DNA from: Bacteroidota bacterium | GTDB lineage: Bacteria; Bacteroidota; Ignavibacteria; UBA10030; BY39 | Direction of reading: 5' to 3' | NCBI GenBank assembly: GCA_030017895.1 | Contig: JASEGV010000014.1 | Coordinates: 1-50,779 of the forward strand | DNA: 50,779 nucleotides | Shown: piece by piece, positions 1 to 50,779 of the stretch | Layout of the letters: each line of letters opens with the position of its first letter | Position numbering within the stretch: position 1 is the stretch's first letter | Made by a program: the position numbers and the translations under genes | Notes under the pieces: generated by a model | Database searches by the model: none | Told to the model about the DNA's origin: nothing | Seen by the model: the letters and a program-made list of their open reading frames with translations, nothing else

Positions 1-364
1 TAAAAACATCAATTAATAATCCCAAGGCTAATGGTAAAATTGAGCGTTACCATAGAACTATTGGTGAAGAATGTCTAAGAATAAAATCCCCAGTTACCTT
101 TGAAGACTTTAAGATCTATATTGAAGATTACGTAAATTTCTATAACACTAAAAGACTTCATGCTTCAATTAATTATCTTACGCCGGAAGATTATCTTTTA
201 GGAAGAAAAGTAGAAAGACTTGTTGAAAGAGAATTAAAATTAGAAAATGCAGAAGCGATAAGAGCAAATTATTGGAACTCCATTAATCAAGCAGCTTAAT
301 TTATGATTTTTATTAACCAACTATTATTTTATATTAATTGTAACTTTTCCCTTGAAGCATTACA
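1..364 (+). mobile_element. Right part of an integrase-core (IS3-type) insertion sequence, cut by the window edge
   Basis: This holds the 3' end of a transposase gene and about 65 bases of non-coding end. The right edge is placed at 364 because the mazF-like frame read from the other side (MKSARRGGVWLINLDP) stops matching the MazF family exactly there. The IS then ends in ...GCATTACA, i.e. TG...CA-type termini as in IS3 relatives. The left end is outside the window, so target duplication and inverted repeats cannot be checked. Confidence 0.75.
3..299 (+). CDS. Integrase-core transposase, C-terminal part (5' end outside window)
   Basis: The frame is open from the window edge to TAA at 297-299 (about 98 residues). 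It reads NPKANGKIERYHRTIGEECL, then a VNFYNTKRLHASINYLTPEDYLLG segment. This is the end of a DDE/rve integrase core: the N-x-K-x-E-R block carries the final catalytic glutamate and the Y-N-x-x-R-x-H block follows it. The family is IS3/IS481-like; the group cannot be settled without the missing N-terminus and the OrfA part. The protein would cut and join the ends of its own IS. The upstream catalytic aspartates lie outside the window. Confidence 0.85.
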   Translation, partial: KTSINNPKANGKIERYHRTIGEECLRIKSPVTFEDFKIYIEDYVNFYNTKRLHASINYLTPEDYLLGRKVERLVERELKLENAEAIRANYWNSINQAA

Positions 365-411
365 GGATCAAGATTAATTAACCAAACTCCACCTCTACGC
401 GCGGATTTCAT
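334..411 (-). pseudogene. MazF/PemK-like toxin gene, truncated after 16 codons by the IS
   Basis: On the minus strand an ATG at 411-409, inside the last codons of the antitoxin gene, opens a frame reading MKSARRGGVWLINLDP. R-R-G-x-V-W-L-(I/V)-N-L-D-P is the hallmark start of MazF/PemK/ChpB mRNA interferases. Family resemblance stops at P16, at base 364, and nine IS-encoded residues follow before TAA at 334-336. The remaining roughly 95 residues of a normal toxin are absent here, so the toxin is inactive unless the rest lies beyond the IS and is restored by excision. The 17-base overlap with the antitoxin frame is typical of such operons. Only 16 native residues support the call, but they match well. 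Confidence 0.7.
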
Positions 412-634
412 CGGAATCTAATGAAGTGAAACTTGTCAATTCGTTATCATTGCTATAATCCTGCACAAGCGAATTTGCTGCTGTAGCTAATTGCTTCTTC
501 AGACCTGAGCTTATTTGAAACTCGTGAGGATTAGTAATATCTTTTTCAATGAGATGAAGAACTTCTTCTACTATCCGTAAGCGTTCGACTGTTGGAAGGT
601 TTTTAAGTTCTTCCATTATTTGTCTATGTGTCAT
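395..634 (-). CDS. Small antitoxin of a MazEF-like module
   Basis: A 79-residue protein starting MTHRQIMEELKNLPTVERLR, continuing as a charged helix (IVEEVLHLIEKDI) and a loose polar C-terminus ending DEIRA. The ATG at 634-632 was chosen over an upstream in-frame ATG at 712 because AGGTG sits 6 bases before it, and the extra N-terminus would be an odd hydrophobic stretch. 'xMxELxxLPxxERLxIVExxLxxI' N-termini are common among short antitoxin-like proteins paired with MazF-type toxins. The toxin start overlaps its 3' end. It would bind and neutralise the toxin and repress the operon. With the toxin cut by the IS it is probably an orphan. Confidence 0.6.
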   Translation of the reverse strand: MTHRQIMEELKNLPTVERLRIVEEVLHLIEKDITNPHEFQISSGLKKQLATAANSLVQDYSNDNELTSFTSLDSDEIRA

Positions 635-749
635 TTTTTCACCTAATACATTATGATACAATATACTGAATAGGCAAAGGCTTGTCAAGCTTAAAACATA
701 GCTCATACACAAACGGGCACTGTTTTATTTTTTTTATCTCGCAACAGCA

Positions 750-905
750 TCCGTCAACTGACGGACTATTCATGGTTATGCGATTATCTTCGCATTACCG
801 TGAACGGTAACGCTGACAGAAAAAGCATCATGAATGATGCTAAAACCGCAGGTCAGACCGATTCATCGGTCTTTGTTTAATTAGCATTACCATTGATGGT
901 AATGC
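750..905. repeat. Array of five short hairpins with two-base loops, about 30 bp apart
   Basis: Five interrupted palindromes lie in a gene-free stretch: 750-765 (7-bp arms, loop AC), 792-813 (10-bp arms with one mismatch, loop GA), 824-841 (8 bp, loop GA), 855-872 (8 bp, loop TC) and 884-905 (10 bp, loop TG). Their centres are 45, 30, 31 and 31 bp apart. Arm sequences differ, except that the second and last share GCATTACCRT. An alternative longer pairing of 772-782 with 791-801 is also possible. The last hairpin is followed by TTTATTT and could act as a terminator. No ORF or promoter explains the regularity. Confidence 0.7.
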
Positions 906-912
906 GTTTATT

Positions 913-1040
913 TCAACAGCAAAAGCTTCCGGGTTTGTGTAAAGTTTCCAGACTGCCTTCTCCCTTCTCCCAGCCTTGCTCGGCTTTTACTGCGCTTATC
1001 TCCAATTGCCGCTTCACTCGCTTATCTTTTTCATCCTCGC
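913..1040 (-). pseudogene. Possible C-terminal fragment of an unknown charged protein
   Basis: The minus-strand frame reads EDEKDKRVKRQLEISAVKAE, then a short tail ending GSFCC and TGA at 913. It looks like a charged helical protein end. Further upstream the same frame only runs antisense through the dihydroorotase remnant. If real, it is a second gene fragment abutting the truncated dihydroorotase near 1040, which would mark a junction. No family is recognised, and it may be chance. Confidence 0.2.
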
Positions 1041-1044
1041 AGGG

Positions 1045-1962
1045 CGCTACAGGCAAGTGGACGTGCGCGTGGGCGCCAACCTCTGCCCCAGCCATGAGGA
1101 AGTCCCGAAGCTGATGGGAAGGCTTTTTGAATGGTTTTCAGGCGCAGAAAAGGCAATGCACCCATTCGAGCTTGCCGCGCTTGCGCACCTCAAGTCATTC
1201 CCACGGCAAAAGCCGGTCTGCGTTCATGCCGAGGACCGCGAGCGGATTGCCGAGCGTGTGGGCAAGTTCAAGCGGCAGAACGAGGTGCAGGACAAGCTGG
1301 TTTCGCAGATTGCCTGCGAGTTTGCGCTTCGCGAGGCAGGGAGGCTGAACCGGCGCGTTCACATCTGCCACCTCACCACTGGCCTGGAAATAGAGCTTTG
1401 CCGGCGCTACAAAAACGCGACCTACGAGATAACCCCGAACCATCTTTTCATGTCCACCGCAGACATCAGGTGCCTGGGGCCGTTGGGCAGGATAAACCCT
1501 CCCTTGCGCGACAAGCGCGAGCAGGCTGCATTGTGGCGGAACATAAACGATGATACAATAATTGCATCCGACCACGCGCCGCATTTGATAGCGCACAAGC
1601 TTTCCGGCTCGCCGGGATTTCCGGGCGTGGGCACGCTCCTGCCCCTGATGCTCAACGCAGTGCATGAAAAGAAAATAACAATGGAGCTTCTTGTGAAAAT
1701 GTGCGCATATAACCCCTCGGCTGCCTTCTGCCTCAGCTCCAAGGGCTCGCTCGCGCCGGGCTTTGACGCGGACATTGTTCTTGTGGACATGAAAAAGAAG
1801 TGGAGGATAACCGCTGAGAACCGCCTCTCCAAGTGCGGCTGGACGCCGTTTGAGGGCAGGGAAGTATATGGGAAAATAGAAAAGGTCTTCCTGCGCGGGA
1901 AGCTCGCTTACGACGGGGAAAAAGTCATCTCCAAGCCCGGCGATGGCAGGGAATTGCTCTAG
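1045..1962 (+). pseudogene. pyrC: Dihydroorotase, N-terminally truncated, archaeal-type
   Basis: About 305 residues match the class I/archaeal dihydroorotase/allantoinase amidohydrolases, which close carbamoyl-aspartate to dihydroorotate in pyrimidine synthesis. Visible blocks are VCVHAED, HICHLTTGLEIE, EITPNHLFM, a product-binding GPLGRINPPLRD, the catalytic ASDHAPH, GFPGVGTLLPLML, and the C-terminal GSLAPGFDADIVLVD beta strand. The first 90-110 residues, including the metal-binding HxH of the first strand, are missing. Family resemblance begins only around VDVRVGANL, and what precedes it (from an ATG at 976) looks like unrelated sequence. The fragment is far more GC-rich than the bacterial genes at 4.6 kb and beyond, so it is probably from another organism. 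It cannot be active as it stands. Confidence 0.75.
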
Positions 1963-2042
1963 TTTCAGCTTTCTTCTCACAGAAAAAGAACCCGGTTCAA
2001 CACCCATTCATCCATCAGAAGCCTTTACGCTGATTTCCCCCT

Positions 2043-2162
2043 TCAGCCGACGGTGTGGACTTTGCCATCGCACTTGTCCGTGCTTGTGATTTTCGCGCCC
2101 TTGCGCTCCTTTTCAGTTATGAGCGTGTCATAGCACCATTGGCAATATTTTTTCTTTGCCAC
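2043..2162 (-). CDS. Tiny Cys-containing protein of 39 residues
   Basis: A short frame with a GTG start at 2162-2160 is preceded by GGAGG seven bases upstream, the best ribosome-binding site in this part of the window. It begins (M)AKKKYCQWCYDTLITEKE and ends KCDGKVHTVG. One CxxC pair plus a later Cys and His suggest a small zinc-binding fold. It is lysine-rich and sits in the same high-GC block as the dihydroorotase remnant. I recognise no family. The strong Shine-Dalgarno and clean composition argue for a real gene. Confidence 0.55.
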   Translation of the reverse strand: MAKKKYCQWCYDTLITEKERKGAKITSTDKCDGKVHTVG

Positions 2163-2207
2163 AACCAGGCCTCCGTGGTTTTTTCATCCTTCAATGTCTA
2201 ATGAGCG

Positions 2208-2903
2208 TCAGTCCTGCTTCGACTTGGTAAAGAAGTCGGTGGCGGGCGCGTCCTTCTTCTCCTCAGGCGGCTTTTGCTTTTGAACCTGCTCAGCCTTATT
2301 TTCAGAGGCTTTGCCGTCCTTTTCAAGAGACTCTTCCATGCCGGTCTTTGGACGGTGCTTCTCGGCTATGCCCTTGGTTTTCTCATATTCACCCTTCCGC
2401 CTCTTCCTCTCCTCCCTGTCCTGTGCCTTCTCGCCTTCCTTTTTCGTTTGACTGCCGCCCTTTGGCTGGGATTTTTTCTGCTCGTTGAGTTTCTGGAGTT
2501 GTTCGTTAGTCCATTTTGTGAACTGATCGAAAACATCTGCGCCATATTCTTTTTTCATATACTCTTGCAGTTTATTGAACCCCTCCTCGGTTCTCTTGAA
2601 TTTTTGTTCTTTCCCTAACCCCGTTACAGTATAATATTTACTATCTGCAGAAACTATTAGTCCGTGCTCTTTGTTTAAATAATCTTTTTTTTCCATAACT
2701 TCTTCAAATTCTTTAAATGATACAATTTCATCTTTCTTCCCTACTAGAGCAGAGAAATCTTTCTTTTTTTCTGATTTTGGAATATTTGGAATCCGAACGC
2801 GCTCTTTTTCCAATCCCCCTTCTAGCATGGGCTGTCGATTGATTGGGATTTCATTAAGCGGTGGCTTCTGCTCCTTTTTTGATACGGGTTCAGCATTTCC
2901 CAT
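2208..2903 (-). CDS. Hydrophilic, lysine/glutamate-rich protein of unknown function
   Basis: 231 residues with no signal peptide or membrane segment. Residues roughly 45-130 look like a small folded part (FSALVGKKDEIVSFKEFEEV, then a segment with YYTVTGLG and a YMKKEYGADVFDQFTKW helix). Residues 130-231 are a low-complexity charged tail (repeated KK/EE/QK), probably disordered or coiled. The start MGNAEPVSKK is 17 bases after the stop of the upstream unknown gene, so the two may be co-transcribed. The foreign style of the block and the lack of recognisable relatives leave origin and function open. Confidence 0.5.
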   Translation of the reverse strand: MGNAEPVSKKEQKPPLNEIPINRQPMLEGGLEKERVRIPNIPKSEKKKDFSALVGKKDEIVSFKEFEEVMEKKDYLNKEHGLIVSADSKYYTVTGLGKEQKFKRTEEGFNKLQEYMKKEYGADVFDQFTKWTNEQLQKLNEQKKSQPKGGSQTKKEGEKAQDREERKRRKGEYEKTKGIAEKHRPKTGMEESLEKDGKASENKAEQVQKQKPPEEKKDAPATDFFTKSKQD

Positions 2904-2919
2904 ATTATCAACCTGGTCG

Positions 2920-3612
2920 CTAGTTAAAGATGGCCGCCACTTCGTCCTTTTTCATTTCCATTTCCCCCGTTCTTAATACCTGAATTTTGAAACCCGCAAA
3001 TTCATCATCTCTTACGTCAACCACATCTGACCCATTTCCTTCCCTAATTGTTGCGCGGGTTAGTCGCGGAAAACCATCTCCAAAGCGATCAGCGTATTTC
3101 CTCTGAATCACAGTATTTGTTTTCATTATCAGTATCATTGTGTTTGTTGTGGCAAAAAGTGTGCCATCGGATGACACGTATATAGCTCCGTCATGAGTGA
3201 AAATCTTACTTCCATCTTTTGGTTTTAATGTCCCAACATGTACGGTATCAAATGAAGAATTGGGGGTCACGCGATCAATCCAATTTTCTGCTACCACGTA
3301 TGCACAATTACCGACGCCATCTATATTTGTGTATATAATTTGTTTTATATCTCCTTTCTTAATCTCAATATCAAACGTCTTTTCCCCGACTATCTTGATG
3401 CCGTTCTCGTAAGTAACTTTCATCTCTTTCGGCACCTCTATCTTCGCGACCTGTTTCGCCTCGTTCTTGTTTTCCTTCACCGCGCTCGCTACCGGTTTGT
3501 TCGCTGCAAAGTTTCTGTCTGCCTTTTCTTGTGCGCTTGCGGGCGTGAATGCTGCGCTGAGTGTAAAACAAATCTGCGCAGTTATGCCATCTATACCAAA
3601 TCTTGTATACAT
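2920..3612 (-). CDS. Unknown protein, N-terminus fused at a sequence junction
   Basis: 230 residues. Residues about 10-28 (AQICFTLSAAFTPASAQ) resemble a signal peptide with an AxA-like cleavage site, so it may be exported. The rest is beta-rich (IEIKKGDIKQIIYTNIDGVG, then HVGTLKPKDGSKIF, AIYVSSDGTLFATTNTMI) and ends EMKKDEVAAIFN. The first residues (MYTRFGIDG) overlap, in another frame, the coding sequence of the glycosidase-like gene. The true start was therefore probably lost and replaced at a junction near 3570-3600. No family recognised. Confidence 0.45.
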   Translation of the reverse strand: MYTRFGIDGITAQICFTLSAAFTPASAQEKADRNFAANKPVASAVKENKNEAKQVAKIEVPKEMKVTYENGIKIVGEKTFDIEIKKGDIKQIIYTNIDGVGNCAYVVAENWIDRVTPNSSFDTVHVGTLKPKDGSKIFTHDGAIYVSSDGTLFATTNTMILIMKTNTVIQRKYADRFGDGFPRLTRATIREGNGSDVVDVRDDEFAGFKIQVLRTGEMEMKKDEVAAIFN

Positions 3613-4498
3613 CTCTCTCTTTTACAACACAAGATTGAAAGAGACCTTCTTTATCATCGGTGGAATGCTCTGTCGTGAGAATAGGATTTCCTCCGTACTT
3701 TCCCCATGCAATTCCATCTTTTGAAGCCGCATAGCCGATAGCACGCTGTTTCGTATTGCCAAAATAGAATGCCTCATAGTAGGAACTATCCGGCAGTACA
3801 TCGGCAATCCATTGCTCGTACTCGTCCCATGTGCCTGCCTCACCTGATTCAAATAGCGGATTATGGAGTGTGTCTTTTATCCAGTTAATTCCATCCGAAG
3901 AAGTAGCAATGCCTGACTGCCATCGTGTGTCAGAGCGAAAACCGTTGTACCACATCTTCCACTGTTTGCCCTGCTTGAGAACAGGTCCGGCAGATAATCC
4001 GTAATCATCCCACCAACCCGGGTCGCCCCGCTTCAACACAGGATTGTTGGCGTCGTCTTTCGTCCACGATATGCCATCAGAAGAAATTGCGTGGCAAATC
4101 ACTCCAGTATTCGTATAGCTGCGGGCTGTGTAATACATGTGGTAGTTGGTACCATCGTAAACCACAGCACCCGGTGAAACAACGTGGTCGTCAATTGCAC
4201 CTCGCGGTCCAACTCTTAGAATGGGATTGCCGGGATACTTTGCCCATGTGAGACCATCAGCAGACGTTGCATATCCGATTTGCCTGCAAGTGTCGTTATT
4301 ACCTGCGTACCACATTCGATAGAGCTCGCCGTCGAAAAGTATGCGTGGATGCGAGACTTGTTTGCTCTCCCATGAACCATCGTGTCCGACCCGGAGAACG
4401 GGATTTCCTTCGTATTTTGTGAAAAGTGTTTGTGCACCAGCAATGATTGAGAAAAAACACAAAGAAATGAATGCGAGTATTTTGGGATAATACATCAT
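3371..4498 (-). CDS. Secreted five-bladed beta-propeller glycosidase-like protein, C-terminus replaced
   Basis: The start at 4498 is chosen because AAAGGAG lies 7 bases upstream. The protein begins MMYYPKILAFISLCFFSIIA then GAQ, a signal peptide. Residues 25-290 contain repeated blade motifs of the GH43/GH32/GH130-like superfamily: (R/K)MWYAG, IGYATSADGLTWAKYPGNPI, YHMYYTA, ISSDGISWTKD, WKMWYNG, IATSSDGINWIKD. Such proteins bind or cut plant- or mannan-type glycans, but the substrate cannot be told. After about IWYRWHN (near 3590) the frame turns into a lysine/arginine-rich tail that is simply another gene read out of frame. The native C-terminus is therefore missing. Confidence 0.65.
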   Translation of the reverse strand: MMYYPKILAFISLCFFSIIAGAQTLFTKYEGNPVLRVGHDGSWESKQVSHPRILFDGELYRMWYAGNNDTCRQIGYATSADGLTWAKYPGNPILRVGPRGAIDDHVVSPGAVVYDGTNYHMYYTARSYTNTGVICHAISSDGISWTKDDANNPVLKRGDPGWWDDYGLSAGPVLKQGKQWKMWYNGFRSDTRWQSGIATSSDGINWIKDTLHNPLFESGEAGTWDEYEQWIADVLPDSSYYEAFYFGNTKQRAIGYAASKDGIAWGKYGGNPILTTEHSTDDKEGLFQSCVVKERDVYKIWYRWHNCADLFYTQRSIHARKRTRKGRQKLCSEQTGSERGEGKQERGETGREDRGAERDESYLRERHQDSRGKDV

Positions 4499-4539
4499 AT
4501 ATATCTCCTTTGTCATTTTTTAAGTTCGATTTCGATTGC

Positions 4540-4590
4540 AAACCTCCCGAAGTTTGATTGAGTTTAATTTTAGAAAACCTTCGGGAGATT
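4540..4590. repeat. Hairpin repeat R, copy 1
   Basis: Arms AACCTCCCGAAG and its near-complement around CTTCGGGAGATT enclose an AT-rich loop containing TTGATTGAGTTTAATTTTAG. The same element recurs at 5157-5206 and 5909-5982. This copy sits 32 bp beyond the stop of the DUF2442 gene. Confidence 0.85.
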
Positions 4591-4622
4591 CACTTTTTCC
4601 ACACGTTGCAAATTTTCAATTT

Positions 4623-4865
4623 TTAAAAATTAGTCAGCGATTCGACAGAAATATCTTCATCAATTTCTTCCCAGTGAACTCCTATACCCTCACCTATTAA
4701 CCGCCAATTGTTACGCTGCTCATTATTCGCATCTCGTAATTTTGGGAACCAATCGAGGGGTACGCTCACCTCACGTCCGTCTAAGAAACGGGCATGAAGC
4801 ATTAAATCGTCGAACCATACATTTTTTATGAAAGACGCTGCGGTCTTAACGGCTAAAGTACTCAT
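4623..4865 (-). CDS. DUF2442-type small protein (partner of the DUF4160 gene)
   Basis: 80 residues. The features seen are FDDLMLHARFLDGREVSVPL, then DWFPKLRDAN and NNWRLIGEGIGVHWEEIDED with SVESL near the end. The pattern L-x-x-x-F-x-D-G-R-x-V-x-x-P-L-x-W-x-P-x-L and the closing G-x-x-I-x-W-x-x-x-D-x-D-I-S are typical of DUF2442. Genes of this family are usually paired with DUF4160 and treated as a putative type II toxin-antitoxin module, mostly on genomic evidence. It overlaps the upstream DUF4160 gene by 20 bases, implying translational coupling. Cytoplasmic. Confidence 0.8.
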   Translation of the reverse strand: MSTLAVKTAASFIKNVWFDDLMLHARFLDGREVSVPLDWFPKLRDANNEQRNNWRLIGEGIGVHWEEIDEDISVESLTNF

Positions 4866-5082
4866 TCCATTTCTCCTTAAATAAAATACATTTTGTTATT
4901 ATCAATTTACGAATATCATTTAATTCTCTTGCATCATAACCGACTGACCGTGAAAGCTCTACGGGGTCAAGCCAAAATTTTGCATAATTGTCATCGGACT
5001 CAACATGAATATGTGGCGGCTCATTAAATTCTCTGCTGAAAAAGAAAAACCTATAATTTTTAATCCTTAATATCGTCGGCAT
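4846..5082 (-). CDS. DUF4160-type small protein (putative toxin-antitoxin partner)
   Basis: 78 residues beginning MPTILRIKNYRFFFFSREFN and carrying EPPHIHVESDDNYAKFWLDP. 'PTI-x-x-x-x-Y-R-(F/I)-x-F-(F/Y)-S-x-(E/D)-x-x-E-P-x-H-(I/V)-H-V' is the signature of DUF4160. First gene of a two-gene operon with the DUF2442 protein. A clear promoter lies just upstream (-35 TTGATA at 5132-5137, -10 TATAAT at 5109-5114). Whether this or the partner is the toxin is not known from the sequence. Confidence 0.8.
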   Translation of the reverse strand: MPTILRIKNYRFFFFSREFNEPPHIHVESDDNYAKFWLDPVELSRSVGYDARELNDIRKLIITKCILFKEKWNEYFSR

Positions 5083-5108
5083 ACGCTAAATAAAAAGTCT
5101 TCTGTATT

Positions 5109-5137
5109 ATTATAACAAAATATAATATGATTATCAA
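5109..5137 (-). promoter_or_regulatory. Sigma-70-type promoter of the DUF4160/DUF2442 pair
   Basis: Read on the minus strand: TTGATA (5137-5132), 17-base spacer, TATAAT (5114-5109). The expected start point is about 20 bases before the ATG at 5082. The -35 box begins 20 bp inside of repeat R copy 2. Confidence 0.7.
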
Positions 5138-5156
5138 AGCAAACACAGCCGTTGCG

Positions 5157-5390
5157 AACCTCCAGAATGTTGATTGAGTTTAATTTTAGAAAACCTTCAG
5201 GAGGTTAAGCCGAACTGTCGGGTACAATATCCCTCGACAAGTGGTGTAGAACACCATGGCGCTTTAGGCGCTCACTCGGGGTGGGCGCTTTAGCATGTCA
5301 ATTGTCTGTGCTCTTCGACAGACTAAGAGTCCGTCGTACCGGTTATGTTATTTTACTTCTTCTTATCCGGGTACGGCGGAATTAGAAGAA
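5157..5390. repeat. Repeat R copy 2 plus duplicated tail of the tricorn gene (copy A)
   Basis: 5157-5206 is the hairpin repeat. The following bases to about 5390 match 5983-6205 with scattered substitutions. The matched part includes the last 12 or so codons of the tricorn-like gene (minus-strand IPPYPDKKK and TAA) at about 5345-5390. Copy A has an extra stretch near 5241-5273 containing the palindrome TGGTGTAGAACACCA. It ends exactly at the stop codon of the RelE-like toxin gene. No gene lies in 5083-5390. Confidence 0.8.
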
Positions 5391-5657
5391 TCACATTTTA
5401 CGATAGACATCTTTCCGATGGCGAACATGATATATGAAAATTATTTTATCATGGACGTTGACCTGATATATTACACGGTAGTCGCCAATTCGTATTCGAT
5501 AGCTTGATTCACTACCAAGAAGTTTACGATGTTGTTTAGGATATGGGTCGTTAGAAAGCGTTGAAACCGAATCGATTATCCTCGGGATTTGTTGTCTGTC
5601 TATACCTCTCAAATCTCGTTTGGCAGATTCCTTCCAGTGGATACTATAAGAGCCCAT
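5391..5657 (-). CDS. RelE/ParE-family toxin
   Basis: 88 residues from ATG at 5657: MGSYSIHWKESAKRDLRGID at the start, then a core reading YRIRIGDYRVIYQV and a close IFIYHVRHRKDVYRKM. The 'YR-x-R-x-G-D-Y-R-(V/I)-(I/L)-Y' strand and C-terminal 'V-x-H-R-K-(D/E)-V-Y' are diagnostic of RelE-type toxins, which cut mRNA on the ribosome using the conserved Arg and Tyr residues seen here. An in-frame TTG two codons earlier is a less likely start. The start overlaps the antitoxin's last 14 bases (translational coupling). The stop codon abuts the duplicated tricorn tail. Confidence 0.88.
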   Translation of the reverse strand: MGSYSIHWKESAKRDLRGIDRQQIPRIIDSVSTLSNDPYPKQHRKLLGSESSYRIRIGDYRVIYQVNVHDKIIFIYHVRHRKDVYRKM

Positions 5658-5835
5658 CGGCAACTAATTGTCTTTTCAATTCTTCAAAGCTCGTTGTCGG
5701 TTCATCGCGCCGCTCGGCTATCACAGCTAGGTCATGAACATCTTCCATTAATTCTTCAAACTCTTCCAATGGAATCACCACAGCAGTTTTATCGCCCGCC
5801 TCATTTGTTAGGTACTGTGTTTGAATTTTATTCAT
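5644..5835 (-). CDS. Phd/RelB-type antitoxin
   Basis: 63 residues: MNKIQTQYLTNEAGDKTAVV, then IPLEEFEELMEDVHDLAVIA and a tail with TTSFEELKRQLVADGLL. The N-terminal beta strand/helix with 'xxxVVIPLEEFEELxEDxxDLxxIAER' is typical of Phd/YefM- and RelB-like antitoxins. The C-terminal helix (FEELKRQLVADGLL) is the toxin-binding part. AGGA lies 9 bases before the ATG. It is the first gene of the operon and likely represses its own promoter just upstream. Confidence 0.88.
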   Translation of the reverse strand: MNKIQTQYLTNEAGDKTAVVIPLEEFEELMEDVHDLAVIAERRDEPTTSFEELKRQLVADGLL

Positions 5836-5867
5836 TTTAAATTCCTGTTATAGAATTATACTATAAG

Positions 5868-5895
5868 AATATAGTGAAAGAACTGATATTATCAA
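5868..5895 (-). promoter_or_regulatory. Promoter of the RelBE-like operon
   Basis: On the minus strand: TTGATA (5895-5890), 16-base spacer, TATATT (5873-5868). It overlaps short AT-rich dyads where the antitoxin could bind. The -35 box starts 14 bp inside repeat R copy 3, closely matching the layout of the DUF4160 promoter next to copy 2. Confidence 0.55.
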
Positions 5896-5908
5896 ATTGA
5901 CTAAGGGA

Positions 5909-6205
5909 AAACCTCCCGACCCGAAGGGTTCCTTCGGAAAGGTTGATTGAGTTTAATCTTAGAAATCCTTCGGGAGGTTAAGCCGAACTGTCGGGTACAA
6001 TATCCCTCGACAAGCTCGGGATGGGCGCTTTAGCGTGTCGATTGTCTGTGCCTCTTCGACAGACTAAGAGTCCGTCGTACCGACTGTCTGTGCTTTTCTG
6101 ACTGACTGAAGCCCGCCCGAACGAAACGGTCGGGCGGGTCCGTCGTACCGGTTATGTTATTTTACTTCTTCTTATCCGGATACGGCGGAATCGGAAGAAT
6201 ATTCT
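5909..6205. repeat. Repeat R copy 3 plus original tail of the tricorn gene (copy B)
   Basis: 5909-5982 is the third hairpin repeat. It has an enlarged left arm with a nested CCGAAGGGTTCCTTCGG palindrome and the arm TCCTTCGGGAGGTT on the right. 5983-6205 matches copy A (5207-5390). It carries its own insertion around 6081-6147 that contains a GC-rich palindrome (arms GCCCGCCCGA and TCGGGCGGGT, near 6110-6139). The 326 bases between the antitoxin start and the tricorn stop hold only these repeats and the promoter. Confidence 0.8.
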
Positions 6206-9200
6206 TCTCCTGAGTTTTCAGTTCATCGAGTATTACTTCAATGGCTTTGTTGAGCTGCTCATCCACTCCGGCGAATTCTTTTGCCGGGTCGTTATCTACA
6301 AAAATATCCGGTTCAACTCCAACGCCTTCAATTATCCATTTCCCCTCTTCATCGAAGCGGGAGAATTCAGGACGGTTCAAAAATCCACCATCAAGCAACG
6401 GAAGTGTACCGCGGATACCAACAACACCACCCCACGAACGCTTGCCGATAAGTTTACCAAGTCCGTATTTGCGAAAACGATAAGGAAATAAATCACCATC
6501 GGATGCTGAAAACTCATCGAGTAAGCAAACCTTCGGTCCCCAAACCATCGCCGACGGATCGGGTGAAGGGATCGTGTTGCGTGCAAATGTAAACATTGCC
6601 AGCTCGCGCCGTAACCTTTCGATGAGCATAGGCGAAACATTGCCGCCGCCGTTACCTCGTACATCAATTATCAACGCCTTCTTGCGCAGTTGCGGGTAAA
6701 AGTATTTTACAAATTCGTTCAAACCCGTAACTCCCATATCGGGAACGTGTATATAACCAACTTTGCCGTTTGTTGCTTTATCAACTTTAGCGATGTTTGT
6801 CTGCACCCAGTTGTAGTAATATAAACCGCTCTCATTGGCAATCGGAATTACAACAACATCACGACTTCCCTTTTCGGTGGGCTGCGAGTTGAGTTTCAAC
6901 TTTACTTGCTTACCGACAGTGTTTACAAGCGGTTCGAATAAATCTGTCAATCGGTTAGTCGGCTTATCATTTATAGCAATAATGTAATCGCCCTCTTTGG
7001 CGCCTACGCCAATTTCAGTTAAAGGAGAGCTGATGTTTTTGGTCCAGTTCTCCCCTTTCAAAATCTTTTTAATTTTAAAATATTTCGATTGTGCATCGCG
7101 CTCGAATTGTGCGCCTAACAATCCGGTTTGAATTCTTTTCGGACTTGGTACATCACCTCCGCCGACATAAGCGTGGCCTGCATTCAATTCTCCGATCATC
7201 TCACCGATTATGTAAGTTAAATCAGCACGGTGATTAACGAACGGAACAAGGGGCTCGTAATTTTTCTTTACTGCTGCCCAATCCACTTCGTGCATATTTG
7301 GTGCGTAGAAGAAATCGCGCATCTGTCGCCACGTCTCGTTGTAAATTTGTTTCCATTCGGCGTGGCGGTCTAACATCATTTCCATACCGCTTGTTTTCAA
7401 AAACTCCTTCAGTTCTAATTTTGCTGTGGGTATATCAATAACAGCGTATTGCCTGTCCTTTGAAACTAACATCTTCTTGTCGTTAGCTGAAATTTCAAAA
7501 CCGTCTATACTTCCTAATTCGGTTTCTTTGAGTTTATCAAATTCATACATCTTTAAGAACGAGAGCGTGTCTTTACTGCCGCGTTTGATGTAATACAATT
7601 TATCGTTTACCGAAGCGAGACTTCTGTAATCAGCCGCATCTATTGGTAGTGCAGCGATACGGTCTTTGATACCATCAACATCAATATTTAGAACTACTTC
7701 TGCTTTCTTTGGTTTATCATCTTTCTTCTTTTCATCTTTTTCCGGTTTATCTTGCTTAGGTTCATCTTTCTTAATTTCAACTTCATCGCTCTTTGGCTCG
7801 AATGGTGATTTAATTTCTTTATTCAATGTAACAAGATATATTTTCGACATATCTAAATAAATGTGGTTCCATTCGGTGCGGCCATAGATTGGATTAAAAT
7901 CACGGTCGGAAATGAAGTACAAGTATTTACCGTCAGAACTGAAACATGGTCGAGTAGACGAATACATACCAACTGTTACTTCAAAATTTTTCTCCGTTTC
8001 GAGTGAATATAAATACACTTTTGTCATTCCTTCGGCTTCGGGTTTTGCATAACTGATCCATTTGCTGTCTGGCGACCAAACGTAATCATTAATTTCCCAC
8101 AGAGTTGCTTGCACAACATCTTTTACTACTTTTGTGTTGATGTCGAGATAACGGAGTCGCTGCATTTTATCAGCCCACATTATTTTACGGCTGTCGGGCG
8201 ACCAAGATATTTGATACTTGTATGTATCGGAGCCAGTAGTTAATTGTTGAGCCGTGCCTGAATTATCGGCGGGGACCAGATAAATTTCATCCTCGCCTGT
8301 TGCGTCCGATATATATGCGATATATTTCCCGTCCGGCGACCACAGCGAATTGCGTTCGTGAACGCCCGGAGTTTTAGTAAGATTGCGGATGTTGCCATAT
8401 TTTTCCGGAACTGTAAATATATCACCGCGAGCGCCAAACAAAGCGCGCTTGCCATCGGGAGATATTTCGTAATTCGTGATTGATTTGTTCGCATCGAATA
8501 ACTGTGTTCTGCCGGTTACTAAATCGTCGGCAATTTTGATTGGAATTTTTTCTGCCTTCTCTGTAGCAACATCGAATCGATAAATGTAACCGCCGTTTTC
8601 AAACACGATAGCATTTGAGCTGCCCGATGGAAACTTAATATCGAAATCTTTAAAAGTTGTTAATTGCTTTGTTTGTTTTGCAGCAATATCATAAACGAAC
8701 AAATTCATTCTTGTGTTTTCATCACGGTCGGAAAGGAAGTAAATTTTGTTTCCGATCCACATCGGGATAATATCCTGTGCGGGATTGTTGGTAATGTTTT
8801 CGGTTTTCTTAGTCTTGAAATCATGAATCCAAATATCGTCAGCCATACCGCCCCGGTAACGTTTCCAAGTTCTGAACTCACGAAACACACGATTGTATGC
8901 TAACTTTGAATCATCCGGTGAAAATGAGCAGAACCCACCGCGCGGTAATGGAAGCTGCTCAGGAATTCCTCCATCAACAGATGCGAGATACAACTGCCCT
9001 TTAAAATCATTAAACTCGCGCATACGCGAACGATAAACGATGCTTTTATTATCCGACTTCCACCCCATCACGAGATTGTTCGGTCCCATTCTATCCGAGA
9101 CATCATCGCGTCCTAAAGTTGAAGTATAAGTTAAGCGTTTCGGGACGCCGCCTTCTGATGGTATTATATAAACTTCCCGATTACCGTCGTACTCACCTGT

Positions 9201-9434
9201 GAAAGCGATTGTTTTGCCGTCGGGTGAAAACCGTGCGTACATTTCGTAACCTTCGTAACTTGTAAGTTTACGTGCAACTCCGCCGTTTGAAGACACTGTA
9301 TATAAATCGCCTGCGTATGTAAATGCAACTTGGTCTTTGTGAATTGCTGGGAAACGCAGGAGGCGTGTTTCGTCTTGTGAATTGGCAAAAGCGAAACCGA
9401 TTAAATATAAGAATAAAAATAATTTAGCTTTCAT
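6162..9434 (-). CDS. Tricorn-like S41 peptidase, exported
   Basis: 1090 residues, normal for tricorn proteases. An 18-residue signal peptide (MKAKLFLFLYLIGFAFANSQ) sends it to the periplasm or outside. Residues about 20-530 form PD40/WD40-like propeller repeats (SPDGKTIAF, SPDDSKLAY, SPDGKYIAY, SPDSKWISY). A lysine/aspartate-rich linker lies near 545-580. A helical core domain (DFFYAPNMHEVDW, LNAGHAYVGGGD with the catalytic His) follows, then a PDZ domain (about 765-870) and the S41 catalytic part with RGNGGGN and the nucleophile in SASDGD (Ser near 978). It probably trims peptides released by larger proteases. It lies 22 bases after the M16 pair and is likely co-transcribed with it. Its 3' tail is duplicated downstream. 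Confidence 0.9.
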   Translation of the reverse strand: MKAKLFLFLYLIGFAFANSQDETRLLRFPAIHKDQVAFTYAGDLYTVSSNGGVARKLTSYEGYEMYARFSPDGKTIAFTGEYDGNREVYIIPSEGGVPKRLTYTSTLGRDDVSDRMGPNNLVMGWKSDNKSIVYRSRMREFNDFKGQLYLASVDGGIPEQLPLPRGGFCSFSPDDSKLAYNRVFREFRTWKRYRGGMADDIWIHDFKTKKTENITNNPAQDIIPMWIGNKIYFLSDRDENTRMNLFVYDIAAKQTKQLTTFKDFDIKFPSGSSNAIVFENGGYIYRFDVATEKAEKIPIKIADDLVTGRTQLFDANKSITNYEISPDGKRALFGARGDIFTVPEKYGNIRNLTKTPGVHERNSLWSPDGKYIAYISDATGEDEIYLVPADNSGTAQQLTTGSDTYKYQISWSPDSRKIMWADKMQRLRYLDINTKVVKDVVQATLWEINDYVWSPDSKWISYAKPEAEGMTKVYLYSLETEKNFEVTVGMYSSTRPCFSSDGKYLYFISDRDFNPIYGRTEWNHIYLDMSKIYLVTLNKEIKSPFEPKSDEVEIKKDEPKQDKPEKDEKKKDDKPKKAEVVLNIDVDGIKDRIAALPIDAADYRSLASVNDKLYYIKRGSKDTLSFLKMYEFDKLKETELGSIDGFEISANDKKMLVSKDRQYAVIDIPTAKLELKEFLKTSGMEMMLDRHAEWKQIYNETWRQMRDFFYAPNMHEVDWAAVKKNYEPLVPFVNHRADLTYIIGEMIGELNAGHAYVGGGDVPSPKRIQTGLLGAQFERDAQSKYFKIKKILKGENWTKNISSPLTEIGVGAKEGDYIIAINDKPTNRLTDLFEPLVNTVGKQVKLKLNSQPTEKGSRDVVVIPIANESGLYYYNWVQTNIAKVDKATNGKVGYIHVPDMGVTGLNEFVKYFYPQLRKKALIIDVRGNGGGNVSPMLIERLRRELAMFTFARNTIPSPDPSAMVWGPKVCLLDEFSASDGDLFPYRFRKYGLGKLIGKRSWGGVVGIRGTLPLLDGGFLNRPEFSRFDEEGKWIIEGVGVEPDIFVDNDPAKEFAGVDEQLNKAIEVILDELKTQEKNILPIPPYPDKKK

Positions 9435-9456
9435 AAAATTCCTTTCTGGTTATAAT

Positions 9457-10893
9457 TTATAGTTCATTACCGGTTTCGTCGCACAAAATTATTTTACCGA
9501 AACCTAACTTCTCAATTTTTTCTCTTATGTTTTTTTCATCCCCTACAACGACGACTGTTAAATTTTGGGGATGCAAATATTTTTGGGCAGCGCTCTGTAT
9601 GTCTATCGGAGTGATAGCTTTATAATTTTCGACTAATGTTGAGAAAAAATCATCGGGCAGATTAAATAATTCCAAAGCCATTAATTGACCCGCAATCTGT
9701 GCCGGTGTTTCAAAGATGCGAGGCAAGCGTTGTATAACTGCGGTTTTGTATAACTCGAATTCAGAATCGGTAACAAGTTCATCTCTGATACGATTGATTT
9801 CTTTTAAGAATTCAATTAACGCACTATCTGTAACTTCAGTTTTCACACCTGCATAAGCAACGAACGGTCCCGCCGACTTACGCATCGCAAAATTCGCATA
9901 GGCGCCGTAGGTATAACCTTTAGCTTCTCTTAAATTCAAGAACAGTCTTCCGTTCGATGCACCTAATATCTGATTTAAAATGTTTACTGCATAAAAATCG
10001 GGTGAGCGGCGTTCAATCCCAATGTTGCCAATCCTTATCTGCGATTGCGGGGCTTTATCTTTATTGACCAAATAAATCTTATTTTCAGTTGATATTGGGG
10101 GATTAAATAATTTGGGAGGTGGAATTTTCTTTTTTTTCCAGTTACCGAAAAATTGTTTCACAACTGCAACTGCTTCAGTTTTAGTAATGTCCCCAACGAT
10201 GATCACAGAAGCATTATTTGGTGCGTAAAATTTATTGTAATACTCTTTCAAATCGTTGAGATTAATATCTTTTACGGTTTCTTCGGAGCCATCAACTGAT
10301 TGACTGTATGGATGTTGCGAACCAAATACTTTTGCATTGAAAATATTACTGGCTATAATATCCGGACGAACTTTCTGGGATAGTAAATCTGTGAGCAACT
10401 CGCTTTTCAATCTGTCGAATTCGTTTTCGGAAAAATTTGGATTCAAGATAATATCCGAAAATATTGTCATCGCTTTGGAGAGATGTTCTTTGAGAGTTAA
10501 CAAACTGCCGATACTCGCATCGTAGTTTGCCGATGTTGCAGCAGATGCCCCTATAAAATCCAATTCATCTGCAATTTGAAGAGATGTTTTGGTTTTTGTC
10601 CCTTCATCAATCATATCGGCAGTTAAACTTGCAACGCCAGCTTTTTCTGGAATATCAGCATCGGCGCCAGAACGGACAACAAGCTGAATTTGAACTACAG
10701 GTAATTCGCGATGTTCGACTACCAAAATGCGTAATCCATTATCGAGCGTTACCCTCTCGATTTTCGGAATCGACATCTTAAATGAGGGACCGGATTGTGG
10801 TTCGACAGAGCGGTCGAGTTGTGCGGATGTAGATCCAATAAATATAAATATTAATAGAAAACAGACAACTGATTTTAAATATATTTTATTCAT
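9457..10893 (-). CDS. M16-family peptidase-like subunit lacking the zinc motif
   Basis: 478 residues with a signal peptide (MNKIYLKSVVCFLLIFIFIG, then STSAQ). Two M16 halves are visible. Where active members have HxxEH this one reads GVASLTADMIDEGT, so it cannot bind the catalytic zinc. It keeps the REAKGYTYGAYANF strand, whose R/Y pair binds substrate in the partner-type subunits. This is the arrangement of two-subunit bacterial M16B peptidases, where an HxxEH subunit pairs with an R/Y subunit. The start is two bases from the stop of the upstream HxxEH gene, so a heterodimer is likely. Periplasmic. Confidence 0.88.
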   Translation of the reverse strand: MNKIYLKSVVCFLLIFIFIGSTSAQLDRSVEPQSGPSFKMSIPKIERVTLDNGLRILVVEHRELPVVQIQLVVRSGADADIPEKAGVASLTADMIDEGTKTKTSLQIADELDFIGASAATSANYDASIGSLLTLKEHLSKAMTIFSDIILNPNFSENEFDRLKSELLTDLLSQKVRPDIIASNIFNAKVFGSQHPYSQSVDGSEETVKDINLNDLKEYYNKFYAPNNASVIIVGDITKTEAVAVVKQFFGNWKKKKIPPPKLFNPPISTENKIYLVNKDKAPQSQIRIGNIGIERRSPDFYAVNILNQILGASNGRLFLNLREAKGYTYGAYANFAMRKSAGPFVAYAGVKTEVTDSALIEFLKEINRIRDELVTDSEFELYKTAVIQRLPRIFETPAQIAGQLMALELFNLPDDFFSTLVENYKAITPIDIQSAAQKYLHPQNLTVVVVGDEKNIREKIEKLGFGKIILCDETGNEL

Positions 10894-10895
10894 AA

Positions 10896-12251
10896 TTATT
10901 CTCCTGCCTGAAATTCTAATTTACCGGTTGGAACGACACTTAAAATTACTCTCCCTTTGTTTTGCAAATATTTTGCAGCAACATTTTTGATATCCTCTTT
11001 AGTAACCTTCTGATAACGTTCAAGATCAAAATTGAAGTTTCCCGGATCGCCTAAAAAAACATTATAGTTGTTCAATTGGTCAGTTTTTGAGCCGAAGCCG
11101 CCAACTTGCTGCAAGCGATAAATAAAACTTGCACGGGTGCTGTTTTTCACACGCTGCAATTCCCTATCGGAAATACCTTCTCTAATAATTTTTTCAAGTT
11201 CGGCAGTAACTTCAGTTTCGAGCTGTTTCAATGTTTGATCGGGTTTACCCGTTACAACAATCCCGAAATAACCGCTTAATTCCTGACCATACTGGAAGGC
11301 GTAAACTTCCTGAGCGATTTGCTTTTCGTAAACTAACGATTTATATAAACGTGCATTTTTACTCTCCGCTAAAATTTGTCCGAGTAAATCGAGTGCGGCA
11401 TCGTCATCAGCAAAATTGGGAGTCGATAACCAATAAATATATAATCGGGGAAGTTCTACTTTGTCTTCTAACAATAATCTCTTAGCATCACTTAAATTGT
11501 GGACGATGGGAGTAGCCTTAGGAACAACAGGAACTGGTGGAATATCACCGAAATATTTTTCTACTAATTTTTTAGTTTCGTTTATGTCGATGTCGCCTCC
11601 GATACATAAACTTGCATTATTAGGTCCATAATATTGCTTAAAGAAATTTTTAACATCATCGAGTGAAGCAGCATCTAAGTCTTCTTGTGAACCAATGGTA
11701 AGCCAATGATAAGGTGCATCGGGAGGATAAAGTTTTGGTATGAGTTTTACATTTGCCATACCATAAGGTTGGTTTTCATAATTTTGCCAGCGTTCGTTTT
11801 TCACAACTGCACGCTGAATATCAAGTCGATCCTGTGTAATTGCTCCCAACAGAAATCCCATCCGGTCAGACTCAAGCCAGAGAACTGGTTCCAAATAATT
11901 TTTCGGAATTAAAGTCCAATAGTTTGTCCTGTCGTTACTCGTTGATCCATTGTTCAGTCCACCTGATCCATCTACTACTTCATCGTATCTTCCGTCAGGA
12001 ACATTCTCGGAACCTTCATACATCAGATGTTCGAATAAGTGCGCGAAACCGGTCTTACCTAATTTTTCACGTGCCGAGCCGACATGATACCAAATATTTG
12101 TCGAAATTAAAGGAACTGAGTTATCTTGATGCAGGATAACTTGTAAACCGTTCGGAAGAATATATTTTTCGAATTTAATATTTACTTGGGAAATTCCTAA
12201 AAAAGAATTTGTAAAAATAAGAAATAATAAAGAAAAGAGAATAAATTTCAT
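10896..12251 (-). CDS. M16-family zinc peptidase, catalytic subunit
   Basis: 451 residues with an N-terminal hydrophobic signal (MKFILFSLLFLIFTNSFLGI). The inverted zinc motif is complete: HLFEH at residues 71-75 in GFAHLFEHLMYEGS, and a downstream glutamate ligand in WLESDRM. The second half is the non-catalytic M16 repeat. These enzymes degrade unfolded peptides in a closed clamp. It is first in an operon-like run with the inactive partner and the tricorn-like protease, a consistent periplasmic peptide-degradation set. Confidence 0.9.
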   Translation of the reverse strand: MKFILFSLLFLIFTNSFLGISQVNIKFEKYILPNGLQVILHQDNSVPLISTNIWYHVGSAREKLGKTGFAHLFEHLMYEGSENVPDGRYDEVVDGSGGLNNGSTSNDRTNYWTLIPKNYLEPVLWLESDRMGFLLGAITQDRLDIQRAVVKNERWQNYENQPYGMANVKLIPKLYPPDAPYHWLTIGSQEDLDAASLDDVKNFFKQYYGPNNASLCIGGDIDINETKKLVEKYFGDIPPVPVVPKATPIVHNLSDAKRLLLEDKVELPRLYIYWLSTPNFADDDAALDLLGQILAESKNARLYKSLVYEKQIAQEVYAFQYGQELSGYFGIVVTGKPDQTLKQLETEVTAELEKIIREGISDRELQRVKNSTRASFIYRLQQVGGFGSKTDQLNNYNVFLGDPGNFNFDLERYQKVTKEDIKNVAAKYLQNKGRVILSVVPTGKLEFQAGE

Positions 12252-12504
12252 TTGATGACCTATAATTATTAAAAAGACGCTTCAATTTAAACAACTTTTA
12301 GGTAATGTTCAAGGATTTAAACGAAAAATTTTGTTTTCTTATTTTTGGTTGAGAATATTTTTATATTATCAGAAATGAAAAAATATTTTAACAAGCTTTA
12401 ATATTTTGATTTTTTGTAGCTACTTTTTACGGCATATTAATTGCTATTAACAATTTACTGTATAGACAATAAATCGTATTGAGAACTAATAAAAACTGAG
12501 ATAT

Positions 12505-13842
12505 ATGCGAAATATATTAAAACTTACGACGTTAATTTCACTAATGCTGTTGCTTCTTGCAGGTTGCTCGAAGGAAAAGGATGATATAACTGAACCGATA
12601 GACGAACGGCTTGTTGGTACGAATTCTTGCGTTGGATGCCATACAAATTATGAAGCTTTAAAAATTTTAGCTGACCCTGAAACCCCGCCTGAAGATGGTG
12701 GTGGTTGTGGAGGTGCGACTCCATACTTTCCGCCATACGACCGAGTGTATATGGGAGGTTCGGGTGCACAAAATTTTTTGAATTCTTCTCACGGTAAAAA
12801 GGGTTGTGTGTATTGCCATAGCGGTGTGGATAATATCATCGATAAAAATAAAGCCCATTCAAATAATTTCATAAGTAACCCATCGGGTGTAGAAAATAAT
12901 AAATGCCAAGTTTGCCATTCTTCCATTTACCGAAGGTTCCAAAATAGTTTACACGCGGAAGGTTGGGGACAAAAAAAACGGGTTAGTTTACGTGCGGGAT
13001 TAACTTCGTATGATCAATTGACAACAATAGCAAAAAAAGAATACGATAAAAATTGTGGTAAATGCCATGCAACTTGTAGTAAGTGTCATATCTCACGACC
13101 TGCTGCTTCTGGCGGTGGTTTGTTATGGGGACATGAAATTAAGAAAACTCCAAATATCCGCGACAACTGCACTGCTTGCCATGTTAGCCGAGGTGGACAT
13201 GCATATTTTGGTGAAGGTATTGGAACCGTACCCGACGTTCACTTAACTAAACTTGGCAACGGGCACTGCATCAATTGCCATACAAAAAATGAGCTGCACG
13301 GCAACGGAGTTAAATACGAACAACGATATCAAATGGCACTGTTACCAAAATGTGAAAACTGTCATACAGGTCTGGCAACTTCGAATCAATATCATTCAAA
13401 GCATCTTAATGATTTGAGCTGCTCAGTTTGTCATTCACAAAATTATAACAACTGTGGTAGCTGTCATGTTGGCACAGGCGCCCGCATCCCTGCTTATGTG
13501 GGTTATAAAATAGGAATGAATCCGATTCCACAAATTAAAAAATATAAATACGCTGTTCTTCGTCAAGCTCCCGGAGCGCCTGATGCTTTCGAGAATTGGG
13601 GAATCCCAAATCTTACAAATTTTGATATTGAGCCTACTTATAAATACGCTACACCACACAGCAATATAAAATGGACTTCTCGTACAAGAGTTGAAGCAGG
13701 TAAAGCATGTTATGACAACTGTCATATTATTGATGGAAGGAATAAAGGGATATACCTTTTCAGATCAGACCTTCGAGATTGGGAAATTAATGCTAATAAC
13801 AGCGTAGTGGTTGACGGTAAATTACCGGCAGGATGGAATTAA
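12505..13842 (+). CDS. Multihaem c-type cytochrome lipoprotein (10 CxxCH plus one CxxxCH)
   Basis: 445 residues. The signal peptide ends in lipobox LAGC (Cys21), so it is predicted to be lipid-anchored. Haem motifs in order: CVGCH, CVYCH, CQVCH, CGKCH, CSKCH, CTACH, CINCH, CENCH, CSVCH, CGSCH. A CYDNCH motif with three residues between the cysteines lies near the C-terminus. The fourth and fifth motifs are only a few residues apart. Many free histidines (NSSHGKK, SLHAEGW, LHGNG, HSKHL) could be distal ligands. It resembles the OmcA/DmsE/NrfA-like multihaem assortment in motif density but not a family I can name. Role: electron transfer at the envelope. It is followed 57 bases later by a rhodanese lipoprotein in the same direction. 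Confidence 0.9.
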   Translation: MRNILKLTTLISLMLLLLAGCSKEKDDITEPIDERLVGTNSCVGCHTNYEALKILADPETPPEDGGGCGGATPYFPPYDRVYMGGSGAQNFLNSSHGKKGCVYCHSGVDNIIDKNKAHSNNFISNPSGVENNKCQVCHSSIYRRFQNSLHAEGWGQKKRVSLRAGLTSYDQLTTIAKKEYDKNCGKCHATCSKCHISRPAASGGGLLWGHEIKKTPNIRDNCTACHVSRGGHAYFGEGIGTVPDVHLTKLGNGHCINCHTKNELHGNGVKYEQRYQMALLPKCENCHTGLATSNQYHSKHLNDLSCSVCHSQNYNNCGSCHVGTGARIPAYVGYKIGMNPIPQIKKYKYAVLRQAPGAPDAFENWGIPNLTNFDIEPTYKYATPHSNIKWTSRTRVEAGKACYDNCHIIDGRNKGIYLFRSDLRDWEINANNSVVVDGKLPAGWN

Positions 13843-13898
13843 TAAAATTAAAAATAAATAATAAATAATAACATCAACATTTAATTAAAGGATAAACC

Positions 13899-14912
13899 AT
13901 GAAAAAACTAAACTTATTTTTGCTTATCGTTATGGCGTTCTCATTATTTATAATGGGATGTAAAGATGATGCAGTTACACCACCCCCTCCACCCCCTCCA
14001 GTTAACGAGTTTCAAGTATTAGCTGAATACTTAGAAGGTGCCGGAGGCGATTATCTGAACGTTGCCGCACCAGTTCTTATAGATGCCATCGATGTTTATA
14101 ACGGTCTCGACTCAATCGGCATGTCTCAAACGGTAGTTGATTTACGCACAGCGGGCGATTTCACTGCGAAACGTATGAAATGGGCAAAAAACACTACATT
14201 AGCCAACTTAAGAAAATATGTTGACTCATTGAATGTTCTTACAGCAAAGCCGGCAAAAATTGTTCTCGTTTGTTACTCAGGACAAACCTCACAGTATGGT
14301 GCTTCGCTAATGAGATTATTAGGACACACAAATGTTACTTCAATGAAGTACGGCATGAGTGCATGGGATTCAAGTTTAGCACACAATTACTGGTGGACAA
14401 AACGTAGTAATGCACGTGCTGGCCAATTTGTAACAGACTCAGTTGCAAAAGCTCCAATTGGAGCTACGCCTGTTTTGAATACCGGAAAAGCTACAGGGCG
14501 TGATATACTTATAGCACGTGTCGATACTCTGTTACAACGAGGATTTACTGAAGCCACTATTTCAGAAGCAACTGCTTTCGGTAATCCAAGTGGCTATTAT
14601 ATTGCGAACTATTGGACGATGGCAGATTATACAACTTTAGGACATATTCCAGGGGCAAAACAATATACACCAAAAGTAGACTTAAAATTAGCAACTAATT
14701 TAAAAACTCTCCCAGCTAATCAACCTGTGGTAATATATTGTTGGACAGGTCAAACGAGTGCCGCAGTTGCTTCTGTCCTAAGAATATTAGGGTACGATGC
14801 AAAATCACTGTTATATGGAAGCAACAGCATGATATACGATGTTTTATTGGGCGCTGCAAAAACCACTTTTAAAAGAACTGATATCAAAGATTTACCAACA
14901 ATTTCAGGATAA
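13899..14912 (+). CDS. Double-rhodanese-domain lipoprotein
   Basis: 337 residues. The signal peptide ends in lipobox IMGC (Cys21), followed by a run of seven prolines, a spacer that would hold the domains off the membrane. Two rhodanese-like domains follow, with active-site loops CYSGQTS (Cys125) and CWTGQTS (Cys281). The first carries VVDLRTAGDF, and the second is preceded by HIPGAKQYTP. Both loops keep the cysteine able to carry a persulfide sulfur. It sits directly after the multihaem cytochrome and before a terminator, so the two form a likely bicistronic unit. A role in polysulfide, thiosulfate or sulfite chemistry at the envelope is an inference from the pairing. AAAGGA precedes the ATG. 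Confidence 0.88.
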   Translation: MKKLNLFLLIVMAFSLFIMGCKDDAVTPPPPPPPVNEFQVLAEYLEGAGGDYLNVAAPVLIDAIDVYNGLDSIGMSQTVVDLRTAGDFTAKRMKWAKNTTLANLRKYVDSLNVLTAKPAKIVLVCYSGQTSQYGASLMRLLGHTNVTSMKYGMSAWDSSLAHNYWWTKRSNARAGQFVTDSVAKAPIGATPVLNTGKATGRDILIARVDTLLQRGFTEATISEATAFGNPSGYYIANYWTMADYTTLGHIPGAKQYTPKVDLKLATNLKTLPANQPVVIYCWTGQTSAAVASVLRILGYDAKSLLYGSNSMIYDVLLGAAKTTFKRTDIKDLPTISG

Positions 14913-14934
14913 TTTGTATCATCAAGTAAATAAT

Positions 14935-14970
14935 AAAGCCGTCCATGATTATCGGGACGGCTTTATTAAT
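14935..14970 (+). terminator. Intrinsic terminator after the cytochrome/rhodanese unit
   Basis: A 10-bp stem AAAGCCGTCC / GGACGGCTTT with a 10-base loop is followed by ATTAAT. The A-run on the other side means it could also work on the minus strand. It lies 23 bases after the rhodanese stop codon. Confidence 0.8.
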
Positions 14971-14988
14971 ACCCACGTGTGAATAAAA

Positions 14989-15108
14989 TTATTTTAGTAG
15001 AATTACTTTCCTGGAATTAATCATAAATAGTTGTCCTGTTTTACTATCAACCGCTGTTAACCAGTAACAATAAATTCGCGACAAGATCTTTATCGAAATA
15101 TATTTTTA
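14989..15108 (-). pseudogene. Remnant of a type IX secretion C-terminal tail
   Basis: The minus-strand frame ending in TAA at 14989-14991 reads SRIYCYWLTAVDSKTGQLFM then INSRKVILLK. This matches the very end of the sorting domains of the two big proteases (GIYYYKLNAG...INKMLLLK and GVYYYQIKAD...ITKKAVVLK). The frame closes at a stop upstream after about 38 codons, with no start or NPFNP motif, so only the last strand of a vanished secreted protein is left. The rest of the 262-base gap (14913-15174) holds the terminator and nothing else recognised. Confidence 0.55.
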
Positions 15109-15174
15109 TTTTTCATCAGACATATCCATTCCAAGTCTGCCAAATCCTTCTTTCTATCATATTTTCTTTTAATT

Positions 15175-17667
15175 TTATTTCTTCAGCACCTGCCATATAA
15201 GCACACCGACAGTTGCAGTACTCAACGATATGGATGCCCACTCACGCAAAATTTGCAATGTGTTAGCGGTTTCTTTCATCTTCATTGGAACCATTATTGT
15301 AGAACCTGATAATATTTCCGAATCAGGTATCAGGAAAAAGCCGCTCGATTCCCACTTCTGGCGGTTTGGTAATACTACTACTGTATTCGATTTTTCTCCA
15401 TTTTCAGTTACACCACCAGCTTGCTTTAAATAATAGGAAAGAGAAGCTCCTTTAGTATATGGTACTGATGACGGCAGCTGAACTTGTCCTTGCACATATA
15501 CAACACCCGGATCGCGCGGGATAATAATTTCGTCATTCTCTTCCAAAATGAGGTCTGCCAGACATCCAGGATTTTTTAATACATCCCCAATATCAATCGG
15601 AACATCTTCCTGTGCCAGCCGCATTGCTGTAGTTTGGGATTTTCCGAGTGTATCAAACATCGGTGATATTGTTTGGGATATATTTTTTAAATCAACACTT
15701 CCAATATCCGTTGACCTGAAGAACCGGATTCCTTCTTTGTAGGCAGTTTCTTTAAATCCGCCAATGCGTTTGACTAAATTAGATAACCTTTCACCCTCAT
15801 ATTGAATTGCATAAACGCCGGGATATTTTGCTTCGCCTTTAACTGTGACTGTTTTTGTTTTTTTAAATTCCGGTTTCATCCTTATGGATACGATATCAAA
15901 ATCCACCAATTCAATGTCTTTTGAACGTTCGCTTGTCCAGTAATCCTCCGGTAAGGATGTATGGATGACTTTTGATATCTTTTTTTCTTCGGTTGTATCG
16001 AGTCGGGCAACATCAATTCGTGAAAGGTCAGCACCTATCTGAGTTCCACCGGCTGTAATAATTAAATCGGCAACTGTCATTCCTTCTGCTCTTTCGTATC
16101 TGCCTGGGTTACGCACAGCTCCATTAATAATCACATACTGAGGTGGTTTAAAAAAATCTTTATTGTAAATTGTTACCATATCCAATCGCTGCAATTTTGG
16201 GTTGTTATTTTCATCCCCTCTTAAAGCAAGCTCCAAATTAAACGAAAGAACCTCCTTCTTCTTATCATCCAGACGGGTTCTGACAATAGTAGCACGTTCC
16301 ATGAATGCATTTTCTTTCAAGCTGTCGGCTTTCAATATTAAATCTTTAACGGTCATATTGTTGGTAATCGCATATCTTCCCTGTTTCCATACATTTCCGT
16401 GAATAGTAACAAGATTTTCTCTTTCTCGGTTAATTGACAATACTGAAACTACATCACCATCTTCCAAAATAAATTTATTTTCCATCAATTCATCTTTAGT
16501 ATTAAAATCCAGATCGATATCGAGAACATCCTTACCATAATCAGTTCTTTGATCAAATGGTATTATGCGTTCAATATGTATTCGCTTTAAGTAGGCATCA
16601 AAGCTTAAACCTCCTGCCATCATAATCAGGTTAGCAAGATTATCGTTTTGATTTAATTCGTATATAGCATTTCTAAAAACACTTCCTTCGATAGCAACTC
16701 GTTTACCGGCAGGAGGAAGAAATAAAACATCGCCATCTTGCAACCTTACATCGCCTGTTTTTCTACCATATAATGCAAACTCATAAAAGTCGGCTTCGCC
16801 AATTGTTTTACTGTCCCTGATGATTTGTAATTTACGAAGCGAACCATTCACATTAGGACCTCCCGCATAGTATAATGCAGTAAAAGCTGTTGAAAACCCA
16901 CTCAATAAATAACCCCCCGGCTGCTGAACTTCGCCCATAACAAAAACTTGTATGGTTTTTAGCCGCCCAAGCGATACATCTAAAAATGTGTTTGCATCGG
17001 AACCGCCGCCGCGTAATCCTTCGTAAACTTGACTCATTTGTGTTAATAATTTTTGTTGGGCTTGCTTCACTGTTAAACCTGCAATCTGAATTATTCCAAC
17101 ATTCGGAATAATTATAAATCCATCTCTCGTAACAGTCAGTTGATACGTTAACTGCGTCTGCCCCCAAACGTTCACGATTATTTCATCTGACGCTCCAATC
17201 TGATACGATGCGGGAGTCGGAACATTTACGAGCGGTTCGAACGTACTCGGTGCTAATCGAAATATATCGAAACCATAAGGTGGCAATGAATCGGCAGGCG
17301 GGCGATTACGGAAAGCGGGTACGGACACAATTTTGGAGCGAGGCGCTACCTGAGTTTGAAGAATCTGTCTTTCTAACTCTGTAACTTTCGGTGGTTCGAT
17401 TGTAGCCTTAGCCGCAGTTTCTTGTTTAAAATATTGTTCGAGGTCAATATTTTTTTCGCGGGCATACTGTATTACTTCCAACTCGCTGATACCGAGTTGA
17501 GCAATTTTTGAGCGTAACTGCGAAGGTGATAATGTTGATAATTGACCAGACTTGGCTAATTCAATTAATTTTTCCTTGCTGAGAAGCTCCACAACCTGTG
17601 AAAAATTTATTTGTTTAATTGTTAATAAAAGAATTGATAATACGATAATACGATATTTCATAACCAT
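15175..17667 (-). CDS. SLBB-domain polysaccharide export protein (Wza-like)
   Basis: 830 residues. The signal peptide (MVMKYRIIVLSILLLTIKQI, then NFSQ) carries no lipobox. A short helical segment follows (LSPSQLRSKIAQLGISELEV), then the polysaccharide-export domain near 150-230 (YQIGASDEIIVNVWGQTQLT, DGFIIIPNVGIIQIAGLT). About five SLBB domains come next, each starting like VFVMGEVQQPGGY, VAIEGSVFRNAIY, VTIHGNVWKQGRY, VIINGAVRNPGRY, VTVKGEAKYPGVY and VYVQGQVQLPSSV. The C-terminal hydrophobic helix is SLSTATVGVLIWQVL. It should form the periplasmic/outer-membrane channel for a capsule or exopolysaccharide, but no synthesis genes are adjacent. Confidence 0.9.
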   Translation of the reverse strand: MVMKYRIIVLSILLLTIKQINFSQVVELLSKEKLIELAKSGQLSTLSPSQLRSKIAQLGISELEVIQYAREKNIDLEQYFKQETAAKATIEPPKVTELERQILQTQVAPRSKIVSVPAFRNRPPADSLPPYGFDIFRLAPSTFEPLVNVPTPASYQIGASDEIIVNVWGQTQLTYQLTVTRDGFIIIPNVGIIQIAGLTVKQAQQKLLTQMSQVYEGLRGGGSDANTFLDVSLGRLKTIQVFVMGEVQQPGGYLLSGFSTAFTALYYAGGPNVNGSLRKLQIIRDSKTIGEADFYEFALYGRKTGDVRLQDGDVLFLPPAGKRVAIEGSVFRNAIYELNQNDNLANLIMMAGGLSFDAYLKRIHIERIIPFDQRTDYGKDVLDIDLDFNTKDELMENKFILEDGDVVSVLSINRERENLVTIHGNVWKQGRYAITNNMTVKDLILKADSLKENAFMERATIVRTRLDDKKKEVLSFNLELALRGDENNNPKLQRLDMVTIYNKDFFKPPQYVIINGAVRNPGRYERAEGMTVADLIITAGGTQIGADLSRIDVARLDTTEEKKISKVIHTSLPEDYWTSERSKDIELVDFDIVSIRMKPEFKKTKTVTVKGEAKYPGVYAIQYEGERLSNLVKRIGGFKETAYKEGIRFFRSTDIGSVDLKNISQTISPMFDTLGKSQTTAMRLAQEDVPIDIGDVLKNPGCLADLILEENDEIIIPRDPGVVYVQGQVQLPSSVPYTKGASLSYYLKQAGGVTENGEKSNTVVVLPNRQKWESSGFFLIPDSEILSGSTIMVPMKMKETANTLQILREWASISLSTATVGVLIWQVLKK

Positions 17668-17727
17668 TTAAATATTTAATTTTTGATGTTTAAATATACT
17701 CATTTTTTATAAAAATTACACATTAAA

Positions 17728-17762
17728 TAAAAAAGAGCCAATTCCGTTTTGAAATTGGCTCT
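17728..17762 (-). terminator. Intrinsic terminator after the subtilisin-like gene
   Basis: On the minus strand a 10-bp stem AGAGCCAATT / AATTGGCTCT with a 9-base loop is followed directly by TTTTTTATTTAATG. It lies 22 bases after the stop codon at 17784. Confidence 0.9.
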
Positions 17763-17783
17763 CTGTTAAATGGAGGCGGCTAA

Positions 17784-20700
17784 TTATTTGAGCAGCAACA
17801 TCTTATTAATAAAGACTTTTACACCTGCATTCAATTTATAATAATAAATTCCACTTGTTAAATTATTTTTTATAGTTAATGAGTTGAACGGAACTGAATA
17901 AAATCCTGCTTCTTGTGGTTGATCGACGATAAGAGCAACTTCACGCCCTAACACATCGAAAACAGATAATCGAACGTGTACCGCTTCGGATATTTGATAA
18001 CTGATATTCGTTGTCGGATTGAACGGGTTTGGATAGTTTTGAGAAAGTGCCGTTTCGGTTGGAAGTTGTGCCTCGAACGAACTGATTCTTTTCAAAGATA
18101 TGGTACTTTCTAATTCGTCATTAACCATCGTGAAACCGGATCCTTTCATATCTGCAAGAATAGTCGATCCGTTTGTTAAGTGATATTTTGAATTATCCTG
18201 CACTACGTTCCATGCGATGGAAATTGGATATGTAAGTGATTGCAGCACAACTCTTTTTCCATCTGTTTGAGATTGGTTGAACAATTCAAAAAGCCGATGT
18301 GTGCTAAACCTTACATCAAAAGAAGGTTGAGGCGGCAACGGTGGAAGTTCATAAAAACTCCGATTTTCTTCATCTGCTTTGTCATCCGAGAAATACAGAG
18401 TTTGTGATTTTCCTGTAGCATCTTTAAAAGTAATTGAATTGAATTTACCAACACTTTCTGTAATCACATTCATTTTAGAATAGCCAGTTCCATTTTTCAA
18501 TTTTAAAATACCATCTTCTGAAACTTTAACCCAGTAACCTTTCCCAGGTTTTAGTGAATCGGGCTGACTGTATCTTTCCGAAAAACCAAAAATGCCCGCA
18601 GAAATTATTGATGTTGGGACTGATGTGATATCATTAACAGAAAGTGGAATGGAAAGATTTCCGATCAAATTCCATCCTGCATATACATTTATTGAATCCT
18701 CTTCTACCGGTACACCCACAAATTTTTGGTTAACAGGTGAAGAATATTTAATCCAGAACCCATCAAGATATGAGAGAATATCGGCAACAGAGTAGCCGCT
18801 TGATGGAGAATATGTGAACGCTGTTCCGGTTGAGGGAAGGAGAATCGTTTTACGATTTTCTGCTGTTCTCATAGGAATTGAGGCAATATTCCAATTTGCA
18901 TCATATAGAACAGAATCCATAATACCAATTGTAAAATTAAGGCTGGAAGCAAATTTTACAGGTTCGCTCCCAATCTCACTGATTTTTATCCGGGCTAGAT
19001 GAGTCGTTGGTTCGTTAACCAGCCATTGTTCAGAGCCGTCGTTTGGAGTGCTGTTGAATAATACATCGTAAGATAGTCCTCCATCGCGAGATAATTCTAT
19101 CTTCATATTATCTCCTGCCAGATATGAAGACCAAGAGATATCATAAGTGTTATTCACGAGCAAACCTTCATTCCCAGTCGGAAATGTTAGAGTGAGGAAA
19201 GAAACTAGAATAGTAAAAGATGCATCGGAAATGTCGGTGAGAGAAGGAACCTCAACGCTAGTAATTTTTATTTTAACTTGATTAGATGCAGGGCCAGTAA
19301 CAATCCAAGGTTCTGAACCATCATTGTCAGTTTCAGGAAATAATGTTTCGAAAGCTATCCCATTATCGCGTGTGATTTCGATACGAACTTTTCCATGAAG
19401 ATTTGCTGAATTCCATGTAATATTTCGCACGCTATCAACATTCCAAACTTCGCTGCCGTTTGGCGACGTTAAGGTTAATGATGGAGTTACGATTGAAAAG
19501 AAAGTGCTTGTGAAATCAACAATTGAAGGATTCTCAATACTTGAAACTCGGATTTTGCAAAAGCTAGAATTCGGACCAGTAACAACCCAATCTTGTTCAC
19601 CGTCGTTTGTGGTGCTGGCAATAAGAGTAGTATAGGTAGTTCCATTATTTCGAGAAATTTCAATTTTGACATTTCCTGTATAATTAACAGCCGCCCATTT
19701 CAAAGTTTTTGTGGAACCGACGGGCCAAACTTCACCTCCACGCGGATTGAATACGACAAGGGGCTGGATACCTGAAATCAAAAGTGAAAAAGCTTGGCTA
19801 CCACCACTAAGTATTCCTTTGTGCTTAATTTTTATTGCATAGTTTCCAGCTATTGGAGATTGAATCCAAACTTGTTCAACATTATCTCTGAAATTATCGC
19901 CGGTTGTGGCAGCGGTAGCTGGATTGCTTGGATTTAAAATCCAAGGGAAAAATGTTGAAGCATCGCGTGTAAGAGTTAAATCGAGGTCGTTAACCAACAT
20001 CGGGTTTGGTGGATTAAGGGATGCAGGTGGTGGTGTTCCCGCTGGATCAGTCCAACAAATTGTTGCTCTTATAGCTGCTGTTTCTTTACCCGGAATATTT
20101 ATTACAATACTATCATTATTATTCAAAACCATTTCTCTGATATTATAATTATTCCCAGCATTTTTATCAGAGGTAATTAATTGTGCGGCTTTTAGTGTAT
20201 TCATTAACCCCCAACCAAACCGATAATCGGGACCGTTAGCCGATCCTGCTTCGTCGGCGGTGTGAATAATTAAACCTTTCATTGTTGACCCACGCAATGG
20301 AGTTGTACCATTTAAATTCCTGTGATGTTGCAACAGTAATCCAATTGAGCCGGTAATATTTGGAGATGACATTGAAGTCCCATCATAAGTATCATAAGCG
20401 ATATCGGAAGTAGCAACAGAAGATCTCAAACCAACGCCAGCGCCCACGATGTCCGGTTTAATTCTTCCATCATCTGTAGGTCCCCATCCGCTGAATGAGG
20501 ACATGACAACGCTACCTGACCCTGACCATCCACCTGAAATAATATTTACCGCCCCAACCGTCATAATATTTTTTGCCGTTCCATAATATGGAATACAATC
20601 ATATCCGAGTGCTCCGCCATCCACATTACGAGGGGCGGTTACTAAAGTCCATCCACCTCCTCCATCAGAAATATAATGCTCAACAGTACCAGTAGGACCT

Positions 20701-21500
20701 TCGCCGCGGTCATTACCCGCTGATTTAACTATCAGATAATTAGGTGCATTAACCATTATGTTGTCCCAATCTCGTGCGCGAGTGCTGTAATATCCAAAAC
20801 CGTAATCTTCTACAGAGCTAATAGAAGGAGTTCCAAACCAGTACCATCTATTATCGTTAAAATAGCTCCATAGCCATCCGGTAATTTGACCGTAGGAATG
20901 ATTTGATACCCTTAATCTATTAGTTGCAGCGGCGGTTGCCATCTCGGTTGCATCGCTGTTCCAGTCGTAAGCTCTTAACCTTCCTTGATACGACATACCT
21001 TTAGCCGCAGCATCAACACCTGTAGCAATCAGAGTTCCTGCTACGTGTGTCGCATGGTCGCTTAATGTTGATGCGCCATCTCCTAAAATTACTCTGCCTG
21101 TTAATTCTTGGTGTGTATTACGTACTTTTCCACCATCCCATTCACCAACAGTATCTGTAATACCTGTTAAAGAAAAACCTCCAGTTCCACCGGGCCAAAC
21201 TTTGTCGGTCGAAATTGTTTTCGCTGCGTTCAAATTACTTTCGGTAATGTAATAAACGGGGTGATTATTCTCGAATCGCATCAATTCTATTATTGTTCCA
21301 TCAGGATATTCGGTACGTATAGGTACCTTGCGGGCAGTTGCAATTACTTCAGCTTCAGCTTTTAAACCTTTTTCTATTATCTCTTGCTCGGCAGCAAATT
21401 TTAAAAGCCATTCTCGTTGCTTTTCTGTTTGAGCTTGGAGAATAGATGTTGTTAATATGATGATTAGCATCATGTATAGTAGGTAATATTTCTTGTGCAT
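17784..21500 (-). CDS. Secreted S8 subtilisin-like protease with type IX sorting tail
   Basis: 1238 residues. The signal peptide MHKKYYLLYMMLIIILTTSI is followed by a short pro-region. The catalytic triad reads WDGG (Asp122), DHATHVAG (His152) and GTSMSSP (Ser376), with oxyanion Asn in SAGND. A P/homoB-like beta domain (about 450-580) is followed by three repeats of about 90 residues of the type NGGEVW-GS-KW-VKIEISRNNG-NDG-W-V (about 580-860), two 'GWNLIG/GKGYWVK' units, and a C-terminal domain with NYPNPFNPTTNISY ending in KMLLLK. This tail sends proteins through the type IX secretion system to the cell surface or outside. The reprolysin-like gene just upstream has the same C-terminal plan. 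Confidence 0.92.
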   Translation of the reverse strand: MHKKYYLLYMMLIIILTTSILQAQTEKQREWLLKFAAEQEIIEKGLKAEAEVIATARKVPIRTEYPDGTIIELMRFENNHPVYYITESNLNAAKTISTDKVWPGGTGGFSLTGITDTVGEWDGGKVRNTHQELTGRVILGDGASTLSDHATHVAGTLIATGVDAAAKGMSYQGRLRAYDWNSDATEMATAAATNRLRVSNHSYGQITGWLWSYFNDNRWYWFGTPSISSVEDYGFGYYSTRARDWDNIMVNAPNYLIVKSAGNDRGEGPTGTVEHYISDGGGGWTLVTAPRNVDGGALGYDCIPYYGTAKNIMTVGAVNIISGGWSGSGSVVMSSFSGWGPTDDGRIKPDIVGAGVGLRSSVATSDIAYDTYDGTSMSSPNITGSIGLLLQHHRNLNGTTPLRGSTMKGLIIHTADEAGSANGPDYRFGWGLMNTLKAAQLITSDKNAGNNYNIREMVLNNNDSIVINIPGKETAAIRATICWTDPAGTPPPASLNPPNPMLVNDLDLTLTRDASTFFPWILNPSNPATAATTGDNFRDNVEQVWIQSPIAGNYAIKIKHKGILSGGSQAFSLLISGIQPLVVFNPRGGEVWPVGSTKTLKWAAVNYTGNVKIEISRNNGTTYTTLIASTTNDGEQDWVVTGPNSSFCKIRVSSIENPSIVDFTSTFFSIVTPSLTLTSPNGSEVWNVDSVRNITWNSANLHGKVRIEITRDNGIAFETLFPETDNDGSEPWIVTGPASNQVKIKITSVEVPSLTDISDASFTILVSFLTLTFPTGNEGLLVNNTYDISWSSYLAGDNMKIELSRDGGLSYDVLFNSTPNDGSEQWLVNEPTTHLARIKISEIGSEPVKFASSLNFTIGIMDSVLYDANWNIASIPMRTAENRKTILLPSTGTAFTYSPSSGYSVADILSYLDGFWIKYSSPVNQKFVGVPVEEDSINVYAGWNLIGNLSIPLSVNDITSVPTSIISAGIFGFSERYSQPDSLKPGKGYWVKVSEDGILKLKNGTGYSKMNVITESVGKFNSITFKDATGKSQTLYFSDDKADEENRSFYELPPLPPQPSFDVRFSTHRLFELFNQSQTDGKRVVLQSLTYPISIAWNVVQDNSKYHLTNGSTILADMKGSGFTMVNDELESTISLKRISSFEAQLPTETALSQNYPNPFNPTTNISYQISEAVHVRLSVFDVLGREVALIVDQPQEAGFYSVPFNSLTIKNNLTSGIYYYKLNAGVKVFINKMLLLK

Positions 21501-21535
21501 AGATAACCTTTAAATTTAATAATACTTATTACTTA

Positions 21536-24500
21536 TTATTTCAATACAACAGCTTTTTTAGTGATTAACACATTATCAGCTTTTATCTGATAGTAGTAAA
21601 CGCCTGAAGTTAATTTATTTTTTTGATCAATAGAAAAATCTACATCATAGTAACCGGCTTCCTGGAATTCATTAACTAATGCGGAAATTTCTATACCCAA
21701 TATATTATATATTTTTAAACTAACAAAAGATGCTTTCGGCAGAGCATACCTGATATTCGTAGTCGGATTGAAAGGATTTGGATAGTTTTGGTAAAGTTGA
21801 AATTCTGACGGTAATCCTGAATATTCTTTCTCCGTAAGTTTTAATGTCATCTTGGAGATCGAGGAATTTGTGAGAATTAGTTCCCCTTTCACTACCATCG
21901 GATAATCTTTACCGTCAACACTGAATAGTGGTTTGATTTCATCTTGAATATTCCATTGGACAGTAAGTGGGAATTCGATTCCTTGAAACAAGATTGGAAA
22001 CTCGTTATTAGATTTTAAATTTTTAGTTTCTACAAATCTATTTGATTGAAACCGCACATCAAAAAGATTTTCATAAGGACGGGGTGGAAGTGCAGAAAGC
22101 GAATATTCGTCGGTCTGTTCTATATTATTAGAAAAATATAGAACTTGTGAATTATTGAGTTTATCCTTGAACCGGATTGAAGAAAGATTTCTGATAGCTT
22201 TCGCAAATTTTAAAGCACTATTTTTTTGTACAGAATTGTTCGGATTAAAAATGAAGCGGCCATCTTGATTAGCTTTCACCCAGACTCCGTCCCCCGGATA
22301 GACCGTATCAGTCGATTTGTATCCTTGTTTATACGTGTAGAAGAGAGATGACAACATACCGGGCGGGTCACTCGTGATATTTGAAATGCCGATCGGTACA
22401 CTAATCCCACCTATTAAATTCCATCCGTTGGAAACAGTTAAGGTATCGAATAAACGTTGAGCGCCAATAAAGAGGGTAGTACTATCCTTGGCAAATTTTA
22501 CCCAATATCCTTTTCCGTTCTGAATTGTTTCGGTGGTAACATAAGCATTATTTATATACCCAAATATATTTGAGATTGCATCGGGGAATATCTGAGACTT
22601 TGAATTTGGAACCGCAATTGAGGGAAGAGATAGTATGTTCCATCCGGCTCTGTATTTGATTGAATCATATACGCCGATGAGAAATACTTCAGAGGTAGAA
22701 GAAAAATCAGAATATGCTGCATCACTTATTTTAATTAATGCATGAGCCGTGGTAGGTAAAGAAAAAGTTAAATGTTCGATTCCATCATCAGCGGTTGATT
22801 CAGAAAGAGTTTGATAGTTCGATCCCGAATTTTTTGAAAGCTCTATTTTAACGAACCCACTCGTTCCAAACGATTCCCAGGTGATCGGATACTCTGTCCC
22901 GATTAAACAATTGTCGTTCAGCAGAGGCGATGTTATAGTAATAAAATCTTGAGGATAAATATAAAAGTTATTATCGCTTTCATCAAAAATACTTGGATTG
23001 CCTACCGCCAATATGCGGATACGTGTTGAATTGGATAAAGGATTTTCGGGAGTCCACATTTCGCTTCCGTCATTATCAGTTGTAGCAATAATTGTTTCGT
23101 AGCTCGTACCACCGTTGCGTGATAATTCAACTCGAACTTCACCCAACATATTTTGGCTCTCCCAATTTATTGGATAAGGTACACCAACTCTGGGCGATTC
23201 ACCTCCGTTTGGCGACGTTACTGTAATCGTTGCAGTTCTGATATAAAAGTTTGAGTTACTTACATCAAAAATAGTAGGTAAACTCAGACTTGTTATTTTT
23301 ATCTTTGCTTCTTCAGTTGTCATCCCACTGACAATCCAATTTTCGCTACCATCATTCGGAGTACTTGCAAATATATCTTCATAATTTAAACCTCCATCCC
23401 TCGATAGTTCAATCTTAACATTTCCTGAAACATTAATTGAAGACCACTGAATATTTTTTTGAAAACCGATTGGATATAGTTCGCCTCCATCGGGACTTAT
23501 GAGTGTGATTGATGGTGGATATTGGATAGAAAAAACATTATTACTGATATCAGAAAGACTCGAAACGGTAGCGCTTGATACTCTTATTCGTGCCTGTGTA
23601 GTGGCAGTATTAGGAACTGTCCAAAGGAAAGAAGCCGGACTCGCAGGAACTGATTCAGTAATAGTCAGCCAGTCTGTTCCGTTGTTCATTGTGTATTCAA
23701 TTTTCACATTTGTAACACCAGTAGAGGTCCAAGTTATCGATTGACTGGTTCCTATTACCCAAGCTTCTCCACCATTAGGAACTGTAACAGTAATTGAGGA
23801 TGGAACTATACTAAAATTCGCATTTGATATATCAAAGAAAATATTGCCCACTGCTTCTACACGAATTCGTGCTTGTGATGTTGAGATGTTCGGTATAGTA
23901 ATAATCTCTGATCCATCATTTGGAGTATCTGTCGCAAGTACAAATGGATATGTATAACCACCATCGCCGGAGAGAAGTATTTTAACATTACTGCAATTGA
24001 CTGGAGAGAGGTTTGTATTTGCAACGTTCCATGTAACCGTTTGTAAAGAGCTGCCTGCCCATGAAAGTGTTGTGTTCGGAGAAGTTACTTGAAACGGTCC
24101 CGCAGTATTTGTTACACTAAAAGAAATCGAATCCCATCCCACGCCCCCGCCGCCTGAGCGGTTATCGCGGGCTGTTAATCTGAATTTCAATCCCCGCGCA
24201 TATGAAGGGAGAATTTCACCCATAACTTGTGTATTATTAATTATATCGGCTATTTTCGGAAATGTACGCGATGGACTTGTAACTCCTCTAAAACTTCTGA
24301 AAATGGGTGCCGTTCCCACAGGTGAATTGGGCGCTCCGGCAGCTCCCAAGTCATATTCCTCCCAGCAATAAGTAAGTGGATGATTATTCGGATCAGTCGC
24401 AGAACCGGTTAAAGTAAAAGGAGTGTTAATAGGAATTGAAAAACCTCTCGTTCCGGCATTTACCACGGGTGGATCATTTCCGGTGGATGTGATAACAGGG

Positions 24501-25801
24501 CAACCATTCCCGGAACCTAAAGTTGTATAAGTAACAATTTCCATAATGCTTGCAAGATGAAAATAATCATGACTGTTCATTTGCAAATCCTGTGGACTAC
24601 AGATCCCCGCATAAGCCATAATAGTTGAACCGCTGCCGGGTTCATATGCCGTGCTTGCATTTCGATTAGTTCCTGAGCAATTACCAGCATCACCGTTAAA
24701 TGTATGATTGCCGCCGAACTGGTGTCCTATCTCGTGTGCTACATAATCAATATCAAATGGATCGCCAATAGGTGCAGGTGAGCCGGTAACACCACGTGCT
24801 TTATTGCTGGTACGACAAACCACACCCAAACCCGCGACACCACCACCACCAGTGCTATAGACATGACCAATATCATAATTTGCATTACCAATTACAGCAT
24901 CAAGGTTGGTTTGATTTTGACCCAACATCGTTGTTCCACTGCTGTTGGTATATGGATCCGTTGCAGAATTTGAATAGATAATTATCTCGTTATTAGCTAC
25001 CAGCACCATTCGAACTGCAACTTCTTTTTCATACACACCGTTTACACGATTGGTTGAGGTAACTACTGCAGCAAGTCCTTTTGCAACAGTACCACCATGA
25101 TATGCAGTGTATTCACCGGTAGCTGCAACAGCGAGGCGATATGTGCGTAATTGGGTCCCGCTATATTTAGTCAATCCGGTAGCTATCAGATCAGATATTT
25201 CCTTTGCCATATCAAAATCGGTTTCGAAGTTACAAATAAATTCTTTCCTTCTGGATTCATCTACAATAAAATCTTTTTTATAATAGCTGATATAATTATC
25301 TATATTCCCTCTGCTGTATGGATCGATAAAAACCGTTCCGTTAGCAGAAAGGATCATCGCATGAAATCCTGCGGGTGTTAAATCAAAACGGACTGTAGCA
25401 GTCGGATCGTCAATTCCCTGGCCTGCGTAAGTTTGTATCTCTGGATATTTTACGGCAAGTTCTAATTCCATTATCGGTGAATTTACTATGTAAAACCGAC
25501 TGAATGTTCCATCGGGCATTGGAAGACTGATAACAACTTTTTCTGTTTTTGCGCCTTCTGTAAATTCCCTTGGTGCCTGATTTAAAACTGCTTCCAACTG
25601 ATTTATATTTAAATCAACTGTTCTATAAAATAATGGGATGATTTGCCTGTCGTTTTTTTCGACAATTGTCGCTTCATTTATGTCGCTCCACAAAGCTTCC
25701 GTTTTAACTTGTGCATTGATTGAGTAGCTCATTGTAGTAAAAAGGAGTGTTATGAATAATAAATGGAAATGTTTTAATTTTGTAGAATATTGTAGTTTCA
25801 T
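21536..25801 (-). CDS. Secreted reprolysin-like metalloprotease with type IX sorting tail
   Basis: 1421 residues from ATG at 25801, chosen over 25834 because it gives a normal signal peptide (LLFITLLFTTMSYSINAQ). A propeptide runs to about 215. The metzincin zinc site AHEIGHQFGGNH is near residues 355-366, with a Met-turn further on in STIMAYAGICS. An Ig-like domain (PPVNAGTRGFSIPINTPFTL) is followed by five repeats of about 90 residues (NGGEAW, DGGELY, NGGESP and so on, each with IELSRDGG and NDGSE). Two GWN(I/L)-type units and an NYPNPFNPTTNIRY sorting domain ending KKAVVLK close the protein. It should degrade proteins outside the cell. It is 35 bases upstream of the subtilisin gene, so the two are probably one transcript. 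Confidence 0.92.
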   Translation of the reverse strand: MKLQYSTKLKHFHLLFITLLFTTMSYSINAQVKTEALWSDINEATIVEKNDRQIIPLFYRTVDLNINQLEAVLNQAPREFTEGAKTEKVVISLPMPDGTFSRFYIVNSPIMELELAVKYPEIQTYAGQGIDDPTATVRFDLTPAGFHAMILSANGTVFIDPYSRGNIDNYISYYKKDFIVDESRRKEFICNFETDFDMAKEISDLIATGLTKYSGTQLRTYRLAVAATGEYTAYHGGTVAKGLAAVVTSTNRVNGVYEKEVAVRMVLVANNEIIIYSNSATDPYTNSSGTTMLGQNQTNLDAVIGNANYDIGHVYSTGGGGVAGLGVVCRTSNKARGVTGSPAPIGDPFDIDYVAHEIGHQFGGNHTFNGDAGNCSGTNRNASTAYEPGSGSTIMAYAGICSPQDLQMNSHDYFHLASIMEIVTYTTLGSGNGCPVITSTGNDPPVVNAGTRGFSIPINTPFTLTGSATDPNNHPLTYCWEEYDLGAAGAPNSPVGTAPIFRSFRGVTSPSRTFPKIADIINNTQVMGEILPSYARGLKFRLTARDNRSGGGGVGWDSISFSVTNTAGPFQVTSPNTTLSWAGSSLQTVTWNVANTNLSPVNCSNVKILLSGDGGYTYPFVLATDTPNDGSEIITIPNISTSQARIRVEAVGNIFFDISNANFSIVPSSITVTVPNGGEAWVIGTSQSITWTSTGVTNVKIEYTMNNGTDWLTITESVPASPASFLWTVPNTATTQARIRVSSATVSSLSDISNNVFSIQYPPSITLISPDGGELYPIGFQKNIQWSSINVSGNVKIELSRDGGLNYEDIFASTPNDGSENWIVSGMTTEEAKIKITSLSLPTIFDVSNSNFYIRTATITVTSPNGGESPRVGVPYPINWESQNMLGEVRVELSRNGGTSYETIIATTDNDGSEMWTPENPLSNSTRIRILAVGNPSIFDESDNNFYIYPQDFITITSPLLNDNCLIGTEYPITWESFGTSGFVKIELSKNSGSNYQTLSESTADDGIEHLTFSLPTTAHALIKISDAAYSDFSSTSEVFLIGVYDSIKYRAGWNILSLPSIAVPNSKSQIFPDAISNIFGYINNAYVTTETIQNGKGYWVKFAKDSTTLFIGAQRLFDTLTVSNGWNLIGGISVPIGISNITSDPPGMLSSLFYTYKQGYKSTDTVYPGDGVWVKANQDGRFIFNPNNSVQKNSALKFAKAIRNLSSIRFKDKLNNSQVLYFSNNIEQTDEYSLSALPPRPYENLFDVRFQSNRFVETKNLKSNNEFPILFQGIEFPLTVQWNIQDEIKPLFSVDGKDYPMVVKGELILTNSSISKMTLKLTEKEYSGLPSEFQLYQNYPNPFNPTTNIRYALPKASFVSLKIYNILGIEISALVNEFQEAGYYDVDFSIDQKNKLTSGVYYYQIKADNVLITKKAVVLK

Positions 25802-25839
25802 ACTTAAAAAATTTGATTGATTTAAATTGTCCAAACTTC

Positions 25840-25861
25840 ATCACCCCTGATATGGGGTGAT
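25840..25861. promoter_or_regulatory. Perfect dyad between the PLD-like and protease genes
   Basis: ATCACCCC, six bases, GGGGTGAT, 38 bp upstream of the metalloprotease start and 100 bp beyond... the stop side of the gap faces the PLD-like gene. There is no T-run on either strand, so an operator or 5'-leader hairpin for the protease gene is more likely than a terminator. Confidence 0.35.
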
Positions 25862-25938
25862 TTGGATTAATAATAGTTTTATTGCTTACTTAAAATAACA
25901 ACTCCCTCCTTTAAAATCAATAGGTAGAGGAATTTATT

Positions 25939-27156
25939 TTACTCACCAATTTTGGGCGGGGTGTATTCAATTTCAGGTTTTATGTTATAACTATATTCAC
26001 CATTCCAGCTTTTTAGATAAATTTCTTTTAATTTTTTAACGATTTTAAGGTTTTGCACTACCACTCCAATGTTTCTGCCGGCATAAAAATAACTTTTTTC
26101 CCAATTGCTCGTTCCAAGCCAGCATCGATCGTCATCAATAATTAGTATTTTCCGATGGTCAACGCGCGCATGAGAAATAAATCCACCCGACCATTCAGGG
26201 ATAGTGCTCATTTTAACTTCGATATTTGGTATCACCGCTAAACTTTTTAAATGATCGATAGTCGGTTTGCGTTTCGACCAATCGGAAGTCATAACGTGAA
26301 CCTTCACACCCCTGACTGCCGCACGTCGTAAAGCGTTATCGAGATTTGCATAATATTCTTTTCCCCGTGAGATTGGAGAGTAGGTAAGGACGTGAAAAAA
26401 TAATTCGTTCTTTGCACTATCTATCAAATTTATTAAGTGTGTTTCGTCCCATAAATTTTTATCAGGAATATGATTAATCGAGCTAAAGGTTGGATAATAT
26501 TTAATGGTATCCGAGTTTTCCACAATTTGCAAGGGTACTGAATATTTATTCTTAACTACCCCCCTCTTCGCTTCATTACTATCTGGTGAACTCAACTGCC
26601 AATCGATTTCGAAAATATCTGTATAAATTTTGGCAGCTTTTTCATCTGTTATTTTAAAACCAAGCTCGATAATATGTTTAAGAGCTCGCCAGTCGAAATT
26701 TTGACTGCCTAAAAATACTTCCATTCCATCCACTATAAAATATTTTGAATGCTGCACACCGCCAGATATTTTTCTGTAATCAATTAGGCGGACAGAAATA
26801 TTTTTCTGCTTTCCCAACATATCCAACGTTTGTGGATAAGTTTTATACATCCCGGCATCAGCAACTATACGTACTTTTACGCCTCTCTTACCTGCTTCGA
26901 TAACCGATCGTAAAATATCTTCAAGAGGTTCGTTCGGTTCGGTTGAGATATAAAATTGTTCGATATCCAGAGTTTTCTTTGCTCCGTTAATCATTTCCAA
27001 CCATACTTCATAAGCATTCCGCACGTCAGGATTATCGAAGGAAGTTTCAATCGGGACGCTTTCTACAATTTCAAAATTTTTGAAACCCGCATATTGTCCG
27101 AAGCTAACGGAGAGAGAAAAGATCAATAGTAGTAATGATTTGATATAATAGTTCAT
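25939..27156 (-). CDS. Exported phospholipase-D-like protein with two HKD motifs
   Basis: 405 residues with signal peptide MNYYIKSLLLLIFSLSVSFG. The first HKD reads HSKYFIVDGMEVFLGSQNFD, the second HARVDHRKILIIDDDRCWLG followed by TSNWEKS. Both keep H-x-K-x4-D (the second as HRKILIID) and the downstream G-S/T-x-N. This is the layout of cardiolipin-synthase/PLD-like phosphodiesterases, but the absence of membrane anchors and the signal peptide point to a periplasmic or secreted phospholipase or nuclease. It shares a direction with the PAP2 gene 23 bases upstream, which also suggests lipid work. Confidence 0.85.
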   Translation of the reverse strand: MNYYIKSLLLLIFSLSVSFGQYAGFKNFEIVESVPIETSFDNPDVRNAYEVWLEMINGAKKTLDIEQFYISTEPNEPLEDILRSVIEAGKRGVKVRIVADAGMYKTYPQTLDMLGKQKNISVRLIDYRKISGGVQHSKYFIVDGMEVFLGSQNFDWRALKHIIELGFKITDEKAAKIYTDIFEIDWQLSSPDSNEAKRGVVKNKYSVPLQIVENSDTIKYYPTFSSINHIPDKNLWDETHLINLIDSAKNELFFHVLTYSPISRGKEYYANLDNALRRAAVRGVKVHVMTSDWSKRKPTIDHLKSLAVIPNIEVKMSTIPEWSGGFISHARVDHRKILIIDDDRCWLGTSNWEKSYFYAGRNIGVVVQNLKIVKKLKEIYLKSWNGEYSYNIKPEIEYTPPKIGE

Positions 27157-27179
27157 AAAATATTTTCCATAGGTTGTTA

Positions 27180-28058
27180 TTAAAATCGTTTACTTGTAAT
27201 TTTCGTAATTATCAATGCTAAAATAATTCCTAACACTCCATCCATCGCATAATGATATCTGCCATAAACTGTGGAAATGAACAAAAGTAATATAATTGGC
27301 AGTATCACAAAAAACAAATTTCGATTGTATCGGTATAACATTACCAACATAACCGTTCCTGCGGCACAGTGAGGACTTGGTAAATTGCCACCTGGGTAAT
27401 GTGCATTCGTGCGAATCCACTCGCCAAAGTATGTGAACAATCCTCCTTCTAACGGTGTCTTGTAAACTTCAGGTTGATAAAATAATGGTCCTGCGATTGG
27501 ATAAATTAGGAAACCAAGATAAGATAGAAAATATGCGAGTGTTAAATTCAATAAATAATCCTCACCGGCGAGTTTCCCTGATTTCAAATAACAAAATACT
27601 GCAACTAAAACTATAAGCGGAACATAAACGGTATATGCGAACATCATTCCCTCGGTCAACCAGGGCACAGTGATCTTATCCAATGCCATAGTTAATTCTA
27701 TTCCGAACAATTTCTTATCCAAATCAATTAATTGTTGATCCATCCAACCGTTCACAAAAATATGTTGAAGATGCTGAATTTCGGAAAATAACAACCCGTT
27801 TACTGCAGCCATAAGTCCGCCACGAGCAAATATTTGCCAAAAGTTCAGATTGATTTTCCCTATAACATTTGAAACAAGAAAATATAAAACTCCAATTATA
27901 AATAAATTCCGTGAAACAATTTCCCAATTATTAACTTTTGATGAGAAGATGACGGCAAGAAGCAGTAACAAACCCGTGAATGAGATTACTAAAATGTCGA
28001 GTGCTTTAACTCCGCCTAATGCGGAAGAATTTTCAGGTGAGGATAATCTAATTTTCAT
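27180..28058 (-). CDS. PAP2-superfamily membrane protein
   Basis: 292 residues with six or more hydrophobic segments. The phosphatase blocks are NLPSPHCAAG (conserved S-x-H) and VYGRYHYAMDGVLG (R-x-H-x-x-x-D). The K-x6-RP block is not evident, so it looks like the PAP2-like/inositol-phosphorylceramide-synthase branch. It would remove or transfer lipid-linked phosphate at the inner membrane. It starts near the end of the CPBP gene and shares its direction. Confidence 0.82.
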   Translation of the reverse strand: MKIRLSSPENSSALGGVKALDILVISFTGLLLLLAVIFSSKVNNWEIVSRNLFIIGVLYFLVSNVIGKINLNFWQIFARGGLMAAVNGLLFSEIQHLQHIFVNGWMDQQLIDLDKKLFGIELTMALDKITVPWLTEGMMFAYTVYVPLIVLVAVFCYLKSGKLAGEDYLLNLTLAYFLSYLGFLIYPIAGPLFYQPEVYKTPLEGGLFTYFGEWIRTNAHYPGGNLPSPHCAAGTVMLVMLYRYNRNLFFVILPIILLLFISTVYGRYHYAMDGVLGIILALIITKITSKRF

Positions 28059-28068
28059 TCAGCAAGTT

Positions 28069-28800
28069 TTATTTTGTAATTAAGATAAAAACATCTAAAG
28101 CGATTCCAATTAACCAATGAAGCAAAAACGGATAGACGATTGAGCGTGTTCTCAAAGCGAGGACGCCGAACATAATTCCGGCGGGTATGGACATAAATAT
28201 TTCGCCGGCTGGATAACCTAAATGCCACAGACACGACGGTATCGTTTGGATTAAAATTGCATTCCAATCGCCGATATATTTTCGCATACCGAAAAGTAGG
28301 AAACCGCGAAAGAAAAACTCCCAAGCGGTATAGAAAAATAGACCACGTGTAATTTCCATGGTATGGAATATCGATATATCTTCTAACGCACCTTTAAACA
28401 AGGGATAAAAATCGCGCATCTCTTTTTGATATGCGGCAGGGAGTAAAAAGGCAAAGGCAATAAGAGGGAATAAAACTGCAACTGCTACAAAACCTCTCCG
28501 TTTGTCGCCAAGTTGAACACCATAATCAGTTAATTTTTCTTTTAGAATGAATTTCGTAACGAGCGCCGGAATTACTCCTAATAAAACAAAAGCAGCAATA
28601 AAAAAATAAATCACCGAATACCATTGTAAAATTGATTCATCGGCAATCGTTGCATTATAGGCATTAATAAAAAATTCCCGCGAGCCAATATAAGTATGCA
28701 GTGTGGGAATAATTGCAGCCATCAGAAGAATAATTGTGGGCTTTACAAATTCCTTTTCGAATTTAATTTCTTCTCCGAATATAAATTTCTTTATTAGCAT
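28069..28800 (-). CDS. CPBP-family intramembrane protease-like protein
   Basis: 243 residues with about seven membrane helices. The C-terminal half carries AWEFFFRGFLLFGM, PSCLWHLGYPAGE and PFLLHWLIGIALD, corresponding to the E-x-x-x-R, F-x-x-x-H and H-x-x-x-(N/D) motifs of CPBP/Abi (CAAX-protease-like) proteins. The usual paired glutamates are reduced to one (WEFFFR). The family includes bacteriocin-immunity and processing proteases, and the target here is unknown. It lies 9 bases from the epimerase gene. Confidence 0.8.
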   Translation of the reverse strand: MLIKKFIFGEEIKFEKEFVKPTIILLMAAIIPTLHTYIGSREFFINAYNATIADESILQWYSVIYFFIAAFVLLGVIPALVTKFILKEKLTDYGVQLGDKRRGFVAVAVLFPLIAFAFLLPAAYQKEMRDFYPLFKGALEDISIFHTMEITRGLFFYTAWEFFFRGFLLFGMRKYIGDWNAILIQTIPSCLWHLGYPAGEIFMSIPAGIMFGVLALRTRSIVYPFLLHWLIGIALDVFILITK

Positions 28801-28809
28801 AAGCAGTTC

Positions 28810-29796
28810 CTACTTTTGTTTGTTTAACCAATCAATTGTTTGACGCATCGCTTCGCGAAGTGTTGTGTATTTATAACCGAGTTCTTGTTCAGCTTTATTC
28901 GATGAATAGGCCCAATCTAATGCGAATGTTTTTACCCACTCAGGAGTAATTAACGGGGTGTCGCCAAATAGTTTAGCTCGCATCTCCTCAAATTTTGAAA
29001 AAGTTATTGCCAGAGGATAAGGTATCTTAAATTGGAGAAATCTTTTCCGTGTAATTTCGCTTATCATCTGAAAAAATTGATTGTATGAAACGTTTTCGCC
29101 GCCTAAAATATATTTTTCGCCAACGCATCCTTTTTCCATTGCAGCGATATGCCCATCTACCATATCGTCAACGTAACCGTAATTGCCAATACCGTTCCCA
29201 TCTCCTAAAACTGAACGCATCTTCCCTTTCATATACATTTGAATCATAATTGTAACCGAGTTACTTTCGTTCATCAAGCCGGGACCGAAAACACGTGTTG
29301 GGTTTACGGTAATTGCATTCAGTCCTTTTTTTATATATTCTTCAACTACTTTTTCAGCAAGATATTTTGAGTGCTCATAAGTTGTGTAAAATATATTTTC
29401 GTTCCGTTTGATTGTTTCGGACTCGGGATTTTTTCCGGTCGGTCCGAAAGTAACGATTGTTGATGTAATTACGATTTTCTTTATTGCGGTTTTCAAAGCA
29501 GCATCACAAATATTTTTCGTTCCTTCTGCATTAATCCTAAAATATTCATCTTTATCTTTTGCATAACCGCGCGCGTAAGCAGCGAGATGATAGGCGTATT
29601 CGCAACCCTGCATTGCTTCGGTTATCATCGCATAATCAGTAACATCGCCGTAAAATATTTTTATATTCGGATGTTTTAGTGTTGATACATCGGAAGTCTT
29701 TCGGCAGAGAGCGTGGATTATTTCGCCTCGATTTGCAAGTTTTAAAGCGAGCTTGTTTCCGATGAAGCCGGTTGAACCTGTAATAAATATTGGCAT
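28810..29796 (-). CDS. NAD-dependent epimerase/dehydratase (extended SDR)
   Basis: 328 residues. The N-terminal Rossmann motif GSTGFIGNKLALKL (G-x-x-G-x-x-G) is followed by D in IFYGDVTD, an ITSTIVTFGPTGK strand, and the catalytic YEHSKYLAE (Y-x-x-x-K). It resembles dihydroflavonol-4-reductase-like and hopanoid-associated sugar epimerase proteins. The substrate is not readable from the sequence. It is first gene of the minus-strand run epimerase-CPBP-PAP2-PLD and divergent from cstA across a 111-base AT-rich gap that must hold both promoters. Confidence 0.87.
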   Translation of the reverse strand: MPIFITGSTGFIGNKLALKLANRGEIIHALCRKTSDVSTLKHPNIKIFYGDVTDYAMITEAMQGCEYAYHLAAYARGYAKDKDEYFRINAEGTKNICDAALKTAIKKIVITSTIVTFGPTGKNPESETIKRNENIFYTTYEHSKYLAEKVVEEYIKKGLNAITVNPTRVFGPGLMNESNSVTIMIQMYMKGKMRSVLGDGNGIGNYGYVDDMVDGHIAAMEKGCVGEKYILGGENVSYNQFFQMISEITRKRFLQFKIPYPLAITFSKFEEMRAKLFGDTPLITPEWVKTFALDWAYSSNKAEQELGYKYTTLREAMRQTIDWLNKQK

Positions 29797-29907
29797 TAAA
29801 GTCCTGTGAAATTTTTATGAAGATAATAAAAATAGCTAAAAATTCAAATTAATTTGAATTTAATGAATTAATCTTTATTTTTGTAAAAATTATTTAGACA
29901 AATTAAA

Positions 29908-31545
29908 ATGAGTGCATCAATAATTGCATTAATCGGTATCGGATGGTTGATATTTGCTTATCGCTGGTACGGAAAAAAAATTGAAACAAAAGTAGTTCAG
30001 CCAGACGATGCCATTCCGACTCCTGCAACCGAGTTAAACGATAATCAGGATTATGTTCCCACAAAAGCACCTATCCTTTTTGGACACCACTTTTCTTCGA
30101 TAGCAGGTGCAGGTCCAATCGTTGGACCAATTTTAGCATTCTCGCTTTTCGGTTGGCTGCCAACTTTAATATGGATTTTGCTTGGAACTGTTTTTATGGG
30201 AGCAGTTCACGATTATACAACTATGATGGCATCCGTAAGAAGCAGAGGAGTATCAATAACAGATATTACAGAAAAGTCCGTATCGAAAACTGCACGCTGG
30301 ATTTTTACTGTATTTGTTTGGCTTGCCCTTGCACTTGTTCAAACAGTCTTCGCAGTTTTGACCGCACAAACTTTAACAGAAAAACCGGAGATAGCCATCC
30401 CTACAATTGGCTTGATATTTTTAGCGATAAGTTTTGGTTATCTTGTTTACAGGAAAAACATTAACCTGATTACCTCAACACTTATTTCTATAGGAATAAT
30501 TTTTATCCTAATCCTTTTAGGCGATTACTATCCAATAAAAGCACCTTATGAAACATGGCTTCTTTTATCCTTTGCATACGCATTTATTGCCGCCGTAATA
30601 CCAGTCTGGGTTTTGCTTCAACCTCGCGATTACCTTTCGATGTATTTGTTGTTAGCCGGTCTGATATTTGGCTTCTTGGGAATATTCGTTGCTAATCCTA
30701 TAATTAATGCTCCCGCCTTCATTTCGTTCGATAGTTCGACCGGTCCTCTTTGGCCCATCTTGTTCATCACGGTTGCCTGCGGGGCAATTTCAGGATTTCA
30801 TTCGTTGGTTGCAAGCGGAACATCAGCTAAACAATTAAGGAAGGAATCAGAGGCGAAAAAAATTGCTTTCGGCGGGATGCTTACAGAAGGAGCGCTTGCT
30901 CTTTTAGTGGTAGTTTTAATTGGAAGCGTCCTGCATTGGGAAGCTATTCCCCTCGGAACTACGGGAGGGTTCGTATTTCAGAATTTATTAAACCAAAGCG
31001 TCAACATTACATTCGGAACAGCTTTCGGGTTAGTCCTTAATTCTCTGGGAATTCCTTTGTTCATAGGAATTTCTTTCGGTGTGTTGATGCTAAACGCATT
31101 TATACTTACGACGTTAGATACAACCGTGCGTCTGTCTCGCTACATAGTTCAGGAATCAATCGGTACAAAAATAAAAGTATTTAATAATCGTTATATTGCA
31201 GCAGCAATAGGATTGATTCTCGCATATATACTGACAATAGGTGGAAATTGGAAAACGATATGGCCGGTATTTGGCGCATCGAACCAACTCGTAGCATCGC
31301 TAGCGTTGTTTGTTGTAACAGCTTACTGGTTTGCTTTCCGCCGCCCACGAAAATTTACACTCATACCGGCAATCTTTATGCTGATTACAACTGAAGCAGC
31401 GCTGATATATCAACTATTTTGGCTGTATCTTCCGCAACAAAATTTTATGCTGATAATAATTTCATCTGCTTTGATTGTTTTAGGATTCATAGTAGCAATC
31501 GAAGTATATAAAAAAATCAGAAGTCTCGAAACTCAACAGGATTAA
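29908..31545 (+). CDS. cstA: CstA-family carbon-starvation/peptide or pyruvate transporter
   Basis: 545 residues and about 14-16 hydrophobic helices. The conserved opening is recognisable: FAYRWYGKKIE, VPTKAPILFGHHFSSIAGAG and GPIVGPILA, with AVHDYTTMMASVRSRG and SGFHSLVASGTSAKQL further on. It is shorter than E. coli CstA (about 700), as in the short CstA branch. It takes up peptides or pyruvate, typically on starvation, which suits a protease-rich genome. It is followed five bases later by a CDF transporter. Confidence 0.9.
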   Translation: MSASIIALIGIGWLIFAYRWYGKKIETKVVQPDDAIPTPATELNDNQDYVPTKAPILFGHHFSSIAGAGPIVGPILAFSLFGWLPTLIWILLGTVFMGAVHDYTTMMASVRSRGVSITDITEKSVSKTARWIFTVFVWLALALVQTVFAVLTAQTLTEKPEIAIPTIGLIFLAISFGYLVYRKNINLITSTLISIGIIFILILLGDYYPIKAPYETWLLLSFAYAFIAAVIPVWVLLQPRDYLSMYLLLAGLIFGFLGIFVANPIINAPAFISFDSSTGPLWPILFITVACGAISGFHSLVASGTSAKQLRKESEAKKIAFGGMLTEGALALLVVVLIGSVLHWEAIPLGTTGGFVFQNLLNQSVNITFGTAFGLVLNSLGIPLFIGISFGVLMLNAFILTTLDTTVRLSRYIVQESIGTKIKVFNNRYIAAAIGLILAYILTIGGNWKTIWPVFGASNQLVASLALFVVTAYWFAFRRPRKFTLIPAIFMLITTEAALIYQLFWLYLPQQNFMLIIISSALIVLGFIVAIEVYKKIRSLETQQD

Positions 31546-31549
31546 ACTT

Positions 31550-32401
31550 ATGGCAACAGCACGAACACGAGCATCTTTCATTGGTTTTTTCTCTAACCTA
31601 TTTTTATTCATCATAAAAATTATAGTTGGATTATACATCGGAAGCATAGCCCTGATTTCCGATGCATTTAATTCGTTGATGGACATTGTTGCCTCCATAG
31701 CAACAATCTTCAGTGTGAAGGTCAGCCAGCAGAAAGCCGACAACGATCATCCGTTCGGTCATCAGGCAGCAGAACCGATAGCAGGACTTCTCTATTCAAT
31801 ACTTGCTGGTGTTGTAGGTTTTAATTTTATCAAAGAATCGGTTATACGCTTATTCCATCCGACAGTCGCAAATATTAATTGGCTGCCGTTCACAGTAATT
31901 GCTTTTACGATTGTATTAAAATCTATTATGGCTATCCATTTCAAGAAAGTGGGAAAAGAACATCGAAGTCCTGTTATACTTGCAAGCTCCGTCGATAGCT
32001 TGAACGATGTGATTGCATCATCGTTTGCACTTGTAGCGATTGGAATAAGTTATCTTGGTTATCCAATTTTTGATGGGATTGGAGGAATTTTGATTTCCTT
32101 TGTTATTTTAAAAGGAGGTTACGAAATTGCACGCGACAATATTAAATACCTGATGGCACACGCCGCCGACGAAAAACTTTTGGCAGATGTTGTGCAAAGA
32201 ACTTTAAAAGTTTCGAATGTTAAAGGGGTGAACGATTTAAGATCGCATTATGTTGGAAATCTCTTTCACGTTGAAATACATATTGAGGTAGATAAAAATT
32301 TAGACACAAAAACTTCGCATGATATTGGTAAAGCTGTTCAGCGAGAACTTGAATCGATGAATGAAATAAATAAAGTTTTTGTGCATATAGACCCGGTGTG
32401 A
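31550..32401 (+). CDS. Cation diffusion facilitator (CDF) metal exporter
   Basis: 283 residues. Helices with the metal-site signatures are SDAFNSLMDIVAS (S-D-x-x-x-x-x-x-D) and the DNDHPFGHQAAEP loop, with the second site in ASSVDSLNDVIAS (usual H-x-x-x-D modified to S-x-x-x-D). A cytoplasmic C-terminal ferredoxin-like domain (VKGVNDLRSHYVGNLFHVEI, ending VFVHIDPV) completes the family pattern. It exports Zn, Fe, Mn or related ions, and the metal cannot be fixed from sequence alone. Its ATG is 5 bases after cstA. It converges on hsdR with a 23-base gap. Confidence 0.88.
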   Translation: MATARTRASFIGFFSNLFLFIIKIIVGLYIGSIALISDAFNSLMDIVASIATIFSVKVSQQKADNDHPFGHQAAEPIAGLLYSILAGVVGFNFIKESVIRLFHPTVANINWLPFTVIAFTIVLKSIMAIHFKKVGKEHRSPVILASSVDSLNDVIASSFALVAIGISYLGYPIFDGIGGILISFVILKGGYEIARDNIKYLMAHAADEKLLADVVQRTLKVSNVKGVNDLRSHYVGNLFHVEIHIEVDKNLDTKTSHDIGKAVQRELESMNEINKVFVHIDPV

Positions 32402-32424
32402 TTGAGATTTTTTGATATTAACAA

Positions 32425-35400
32425 TCAGTTTTCTATCAGATACTCCGCCATCAACTCCGCTTGTTTCAACACTGTATCAATTGCCTTCTGTTGTTTATCT
32501 GGCGGATAGCCATATTTCGTTAGTGTACGTTTCACTAAAACCATAAGCTTTGCTCTGGCACTTTCACGGATCGTCCAGTCAATGGTAGCATTCTTTTGAA
32601 CTTTCTCTGCAATTTCTTTGGCGATTACTTTCAATGTCTCGTCACCCAATATCTTCACTGCACTATCGTTCACTTCCAGAGCATTGTAGAAAGCAACTTC
32701 CTCGGTTGTCAGCCCGAGTTTCTCGCCTTCTTTATCTGCTTCTTTTATCTCTTTAGCAATCTTGATGAGTTCCTCAATGATCTGAGCAGTCGTCAGCAAG
32801 TTGTTTTGATACTTCTTTATTGATGCTTCGAGCATTTCTAGAAACTTCCTGCTCTTTACAAGATTCGTTCGCATTCGGCTTTTAATCTCATCGTTCAGAA
32901 TCTTCTTCAATAATTCGAGCGTGAGGTTCTGATGCTTCATCCCTTGCACTTCCAATAGGAATTCATCAGACAATATCGATATATCCGGCTTCTTAATTCC
33001 GGCTGCATCAAAAATGTCAATAACTTTGTCTGAGGTAAGTGCTGAATCCACAATTTGTTTAATCGCAGATTCAATATCGGCGGATGATTTACCTGAACCC
33101 GGTCCTTCAAACTTCACTAACCTTGCTCTCACTGCCTGGAAAAATGCTACTTCTTCCTTAATTGCAAGAGCTGACAAGTGTGGAATAGATAAAGCAAACG
33201 CCTGACTAAGCAATGTTACTTCTTTCACATAGCGACTCTTTCCATCTTGCAATCCCAAAATATGTTCCTCTGCTTGCAGGATTATGGAGAGTTTTTCTTT
33301 GGGATCGCCAGTAAAGAACCGCTTATAGTTAAATCCTGTACTTCCCGGATAATACGCCAAAGGTTCAGCTACCAGAATATCTTTTCTTGTCTTGCTCGTC
33401 TCAGTAAACAATTGCCTCACGACTTCAAGTTTTTCAAGCATCGATGCTACAGCTTGTGCTTGTGTTTCAGTTGGATCACCTTTGCCTCCTGAATCTGCGT
33501 AAAACTTCAATGCATTCTTCAAATCAGTTGCAATGCCAAGATAATCTACTACCAAACCACCGGGCTTGTCTTTGAAAACCCGATTCACTCTCGCAATGGC
33601 TTGCATAAGTGTATGTCCCCGCATTGGTTTGTCGATGTACATTGTATGCAGGCACGGGACATCAAAGCCGGTAAGCCACATGTCACGGACAATTACCATT
33701 TTCATATCATCATCGGGGTCTTTCATCCTATCAGATAAGCCCTGTCGCTGCGTCTTTGTTGTGTGATGCTTTTGCATTACCGGACCATCATCGCTCGATG
33801 CAGTCATCACTACTTTGATTGCGCCTTTTGTTAAATCATCGTTGTGCCAATTGGGTCTTATCTTGATGATTTCGTTGTAGAGGTCAACTGCTACACGCCG
33901 ACTCATCGCAACAATCATCGCTTTGCCCTCAACAACTTCCTGCCGCAGTTCAAAATGCGATACAATATCACGGGCAAGATTCGCAAGCCGATTTTCATTT
34001 CCGATAATCGCTTCTAACCGTGCCCACTTTGCCCTGAGTTTCTGCTTCTCGGTAATTTCTTCGTCTTCTTCTAACTCTTTATCAAATTCTTCAAGCAGCC
34101 GTTTTCCTTCTTCATCCAAATTAACTTTTGCTAAACGGCTCTCGTAATAGATTCTTACTGTTGCTCCGTCTGCTACCGATTGAGAAATATCATAGATGTC
34201 AACGTACTGACCAAACACTTGCGGGGTGTTTACATCCGTTCCTTCGATAGGAGTTCCGGTGAATCCGATATATGTTGCATTCGGCAAAGCATCCCGCATA
34301 TACTTGGCAAAACCGTATGCGATGCGTTGACCTATTACTTCTTTAGTAGTTTTATCTTTAACGTCTTTAAGCGATGCCTCAAAGCCGTATTGCGTGCGGT
34401 GTGCTTCATCCGCAATGACGACAATGTTTCTCCGATCTGAAAGCTGTTCATAAACCGAACTGGACTCTGAGCTTGTCGAAGAGTCCGGTAAAAACTTTTG
34501 TATTGTTGTGAAAACAATGCCACCGCTCGCAACATTTAGGAGTTGTTTCAAATGTGGTCGGTTGTTGGCTTGCACTGGTTCTTGTCGCAGCAATTGCTTT
34601 GATGCTGCAAATGTATCAAACAACTGGTCATCCAAATCGTTGCGGTCGGTGATGACTACGATGGTTGGGTTTTGCATTTCTGGAGCGGTAATCAGCTTAC
34701 CGGCAAAGAACACCATACTAAGACTCTTCCCTGACCCTTGCGTATGCCAGACAACTCCACCTTTTTTATTGCCATCTATGCCCGATGCTTTGATGCTGCT
34801 CTCTATCGCACTGTTGACTGCATAGTATTGATGATAGGCAGCTAATTTCTTTTCTGTCACAACCTGCATTAGACCTGTCTTAGTGTCCGTTTTCTTCGAC
34901 TTCTCGAATACGATGAAGTTGCGGATGAGGTCTAACAGCGTAGTTGGATTCAACATGCCTTTTAGCAGTATTTCCAATTGCGGAATAAATCTTGACGCTT
35001 CTTTCCTTCCATCAGCGCCCGCCCGACCAAGCCCTGCCCGTGCAGGCGGGCGTTCGGGCAGGCTTTTCCATGTCATAAAGCGGTTGAATCCCGCAGATAA
35101 GCTTCCTGCTTTGCATTCCATTCCATCCGAGATGACGCAGATTTCGTTGTAGGTGAACAAACTTGGTATGGTTGCTTTGTAGGTTTGGATTTGTTCGTAT
35201 GCTTTTCGCACCGTGGCAGTTTCATCCGAAGCATTTTTCAATTCGATAACCACTAAAGGAATACCGTTAACGAAAAGTAGAATATCCGGTCTTTTGTTCT
35301 GATTTTTCTCAACGATTATGTATTGATTGACAACTAAAAACTCGTTGTTAAACGGATTATTAAAATCAACCAACTCCACTTCGTAGCTTCGTTCGTAACC

Positions 35401-35712
35401 ATCTTGCTGGTATGGGACTTTTACTTTCTCGATGAGGTATTGATGAAATGTTTCATTGTTATGTAGCAGATCAGGCGAGTAAATGCGAAGGATTTTTTGT
35501 ATCGCTTGCTCTCTTGCATCCTCTGGTATATCTGGGTTGAGACGTGCAATAGAACGTCGCAGGCGATTGGTTAGTATGATTTGCTCGAACGTTTCTCGTT
35601 CCGCAGATTCAGCACCTGGAGCAATAGCCAAACCGTGACAATACTCCCAACCCAACGACTGTAGCATTTCGATGGCGAAGGTTTCAATATTATTTTCAGT
35701 GATCGTATTCAA
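32425..35712 (-). CDS. hsdR: Type I restriction enzyme, R subunit
   Basis: 1095 residues. The PD-ExK nuclease site is [19 protein letters not shown] (Asp143, Glu157, Lys159). The helicase has GSGKS at about 326-330, DEAH at about 435-438 ([14 protein letters not shown]), GFTGTPI, and motif [18 protein letters not shown]. The protein translocates DNA and cuts far from the recognition site when joined to HsdM and HsdS. The start is TTG at 35712, exactly where relatives begin (MNTITE...[14 protein letters not shown]). The base before abuts a palindromic repeat, which may have altered an original ATG. Two translated palindromic insertions occur, at residues about 220-236 ([10 protein letters not shown]) and about 409-418 ([10 protein letters not shown]). 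Neither falls on a catalytic motif. Confidence 0.93.
34462..34486. repeat. Palindromic mini-element inside hsdR
   Basis: Arms GGACTCT / AGAGTCC around GAGCTTGTCGA. The central 'TTCGACAAGCTC' type core also occurs in the 5.2 and 6.0 kb repeats (ACTAAGAGTCC, CTCGACAAGCTCGGG). It encodes [11 protein letters not shown] just before the DEAH motif, without breaking the frame. Confidence 0.75.
35017..35062. repeat. GC-rich palindromic mini-element inside hsdR
   Basis: GC-rich nested palindromes (GCCCGCCCGA, CCTGCCCGTGCAGGCGGG, TTCGGGCAGG) stand out in an AT-richer gene. They encode the segment [17 protein letters not shown] between the nuclease and helicase parts, where relatives have no such stretch. 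The arm GCCCGCCCGA also occurs near 6110. Confidence 0.75.
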
Positions 35713-35714
35713 TT

Positions 35715-35801
35715 GTCTGAACTATGATTATAATTTTTCATTTAGAATACCATATTTATTTTTCATATTAATCATTTAATCATAAGAATCATAGTTCAGA
35801 C
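35715..35801. repeat. 87-bp inverted-repeat element between hsdR and the GxxExxY gene
   Basis: It begins GTCTGAACTATGATTA and ends with AATCATAGTTCAGAC, a perfect 15-base inverted repeat with AT-rich filling. The right arm contains the TGA stop of the GxxExxY gene, and the left edge is two bases from the hsdR start codon. A second copy is at 36190-36278. Confidence 0.85.
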
Positions 35802-36188
35802 TTTATATTTTTTGTTAGTGAGTCGTTTAAAATTCAAACTCACTTCTCCAAAATTGATTAGTAAACCTATTTCGAGATTATAAGCTTCCAGATAATTTAT
35901 GGCTTGTGCAAAATGCACATCTTCTAATTTTGTAATCGCTTTTAATTCTACTGAGACAACTCCCCCTACCAAAAAATCTACTCTTCTTGTTCCGATTTGT
36001 TCGTTACGATAGAAAATAGGTATCTCATATTCTCTGCTGAACTCAATTCCGGCAATGTTCATTTCAATTGCCAATGCTCTTTGATAAATAACTTCCTGAA
36101 ATCCATTTCCTAATGTTTTATGAACCGTCATTGCACAGCCAATAATCTTTTCTGTAAGCGCCGAGTATTTATATTCTTCTTTAATCAT
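35796..36188 (-). CDS. GxxExxY protein (PD-(D/E)XK nuclease-like)
   Basis: 130 residues. The name-giving motif is G29-F-Q-E32-V-I-Y35 (LGNGFQEVIYQRAL). A PD-(D/E)xK-like site follows: Asp71 in RRVDFLVGG, then Glu81 and Lys83 in SVELKAI, and Q95-A-x-N-Y-L. The family is widespread and uncharacterised, with a nuclease-type fold expected. The gene is wedged between two copies of an inverted-repeat element: the ATG comes one base after one copy and the stop codon lies inside the other. No Shine-Dalgarno is visible because the repeat occupies that place. It interrupts the usual hsdS-hsdR order, so it is probably a passenger of the repeat. Confidence 0.88.
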   Translation of the reverse strand: MIKEEYKYSALTEKIIGCAMTVHKTLGNGFQEVIYQRALAIEMNIAGIEFSREYEIPIFYRNEQIGTRRVDFLVGGVVSVELKAITKLEDVHFAQAINYLEAYNLEIGLLINFGEVSLNFKRLTNKKYKV

Positions 36189-36189
36189 T

Positions 36190-36278
36190 GTCTGAACTAT
36201 GATTTATCTGATTTTTATGATTCTTGTGATTGTAATTTTTCATTGAACTCATTTAATCATAAGAATCATAGTTCAGAC
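36190..36278. repeat. 89-bp inverted-repeat element encoding the end of hsdS
   Basis: Same arms as 35715-35801 (GTCTGAACTATGATT... and ...AATCATAGTTCAGAC). The left half contains iterated TGATTTTTA, TGATTCTTG, TGATTGTAA units. The right arm, read on the minus strand, encodes the last residues of HsdS (LNYDSYD) and its TAA. Confidence 0.85.
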
Positions 36279-37437
36279 GTATTTCACCACTCATCAACTT
36301 TGGTAGCAGCCTATCCCGCAGTTGTGTGAGTGTGCGGATTTGTTCCATGTTGAACATTTCTTTTTCGAACAACGTCTTACCTTCAACACCAAATTGATTT
36401 ACTATATCTTCTGAGTAGGGAACGAAGTCCATGTTTTCAATTCCAGAAGAACTGATATTCTCTTGTGCGCTTCCAGAACATGTGTTCATGATATGTTCCT
36501 GTCCTTCCCTTGATTTTAATGCTAAGTAACCAACTAAATTGCCGTAAGGTACTTTTTCTATTAATTTTCCCACCCGTTGATTTAACCAAATTTGTTTGTC
36601 AGTCTTTTCCACAATACCAATTTTACCAATCTCAGCACCTGTCATAGCAATTAGAAAATCACCAGTTCTTATTCTGAATTTATCCTCGTCAACATCTTTT
36701 ACGATTTCTTCATCTACAAATTGCGTATTTCTAATGTCCACAGAGCCCATACTGATATTTGTAATCTTTATGATTCCAGCAAAGCCCACTTCTTTGAATT
36801 TCTCACTCTTAAAAGCAAATCCACCCTGTACTTTTATATACTCTGATAATTTTCCATTCCAAACTTTATCTTCTACAAACCACTGCCTGAACAATGTTTC
36901 AGCCAATGCTTCAAGGGTTTTGTTTTGTCGGTGCAGCAAATCTATTTTGTCATCTAAGCTGCTGAGTATGGAGGCGATGGAGCGTTGCTCGGGCAAATAA
37001 GGAAGTTCCAAGCAAAGATTATCAAAAACTTCTTTAGGAACTCTTTGCCGTCCTGAAGTACCATCGAAATTCATTTCAGCAAATCCTCTGACTTCATCCC
37101 ATCGTGATAGGTAGAAAATAAAATCAGTATCGGATACATTTTGCTTACCCCTGAAAACTAAGAACTCCGTTGAGCCAAAACCAACTCCATTCTTTAGTTC
37201 TCGAACCTGGCAGATCTTACCATTCTCAAGACAGGGAGTTATACGTGCAAAGAGCGTATCGCCGTTTTCAAACCTTGAACCTCCAGATAATTGTCTCGTA
37301 GCATTCGGAAAACAAAACTTCTGTCCATCACTAAGGTCCTTCATTTCCACGAACGAATAAATTTCACCTTTTTGCAATTTTACCGGATGATTGATGTCTA
37401 CAAAATCAGAAAACTTATATTCCTTCCACTCACTCAT
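36253..37437 (-). CDS. hsdS: Type I restriction-modification specificity subunit
   Basis: 394 residues in the standard two-half plan: target-recognition domain 1 (about 1-150), a conserved helix (PEQRSIASILSSLDDKIDLL, HRQNKTLEALAETLFRQWFV), target-recognition domain 2 (about 195-340), and a second helix (EMFNMEQIRTLTQLRDRLLP) ending KLMSGEIR. It binds the two half-sites of the DNA target and holds the M and R subunits. Normal relatives end at about SGEIRV. Here the adjoining inverted repeat adds LNYDSYD before the stop. The start overlaps the ORF6N gene by 4 bases. Confidence 0.93.
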   Translation of the reverse strand: MSEWKEYKFSDFVDINHPVKLQKGEIYSFVEMKDLSDGQKFCFPNATRQLSGGSRFENGDTLFARITPCLENGKICQVRELKNGVGFGSTEFLVFRGKQNVSDTDFIFYLSRWDEVRGFAEMNFDGTSGRQRVPKEVFDNLCLELPYLPEQRSIASILSSLDDKIDLLHRQNKTLEALAETLFRQWFVEDKVWNGKLSEYIKVQGGFAFKSEKFKEVGFAGIIKITNISMGSVDIRNTQFVDEEIVKDVDEDKFRIRTGDFLIAMTGAEIGKIGIVEKTDKQIWLNQRVGKLIEKVPYGNLVGYLALKSREGQEHIMNTCSGSAQENISSSGIENMDFVPYSEDIVNQFGVEGKTLFEKEMFNMEQIRTLTQLRDRLLPKLMSGEIRLNYDSYD

Positions 37438-38363
37438 ATCAGATTTTCTTTCTTCAAGTGTTCCAGCATCTTAACAGTCCCGGAATCCATCTTTGAAAAA
37501 GCAAACCATTTTTTACCGAGGTCTTTTAGTGACGCTCCAATGTGATACACTTCGCGATAATCAATAATCAGAAATCTGTCATGCGATACGAAGAACTCCT
37601 TGACTTCAACCTTGGGGTACTGATCATTGAACTTCTTTATATCCAGCTCAAGCTGCTTCGATATGTTTTGCGTGAGTATTGTGAGCGTAACTCCCTTTTT
37701 CCGCTTCGAAAAAAAAGTCAGCACCGTATCATCTGCATAGTTATCTATAACCACGATTGATTTTTCTGCGGAGCGGACAAGGTTAGCAACGAATTGGTAT
37801 GCATCGAAAACCTGTCCTTCAAAGAAAATACCTTGTTTGGGTTGAATTTGTTTACCCTCTATAGCCGTGAGTACCTTATCGACTTTTCTATCCGTCTCTA
37901 TCTGCTTAAGTTCGAGCTGGTCGAGCCGTTGGAAGACTTGGGCGTTTGTCATGAGAAACCGTCGCATAGCAACAAACGCTTTCATGATCCGAATGCTGAC
38001 GTTCACCGCTGTCTCACTTCTCAAAACCGTTGAAAGCATTGCTACACCCTGTTCAGTAAAAACATATGGCAGGTATTTTCTATGTCTTCCCCTTTTGCTC
38101 TTTAAGGTCACAATTTGTGACCTTAAAGTATCCGATACCAAATTTATAGATTGCGTTCTCAAGAGATCATACTCTTTCTCAGTAAGGTGGGACATGAATT
38201 CTTCCGGAAATCGCTCTAAATTTCTTTTAACAGCCTGGTTGAGGACTTTTGTTTTAACGCCATATAGCTCAGCAAGGTCACTATCCAACATCACTTGTCT
38301 GTCGCGCAAAGTGAAAATCCGTTGTTGGATGTTCTCCGGTTTGATAATTTCCTTGCCGCTCAT
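37434..38363 (-). CDS. ORF6N-domain protein with a C-terminal PLD-like half
   Basis: 309 residues. The N-terminal ORF6N domain spans about 10-115: [58 protein letters not shown] short coiled helix follows, then a second domain (about 180-300) with [40 protein letters not shown] and [14 protein letters not shown]. That second part resembles a degenerate phospholipase-D-type nuclease half (H-D-R-F-L-I-I-D in place of H-x-K-x4-D). ORF6N domains are DNA-binding modules of phages. The gene overlaps both hsdM and hsdS by 4 bases, so it is translated with the R-M system and is probably a regulatory or accessory defence factor. Confidence 0.8.
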
Positions 38364-39979
38364 CCCTCCCCCTTCGCCTCCGTAATAACAATCTTTGATA
38401 TATTCTCTCGTATCTTCTGATTCAGTTCGTTTTCCTCCGCTATCTGCTTCTCAAGCTCTGTCTTCAGTTGCGTAAACCGTTCTGCAAAATTAAAATCATC
38501 TTCATCATCAGCCAAACCAATGTATCTTCCGGGAGTAAGAACATAGTCCTTTACTTTTACATCTTCAATCGTAGTGCTCTTGCAAAATCCGGGGATGTCA
38601 TTGTACTCTCCTTCACCCGTCCGCCAATTATGGTAGGTACCGGCAAATTGCGTTATGTCCTCCTGTGCCAAATCCCTGTTCTTCCGGTTAATCAAGAAAC
38701 CGTGGTTGCGTGCATCAATAAATAATATCTGCCGTGCCCGCTTCTTTTTGTTCCTTCGCATAAACCAAAGACATGCAGGTATCTGTGTATTGAGAAACAA
38801 TTTGGTTGGCAGATTTACTATGCAGTCAATCAAGTCATTTTCAATCAGCGCTTTGCGTATATCGCCTTCGTTGTTGGTTTTAGTCGTAAGTGACCCCTTT
38901 GCCAATACAAATCCCGCCAAACCATACGGTGCAAGGTGGTACAAAAAGTGAAGTATCCAAGCATAATTCGCATTTGCCGCAGGTGGCGGCAGCTTCTCTC
39001 CTAAAATATTCCATCGTGCATCGTCACGCAGCAGTTCGCCGCTCCAATCGCTGTCGTTAAACGGCGGATTGGCAATTATATAATCAGCTTTCAAATCTTT
39101 GTGTGCATCATTGAGGAACGAACCTTCGTTATTCCACTTCACGTTGCTGCTGTCAATGCCTCGAATGGCAAGATTCATCTTCGCCAATCGCCATGTGGTT
39201 TGGTTGCTTTCCTGCCCGTAAAGGGAAATGCGGTCTTTGGGATTGAGTGTAAGTTTCTTGCCGTTGTGCTTCCCTGCCCGTCCGGCAGGCGGGTTGTAGT
39301 AGTCGCTGTGTGATTCTACAAACTTTTCGCTTTGCACAAACATACCACCACTGCCGCAGCACGGGTCAAGCACTCTGCCTTCGTATGGCTCTAACATTTC
39401 TACTAATAAACGTACAACACTACCGGGTGTGTAGAACTGTCCGCCCTTCTTTCCCTCTGCGAGCGCAAACTCACCAAGGAAATATTCAAACACTCTGCCG
39501 AGCACGTCTTTGCTTTGTGCTTCTTTTGTGCCGAGAGCAGCACTGCCAACAAGATCGATCAAACCACCAAGACTTTGTTTGTCCAATTTTTCCTGTGCAA
39601 ACACCTTTGGCAGAACACCGCGCAGGCTTGCGGGATTGTCTTTTTCTATCGCCTCCATTGCATCGTCAACATCTTTGCCAATTGTGGGAAGCTTTGCTCT
39701 GCCTTGCAGCCATTTCCAACGTGCAGATGGCGGTACGTAGAAGACTTTCTCAGCGGTGTATTCGTTCTTGTCTTCCGGGTCTGCGCCTTCGCTCTTCTGC
39801 TGTGCAACAAGCTTTTGGTACAACTCTTCAAACGCATCCGAGATATACTTCAGGAATATCAAGCCCAATACAATGTGCTTGTATTCGGCTGCATCCATGT
39901 TCTTGCGGAGCTTGTCGGCGGCTTTCCAGAGTTTCTTTTCGAGGGGTTCTTCTATGTTATTGTTTTTTTGTTTTGCCAT
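38360..39979 (-). CDS. hsdM: Type I restriction-modification methyltransferase subunit
   Basis: 539 residues. The N-terminal helical domain is [20 protein letters not shown]. The SAM-binding motif is [10 protein letters not shown] (205-214), and the adenine-N6 catalytic motif is NPPF (304-307) in [33 protein letters not shown] block precedes motif I. It methylates adenine in the host target and is needed for restriction. First gene of the operon hsdM-ORF6N-hsdS-GxxExxY-hsdR. A GC-rich palindromic insert encodes NPPAGRAG (about 229-236) between motif I and the GQESNQTTW strand. Confidence 0.94.
39272..39293. repeat. GC-rich palindromic mini-element inside hsdM
   Basis: CCTGCC / GGCAGG arms around CGTCC with flanking CCCG/CGGG. 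It shares CCTGCCCG and GCAGGCGGG with the element in hsdR at 35017-35062. It is translated as PPAGRAG without frame loss. Confidence 0.75.
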
Positions 39980-39993
39980 ATTATTTTGAGGCT

Positions 39994-40021
39994 AATATAA
40001 CAATTTTTAGTCAATAGTCAA
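39994..40021 (-). promoter_or_regulatory. Promoter of the hsd operon
   Basis: On the minus strand: TTGACT (40021-40016), 16-base spacer, TATATT (39999-39994). The ATG follows 14 bases after the -10 box with no Shine-Dalgarno, so the mRNA would be nearly leaderless. A TTGACTATTGACTA direct repeat offers a second -35 alignment. Confidence 0.6.
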
Positions 40022-40047
40022 CATTCCCCATCCCCCTTTAGACCCTA

Positions 40048-40713
40048 CTATTTACACCTTTTCAACTTCAGCTCGTTAGTCAGCCAATCGCACCACTCCA
40101 AAATTCCGTGATTGTTGTAGCAGGAGGTTTCAAATATTTTCAAATCCGGATTTATTCTGAGCGCATTACGCTTCGCCAAATCTTTATCGAACTTCAAATA
40201 AGGGAGTAAATCGATTTTATTCAATATCATTACACAGCTTTTTAAAAACATTGCAGGATATTTTAGAGGTTTGTCTTCACCTTCTGTTACACTCATAATC
40301 ACGATGCGGGCGTGTTCGCCTAAGTTGTAAGCCGCAGGGCAAACCAGATTTCCAACATTCTCTATAAATAGAATATCTAAATCGTCCAGTGGTAGTCTAT
40401 CAACCGCTTCTTCCACCATACGTGCGTCGAGGTGGCAAGTACCATTCGTGATAATTTGAGTTACAGGAATATTGAATTTCGAAATTCGTTCGGCATCCAA
40501 ATTAGTTTGTATGTCCCCTTCGACAACACCAACCGAGAGCGCCGGGGAAATAAATTTTAGTGTACATTCTAACAACGTTGTTTTGCCGGAGCCGGGCGAG
40601 CTAACTAAGTTTGCCGTAAAAACATCGGCTTCGTTGAACCGTTTATGCAAATCGGCTGCTATCTCGTCGTTCTTTTTTAATACTTTTTGCTCGATTGTTA
40701 CAATTCCCATCAT
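40048..40713 (-). CDS. hypB: Hydrogenase nickel-insertion GTPase HypB
   Basis: 221 residues. P-loop SSPGSGKTTLLE, GVVEGDIQTNLDAERI, metal-site NGTCHLDARMVE, ENVGNLVCPA and base-recognition NKIDLLP. It lacks the N-terminal poly-His nickel store of some HypB proteins. With HypA it delivers Ni to the large subunit of [NiFe] hydrogenases, using GTP. Its first ATG overlaps the hypA stop (ATGATG with TGA inside), so translation is coupled. Last gene of the group 3b operon. No hypC, D, E or F is in the window, so they must lie elsewhere. Confidence 0.95.
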   Translation of the reverse strand: MMGIVTIEQKVLKKNDEIAADLHKRFNEADVFTANLVSSPGSGKTTLLECTLKFISPALSVGVVEGDIQTNLDAERISKFNIPVTQIITNGTCHLDARMVEEAVDRLPLDDLDILFIENVGNLVCPAAYNLGEHARIVIMSVTEGEDKPLKYPAMFLKSCVMILNKIDLLPYLKFDKDLAKRNALRINPDLKIFETSCYNNHGILEWCDWLTNELKLKRCK

Positions 40714-41051
40714 TCTACCTCGATGTTTACAATTTCAAATTCGTTGCCGCTTATGATATCAAATTTCGATAAGCCGCATTTAGGACAATTGATTTCAAAA
40801 TTTTGCAGTGGAAATTCGTTAGTGCATTCCCGGCATTTTCCAACAATTGGAAGATTTTCAAAAATTAATTCAGCGTTTTCGGATGATGTTCCTTTACTCA
40901 TTTCAGTAAAATAAAACTGAAGCGAATCATAATAAATACCTGCAAGTTCTCCTACACGAAGATTTACTTTTTTAATACGAACTCCGTTAGTAAGTTCAGT
41001 ATTGGCTGAAATAATTTCAATTATATTCTTGGCTAACGATGCTTCGTGCAT
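40710..41051 (-). CDS. hypA: Hydrogenase nickel-insertion protein HypA
   Basis: 113 residues. The start at 41051 is chosen over an ATG two codons earlier so that the protein begins MHEASLAKNI, since the His2-Glu3 pair is the nickel site of all HypA proteins. The zinc site is made of CREC and CPKC pairs near residues 71-94. It overlaps the upstream protease gene by 35 bases, an unusually long overlap. Partner of HypB, encoded next. Confidence 0.93.
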   Translation of the reverse strand: MHEASLAKNIIEIISANTELTNGVRIKKVNLRVGELAGIYYDSLQFYFTEMSKGTSSENAELIFENLPIVGKCRECTNEFPLQNFEINCPKCGLSKFDIISGNEFEIVNIEVE

Positions 41052-41511
41052 TTTCAATTTCCTCGATTACCAAGTCAACAAAATAAGTTAACGCTCTTTC
41101 GACATCTTTCGACAGACCAACACAATACTCTATTTTGGCGGGTTCAACCCCCATAATAATAATTTCGCTTTCCTTGAAATCATCTATTGTAATATGCATT
41201 AGTTTTAGAGCGTCAATAACTTTTATTTGATGTGATGATTTTGCATCCGACTCTATTTCAATTTGTTCAAGAGGTAACCGATAGATAGTTCCAGCCGGTT
41301 GTTTTTGTTTCACCGCATCGAGAACAATTATCTTCTGAAAGTGATCTTCTAAATTCATAATTTTATAGATGTCAGTTCCTGCATCAAACATTACAACATC
41401 ACCACATGTCATCTTCTTTCGTAATTCGGAAAGAGCGATTATACCAAATCCCTCATCTGCCAGCAATATATTGCCAACACCTACAACCAAAATTTTATCT
41501 TTTGAATTCAT
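41017..41511 (-). CDS. Hydrogenase maturation protease for the 3b enzyme
   Basis: 164 residues of the HybD/HyaD/HycI peptidase family. The conserved start GVGNILLADEGFGIIALSEL has the nickel-sensing Glu, MFDAGTD has the second acidic ligand, and IIVLDAVK follows. It removes the C-terminal tail of the large subunit once nickel is in place. It starts three bases after the large-subunit gene, so the likely substrate is that protein, whose tail after the last His is short (LVEVKIK). The other hydrogenase has its own protease. Confidence 0.9.
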   Translation of the reverse strand: MNSKDKILVVGVGNILLADEGFGIIALSELRKKMTCGDVVMFDAGTDIYKIMNLEDHFQKIIVLDAVKQKQPAGTIYRLPLEQIEIESDAKSSHQIKVIDALKLMHITIDDFKESEIIIMGVEPAKIEYCVGLSKDVERALTYFVDLVIEEIENARSIVSQEYN

Positions 41512-41513
41512 TC

Positions 41514-42812
41514 TTATTTAATTTTTACCTCAACTAAATGTGTAGCGCAGGAAATACAGGGGTCGTATGCGCGGGCAATGTGTTCCAAGCTGCTTCGAAT
41601 TGCTTTTACAGGTTCGTTTATTAAAGTTTCAACTGCCCCACGCATATCTTTTTCGACGTTTGCTAAATTCTGTGCAGTCGGTGTTATAATATCGGCATCT
41701 ACAATTCTTCCTTCATCATCAAATTCATAATAGTGATACAGCGTTCCTCGCGGAACTTCGATTGCACCGATTCCTTTACCTGCTTTAACTTCATACTTAA
41801 TCGGTTCTTCATCTTCAAGTCCATTTTCGACTAACATTTTTACCAATTGTAAAGAACGTTCGATAGAGTGAACCAACTCGATCATCTGAGCATAATTATT
41901 GTGCATCGTGTTATGCGAAGGCAAATTAGGAATTAACTTTTGCTGCGCATCTTTTGCTTTGCCTCCGAGGAATTGCCAATTTAAATTTATCCTCGCAAGC
42001 GCGCCAACCATAAAGGGCTGGCTGTTGTACAAACTTTGTTTTGCAGTTGAGTGCGACACTACTTTTTCGTGGCAGATATTTCGAAACTCTGCAATCGGTC
42101 GCTTAACCCCATCCGAAGTTAGTATGTAATCGCCTAAATAACTGTAGCGGTCTTGCTTGGGTTCGAGTGCCGCATAAATACCGGTGTGGGTTGTATATTC
42201 AGGAAGACGGATTTTCGAAAAAAGATCAACGAGCGCCCCCGATAGCTCAAGTCCCTTTTGCAATTCTGAATTGAGTTGCAATAATTCAGTTTTTGTGGGA
42301 ATGCGTCCGAATCCACCAACGATAGCATTAATTGGGTGAATGGCTCTGCCGCCAATTAATTCTTGAATTGAGTTTCCTAATTTTTTTAAATTTAATGCGA
42401 CCGTTACTTCAGCCGAATAATCTTTTGCCATTGTGAGAGGACCGTCGTAGCCCAATAAATCAGGAAGGACAAGGCATCCGAGATGCAGAGCGTGGCTCTC
42501 AATTGCTTCGCCGTGAAGTAATAGAGCTCTTAGAATTTCTGTTCGTTGCGTAACTTTTATACCGAGCGCATTTTCGCTTGCCATTTGAGATGTTAAAGTA
42601 TGTCCTGCGGAACAAATGCCGCACACACGCGAAACGATTGCAGATACTTCGGTAAATTTTTTCCCGACAATCAGCATTTCGTAAAAACGTGAACCCTCGA
42701 ATATATCCATATTAACACGTGTAACTTTACCATTTTCAATTTCAACTTCAATACCGCCGTGTCCTTCAACTCTTCCTAAGTGCGGGATTGATATTATTCT
42801 ATCTTTTTCCAT
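41514..42812 (-). CDS. hydA: Group 3b [NiFe] hydrogenase large (alpha) subunit
   Basis: 432 residues from the ATG at 42812, preferred because GGAG lies 7 bases before it (an ATG at 42824 is also in frame). L1 motif SRVCGICSAGH and L2 motif DPCISCATH provide the four cysteines for the Ni-Fe site. HLGRVEGHGGIEVEI at the N-terminus and EVPRGTLYHYYEFD in the middle are typical for group 3 enzymes. It oxidises or makes H2 in the cytoplasm with the beta, gamma and delta subunits. After the last His only seven residues (LVEVKIK) are left for the protease to remove. Confidence 0.94.
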   Translation of the reverse strand: MEKDRIISIPHLGRVEGHGGIEVEIENGKVTRVNMDIFEGSRFYEMLIVGKKFTEVSAIVSRVCGICSAGHTLTSQMASENALGIKVTQRTEILRALLLHGEAIESHALHLGCLVLPDLLGYDGPLTMAKDYSAEVTVALNLKKLGNSIQELIGGRAIHPINAIVGGFGRIPTKTELLQLNSELQKGLELSGALVDLFSKIRLPEYTTHTGIYAALEPKQDRYSYLGDYILTSDGVKRPIAEFRNICHEKVVSHSTAKQSLYNSQPFMVGALARINLNWQFLGGKAKDAQQKLIPNLPSHNTMHNNYAQMIELVHSIERSLQLVKMLVENGLEDEEPIKYEVKAGKGIGAIEVPRGTLYHYYEFDDEGRIVDADIITPTAQNLANVEKDMRGAVETLINEPVKAIRSSLEHIARAYDPCISCATHLVEVKIK

Positions 42813-42824
42813 TCGTTTCTCCAT

Positions 42825-43610
42825 TTATTTTTCGGCTAACAATTTATCAGGAATCCAGGCAGGTGCAGCATACATTGCCATTTTTTGTTCGATATCGTCT
42901 TTAGTTATTCCGTGCGTTTTAAACATTGTAACGTTTGCATCGTAATGGGCTTCTTCAATCGGTCCATGACAACCACCGCAAGGAATATTATGGCTCGGAC
43001 AACGTGCATTACAGCCGGATAATGTAAGAGCACCGCAGCAGACCTCGCCTTGCTCAATTACGAGGCAAGCGTTTTCGCGCATCTTGCATTCGCTGCAAAC
43101 TGAAAATTGTAGAATCTCGGGCAGGTTGCCCCGCAGCAGTGAAGTTACAACCTGTAAAAACTGATCCTTCTCAATCGGACAGCCCGGAAGTTGTATATCG
43201 ACTTTTACAAAGGACTTTACAGGAAGAGCGGGCATCGAATCAAGAATATTAATTTCTTCGCCATGCACTTCTCTTTTTAGAATATCTCGTGGAATCTGAT
43301 TTTTCATTGCAGCAACTCCGCCCCATACCGCACAAGTTCCGATTGCAACCAACAATTTAGCTCTCTTACGAATTGCGTGGAGCGCTTCAAGGTCGCGCGA
43401 CTGGGCTACTACACCTTCAACGAAAGCAATATCCAATAGAGTTGTGTTATCATTATTTGTTTGAGCCATTTCCCAATCGCGTATATCCAATGCGTTTGCT
43501 AAATGAATTAATTCGTCTTCGCAATTCAGGATTGCCAATTGATCGCCGGCGCAGGATGTTAATCCAAAAATTCCAATTTTAGGTTTGTTATTTTCCATAG
43601 TCGATTCCAT
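42825..43610 (-). CDS. hydD: Group 3b [NiFe] hydrogenase small (delta) subunit
   Basis: 261 residues. The proximal cluster cysteines sit in GLTSCAGDQ, GTCAVWGG and LPGCPIEKDQF. The extra C-terminal clusters are seen in CSECKMRENAC, CCGALTLSGCNARCPSHNIP and CGGCHGP. Thus it carries electrons from the Ni-Fe site to the gamma/beta subunits. Start codon overlaps the gamma stop region and its stop abuts the large-subunit gene. The order beta-gamma-delta-alpha is that of the Pyrococcus sulfhydrogenase and bacterial 3b operons. Confidence 0.93.
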   Translation of the reverse strand: MESTMENNKPKIGIFGLTSCAGDQLAILNCEDELIHLANALDIRDWEMAQTNNDNTTLLDIAFVEGVVAQSRDLEALHAIRKRAKLLVAIGTCAVWGGVAAMKNQIPRDILKREVHGEEINILDSMPALPVKSFVKVDIQLPGCPIEKDQFLQVVTSLLRGNLPEILQFSVCSECKMRENACLVIEQGEVCCGALTLSGCNARCPSHNIPCGGCHGPIEEAHYDANVTMFKTHGITKDDIEQKMAMYAAPAWIPDKLLAEK

Positions 43611-43611
43611 T

Positions 43612-44505
43612 TTAAAATTCGATTAACTCGGGCATATTTACAATGTCCCAATAGCTAAATATAGGACCATCTATGCAAGTGTATTTATATCCGATGGCAC
43701 AATGTCCGCACTTCCCGACACCACACTCCATACGACGTTCTAAAGACATTAAAATGTGGTCTTTCGAAAAGTTAAGTTTTAACAATTTATCTAATACAAA
43801 TTTATAAAAAATTGGCGGTCCGCAAACGGCGGCATAAGTATTCTGTACATCTAAATCTTTTACGTGTTGAAATAGTTCTGTTACCATACCGATTTTACCG
43901 CGCCACGGATGAGCTCCCGGATATTGATATGCCTGTTCAACAGTCAACAGACACTCGAGGTCTGTTCGGCGCATCAGCGATTCCATTTCATCCCTGAACA
44001 AAACGTCGTCGGGAGATTTTGTCCCATACATTAAAACGACCCGACCAAACTGGCTGCGATTATCAAGTATATAATTCAGTAACGAACGCAGTGGAGCCAT
44101 TCCAAGTCCGCCGGCAATAATTAAAATATCGTGTCCCTTCATTTCTTCAACCGGATAGCCGTTACCATAAGGACCACGAATTCCGACTAACGAATTTTCA
44201 GGTAAATTATAAAGTGCATTTGTTACTCGACCCATTCGGCGGATGCACATTTCGAGTACACCTTTTCGCGTTGGTGTTGAACTGATGGAGATGGGAGCTT
44301 CGCCCGTTCCGATAACTGTGATTTCTGCGAACTGACCGGGTTTGTATAAAAATTTATCGTTCAAAGCAGGATCTTCAAACCTGAATAAAAACATATAGTT
44401 ATCTTCGACCATAGGAATTACACGAACAAGCCGTGCAAGGTCGGGCATCATTACGTTTGATGCACGAGCATTTGTAGAATAATTTAAATGAGAATGACGA
44501 TCCAT
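43612..44505 (-). CDS. hydG: Group 3b hydrogenase diaphorase (gamma) subunit, FAD/NAD(P)-binding
   Basis: 297 residues of the ferredoxin-NADP reductase/dihydroorotate-dehydrogenase electron-transfer family. The FAD-binding part has KPGQFAEITVIGTGEAPISI, the nucleotide-binding part IIAGGLGMAPLRSLLNYI and GPYGNGYP, and the C-terminal [2Fe-2S] site C-x4-C-x2-C in MECGVGKCGHC with the last Cys in YTCIDGP. It exchanges electrons with NADP(H), and the preference of group 3b enzymes for NADP is known from relatives rather than seen here. Its start overlaps the beta stop by one base. Confidence 0.93.
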   Translation of the reverse strand: MDRHSHLNYSTNARASNVMMPDLARLVRVIPMVEDNYMFLFRFEDPALNDKFLYKPGQFAEITVIGTGEAPISISSTPTRKGVLEMCIRRMGRVTNALYNLPENSLVGIRGPYGNGYPVEEMKGHDILIIAGGLGMAPLRSLLNYILDNRSQFGRVVLMYGTKSPDDVLFRDEMESLMRRTDLECLLTVEQAYQYPGAHPWRGKIGMVTELFQHVKDLDVQNTYAAVCGPPIFYKFVLDKLLKLNFSKDHILMSLERRMECGVGKCGHCAIGYKYTCIDGPIFSYWDIVNMPELIEF

Positions 44506-45527
44506 TATGCTTCTCCTCTAACTTTGTTAAACACTTCGACCACATGAATTTTTGTTGGGCAGTATTGAATACATCTGCCACAACCCGTGCAACTTGGTTT
44601 TCCGTATTGCGATACAAAACCGTTTTGTTTATCGTAATACCGGTTTCGGACACGGTCGGCACGGTTCACACGGAAATTATGTCCGCCTGCAACAACAGCA
44701 TAATCTTTAAACAAACACGAATCCCATTGACGAACTCTTTCGCCACTGTCAGTTATTAAATTTTGAATATCGTAAACATTGAAACACGAACAAGTTGGGC
44801 ACACCATCGAACAACTGCCGCAGCATAAACATTTTTTACCAAGCTCTTCCCACACTTCGCTTTCGCGCTGCAGCTCAAGTATGTAAGGTAAGTCGGATGT
44901 ATCTAAACTTAGTGTGAACCTGTTTTTTCTCTCCTTACGGATTTTTAGATATTCGTTGGTATCTTTTTTTGATACCTCTGCTAATAAATGTTTAAAGTCG
45001 GTTGATATATCGTCACCGATACTTGAACCAACAGTAAGTAAGTAAGAAGATTTGAGTTCAGACAAGAAAAGATCGAAGCCGTCTTCAGTGGCATCTGTAC
45101 CCATCGAACGGCAGAAACACTTATCATCGGGCATACAGCTTAGTCCGATTACAACAACATTTTTCCGGCGTGCAAAATAATATTTATCGGGATAATTTGT
45201 TCCGAAAACAATATCCAATATTTTTAAACCATGTATATCGCAAGGATGTAATCCGAATAATACTATTTTTTTATCCGAATCTTCAATCACCTCCGTGAAA
45301 CCTTTGGTGCTGCTAAAGTTGAATAGCGTATCTTTCGGTTTGAAAAAATATTTTTTAGGTGGATTGATAGTTCGTAAATAATCCATGGCTATTTCTGAAG
45401 TATTTTCCATCGGACCGAAGACGAACGATTGATTACTTTTTCTCTTTGGGACATGCACTTCCCCGTAGTTTTGCAGTCCTTCCATAAAAAGCTTGAAATT
45501 CGTTTTGGGTAATTTTAATATTTTCAT
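44505..45527 (-). CDS. hydB: Group 3b hydrogenase iron-sulfur (beta) subunit
   Basis: 340 residues. An N-terminal domain (KIVLFGLHPCDIHGLKILD) resembles the HydB/AsrA/4Fe-4S dicluster family. Two ferredoxin-like clusters follow: CLCCGSCSMVCPTCSC (about 235-250) and SCTGCGRCIQYCP (about 315-327). Additional cysteines lie in CMPDDKCFC. It passes electrons between the gamma and delta subunits and is the subunit implicated in sulfur reduction in archaeal sulfhydrogenases. First gene of the 3b operon; the 214-base gap upstream holds its promoter region. Confidence 0.92.
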   Translation of the reverse strand: MKILKLPKTNFKLFMEGLQNYGEVHVPKRKSNQSFVFGPMENTSEIAMDYLRTINPPKKYFFKPKDTLFNFSSTKGFTEVIEDSDKKIVLFGLHPCDIHGLKILDIVFGTNYPDKYYFARRKNVVVIGLSCMPDDKCFCRSMGTDATEDGFDLFLSELKSSYLLTVGSSIGDDISTDFKHLLAEVSKKDTNEYLKIRKERKNRFTLSLDTSDLPYILELQRESEVWEELGKKCLCCGSCSMVCPTCSCFNVYDIQNLITDSGERVRQWDSCLFKDYAVVAGGHNFRVNRADRVRNRYYDKQNGFVSQYGKPSCTGCGRCIQYCPTKIHVVEVFNKVRGEA

Positions 45528-45561
45528 TTCATTTAACTGTTTTATTTATGAAAACTTTTAT

Positions 45562-45575
45562 TTGAATAATTTCAA
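45562..45575. promoter_or_regulatory. Possible FNR/CRP-type operator upstream of hydB
   Basis: TTGAATAATTTCAA is a perfect TTGAA-N4-TTCAA dyad, the spacing of FNR/CRP-family sites (TTGAT-N4-ATCAA). It is 35 bases before the hydB ATG in the 214-base gap 45528-45741, which otherwise holds only AT-rich sequence with no clear -35/-10 pair or terminator. AT-rich chance matches are common. Confidence 0.3.
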
Positions 45576-45741
45576 TATATATGCCAAGTGAAATAATATC
45601 TAAATCACTCAATTTTAATGATTTACAGGAAAAATTATTACAATTATGATAAGAAACAGAAAAATAAATTTCATTTTTGAGAATTAGAAGGATAATTAAA
45701 CACAACTTTCATTGTATAATAATAATATTCTTATTCAATAT

Positions 45742-46182
45742 TCAATGCGATACCTCAACACTTGCAGTAAAATAATTTATAAATTCCTTCAATCTCTCTT
45801 GTACTGAAATGGATAGTTCTTCCGAAACATCAAATTCATAAGCAGGTATATGGAATAAAATAATAACATCGGGAACTCTGCCATATAAATGCAGACATGC
45901 ATTCAATATGTTTTGAGGCGATACAAAATGTGTGTTTAATATTTCTGTTGATATTTCAGGTTGAAGCTTGACTTGAGTAATTACACTGACCTCGATGCTT
46001 GCATCTATAAAATATACAGCTTCGTAATTAGATATAGTTTGTATTAATTCGGGAGTTAACTGATGGAGTGTTAAAAATTGAAATTGAGGATAAATATTTT
46101 TTAGTAAACCAACGGCTACGATTCCTGCACCGTCATCGCCACGTAAAGTATTGCCATAACCAATGACTAAAGTCTTTTTCAC
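45742..46182 (-). CDS. hoxW: Hydrogenase maturation protease for the Hox enzyme
   Basis: 146 residues. VIGYGNTLRGDDGAGIVAVG is the typical N-terminus (D-D-G-A-G branch of the HoxW/HybD peptidases), with an acidic ligand in AVYFIDAS and a His in LFHIPAY. It trims the HoxH tail of 24 residues after the last metal-binding His. Its ATG overlaps the hoxH stop by 4 bases. Distinct in sequence from the 3b protease at 41017, as expected, since each is specific. Confidence 0.88.
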   Translation of the reverse strand: MKKTLVIGYGNTLRGDDGAGIVAVGLLKNIYPQFQFLTLHQLTPELIQTISNYEAVYFIDASIEVSVITQVKLQPEISTEILNTHFVSPQNILNACLHLYGRVPDVIILFHIPAYEFDVSEELSISVQERLKEFINYFTASVEVSH

Positions 46183-47606
46183 CTTTTGACTTCATCAATT
46201 AAATTATTTTCTACATCGAACAACTGAACCTGCAAAGGCATTTTACCTAACAAATGGGTGCTGCACGACAAGCACGGATCGAAACACCTGATACCCGCTT
46301 CAATCCTGTTTAACATACCTTCAGTAATTTTTGACCCATCCAAATATTGAATAGCCAGTTGCCTGACGGTTCGGTTCATAGCCAAATTATTTTGAGCAGT
46401 AGCAATTAGCATATTTACTTTCTGAATTACTCCATCGGTGTTAACCCAATAATGATGAAACAGAGTACCACGCGGGGCTTCGGAGAAGCCAACCCCTTCT
46501 TCACGATTTACCATAGCTTTAGCCCGGATATGGTCGCTTAAAATCATCGGATCGTTTAGCAGGGTTTCAATTTTTTCTACTGAGAATAAAATTTCGATGA
46601 GACGTGCGTAATGATAATAAAAGGAATTATTAACAGTTCCCGAATCGCCGGCGATTGATTTGAAAACTTTCCGTTCGGATTCAGCAAGCGGAGTATCTAT
46701 ATAATCGCATATATTAACACGGGCAAGCGGTCCAACACGGAACATTCCTTTAGGATAACCTAACGGTTTGTAATAAGGAAATTTAAGATACGACCAAGTT
46801 TCCGAAATTTCACCGAAATAATCGTAATATAATTTCGGATTTAATTTATCGGCTATGATATTTCCATCGCTGTCCATTACGCGCAACTTACCATCATAAT
46901 ATTCTAAAGCTCCATCATCAGCTACCAACCCAATAAATAACGATCTGAAGTTGCCAAAGTTTGGAATATCTTTTTCAAATGTTTTATGAATTTTTTTTAA
47001 AGTTTTAAGAGCCTCTAAAGTTGTTTGTTTAGCTTCTGGAATCCAATTTAGTAAATAATCCTTTTTAGATGCATCAAATTTTTCGCGGACACCACTGGCT
47101 ACAGTCCACGGTGTATGAATTTTTCTGCCGCCTAAAATTTCGATTATCTCTTGTCCGAACTTTCGAAGTCTGATTCCTCGTCGCGCAAAATCCTTGTGTT
47201 CTTCCATCAACCCGAAAATATTTCTTTTCAACGGATTGGAGTCGAAACCCAACAAAAAATCAGGGGACGAGAGATGGAAAAAACTGAGTGCATGCGATTG
47301 TGTCCATTGTGCAAGTGTCAACAACCGGCGTAGTTTCTCTGCAGTCTCGGGTATGGCAACCGCTAAAATATCGTCTCCCGCTTTAGCTGAAGTTACAAGA
47401 TGACTTGCTGGACATATTCCGCAAATACGTGATGTAATGCCGGGCATTTCCCACATCAGGCGACCCTCACAAAATTTTTCAAAACCACGGAACTCATCCA
47501 CATGGAAACGTGCATCGCTTACATTATTTTTATCATCGAGGTGTATAGTTATTTTCGCATGACCTTCGATCCGCGAAACCGGTTTTATTGTAATTATATT
47601 AACCAT
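46179..47606 (-). CDS. hoxH: Group 3d [NiFe] hydrogenase large subunit
   Basis: 475 residues. L1 [10 protein letters not shown] (Cys62 and Cys65) and L2 DPCLSCSTH (Cys445, Cys448, His451). N-terminus [14 protein letters not shown], and the [14 protein letters not shown] block before the C-terminus. The tail [20 protein letters not shown] and four more residues would be removed by HoxW. Cytoplasmic H2-activating subunit working with HoxY and passing electrons to the HoxFU diaphorase and NAD. Overlaps hoxY by 8 bases. Confidence 0.95.
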
Positions 47607-48141
47607 ATCTTAAATAAATTGTTGAAAACACAGGTAACCGTCCAGCCAAAAGCTCGCTTACTGCAAACCAAATTTGATCGGCTGTGGGTGGACAACCATG
47701 AATAAAAGCATCGATTTTAATAATTTCGTGAAGAGGACGGGCAGAAGGAAGCATTTTTGCTATGGTGTTATAATCGCTCGGAACAACTCCTACACTTTCA
47801 GCTAATTCGAGATACGAACGATTCAAGATTTCTGCGCTGCTAAATCTGTTGCGCATTGCAGTTACATTTCCCATTACCGCACAATCTCCAAAGGATACGA
47901 CATACTTCGAATTCCTTCTTATAATATGCGCAAAATGTTCGTCCTCATCTTTAGATACTGCTCCTTCAACAAGTGTAACATCCACATCTTTAGGAAAATC
48001 TTTTATATCAATTATCGGCGAGAAGACAAGTTCCATTTTATCGGCAAGTTCTATCAGGCGTTCATCGAGGTCAAGAAACGACATGTGACAACCCGAACAC
48101 CCGGTCAACCATACTGTTGCTACTTTTGGTTTCATAATCAA
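47599..48141 (-). CDS. hoxY: Group 3d [NiFe] hydrogenase small subunit
   Basis: 180 residues, the short form typical of HoxY with a single [4Fe-4S] cluster. Cysteines lie in VWLTGCSGCHMSFLDLDE, VSFGDCAVMGNV and IHGCPPTADQIW. It receives electrons from HoxH and passes them to HoxU/HoxF. Overlaps the hoxU stop by 4 bases. Confidence 0.94.
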   Translation of the reverse strand: MIMKPKVATVWLTGCSGCHMSFLDLDERLIELADKMELVFSPIIDIKDFPKDVDVTLVEGAVSKDEDEHFAHIIRRNSKYVVSFGDCAVMGNVTAMRNRFSSAEILNRSYLELAESVGVVPSDYNTIAKMLPSARPLHEIIKIDAFIHGCPPTADQIWFAVSELLAGRLPVFSTIYLRYG

Positions 48142-48866
48142 TCCTCCTCGATATTAATCCATTCACGTTTCTGCCGCGCTGTTACTATGTATTTTAAAAA
48201 CTCAGGACGTTTTTCCATTTCAGCTATCGTTGATCCTTTTTCAAATAATGCTGCCGTGGGACATACGAAAACACACTTGCCGCATCCAGTACAACTTTTC
48301 GACGTGCCCCACGCCTGATTCAAGTCTGATATAATTTCACAATCTATTCCTCTGCCGGCTATATCCCAAGTATGCGCCCCTTCTACTTCGTGACAAACGC
48401 GGACACATCTTGTGCACAGCACGCACCTGTTGCGGTCGTTCACATAATCTTTATGAGTCGCATCCAAATCTTTTTTAGGATACAAGTATGGAAAGCGTAC
48501 GTAAACTAATCCCACATCGTAAGCTAAGTCCTGTAATTCGCAGTTGTTGTTTGCTACGCACACCGCGCACGAATGATTTCCTTCTGAGGCAAGCAACTCG
48601 ATAATCATGCGACGATATTTTTTTAATCGGTCGGTGTCGGTACGAACAACCATTCCCTCATGAGGTTTAGTTGTACATGCTGGAAAAAGCCTCGACTGTC
48701 CTTCAATTTCTACTACACATAAGCGGCAGGCACCAATATCCGATAAACCTTCTAAATGACAAAGGGTGGGAATATTAATTCCGTGTTCACTTGCAACATC
48801 AAGAATCGATGCATCCTCTTTAGCGCTTAGTTGTTCTCCGTTTATTGTAAGTGTTAAAATTGCCAT
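48138..48866 (-). CDS. hoxU: Hox diaphorase iron-sulfur subunit
   Basis: 242 residues, the NuoG N-terminal type. The [2Fe-2S] site is CHLEGLSDIGACRLCVVE with the fourth Cys in FPACTT. A His-Cys [4Fe-4S] region follows in GNHSCAVCVANNNCELQ, then two ferredoxin clusters, RNRCVLCTRCVRVCHEVEG and SKSCTGCGKCVFVCP. It wires the hydrogenase module to HoxF. Starts 14 bases after the hoxF stop. Confidence 0.94.
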   Translation of the reverse strand: MAILTLTINGEQLSAKEDASILDVASEHGINIPTLCHLEGLSDIGACRLCVVEIEGQSRLFPACTTKPHEGMVVRTDTDRLKKYRRMIIELLASEGNHSCAVCVANNNCELQDLAYDVGLVYVRFPYLYPKKDLDATHKDYVNDRNRCVLCTRCVRVCHEVEGAHTWDIAGRGIDCEIISDLNQAWGTSKSCTGCGKCVFVCPTAALFEKGSTIAEMEKRPEFLKYIVTARQKREWINIEED

Positions 48867-48880
48867 AATCGGTTTTTACC

Positions 48881-50349
48881 TCATTTCTCTTTTGATATTT
48901 CTTCGGATGGAACATAATTCTCGACGGGCTTCAATAGTTTTTCGTATTCATTTCTAAAATATCGGAGTGTGGAAAAAACCGGATTTGGTGCCGATTGTCC
49001 CAAACCGCAAAGACTTGTGTCTTTCACCATCGCACAGAGTTCTTCGAGTAGTTGTATATCTTCGATTGTAGCTGTTTCTTTTGAAATTTTATCAAGCAAC
49101 GAATGGATATGCTTTGTACCTACTCTGCATGGAATACATTTACCGCACGATTCATCGACACTGAATTCCATAAAATATTTTGCAACCTCAACCATTTTCG
49201 ATGTTGAATCCATAACTATCATACCGCCGCTGCCCATCATCGAGCCGACTGTTGCGAGTGCTTCGTAATCAACTGTAATATCCAAATGCTCTGCCGGTAT
49301 GCATCCACCGGAAGGACCTCCTGTTTGAACTGCTTTAAACTCAGTACCGTCGGGTGTGCCGCCACCGATCTCAAAGACAATTTTTCGAAGTTGAATTCCC
49401 ATAGGAACTTCAATCAAACCTGTATTTTTAATCTGACCGGCAAGAGCAAATACTTTTGTTCCTGCGCTTTTAGGAGTTCCTATTTTCGAGAACCATTCGC
49501 TTCCTCTGGTAATAATCGGTGCAATGTTTGCAAAAGTTTCGACGTTATTAATTAATGTAGGCATTCCCCACAAACCTTTTTCGGATGGATAAGGCGGACG
49601 TGGACGCGGACGACCTCTGCGTCCTTCGATTGACCTCAATAGAGCAGTTTCTTCGCCGCAAACAAAAGCTCCGGCTCCAATCCGCAAATCAACCCTGAAA
49701 TTAAAATTCGATTCAAAAATTCTGTTACCTAAAAGTCCTAACCCCTCAGCTTGTTTAATCGCGGTTTTTAATCTTTCGATAGCCAACGGATATTCCGCAC
49801 GGACATAAACATAGCCTTGACTCGCACCGGTAGCGTAACCGGCTATCGCCATACCTTCTAAAATTCGATGAGGGTCGCCTTCCAAAATACTGCGATCCAT
49901 AAATGCACCGGGGTCGCCTTCATCTGCGTTACAAACCACAAATTTTTTGTCGCTCACTGCTTTACGAACAATCCCCCATTTCAAACCTGTCGGATAACCG
50001 GCGCCGCCCCGTCCGCGTAATCCACTTTTCCGAATCTCCTCAATAACCTCTTCAGGTTTTAATCCAGTCAATACTTTCGCTAACGCTTCGTAACCGTCTG
50101 TTGCAATATATTCTTCAATGCTGTCGGCATTTATTTCGCCGCAGTTTTCCAGAACAATTTTTTGTTGACTCGCAAAAAACGGATGCGATAATTCAATTAC
50201 ATTTTCTTTTACTGTTTGCTGATTGATGAGATGATCTCGCACAATTTTTTTAACAGTCTCTGCATCAACTTTTTTGTATAACGTTCCATCGGGTAAAATT
50301 TTTACTAACGGACCTTCGCCGCATAAACCCATACAACCCGTTCCGACTA
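48881..50349 (-). pseudogene. hoxF: Hox diaphorase NAD/FMN subunit, 5' end cut off by IS630
   Basis: The intact part (about 483 residues from ATG at 50332) has the NuoF core: FMN-binding [20 protein letters not shown]-binding [14 protein letters not shown], and the [4Fe-4S] site [14 protein letters not shown] with a distal Cys in [13 protein letters not shown]. Upstream the frame continues [13 protein letters not shown], the end of the thioredoxin-like [2Fe-2S] domain carrying its last two cysteines. At 50348-50349 it runs into a TA and the IS630 end. The first 60-90 residues with the other two cysteines are gone. Translation could restart at the ATG in CMGLC, giving NAD/FMN subunit without that cluster. 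Confidence 0.85.
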
Positions 50350-50779
50350 GTGTTAAGTTAAGTATGAAATGACGTAAATATTTATTATCTTTGCCATAAA
50401 AAAACTATGGCAATAAAATATACGATTCACCTGACTAAGTCAGAAAGAGAAGACTTAATAGCAATAATAAACAAAGGTTCGCATACTTCTAAAACATTTC
50501 GTACTGCTTACATTCTAATAAATTGTGATGAAGGCAAGTATTCTGAAAAGATTACTAATGAACAAATAAGCAAGGTGCTGAAAGTTGGCATGCGAACAAT
50601 AGACAGAGTCAAAAAAAGATTTGTGGAAGAAGGCATTGAGGCAGTATTGGAAAGGCGCCCCACGCAACGAGTTTATGAAACAAAAATAGATGGTGATACA
50701 GAGGCAAAATTAGTAACACTTTGTTGTAGTCAACCCCCAAAAGGTTTTGCAAAATGGTCTTTGCGCTTATTAGCAGACA
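50350..50779 (+). mobile_element. IS630-family insertion sequence, left part, cut by the window edge
   Basis: It begins after the TA at 50348-50349 (IS630 elements target TA) with GTGTTAAGTTAAGTATG, followed by a 57-base leader and a transposase gene. The placement rests on the hoxF frame losing family resemblance here. The right end and its inverted repeat are outside. Confidence 0.75.
50407..50779 (+). CDS. IS630-family transposase, N-terminal part (runs off the window)
   Basis: 124 residues from ATG at 50407 (MAIKYTIHLTKSEREDLIAI). The helix-turn-helix part reads ITNEQISKVLKVGMRTIDRV then KKRFVEEGIEAVLERRPTQR, with KLVTLCCSQPPKGFAKWSLR near the edge. This is the N-terminal half of an IS630-type transposase. 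The DDE catalytic domain lies beyond the window. It is oriented away from the hox genes. Confidence 0.88.
   Translation, partial: MAIKYTIHLTKSEREDLIAIINKGSHTSKTFRTAYILINCDEGKYSEKITNEQISKVLKVGMRTIDRVKKRFVEEGIEAVLERRPTQRVYETKIDGDTEAKLVTLCCSQPPKGFAKWSLRLLAD

Follow-up and report, generated by a model that had tools for sequence, protein, structure and literature searches.

Inter-domain DNA transfer involving DPANN archaea is discussed, in the sections of PMC8204110 given to it, as the presence of bacterial genes in DPANN genomes. All cultivated DPANN archaea require archaeal hosts, as stated in the corresponding part of PMC11291902, and bacterial hosts for some of them are presented as an open question in that section of PMC8204110. 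Judged on titles and abstract openings, no report was found on micrarchaeal DNA in the bacteria treated here or on the ORF1/ORF2 gene pair described below. We have analysed a contig of a Bacteroidota bacterium (Ignavibacteria, lineage UBA10030) in which a foreign block, at about 950-3562, comes by its homologues from the chromosome of a UBA10161-related micrarchaeote (phylum Microcaldota, DPANN). We consider it moderately probable that one variable micrarchaeal locus was captured repeatedly and landed in a bacterial gene for a secreted GH130-like protein (GH hereafter).

The window (50,779 nucleotides) spans contig C14 in full. The host genome comprises 3.2 Mb in 176 contigs, with a listed completeness of 100% and contamination of 0.7%. 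Host repeats flank the block on both sides, and between them follow, from left to right, the end of a sorting tail, a three-fragment plus-strand frame, a zinc-ribbon-like gene, ORF2, ORF1 and the GH130-like protein (Table 1). The left-hand repeats have further copies elsewhere in the host genome. The sorting-tail end matches with 98% identity over 42 nt the 3' end of a gene on host contig C17 (G000:C17), which carries a Por_Secre_tail domain. The high G+C of the first part of the block, pointed out in the preliminary description, was confirmed (0.565 at 1001-2000 versus 0.38-0.47 from 4.5 to 9 kb) and is confined to that part, with 0.40 at 2501-3500. Just left of the block, positions 720-907 form a series of short hairpins, some with copies elsewhere in the genome at 77-84% identity. 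Upstream of GH, at 4623-5835, are small genes for DUF2442, DUF4160, a ParE-like toxin and a likely antitoxin, the latter named by position only. The contig starts within an integrase-core (rve) transposase gene (1-299), so that this contig end is probably an insertion-sequence break.

Table 1 Features of the foreign block and its borders (positions in the window)
Feature	Position	Strand	Basis and remarks
End of a type IX secretion sorting tail (14 codons plus stop)	908-949	-	Same strand as GH; borders the foreign block on its left
CDP-alcohol phosphotransferase fragment, micrarchaeal (archaetidylinositol-phosphate-synthase-like)	951-1043	+	Protein matches; family taken from parent genes
Fic gene fragment, micrarchaeal	1039-1194	+	Pfam Fic; 84.6% nt and 81% aa identity to UBA10161
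Dihydroorotase C-terminal part, micrarchaeal, own stop kept	1190-1962	+	81% aa identity to UBA10161; tree; family matches
Zinc-ribbon-like gene, 39 aa	2043-2162	-	GGAGG ribosome-binding site; 82% aa match in DeMMO2_4
ORF2, hypervariable micrarchaeal gene, after ORF1	2208-2903	-	UBA10161 homologue; alignment
ORF1 domain (hypervariable micrarchaeal protein lacking its native N-terminal part)	2920-3562	-	Micrarchaeal homologues; alignment
Secreted GH130-like protein fused to ORF1, with a frame break near 3590	3563-4516	-	Pfam Glyco_hydro_130; fused in frame in DeMMO2_4 and C1_metabat.bin.52
Host repeat element, repeat family D1	4550-4625	.	Directly precedes GH; two related copies, at 5166 and 5939

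The block had been described as beginning with an N-terminally truncated dihydroorotase. The truncation holds; the beginning does not, as the plus-strand open frame 955-1962 consists of three joined gene fragments (CDP-alcohol phosphotransferase, Fic and dihydroorotase) and the foreign part runs from about 950. The dihydroorotase at 1201-1962 (+) comprises the last 253 residues, the first of them corresponding to residue 176 of the 429-aa UBA10161 protein. The N-terminal 175 residues are absent, including the HxH motif (residue 68 in UBA10161), which we take to be metal-binding; the fragment is thus short of a complete, functional dihydroorotase. The phosphotransferase fragment shows 71% aa identity over 28 residues to micrarchaeote G100 and 43% to UBA10161 (G098:C66); a weak blastn match of window 982-1043 to the G100 locus was accepted only once these protein matches concurred. 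The counterpart of the Fic fragment in UBA10161 is L152:8646-8801. At both inner joints, phosphotransferase/Fic and Fic/dihydroorotase, the parent sequences overlap by about 5 nt.

The host genome holds two other dihydroorotase-like genes of its own. In a dihydroorotase tree of 85 rows (length threshold 170 residues; the short C1_metabat.bin.52 fragment was left out, and no other row was lost), the window sequence groups with that of DeMMO2_4 (100/97) and then with UBA10161 (99/94), in a six-row clade otherwise made up of Microcaldota (100/100). Of five dihydroorotases taken from other genomes of the order, four cluster separately and one is placed on a long branch. This phylogeny had been proposed as a check on foreign origin, which stands, given the placement away from the dihydroorotases of the host's order.

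Gene order points the same way. Fic lies directly behind the phosphotransferase gene in UBA10161 (phosphotransferase > Fic), and in micrarchaea G100, G264 and G113 the order is ORF1 > ORF2 > < phosphotransferase, with ORF1-ORF2 facing the phosphotransferase as in the window. The window order would agree with these if about 0.9 kb between phosphotransferase and Fic had been deleted. A search with ORF1 and ORF2 profiles, both built from the three bacterial copies introduced below, found the two genes adjacent in UBA10161. In UBA10161, region L152 5583-9940 (G098:C66) also codes for an exported protein that is ORF1-like but shorter, close to Fic and phosphotransferase; nucleotidyltransferase-like and PIN-type-like genes, named by eye, lie in between.

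Of 301 genomes from the micrarchaeal phylum, six have an ORF1 match, five of them counted as clear. In four of these five MAGs (G098:C59, G101:C55, G264:C7 and G113:C16) the match lies at most 160 bases from where the contig starts, which would fit a hypervariable, partly tandem family that interrupts assembly. Micrarchaeal ORF1 and ORF2 are also low in G+C (0.39-0.46), and an 85-nt part of the window ORF1 shares 80% identity with one of the UBA10161 paralogues. A hydrophobic stretch, seen by eye near the N-terminus of micrarchaeal ORF1, suggests that the protein is probably exported in these archaea. The structure predicted for ORF1 from three sequences had a mean pLDDT of 38.8, and no reading was drawn from it. 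The zinc-ribbon-like gene bears the strong GGAGG site noted earlier, 7 bases ahead of its GTG start near 2162 (-); it had no match in the micrarchaeal loci compared, and its neighbours suggest a micrarchaeal origin. One scan of viral contigs (viral_contigs) with profile A1 for a viral or plasmid carrier gave no relative.

Homology thus demonstrates an archaeal origin for dihydroorotase, Fic, ORF1 and ORF2. The earlier suggestion that DNA of an archaeon, possibly a DPANN member, was captured is supported by the tree, the synteny of ORF1 and ORF2 in UBA10161, the nucleotide identity of Fic and the facing gene order, and proteins that could not be placed at that stage are now seen to be micrarchaeal. 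Two further points go beyond the preliminary description, namely the identity of the left edge as a type IX sorting-tail end and the occurrence of the glycosidase fusion in other genomes.

That fusion had been described as out of frame, and the GH130-like ORF (3371-4516, -) and ORF1 (2920-3612, -) are indeed in different frames in the window. ORF1 was found in only three of 98 genomes of the host's order: the window genome and the MAGs DeMMO2_4 and C1_metabat.bin.52. Both MAGs carry ORF2 and ORF1, with ORF1 fused to the same GH130-like protein at nearly the same place in one open frame (541 and 575 aa, respectively). Since GH and ORF1 form a single frame there, the right-hand 'broken gene' of the window is, by comparison, a frameshifted copy of the GH-ORF1 fusion that changed slightly in length near 3590. 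The joint is nearly identical in the three copies, not letter for letter, DeMMO2_4 retaining slightly more GH sequence. The copies have different genomic neighbours and different truncations of the archaeal flank, and dihydroorotase is truncated in all of them. The DeMMO2_4 copy lies within a 187-kb contig with ordinary bacterial genes on both sides and is cut on the dihydroorotase side beside a repeat sequence and a Y1 transposase, whereas in C1_metabat.bin.52 a short dihydroorotase fragment is joined directly to the region beside ORF2. By eye, this fragment (L039 / L137 900-1184) adjoins an apparent transposase end on the opposite strand, presumably of IS630 type.

These copies bear on the possibility that bacterial and micrarchaeal genomes were joined in assembly, the second option of the preliminary description and the first hypothesis of our analysis, which lost weight once the same fusion turned up in two other MAGs. 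Borders at repeats, the position of ORF1 at contig ends in several micrarchaeal MAGs and the nearness of the block to the contig start would all fit a chimera. However, the joint is not private to one assembly and occurs once inside a long bacterial contig, and the joints lie on overlaps of about 5 nt, too short for k-mer assembly. We regard a chimera as very improbable, so that of the two options archaeal capture is retained and the assembly join disfavoured. Capture is further supported by the recurrence of the fusion with different neighbours, by the short overlaps and by the sorting-tail end on the GH strand.

The three copies could descend from a single capture, the fusion then spreading among bacteria and the archaeal part diverging there. 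The nearly identical joint, the differing neighbourhoods and the repeats and Y1 transposase at the DeMMO2_4 borders are what such a history would leave. The dihydroorotase speaks against it. Between the window and DeMMO2_4, 75 of 564 bases and 16 of 188 residues differ, a number of residue changes so low that it was reached in none of 5000 neutral simulations; in the comparison with C1_metabat.bin.52 (20 of 228 bases, 6 of 76 residues) it was reached in one of 5000. Such a pattern demonstrates divergence under strong purifying selection, although the gene is truncated in every bacterial copy. Nor do third positions show a clear A+T trend on either branch: polarised changes number 8 to A/T and 6 to G/C on the window branch, and 4 and 7 on that of DeMMO2_4, with 19 changes not polarisable. 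GC3 is 0.71-0.73 in the fragments versus 0.35-0.43 in host genes. Given few residue changes and no drift to host base composition, the copies diverged as working genes in G+C-rich genomes, the simplest setting being different micrarchaea. The selection signal without compositional drift was the reason for setting a single capture aside as the main reading, and the different ORF2 types, shared with different micrarchaea, also tell against it: the start of ORF2 in C1_metabat.bin.52 resembles UBA10161 and that in DeMMO2_4 resembles G264. We consider this history quite improbable. The closest copies are those of DeMMO2_4 and C1_metabat.bin.52, whereas among the hosts it is the window genome and C1_metabat.bin.52 that share a genus.

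The bacterial copies would thus carry material of at least two micrarchaeal donors. The data behind this claim are 188 and 76 codons of the dihydroorotase and the types shared by two short, hypervariable genes. With at least two donors behind three copies, capture of the locus, or exchange of its archaeal part, would have occurred more than once, as argued for by the purifying selection, the lack of A+T drift and the different ORF2 types.

The origin of GH is less straightforward. A close GH occurs in the same three of 98 order genomes as ORF1, the other two copies being 83% and 75% identical in amino acids to that of DeMMO2_4, and the best unfused relatives in the order reach 42-45% identity. 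Neither these 98 genomes nor 360 from the phylum yielded a close GH in unfused form. GH being seen only in fused form is a point for the main rival to repeated capture, by which the GH-ORF1 fusion formed in micrarchaea after uptake of GH from bacteria and was handed ready-made to bacteria several times. Two more observations favour this rival: across the three copies GH distances scale with those of dihydroorotase (ratios 3.2-3.5), and GH has the same G+C in all of them (0.47-0.48), close to that of ORF1/ORF2. Against it, no GH was found among 196 genomes of the micrarchaeal phylum in a search run without a positive control, and GH codon use is host-like, with arginine CGN at 0.67-0.75 versus 0.20-0.44 in the bacterial ORF1 copies. 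In addition, all three copies end near the GH start, with no archaeal genes upstream, and in the window a sorting-tail end persists at the far edge. We hold a ready-made fusion to be unlikely.

Repeated capture, our preferred reading, would have proceeded as follows. A piece of micrarchaeal chromosome, with roughly the order phosphotransferase > Fic > ... > dihydroorotase > < zinc ribbon < ORF2 < ORF1, would enter a bacterium and land in a secreted GH130-like gene, apparently displacing most of its type IX sorting tail. Such a tail is present in the GH130-like relative L111; the fused proteins of DeMMO2_4 and C1_metabat.bin.52 show no such match, and the window keeps only its 14-codon end, beyond the insert. 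We infer that the landing was inside the GH gene and that integration kept the GH/ORF1 end constant while the opposite end was joined illegitimately. The result would be GH fused in frame with the exported domain of micrarchaeal ORF1, with ORF2 next to it. Unused archaeal genes would then shrink by short-overlap deletions or be cut by repeats and insertion sequences, and later micrarchaeal DNA would arrive at the same locus again. That homology facilitated a step of integration is only a guess, as no unfused recipient was seen. The unseen recipient also counts against repeated capture as a whole, as do the proportional distances, which look as if GH and dihydroorotase moved together, and the nearly constant joint, which independent landings would not easily yield. 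So does the record itself, each bacterial copy being known from one MAG and one contig, with several borders at repeats.

At the cell surface, a secreted GH with ORF1 might conceivably display or bind something, and the fusion protein is expressible. A tentative idea, which we rate as doubtful, is that these bacteria acquire DNA from a micrarchaeal partner again and again, refreshing the archaeal half of one locus from new donor types; it would look as if the exchange were arms-race-like or served partner recognition. If true, such uptake would give evidence, from genomes, that contact between DPANN archaea and bacteria is lasting. Recurrent capture by one bacterial order points to two groups to be sought together, a bacterial partner group and a clade of archaea, and a foreign block with broken edges can reflect a recurrent biological event rather than an assembly fault.

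Among known systems, type IX-tailed secreted GH130-like proteins of the same order resemble the window protein in their GH130 and GH32N-like matches and the same kind of repeats, and differ in that a micrarchaeal ORF1 domain here appears to take the place of the sorting tail. Homology-facilitated illegitimate recombination, as outlined in the portion of PMC3240628 consulted, is similar in the constant GH/ORF1 end and variable dihydroorotase-side end of the three copies, and differs in that no homologous recipient gene was found in the genomes of order and phylum searched and uptake is putative here. Finally, inter-domain transfer with DPANN shares with this locus the crossing of DNA between a DPANN archaeon and bacteria; compared with the cases in the relevant sections of PMC8204110, the transfer here would run from archaeon to bacteria, recur at one locus and yield a fusion protein.

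What the first reader, a model, noticed from the sequence alone, without database searches (positions are those of the whole stretch)
12505..14912. Multihaem cytochrome lipoprotein paired with a double-rhodanese lipoprotein
Ten CxxCH motifs and one CxxxCH sit on a lipid-anchored protein. Directly downstream is a lipid-anchored protein with a polyproline stalk and two rhodanese domains with intact cysteines, and then a terminator. I know of no named system with exactly this pair. It might move electrons to or from sulfur compounds (polysulfide, thiosulfate, sulfite) at the envelope.
Basis: partly seen in the sequence, partly recalled or inferred. Interest (0 to 1): 0.7.

Follow-up and report, generated by a model that had tools for sequence, protein, structure and literature searches.

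The report
Paired sulfur-transfer and 11-haem cytochrome lipoproteins
Many uncultured anaerobic bacteria of the Ignavibacteria and Bacteroidota carry two neighbouring genes that never part, an electron-carrying protein with eleven haems and a sulfur-transferring protein, both anchored in the cell envelope, and conserved cysteines in both suggest they handle sulfur bound to protein while moving electrons.

Summary
Window 12505-13842 encodes an 11-haem lipoprotein (10 CxxCH + 1 CxxxCH). 13899-14912 encodes a double-rhodanese lipoprotein, followed by a terminator-like hairpin. The pair is a strictly conserved two-gene module: 48 of 48 non-redundant cytochrome loci, from Ignavibacteria and Bacteroidota, have the rhodanese immediately downstream (median gap 42 bp).

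New evidence points to protein-bound sulfur chemistry. (1) Besides the lipid and haem cysteines, the cytochrome keeps one cysteine, C68, in 48/48, in a GGCGG-type motif like the sulfur-carrying motif of SoxY. (2) Ten conserved non-motif histidines plus C68 equal eleven, the number of distal ligands eleven haems need. (3) Both rhodanese cysteines are kept in 47/47 cytochrome-paired copies and lost in 11/11 TonB-receptor-linked paralogues. (4) Within the window's genus the rhodanese was swapped (47% identity) under a conserved cytochrome (86%).

A porin/14-haem/11-haem conduit lies elsewhere in the host genome; in Melioribacter-like relatives it adjoins the pair. The nearest named system is Geobacter ExtHIJKL, but its porin and cytochrome models are not met. 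Best reading: a rhodanese-coupled envelope redox module for sulfane sulfur. Substrate and electron direction are unknown. New variant of a known kind.

The parts
12505..13842 (+). 11-haem lipoprotein cytochrome (CYT): 10 CxxCH and one CxxxCH
   Evidence: family of 48 loci
12565..12567 (+). Lipobox cysteine C21 of CYT (LLAGC); conserved in 47 of 48 (the other copy is cut by a contig end)
12628..13725 (+). Span of the eleven haem motifs, C42-H46 to C402-H407
12700..12714 (+). GGCGG motif (aa 66-70) with C68, the only conserved cysteine that is neither lipid nor haem anchor (48 of 48)
13843..13898 (+). Short intergenic gap; the genes probably form one transcript
   Evidence: median gap 42 bp in relatives
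13899..14912 (+). Double-rhodanese lipoprotein (RHO), both active-site cysteines present
13959..13961 (+). Lipobox cysteine C21 of RHO followed by KDD (surface-export-like signal)
   Evidence: signal definition from PMC5080379
14271..14273 (+). Active-site Cys125 of rhodanese domain 1 (CYSGQTS loop)
14739..14741 (+). Active-site Cys281 of rhodanese domain 2 (CWTGQTS loop)
14931..14968 (+). Terminator-like hairpin ending the unit
   Evidence: z -4.6; not listed by the simple scan

Best explanation
The two genes make one envelope redox module. The rhodanese lipoprotein, probably exposed on the outer surface, takes sulfane sulfur (from thiosulfate, polysulfide or S0) onto its two active-site cysteines. 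It passes the sulfur to, or takes it from, Cys68 of the 11-haem lipoprotein. Cys68 is either a SoxY-like carrier thiol or the distal ligand of one haem, as in the SoxA/TsdA type. The haem chain supplies or removes the electrons and connects to the cell's electron transfer system; in the host genome that includes a separate porin/14-haem/11-haem outer-membrane conduit. SHOWN: both genes, both lipoboxes, eleven haem motifs, obligate pairing, invariance of C68 and of both rhodanese cysteines, presence of the conduit genes in the genome. INFERRED: surface location, the sulfur hand-over, the role of C68, and the coupling to the conduit. UNKNOWN: the sulfur substrate and the direction of electron flow (reductive release of sulfide seems somewhat likelier for anaerobes with a Psr/Phs-like enzyme, but this is a guess).
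For: Obligate pairing: 27 of 27 cytochrome genomes in a 395-genome phylum sample and 13 of 13 among 100 relatives have RHO directly downstream; 48 of 48 non-redundant loci (plus L063). C68 in a G-C-G/S-G motif is the only extra conserved Cys in 48 of 48; the GGCGG Cys of SoxY binds sulfur substrate (PMC6067878). Ten conserved non-motif His plus C68 equal eleven, the number of haems; a Cys-ligated haem does sulfur chemistry in TsdA (PMC4423706). Both rhodanese Cys kept in 47/47 CYT-adjacent copies; Ser/Ser or Ser/Asp in 11/11 TonB-receptor-linked paralogues, one clade at 100/100. Surface-type export signal after the RHO lipid Cys: at least 2 acidic residues in +2..+6 in 42 of 47 RHO against 26 of 48 CYT (PMC5080379). 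RHO slot replaced within the genus while CYT stayed (86% vs 47%), as reported for outer-surface lipoproteins of Ext clusters (PMC6148476). Conduit present in the host at G000:C110 and next to the pair in Melioribacter-like genomes. The host also has a PhsA-like Mo-enzyme locus with TsuA/YedE-like transporters and another rhodanese.
Against: No structure: the haem-less model of the cytochrome failed (pLDDT 44), so the ligand count is arithmetic on conserved residues; invariant Lys114, Lys335, Tyr180 and Tyr275 are rival ligands. No expression or biochemical data. In the window no porin or further cytochrome adjoins the pair, and the five family-f14 pair genomes of the sample lack this porin family, so the pair does not need that conduit. 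Regulators differ (MarR, Crp/Fnr, sigma-54) and none is a known sulfur sensor. SoxY's motif is C-terminal, whereas here it is internal. The paralogues that lost their cysteines form one clade, i.e. possibly one event.
Confidence: 0.5

Rival explanations
1. General extracellular electron transfer. The 11-haem lipoprotein is an ordinary outer-membrane or periplasmic relay for metals, humics or electrodes, and the rhodanese is an accessory protein protecting it from, or scavenging, sulfide and persulfide.
For: The pair lies inside a tetrahaem/porin/14-haem/multihaem-lipoprotein cluster in Melioribacter-like genomes. 22 of 27 pair genomes have that porin family versus 35 of 368 others in the sample (Fisher; confounded by phylogeny). 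Ignavibacteria are linked to iron and electrode reduction (PMC7399161).
Against: Does not explain why exactly one non-haem Cys in a GGCGG-type motif is invariant, nor why the rhodanese is never missing and keeps both cysteines. Family f14 pair genomes lack the porin.
Confidence: 0.22
2. Oxyanion reduction of the Geobacter Ext type (selenite, tellurite, perhaps arsenate), with the rhodanese handling selenium or sulfur adducts.
For: Same part-list logic as extHIJKL, where loss of extI impairs selenite and tellurite reduction (PMC5877670). RHO relatives in family f32 sit next to a porin that matches the ExtI model at 50 bits.
Against: The cytochrome does not reach the ExtKL or ExtM cut-offs, and no pair genome reaches the ExtI cut-off.
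Confidence: 0.13
3. Maturation or repair. The rhodanese delivers sulfur to, or keeps reduced, the cysteines of the cytochrome during assembly in the envelope; it has no catabolic role.
For: One-to-one pairing and operon-like spacing fit a dedicated helper.
Against: The rhodanese slot was replaced by a 47% identical copy under an 86% identical cytochrome, unlike a tailored helper. RHO also occurs without CYT beside an OprO/P-type porin.
Confidence: 0.1

Closest known systems
Geobacter sulfurreducens ExtHIJKL(MNOPQS) cluster
   Same: Rhodanese-family lipoprotein encoded with multihaem cytochromes of an outer-membrane conduit; the rhodanese is the exchangeable outer part (PMC6148476, PMC5877670)
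   Different: Here no adjacent porin in the window, a different 11-haem cytochrome with GGCGG, no pentahaem selenoprotein; ExtI, ExtKL and ExtM models not reached
Porin-cytochrome (Pcc) conduits, reported also in Ignavibacterium album (PMC4245776)
   Same: Outer-membrane electron conduit; a porin/14-haem/11-haem lipoprotein set is in the same genome
   Different: The pair is a separate unit in the window; conduit sets carry no rhodanese of this kind except where the pair adjoins them
SoxY / SoxA / TsdA (Sox-type sulfur carrier and Cys-ligated cytochromes)
   Same: Conserved Cys in GGCGG (SoxY), or a possible Cys-ligated haem (SoxA/TsdA)
   Different: No Sox domain match; eleven haems; motif internal; lipoprotein partnered with a rhodanese
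Octahaem tetrathionate reductase (OTR, PDB 1sp3) / SirA (MccA)
   Same: Weak partial profile match over about 130 residues (E 7e-4); Dethiobacter encodes SirA-like cytochromes together with rhodanese proteins (PMC10376724)
   Different: Eight haems versus eleven; no full-length similarity
Tandem rhodaneses (e.g. 6mxv, 1e0c, mercaptopyruvate sulfurtransferases)
   Same: Two rhodanese domains (fold E-values 3.5e-8 to 1e-4)
   Different: Both domains carry the active-site Cys, lipid-anchored, low whole-chain TM-scores (about 0.3), so the domain arrangement may differ

Membership tests
Geobacter ExtHIJKL electron conduit | Rhodanese-like lipoprotein encoded with multihaem cytochrome(s) | tested here: met
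Geobacter ExtHIJKL electron conduit | Adjacent ExtI-type porin | tested here: not met
   Neighbours in the window are peptidase-like genes and an SLBB export-like gene; ExtI model NF040900 over cut-off in 0 of 40 genomes searched
Geobacter ExtHIJKL electron conduit | ExtKL pentahaem (seleno)protein | tested here: not met
   NF040886 15.5 bits against cut-off 250; 11 haem motifs
Geobacter ExtHIJKL electron conduit | Sequence relationship of RHO to ExtH itself | not testable with these tools
   No Geobacter genome or ExtH sequence was reachable
Porin-cytochrome complex (Pcc) | Porin gene next to periplasmic and surface cytochromes | tested here: not met
   Not at this locus; present at G000:C110 in the same genome
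OTR / SirA octahaem family | Eight haems and full-length similarity | tested here: not met
   11 haems; only a partial match to 1sp3
MtrC/UndA outer-membrane cytochromes | MtrC/MtrF-type domains (PF22113) | tested here: not met
   No such match at E up to 1
SoxY sulfur carrier | GGCGG motif with substrate-binding Cys | tested here: met
   GCGG or close variant around C68, C68 in 48 of 48; internal, not C-terminal; substrate binding itself not tested
SoxY sulfur carrier | SoxY domain | tested here: not met
   No SoxY match in Pfam or NCBIfam
SoxA/TsdA Cys-ligated cytochromes | Haem with Cys distal ligand | tested here: inconclusive
   10 conserved His plus C68 for 11 haems, but no structure
Rhodanese superfamily | Rhodanese fold with active-site Cys | tested here: met
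   PF00581 2.1e-19; model pLDDT 89.8; fold matches

The most novel reading that the evidence does not exclude
A single envelope cytochrome combines a Sox-like sulfur-carrying cysteine (GGCGG, possibly the ligand of a His/Cys haem) with an eleven-haem wire. It works with a surface rhodanese that has two active sites, so that extracellular sulfane sulfur is reduced or oxidised while bound to protein and its electrons pass through the envelope. This would be a Sox-like chemistry joined to extracellular electron transfer in lineages not known to have it.
Probability: 0.3. Interest if true: 0.85.

Novelty: new variant of a known kind. Interest (0 to 1): 0.62.

Why it matters
Rhodanese lipoproteins have been noted beside outer-membrane cytochromes in Geobacter without a settled explanation. 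This module is a minimal, obligate two-gene version with conserved cysteines that make the sulfur-transfer idea directly testable. If right, it adds an envelope sulfur redox step to sediment and aquifer Ignavibacteria and Bacteroidota, and ties extracellular electron transfer to the sulfur cycle.

Tried and rejected
Structure prediction of the cytochrome failed (pLDDT 44; the program places no haems), so no fold search was run with it. A PDB profile search gave only a weak partial match to OTR. I first suspected the cl10/cl11 genes next to rhodanese paralogues to be PsrA/PsrB; the sequences show a TonB-dependent receptor (CarbopepD_reg and Plug domains) and a lipoprotein-like protein without a family, so that sulfur-enzyme link was dropped. 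ExtI, ExtKL and ExtM membership was tested and rejected. The Melioribacter roseus multi-omics paper (PMC5492636) was searched for the pair; no mention of multiheme or rhodanese proteins. The polyproline stalk was considered as a defining feature and rejected as not conserved. One of the two Fisher tests (cysteine retention) used provisional hand-entered counts; the counted values replace it.

Full report
OBSERVATION. CYT (12505-13842, 445 aa) has lipobox LLAGC, ten CxxCH and one CYDNCH. It matches only generic multihaem Pfam families (Cytochrome_C7 1.2e-8, Cytochrome_C554 2.5e-6) and no NCBIfam model near its cut-off. RHO (13899-14912, 337 aa) has lipobox IMGC, a proline run and two rhodanese domains. 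Its AlphaFold model is good (pLDDT 89.8) and its best fold matches are tandem rhodaneses and mercaptopyruvate sulfurtransferases. The genes are 56 bp apart and end at a stable hairpin (14931-14968; z -4.6). The flanking genes run the other way and look like peptidases upstream and an SLBB polysaccharide-export protein downstream (names by eye from the sequence), so the pair stands alone here.

CONSERVATION. The window is a whole contig (G000:C14) of a 3.2 Mb genome. In 100 relatives both proteins occur together in the same 13 genomes, always adjacent and in the same order. In a 395-genome phylum sample CYT occurs in 27 genomes and RHO in 31; all 27 CYT genomes have RHO directly downstream. No CYT has an intermediate score (all matches are at or below 4e-190, no others pass 1e-30), so it is a discrete family. 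A named-genome scan gave 17 loci labelled Ignavibacteria, Melioribacter, Prolixibacteraceae, Bacteroidales and others. Across 48 non-redundant loci, 47 have the adjacent RHO by automatic calling (median gap 42 bp), and the 48th (L063, genome G074) has it by direct search.

WHAT IS CONSERVED INSIDE. Every CYT has eleven haem motifs. Besides the lipid Cys and the 22 haem cysteines, exactly one cysteine is conserved, C68, in 48 of 48, in a glycine-rich context (GGCGG in most). Among 938 neighbourhood ORFs the loose motif GC[GA][GA] occurs (as GCGG) in 46 of 52 CYT copies and in only six other places; two of those are the OprO/P-type porins that flank RHO copies in family f32. The Cys in GCG is conserved in all six f32 porins examined, although these porins have two more conserved cysteines. 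In SoxY the Cys of a C-terminal GGCGG binds the sulfur substrate (PMC6067878; see also PMC5336275). CYT also has ten conserved non-motif histidines (H96, 118, 150, 210, 232, 246, 265, 297, 300, 385; 48 of 48, H232 47) and no conserved methionine. Ten His plus C68 make eleven possible distal ligands for eleven haems. A Cys-ligated haem is the active site of TsdA, where a sulfur adduct forms on the ligand (PMC4423706). This count is an inference; the cytochrome model failed.

THE RHODANESE. Both active-site cysteines are kept in 47 of 47 CYT-adjacent RHO. Of four f32 RHO copies beside an OprO/P-type porin, three keep both. In 11 paralogues encoded behind a TonB-dependent receptor and a lipoprotein-like protein, both are lost (Ser/Ser or Ser/Asp), and these form one clade at 100/100. 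So the catalytic cysteines go with the redox or porin partner, although the loss may be a single event. The residues after the RHO lipid cysteine resemble the Bacteroidetes surface-export signal (K-(D/E)2, SDDDD, SDDFE; PMC5080379): at least two acidic residues in +2..+6 in 42 of 47 RHO and 26 of 48 CYT (lipobox positions found by pattern, a few are probably wrong). In the window RHO reads C-KDDAV and CYT C-SKEKD. In the window's own genus the cytochromes are 86% identical and the neighbours alike, but the rhodaneses are 47% identical. The congener's RHO nests in another clade (68% identity to family f4 genomes, 100/99), so the rhodanese slot was replaced in place. The same pattern, stable cytochrome with exchangeable outer lipoprotein, is described for Ext clusters (PMC6148476).

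SURROUNDINGS. In Melioribacter-like genomes the pair sits in a conserved run: tetrahaem C554-type, beta-barrel-like protein, 14-haem, multihaem lipoprotein with CxxxxCH motifs, sigma-54 PAS regulator, CYT, RHO, TPR protein, and in some haem-synthesis genes. In the order of the window the pair often follows a MarR-type gene, and in Bacteroidales it is divergent from a Crp/Fnr-type gene (by eye). The host genome has the porin-like, 14-haem and 11-haem lipoprotein genes at G000:C110. In the sample 22 of 27 pair genomes have the porin family against 35 of 368 others (Fisher p about 3e-16); this is confounded by phylogeny, and the family f14 pair genomes lack it. The host also has one Mo-enzyme locus: PhsA-like (543 bits, below cut-off 694), FeS and NrfD-type subunits, two TsuA/YedE-like half transporters and a rhodanese. 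Sulfane-sulfur metabolism is therefore plausible in this organism.

MECHANISM. The best-supported reading is an envelope module in which the rhodanese transfers sulfane sulfur to or from Cys68 and the haem chain moves the electrons. Shown: the parts, their invariance, the obligate pairing, the conduit genes in the genome. Inferred: surface location, sulfur hand-over, Cys68 role, connection to the conduit. Unknown: substrate and direction. Rivals are a general EET relay with a protective rhodanese, an Ext-like oxyanion reductase, and a maturation factor.

KNOWN SYSTEMS. The nearest in design is Geobacter extHIJKL (PMC6148476, PMC5877670). Its porin and pentahaem models are not met here, and ExtH itself could not be compared. 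Dethiobacter has SirA-like octahaems encoded with rhodanese proteins (PMC10376724). No paper found in the open library describes this pair; most subscription journals are not in it. I rate it a new variant of a known kind.

Noticed in passing
L206 (G000:C110:1-7783): The host genome has a separate outer-membrane conduit set: beta-barrel-like protein 163-1449, 14-haem cytochrome 1463-2662, 11-haem lipoprotein with CxxxxCH/CxxCH domain 2678-3907, followed by NfnAB-like genes.
   Followed up: yes
L161:12920-16408 (genome G427): A 24-haem, 1163-aa cytochrome with a C-terminal type IX secretion sorting domain (Por_Secre_tail), directly after a second RHO copy; suggests export of a multihaem cytochrome by the type IX system.
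   Followed up: no
L067, L155-L160: RHO paralogues that lost both active-site cysteines sit behind a TonB-dependent receptor and a ~268-aa lipoprotein-like protein; five in tandem in genome G313 (L156). Role unknown, perhaps binding proteins on a rhodanese scaffold.
   Followed up: partly
L153, L154, L215-L219 (family f32): Two tandem RHO genes followed by an OprO/P-type porin with a weak ExtI match (50 bits) and a conserved GCG loop cysteine: an ExtH-ExtI-like arrangement without a cytochrome.
   Followed up: partly
L227:4918-10346 (G000:C1): PhsA-like molybdoenzyme locus with FeS and NrfD-type subunits, two TsuA/YedE-like half transporters, a rhodanese and neighbouring molybdenum-cofactor genes.
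   Followed up: partly
L068 versus window 13899-14912: In-place replacement of the rhodanese gene between two members of one genus while the cytochrome and neighbours are conserved.
   Followed up: yes
L170:12981-15602: The multihaem lipoprotein of the conduit cluster varies from about 7 to 29 haem motifs between relatives, apparently by repeat expansion.
   Followed up: no
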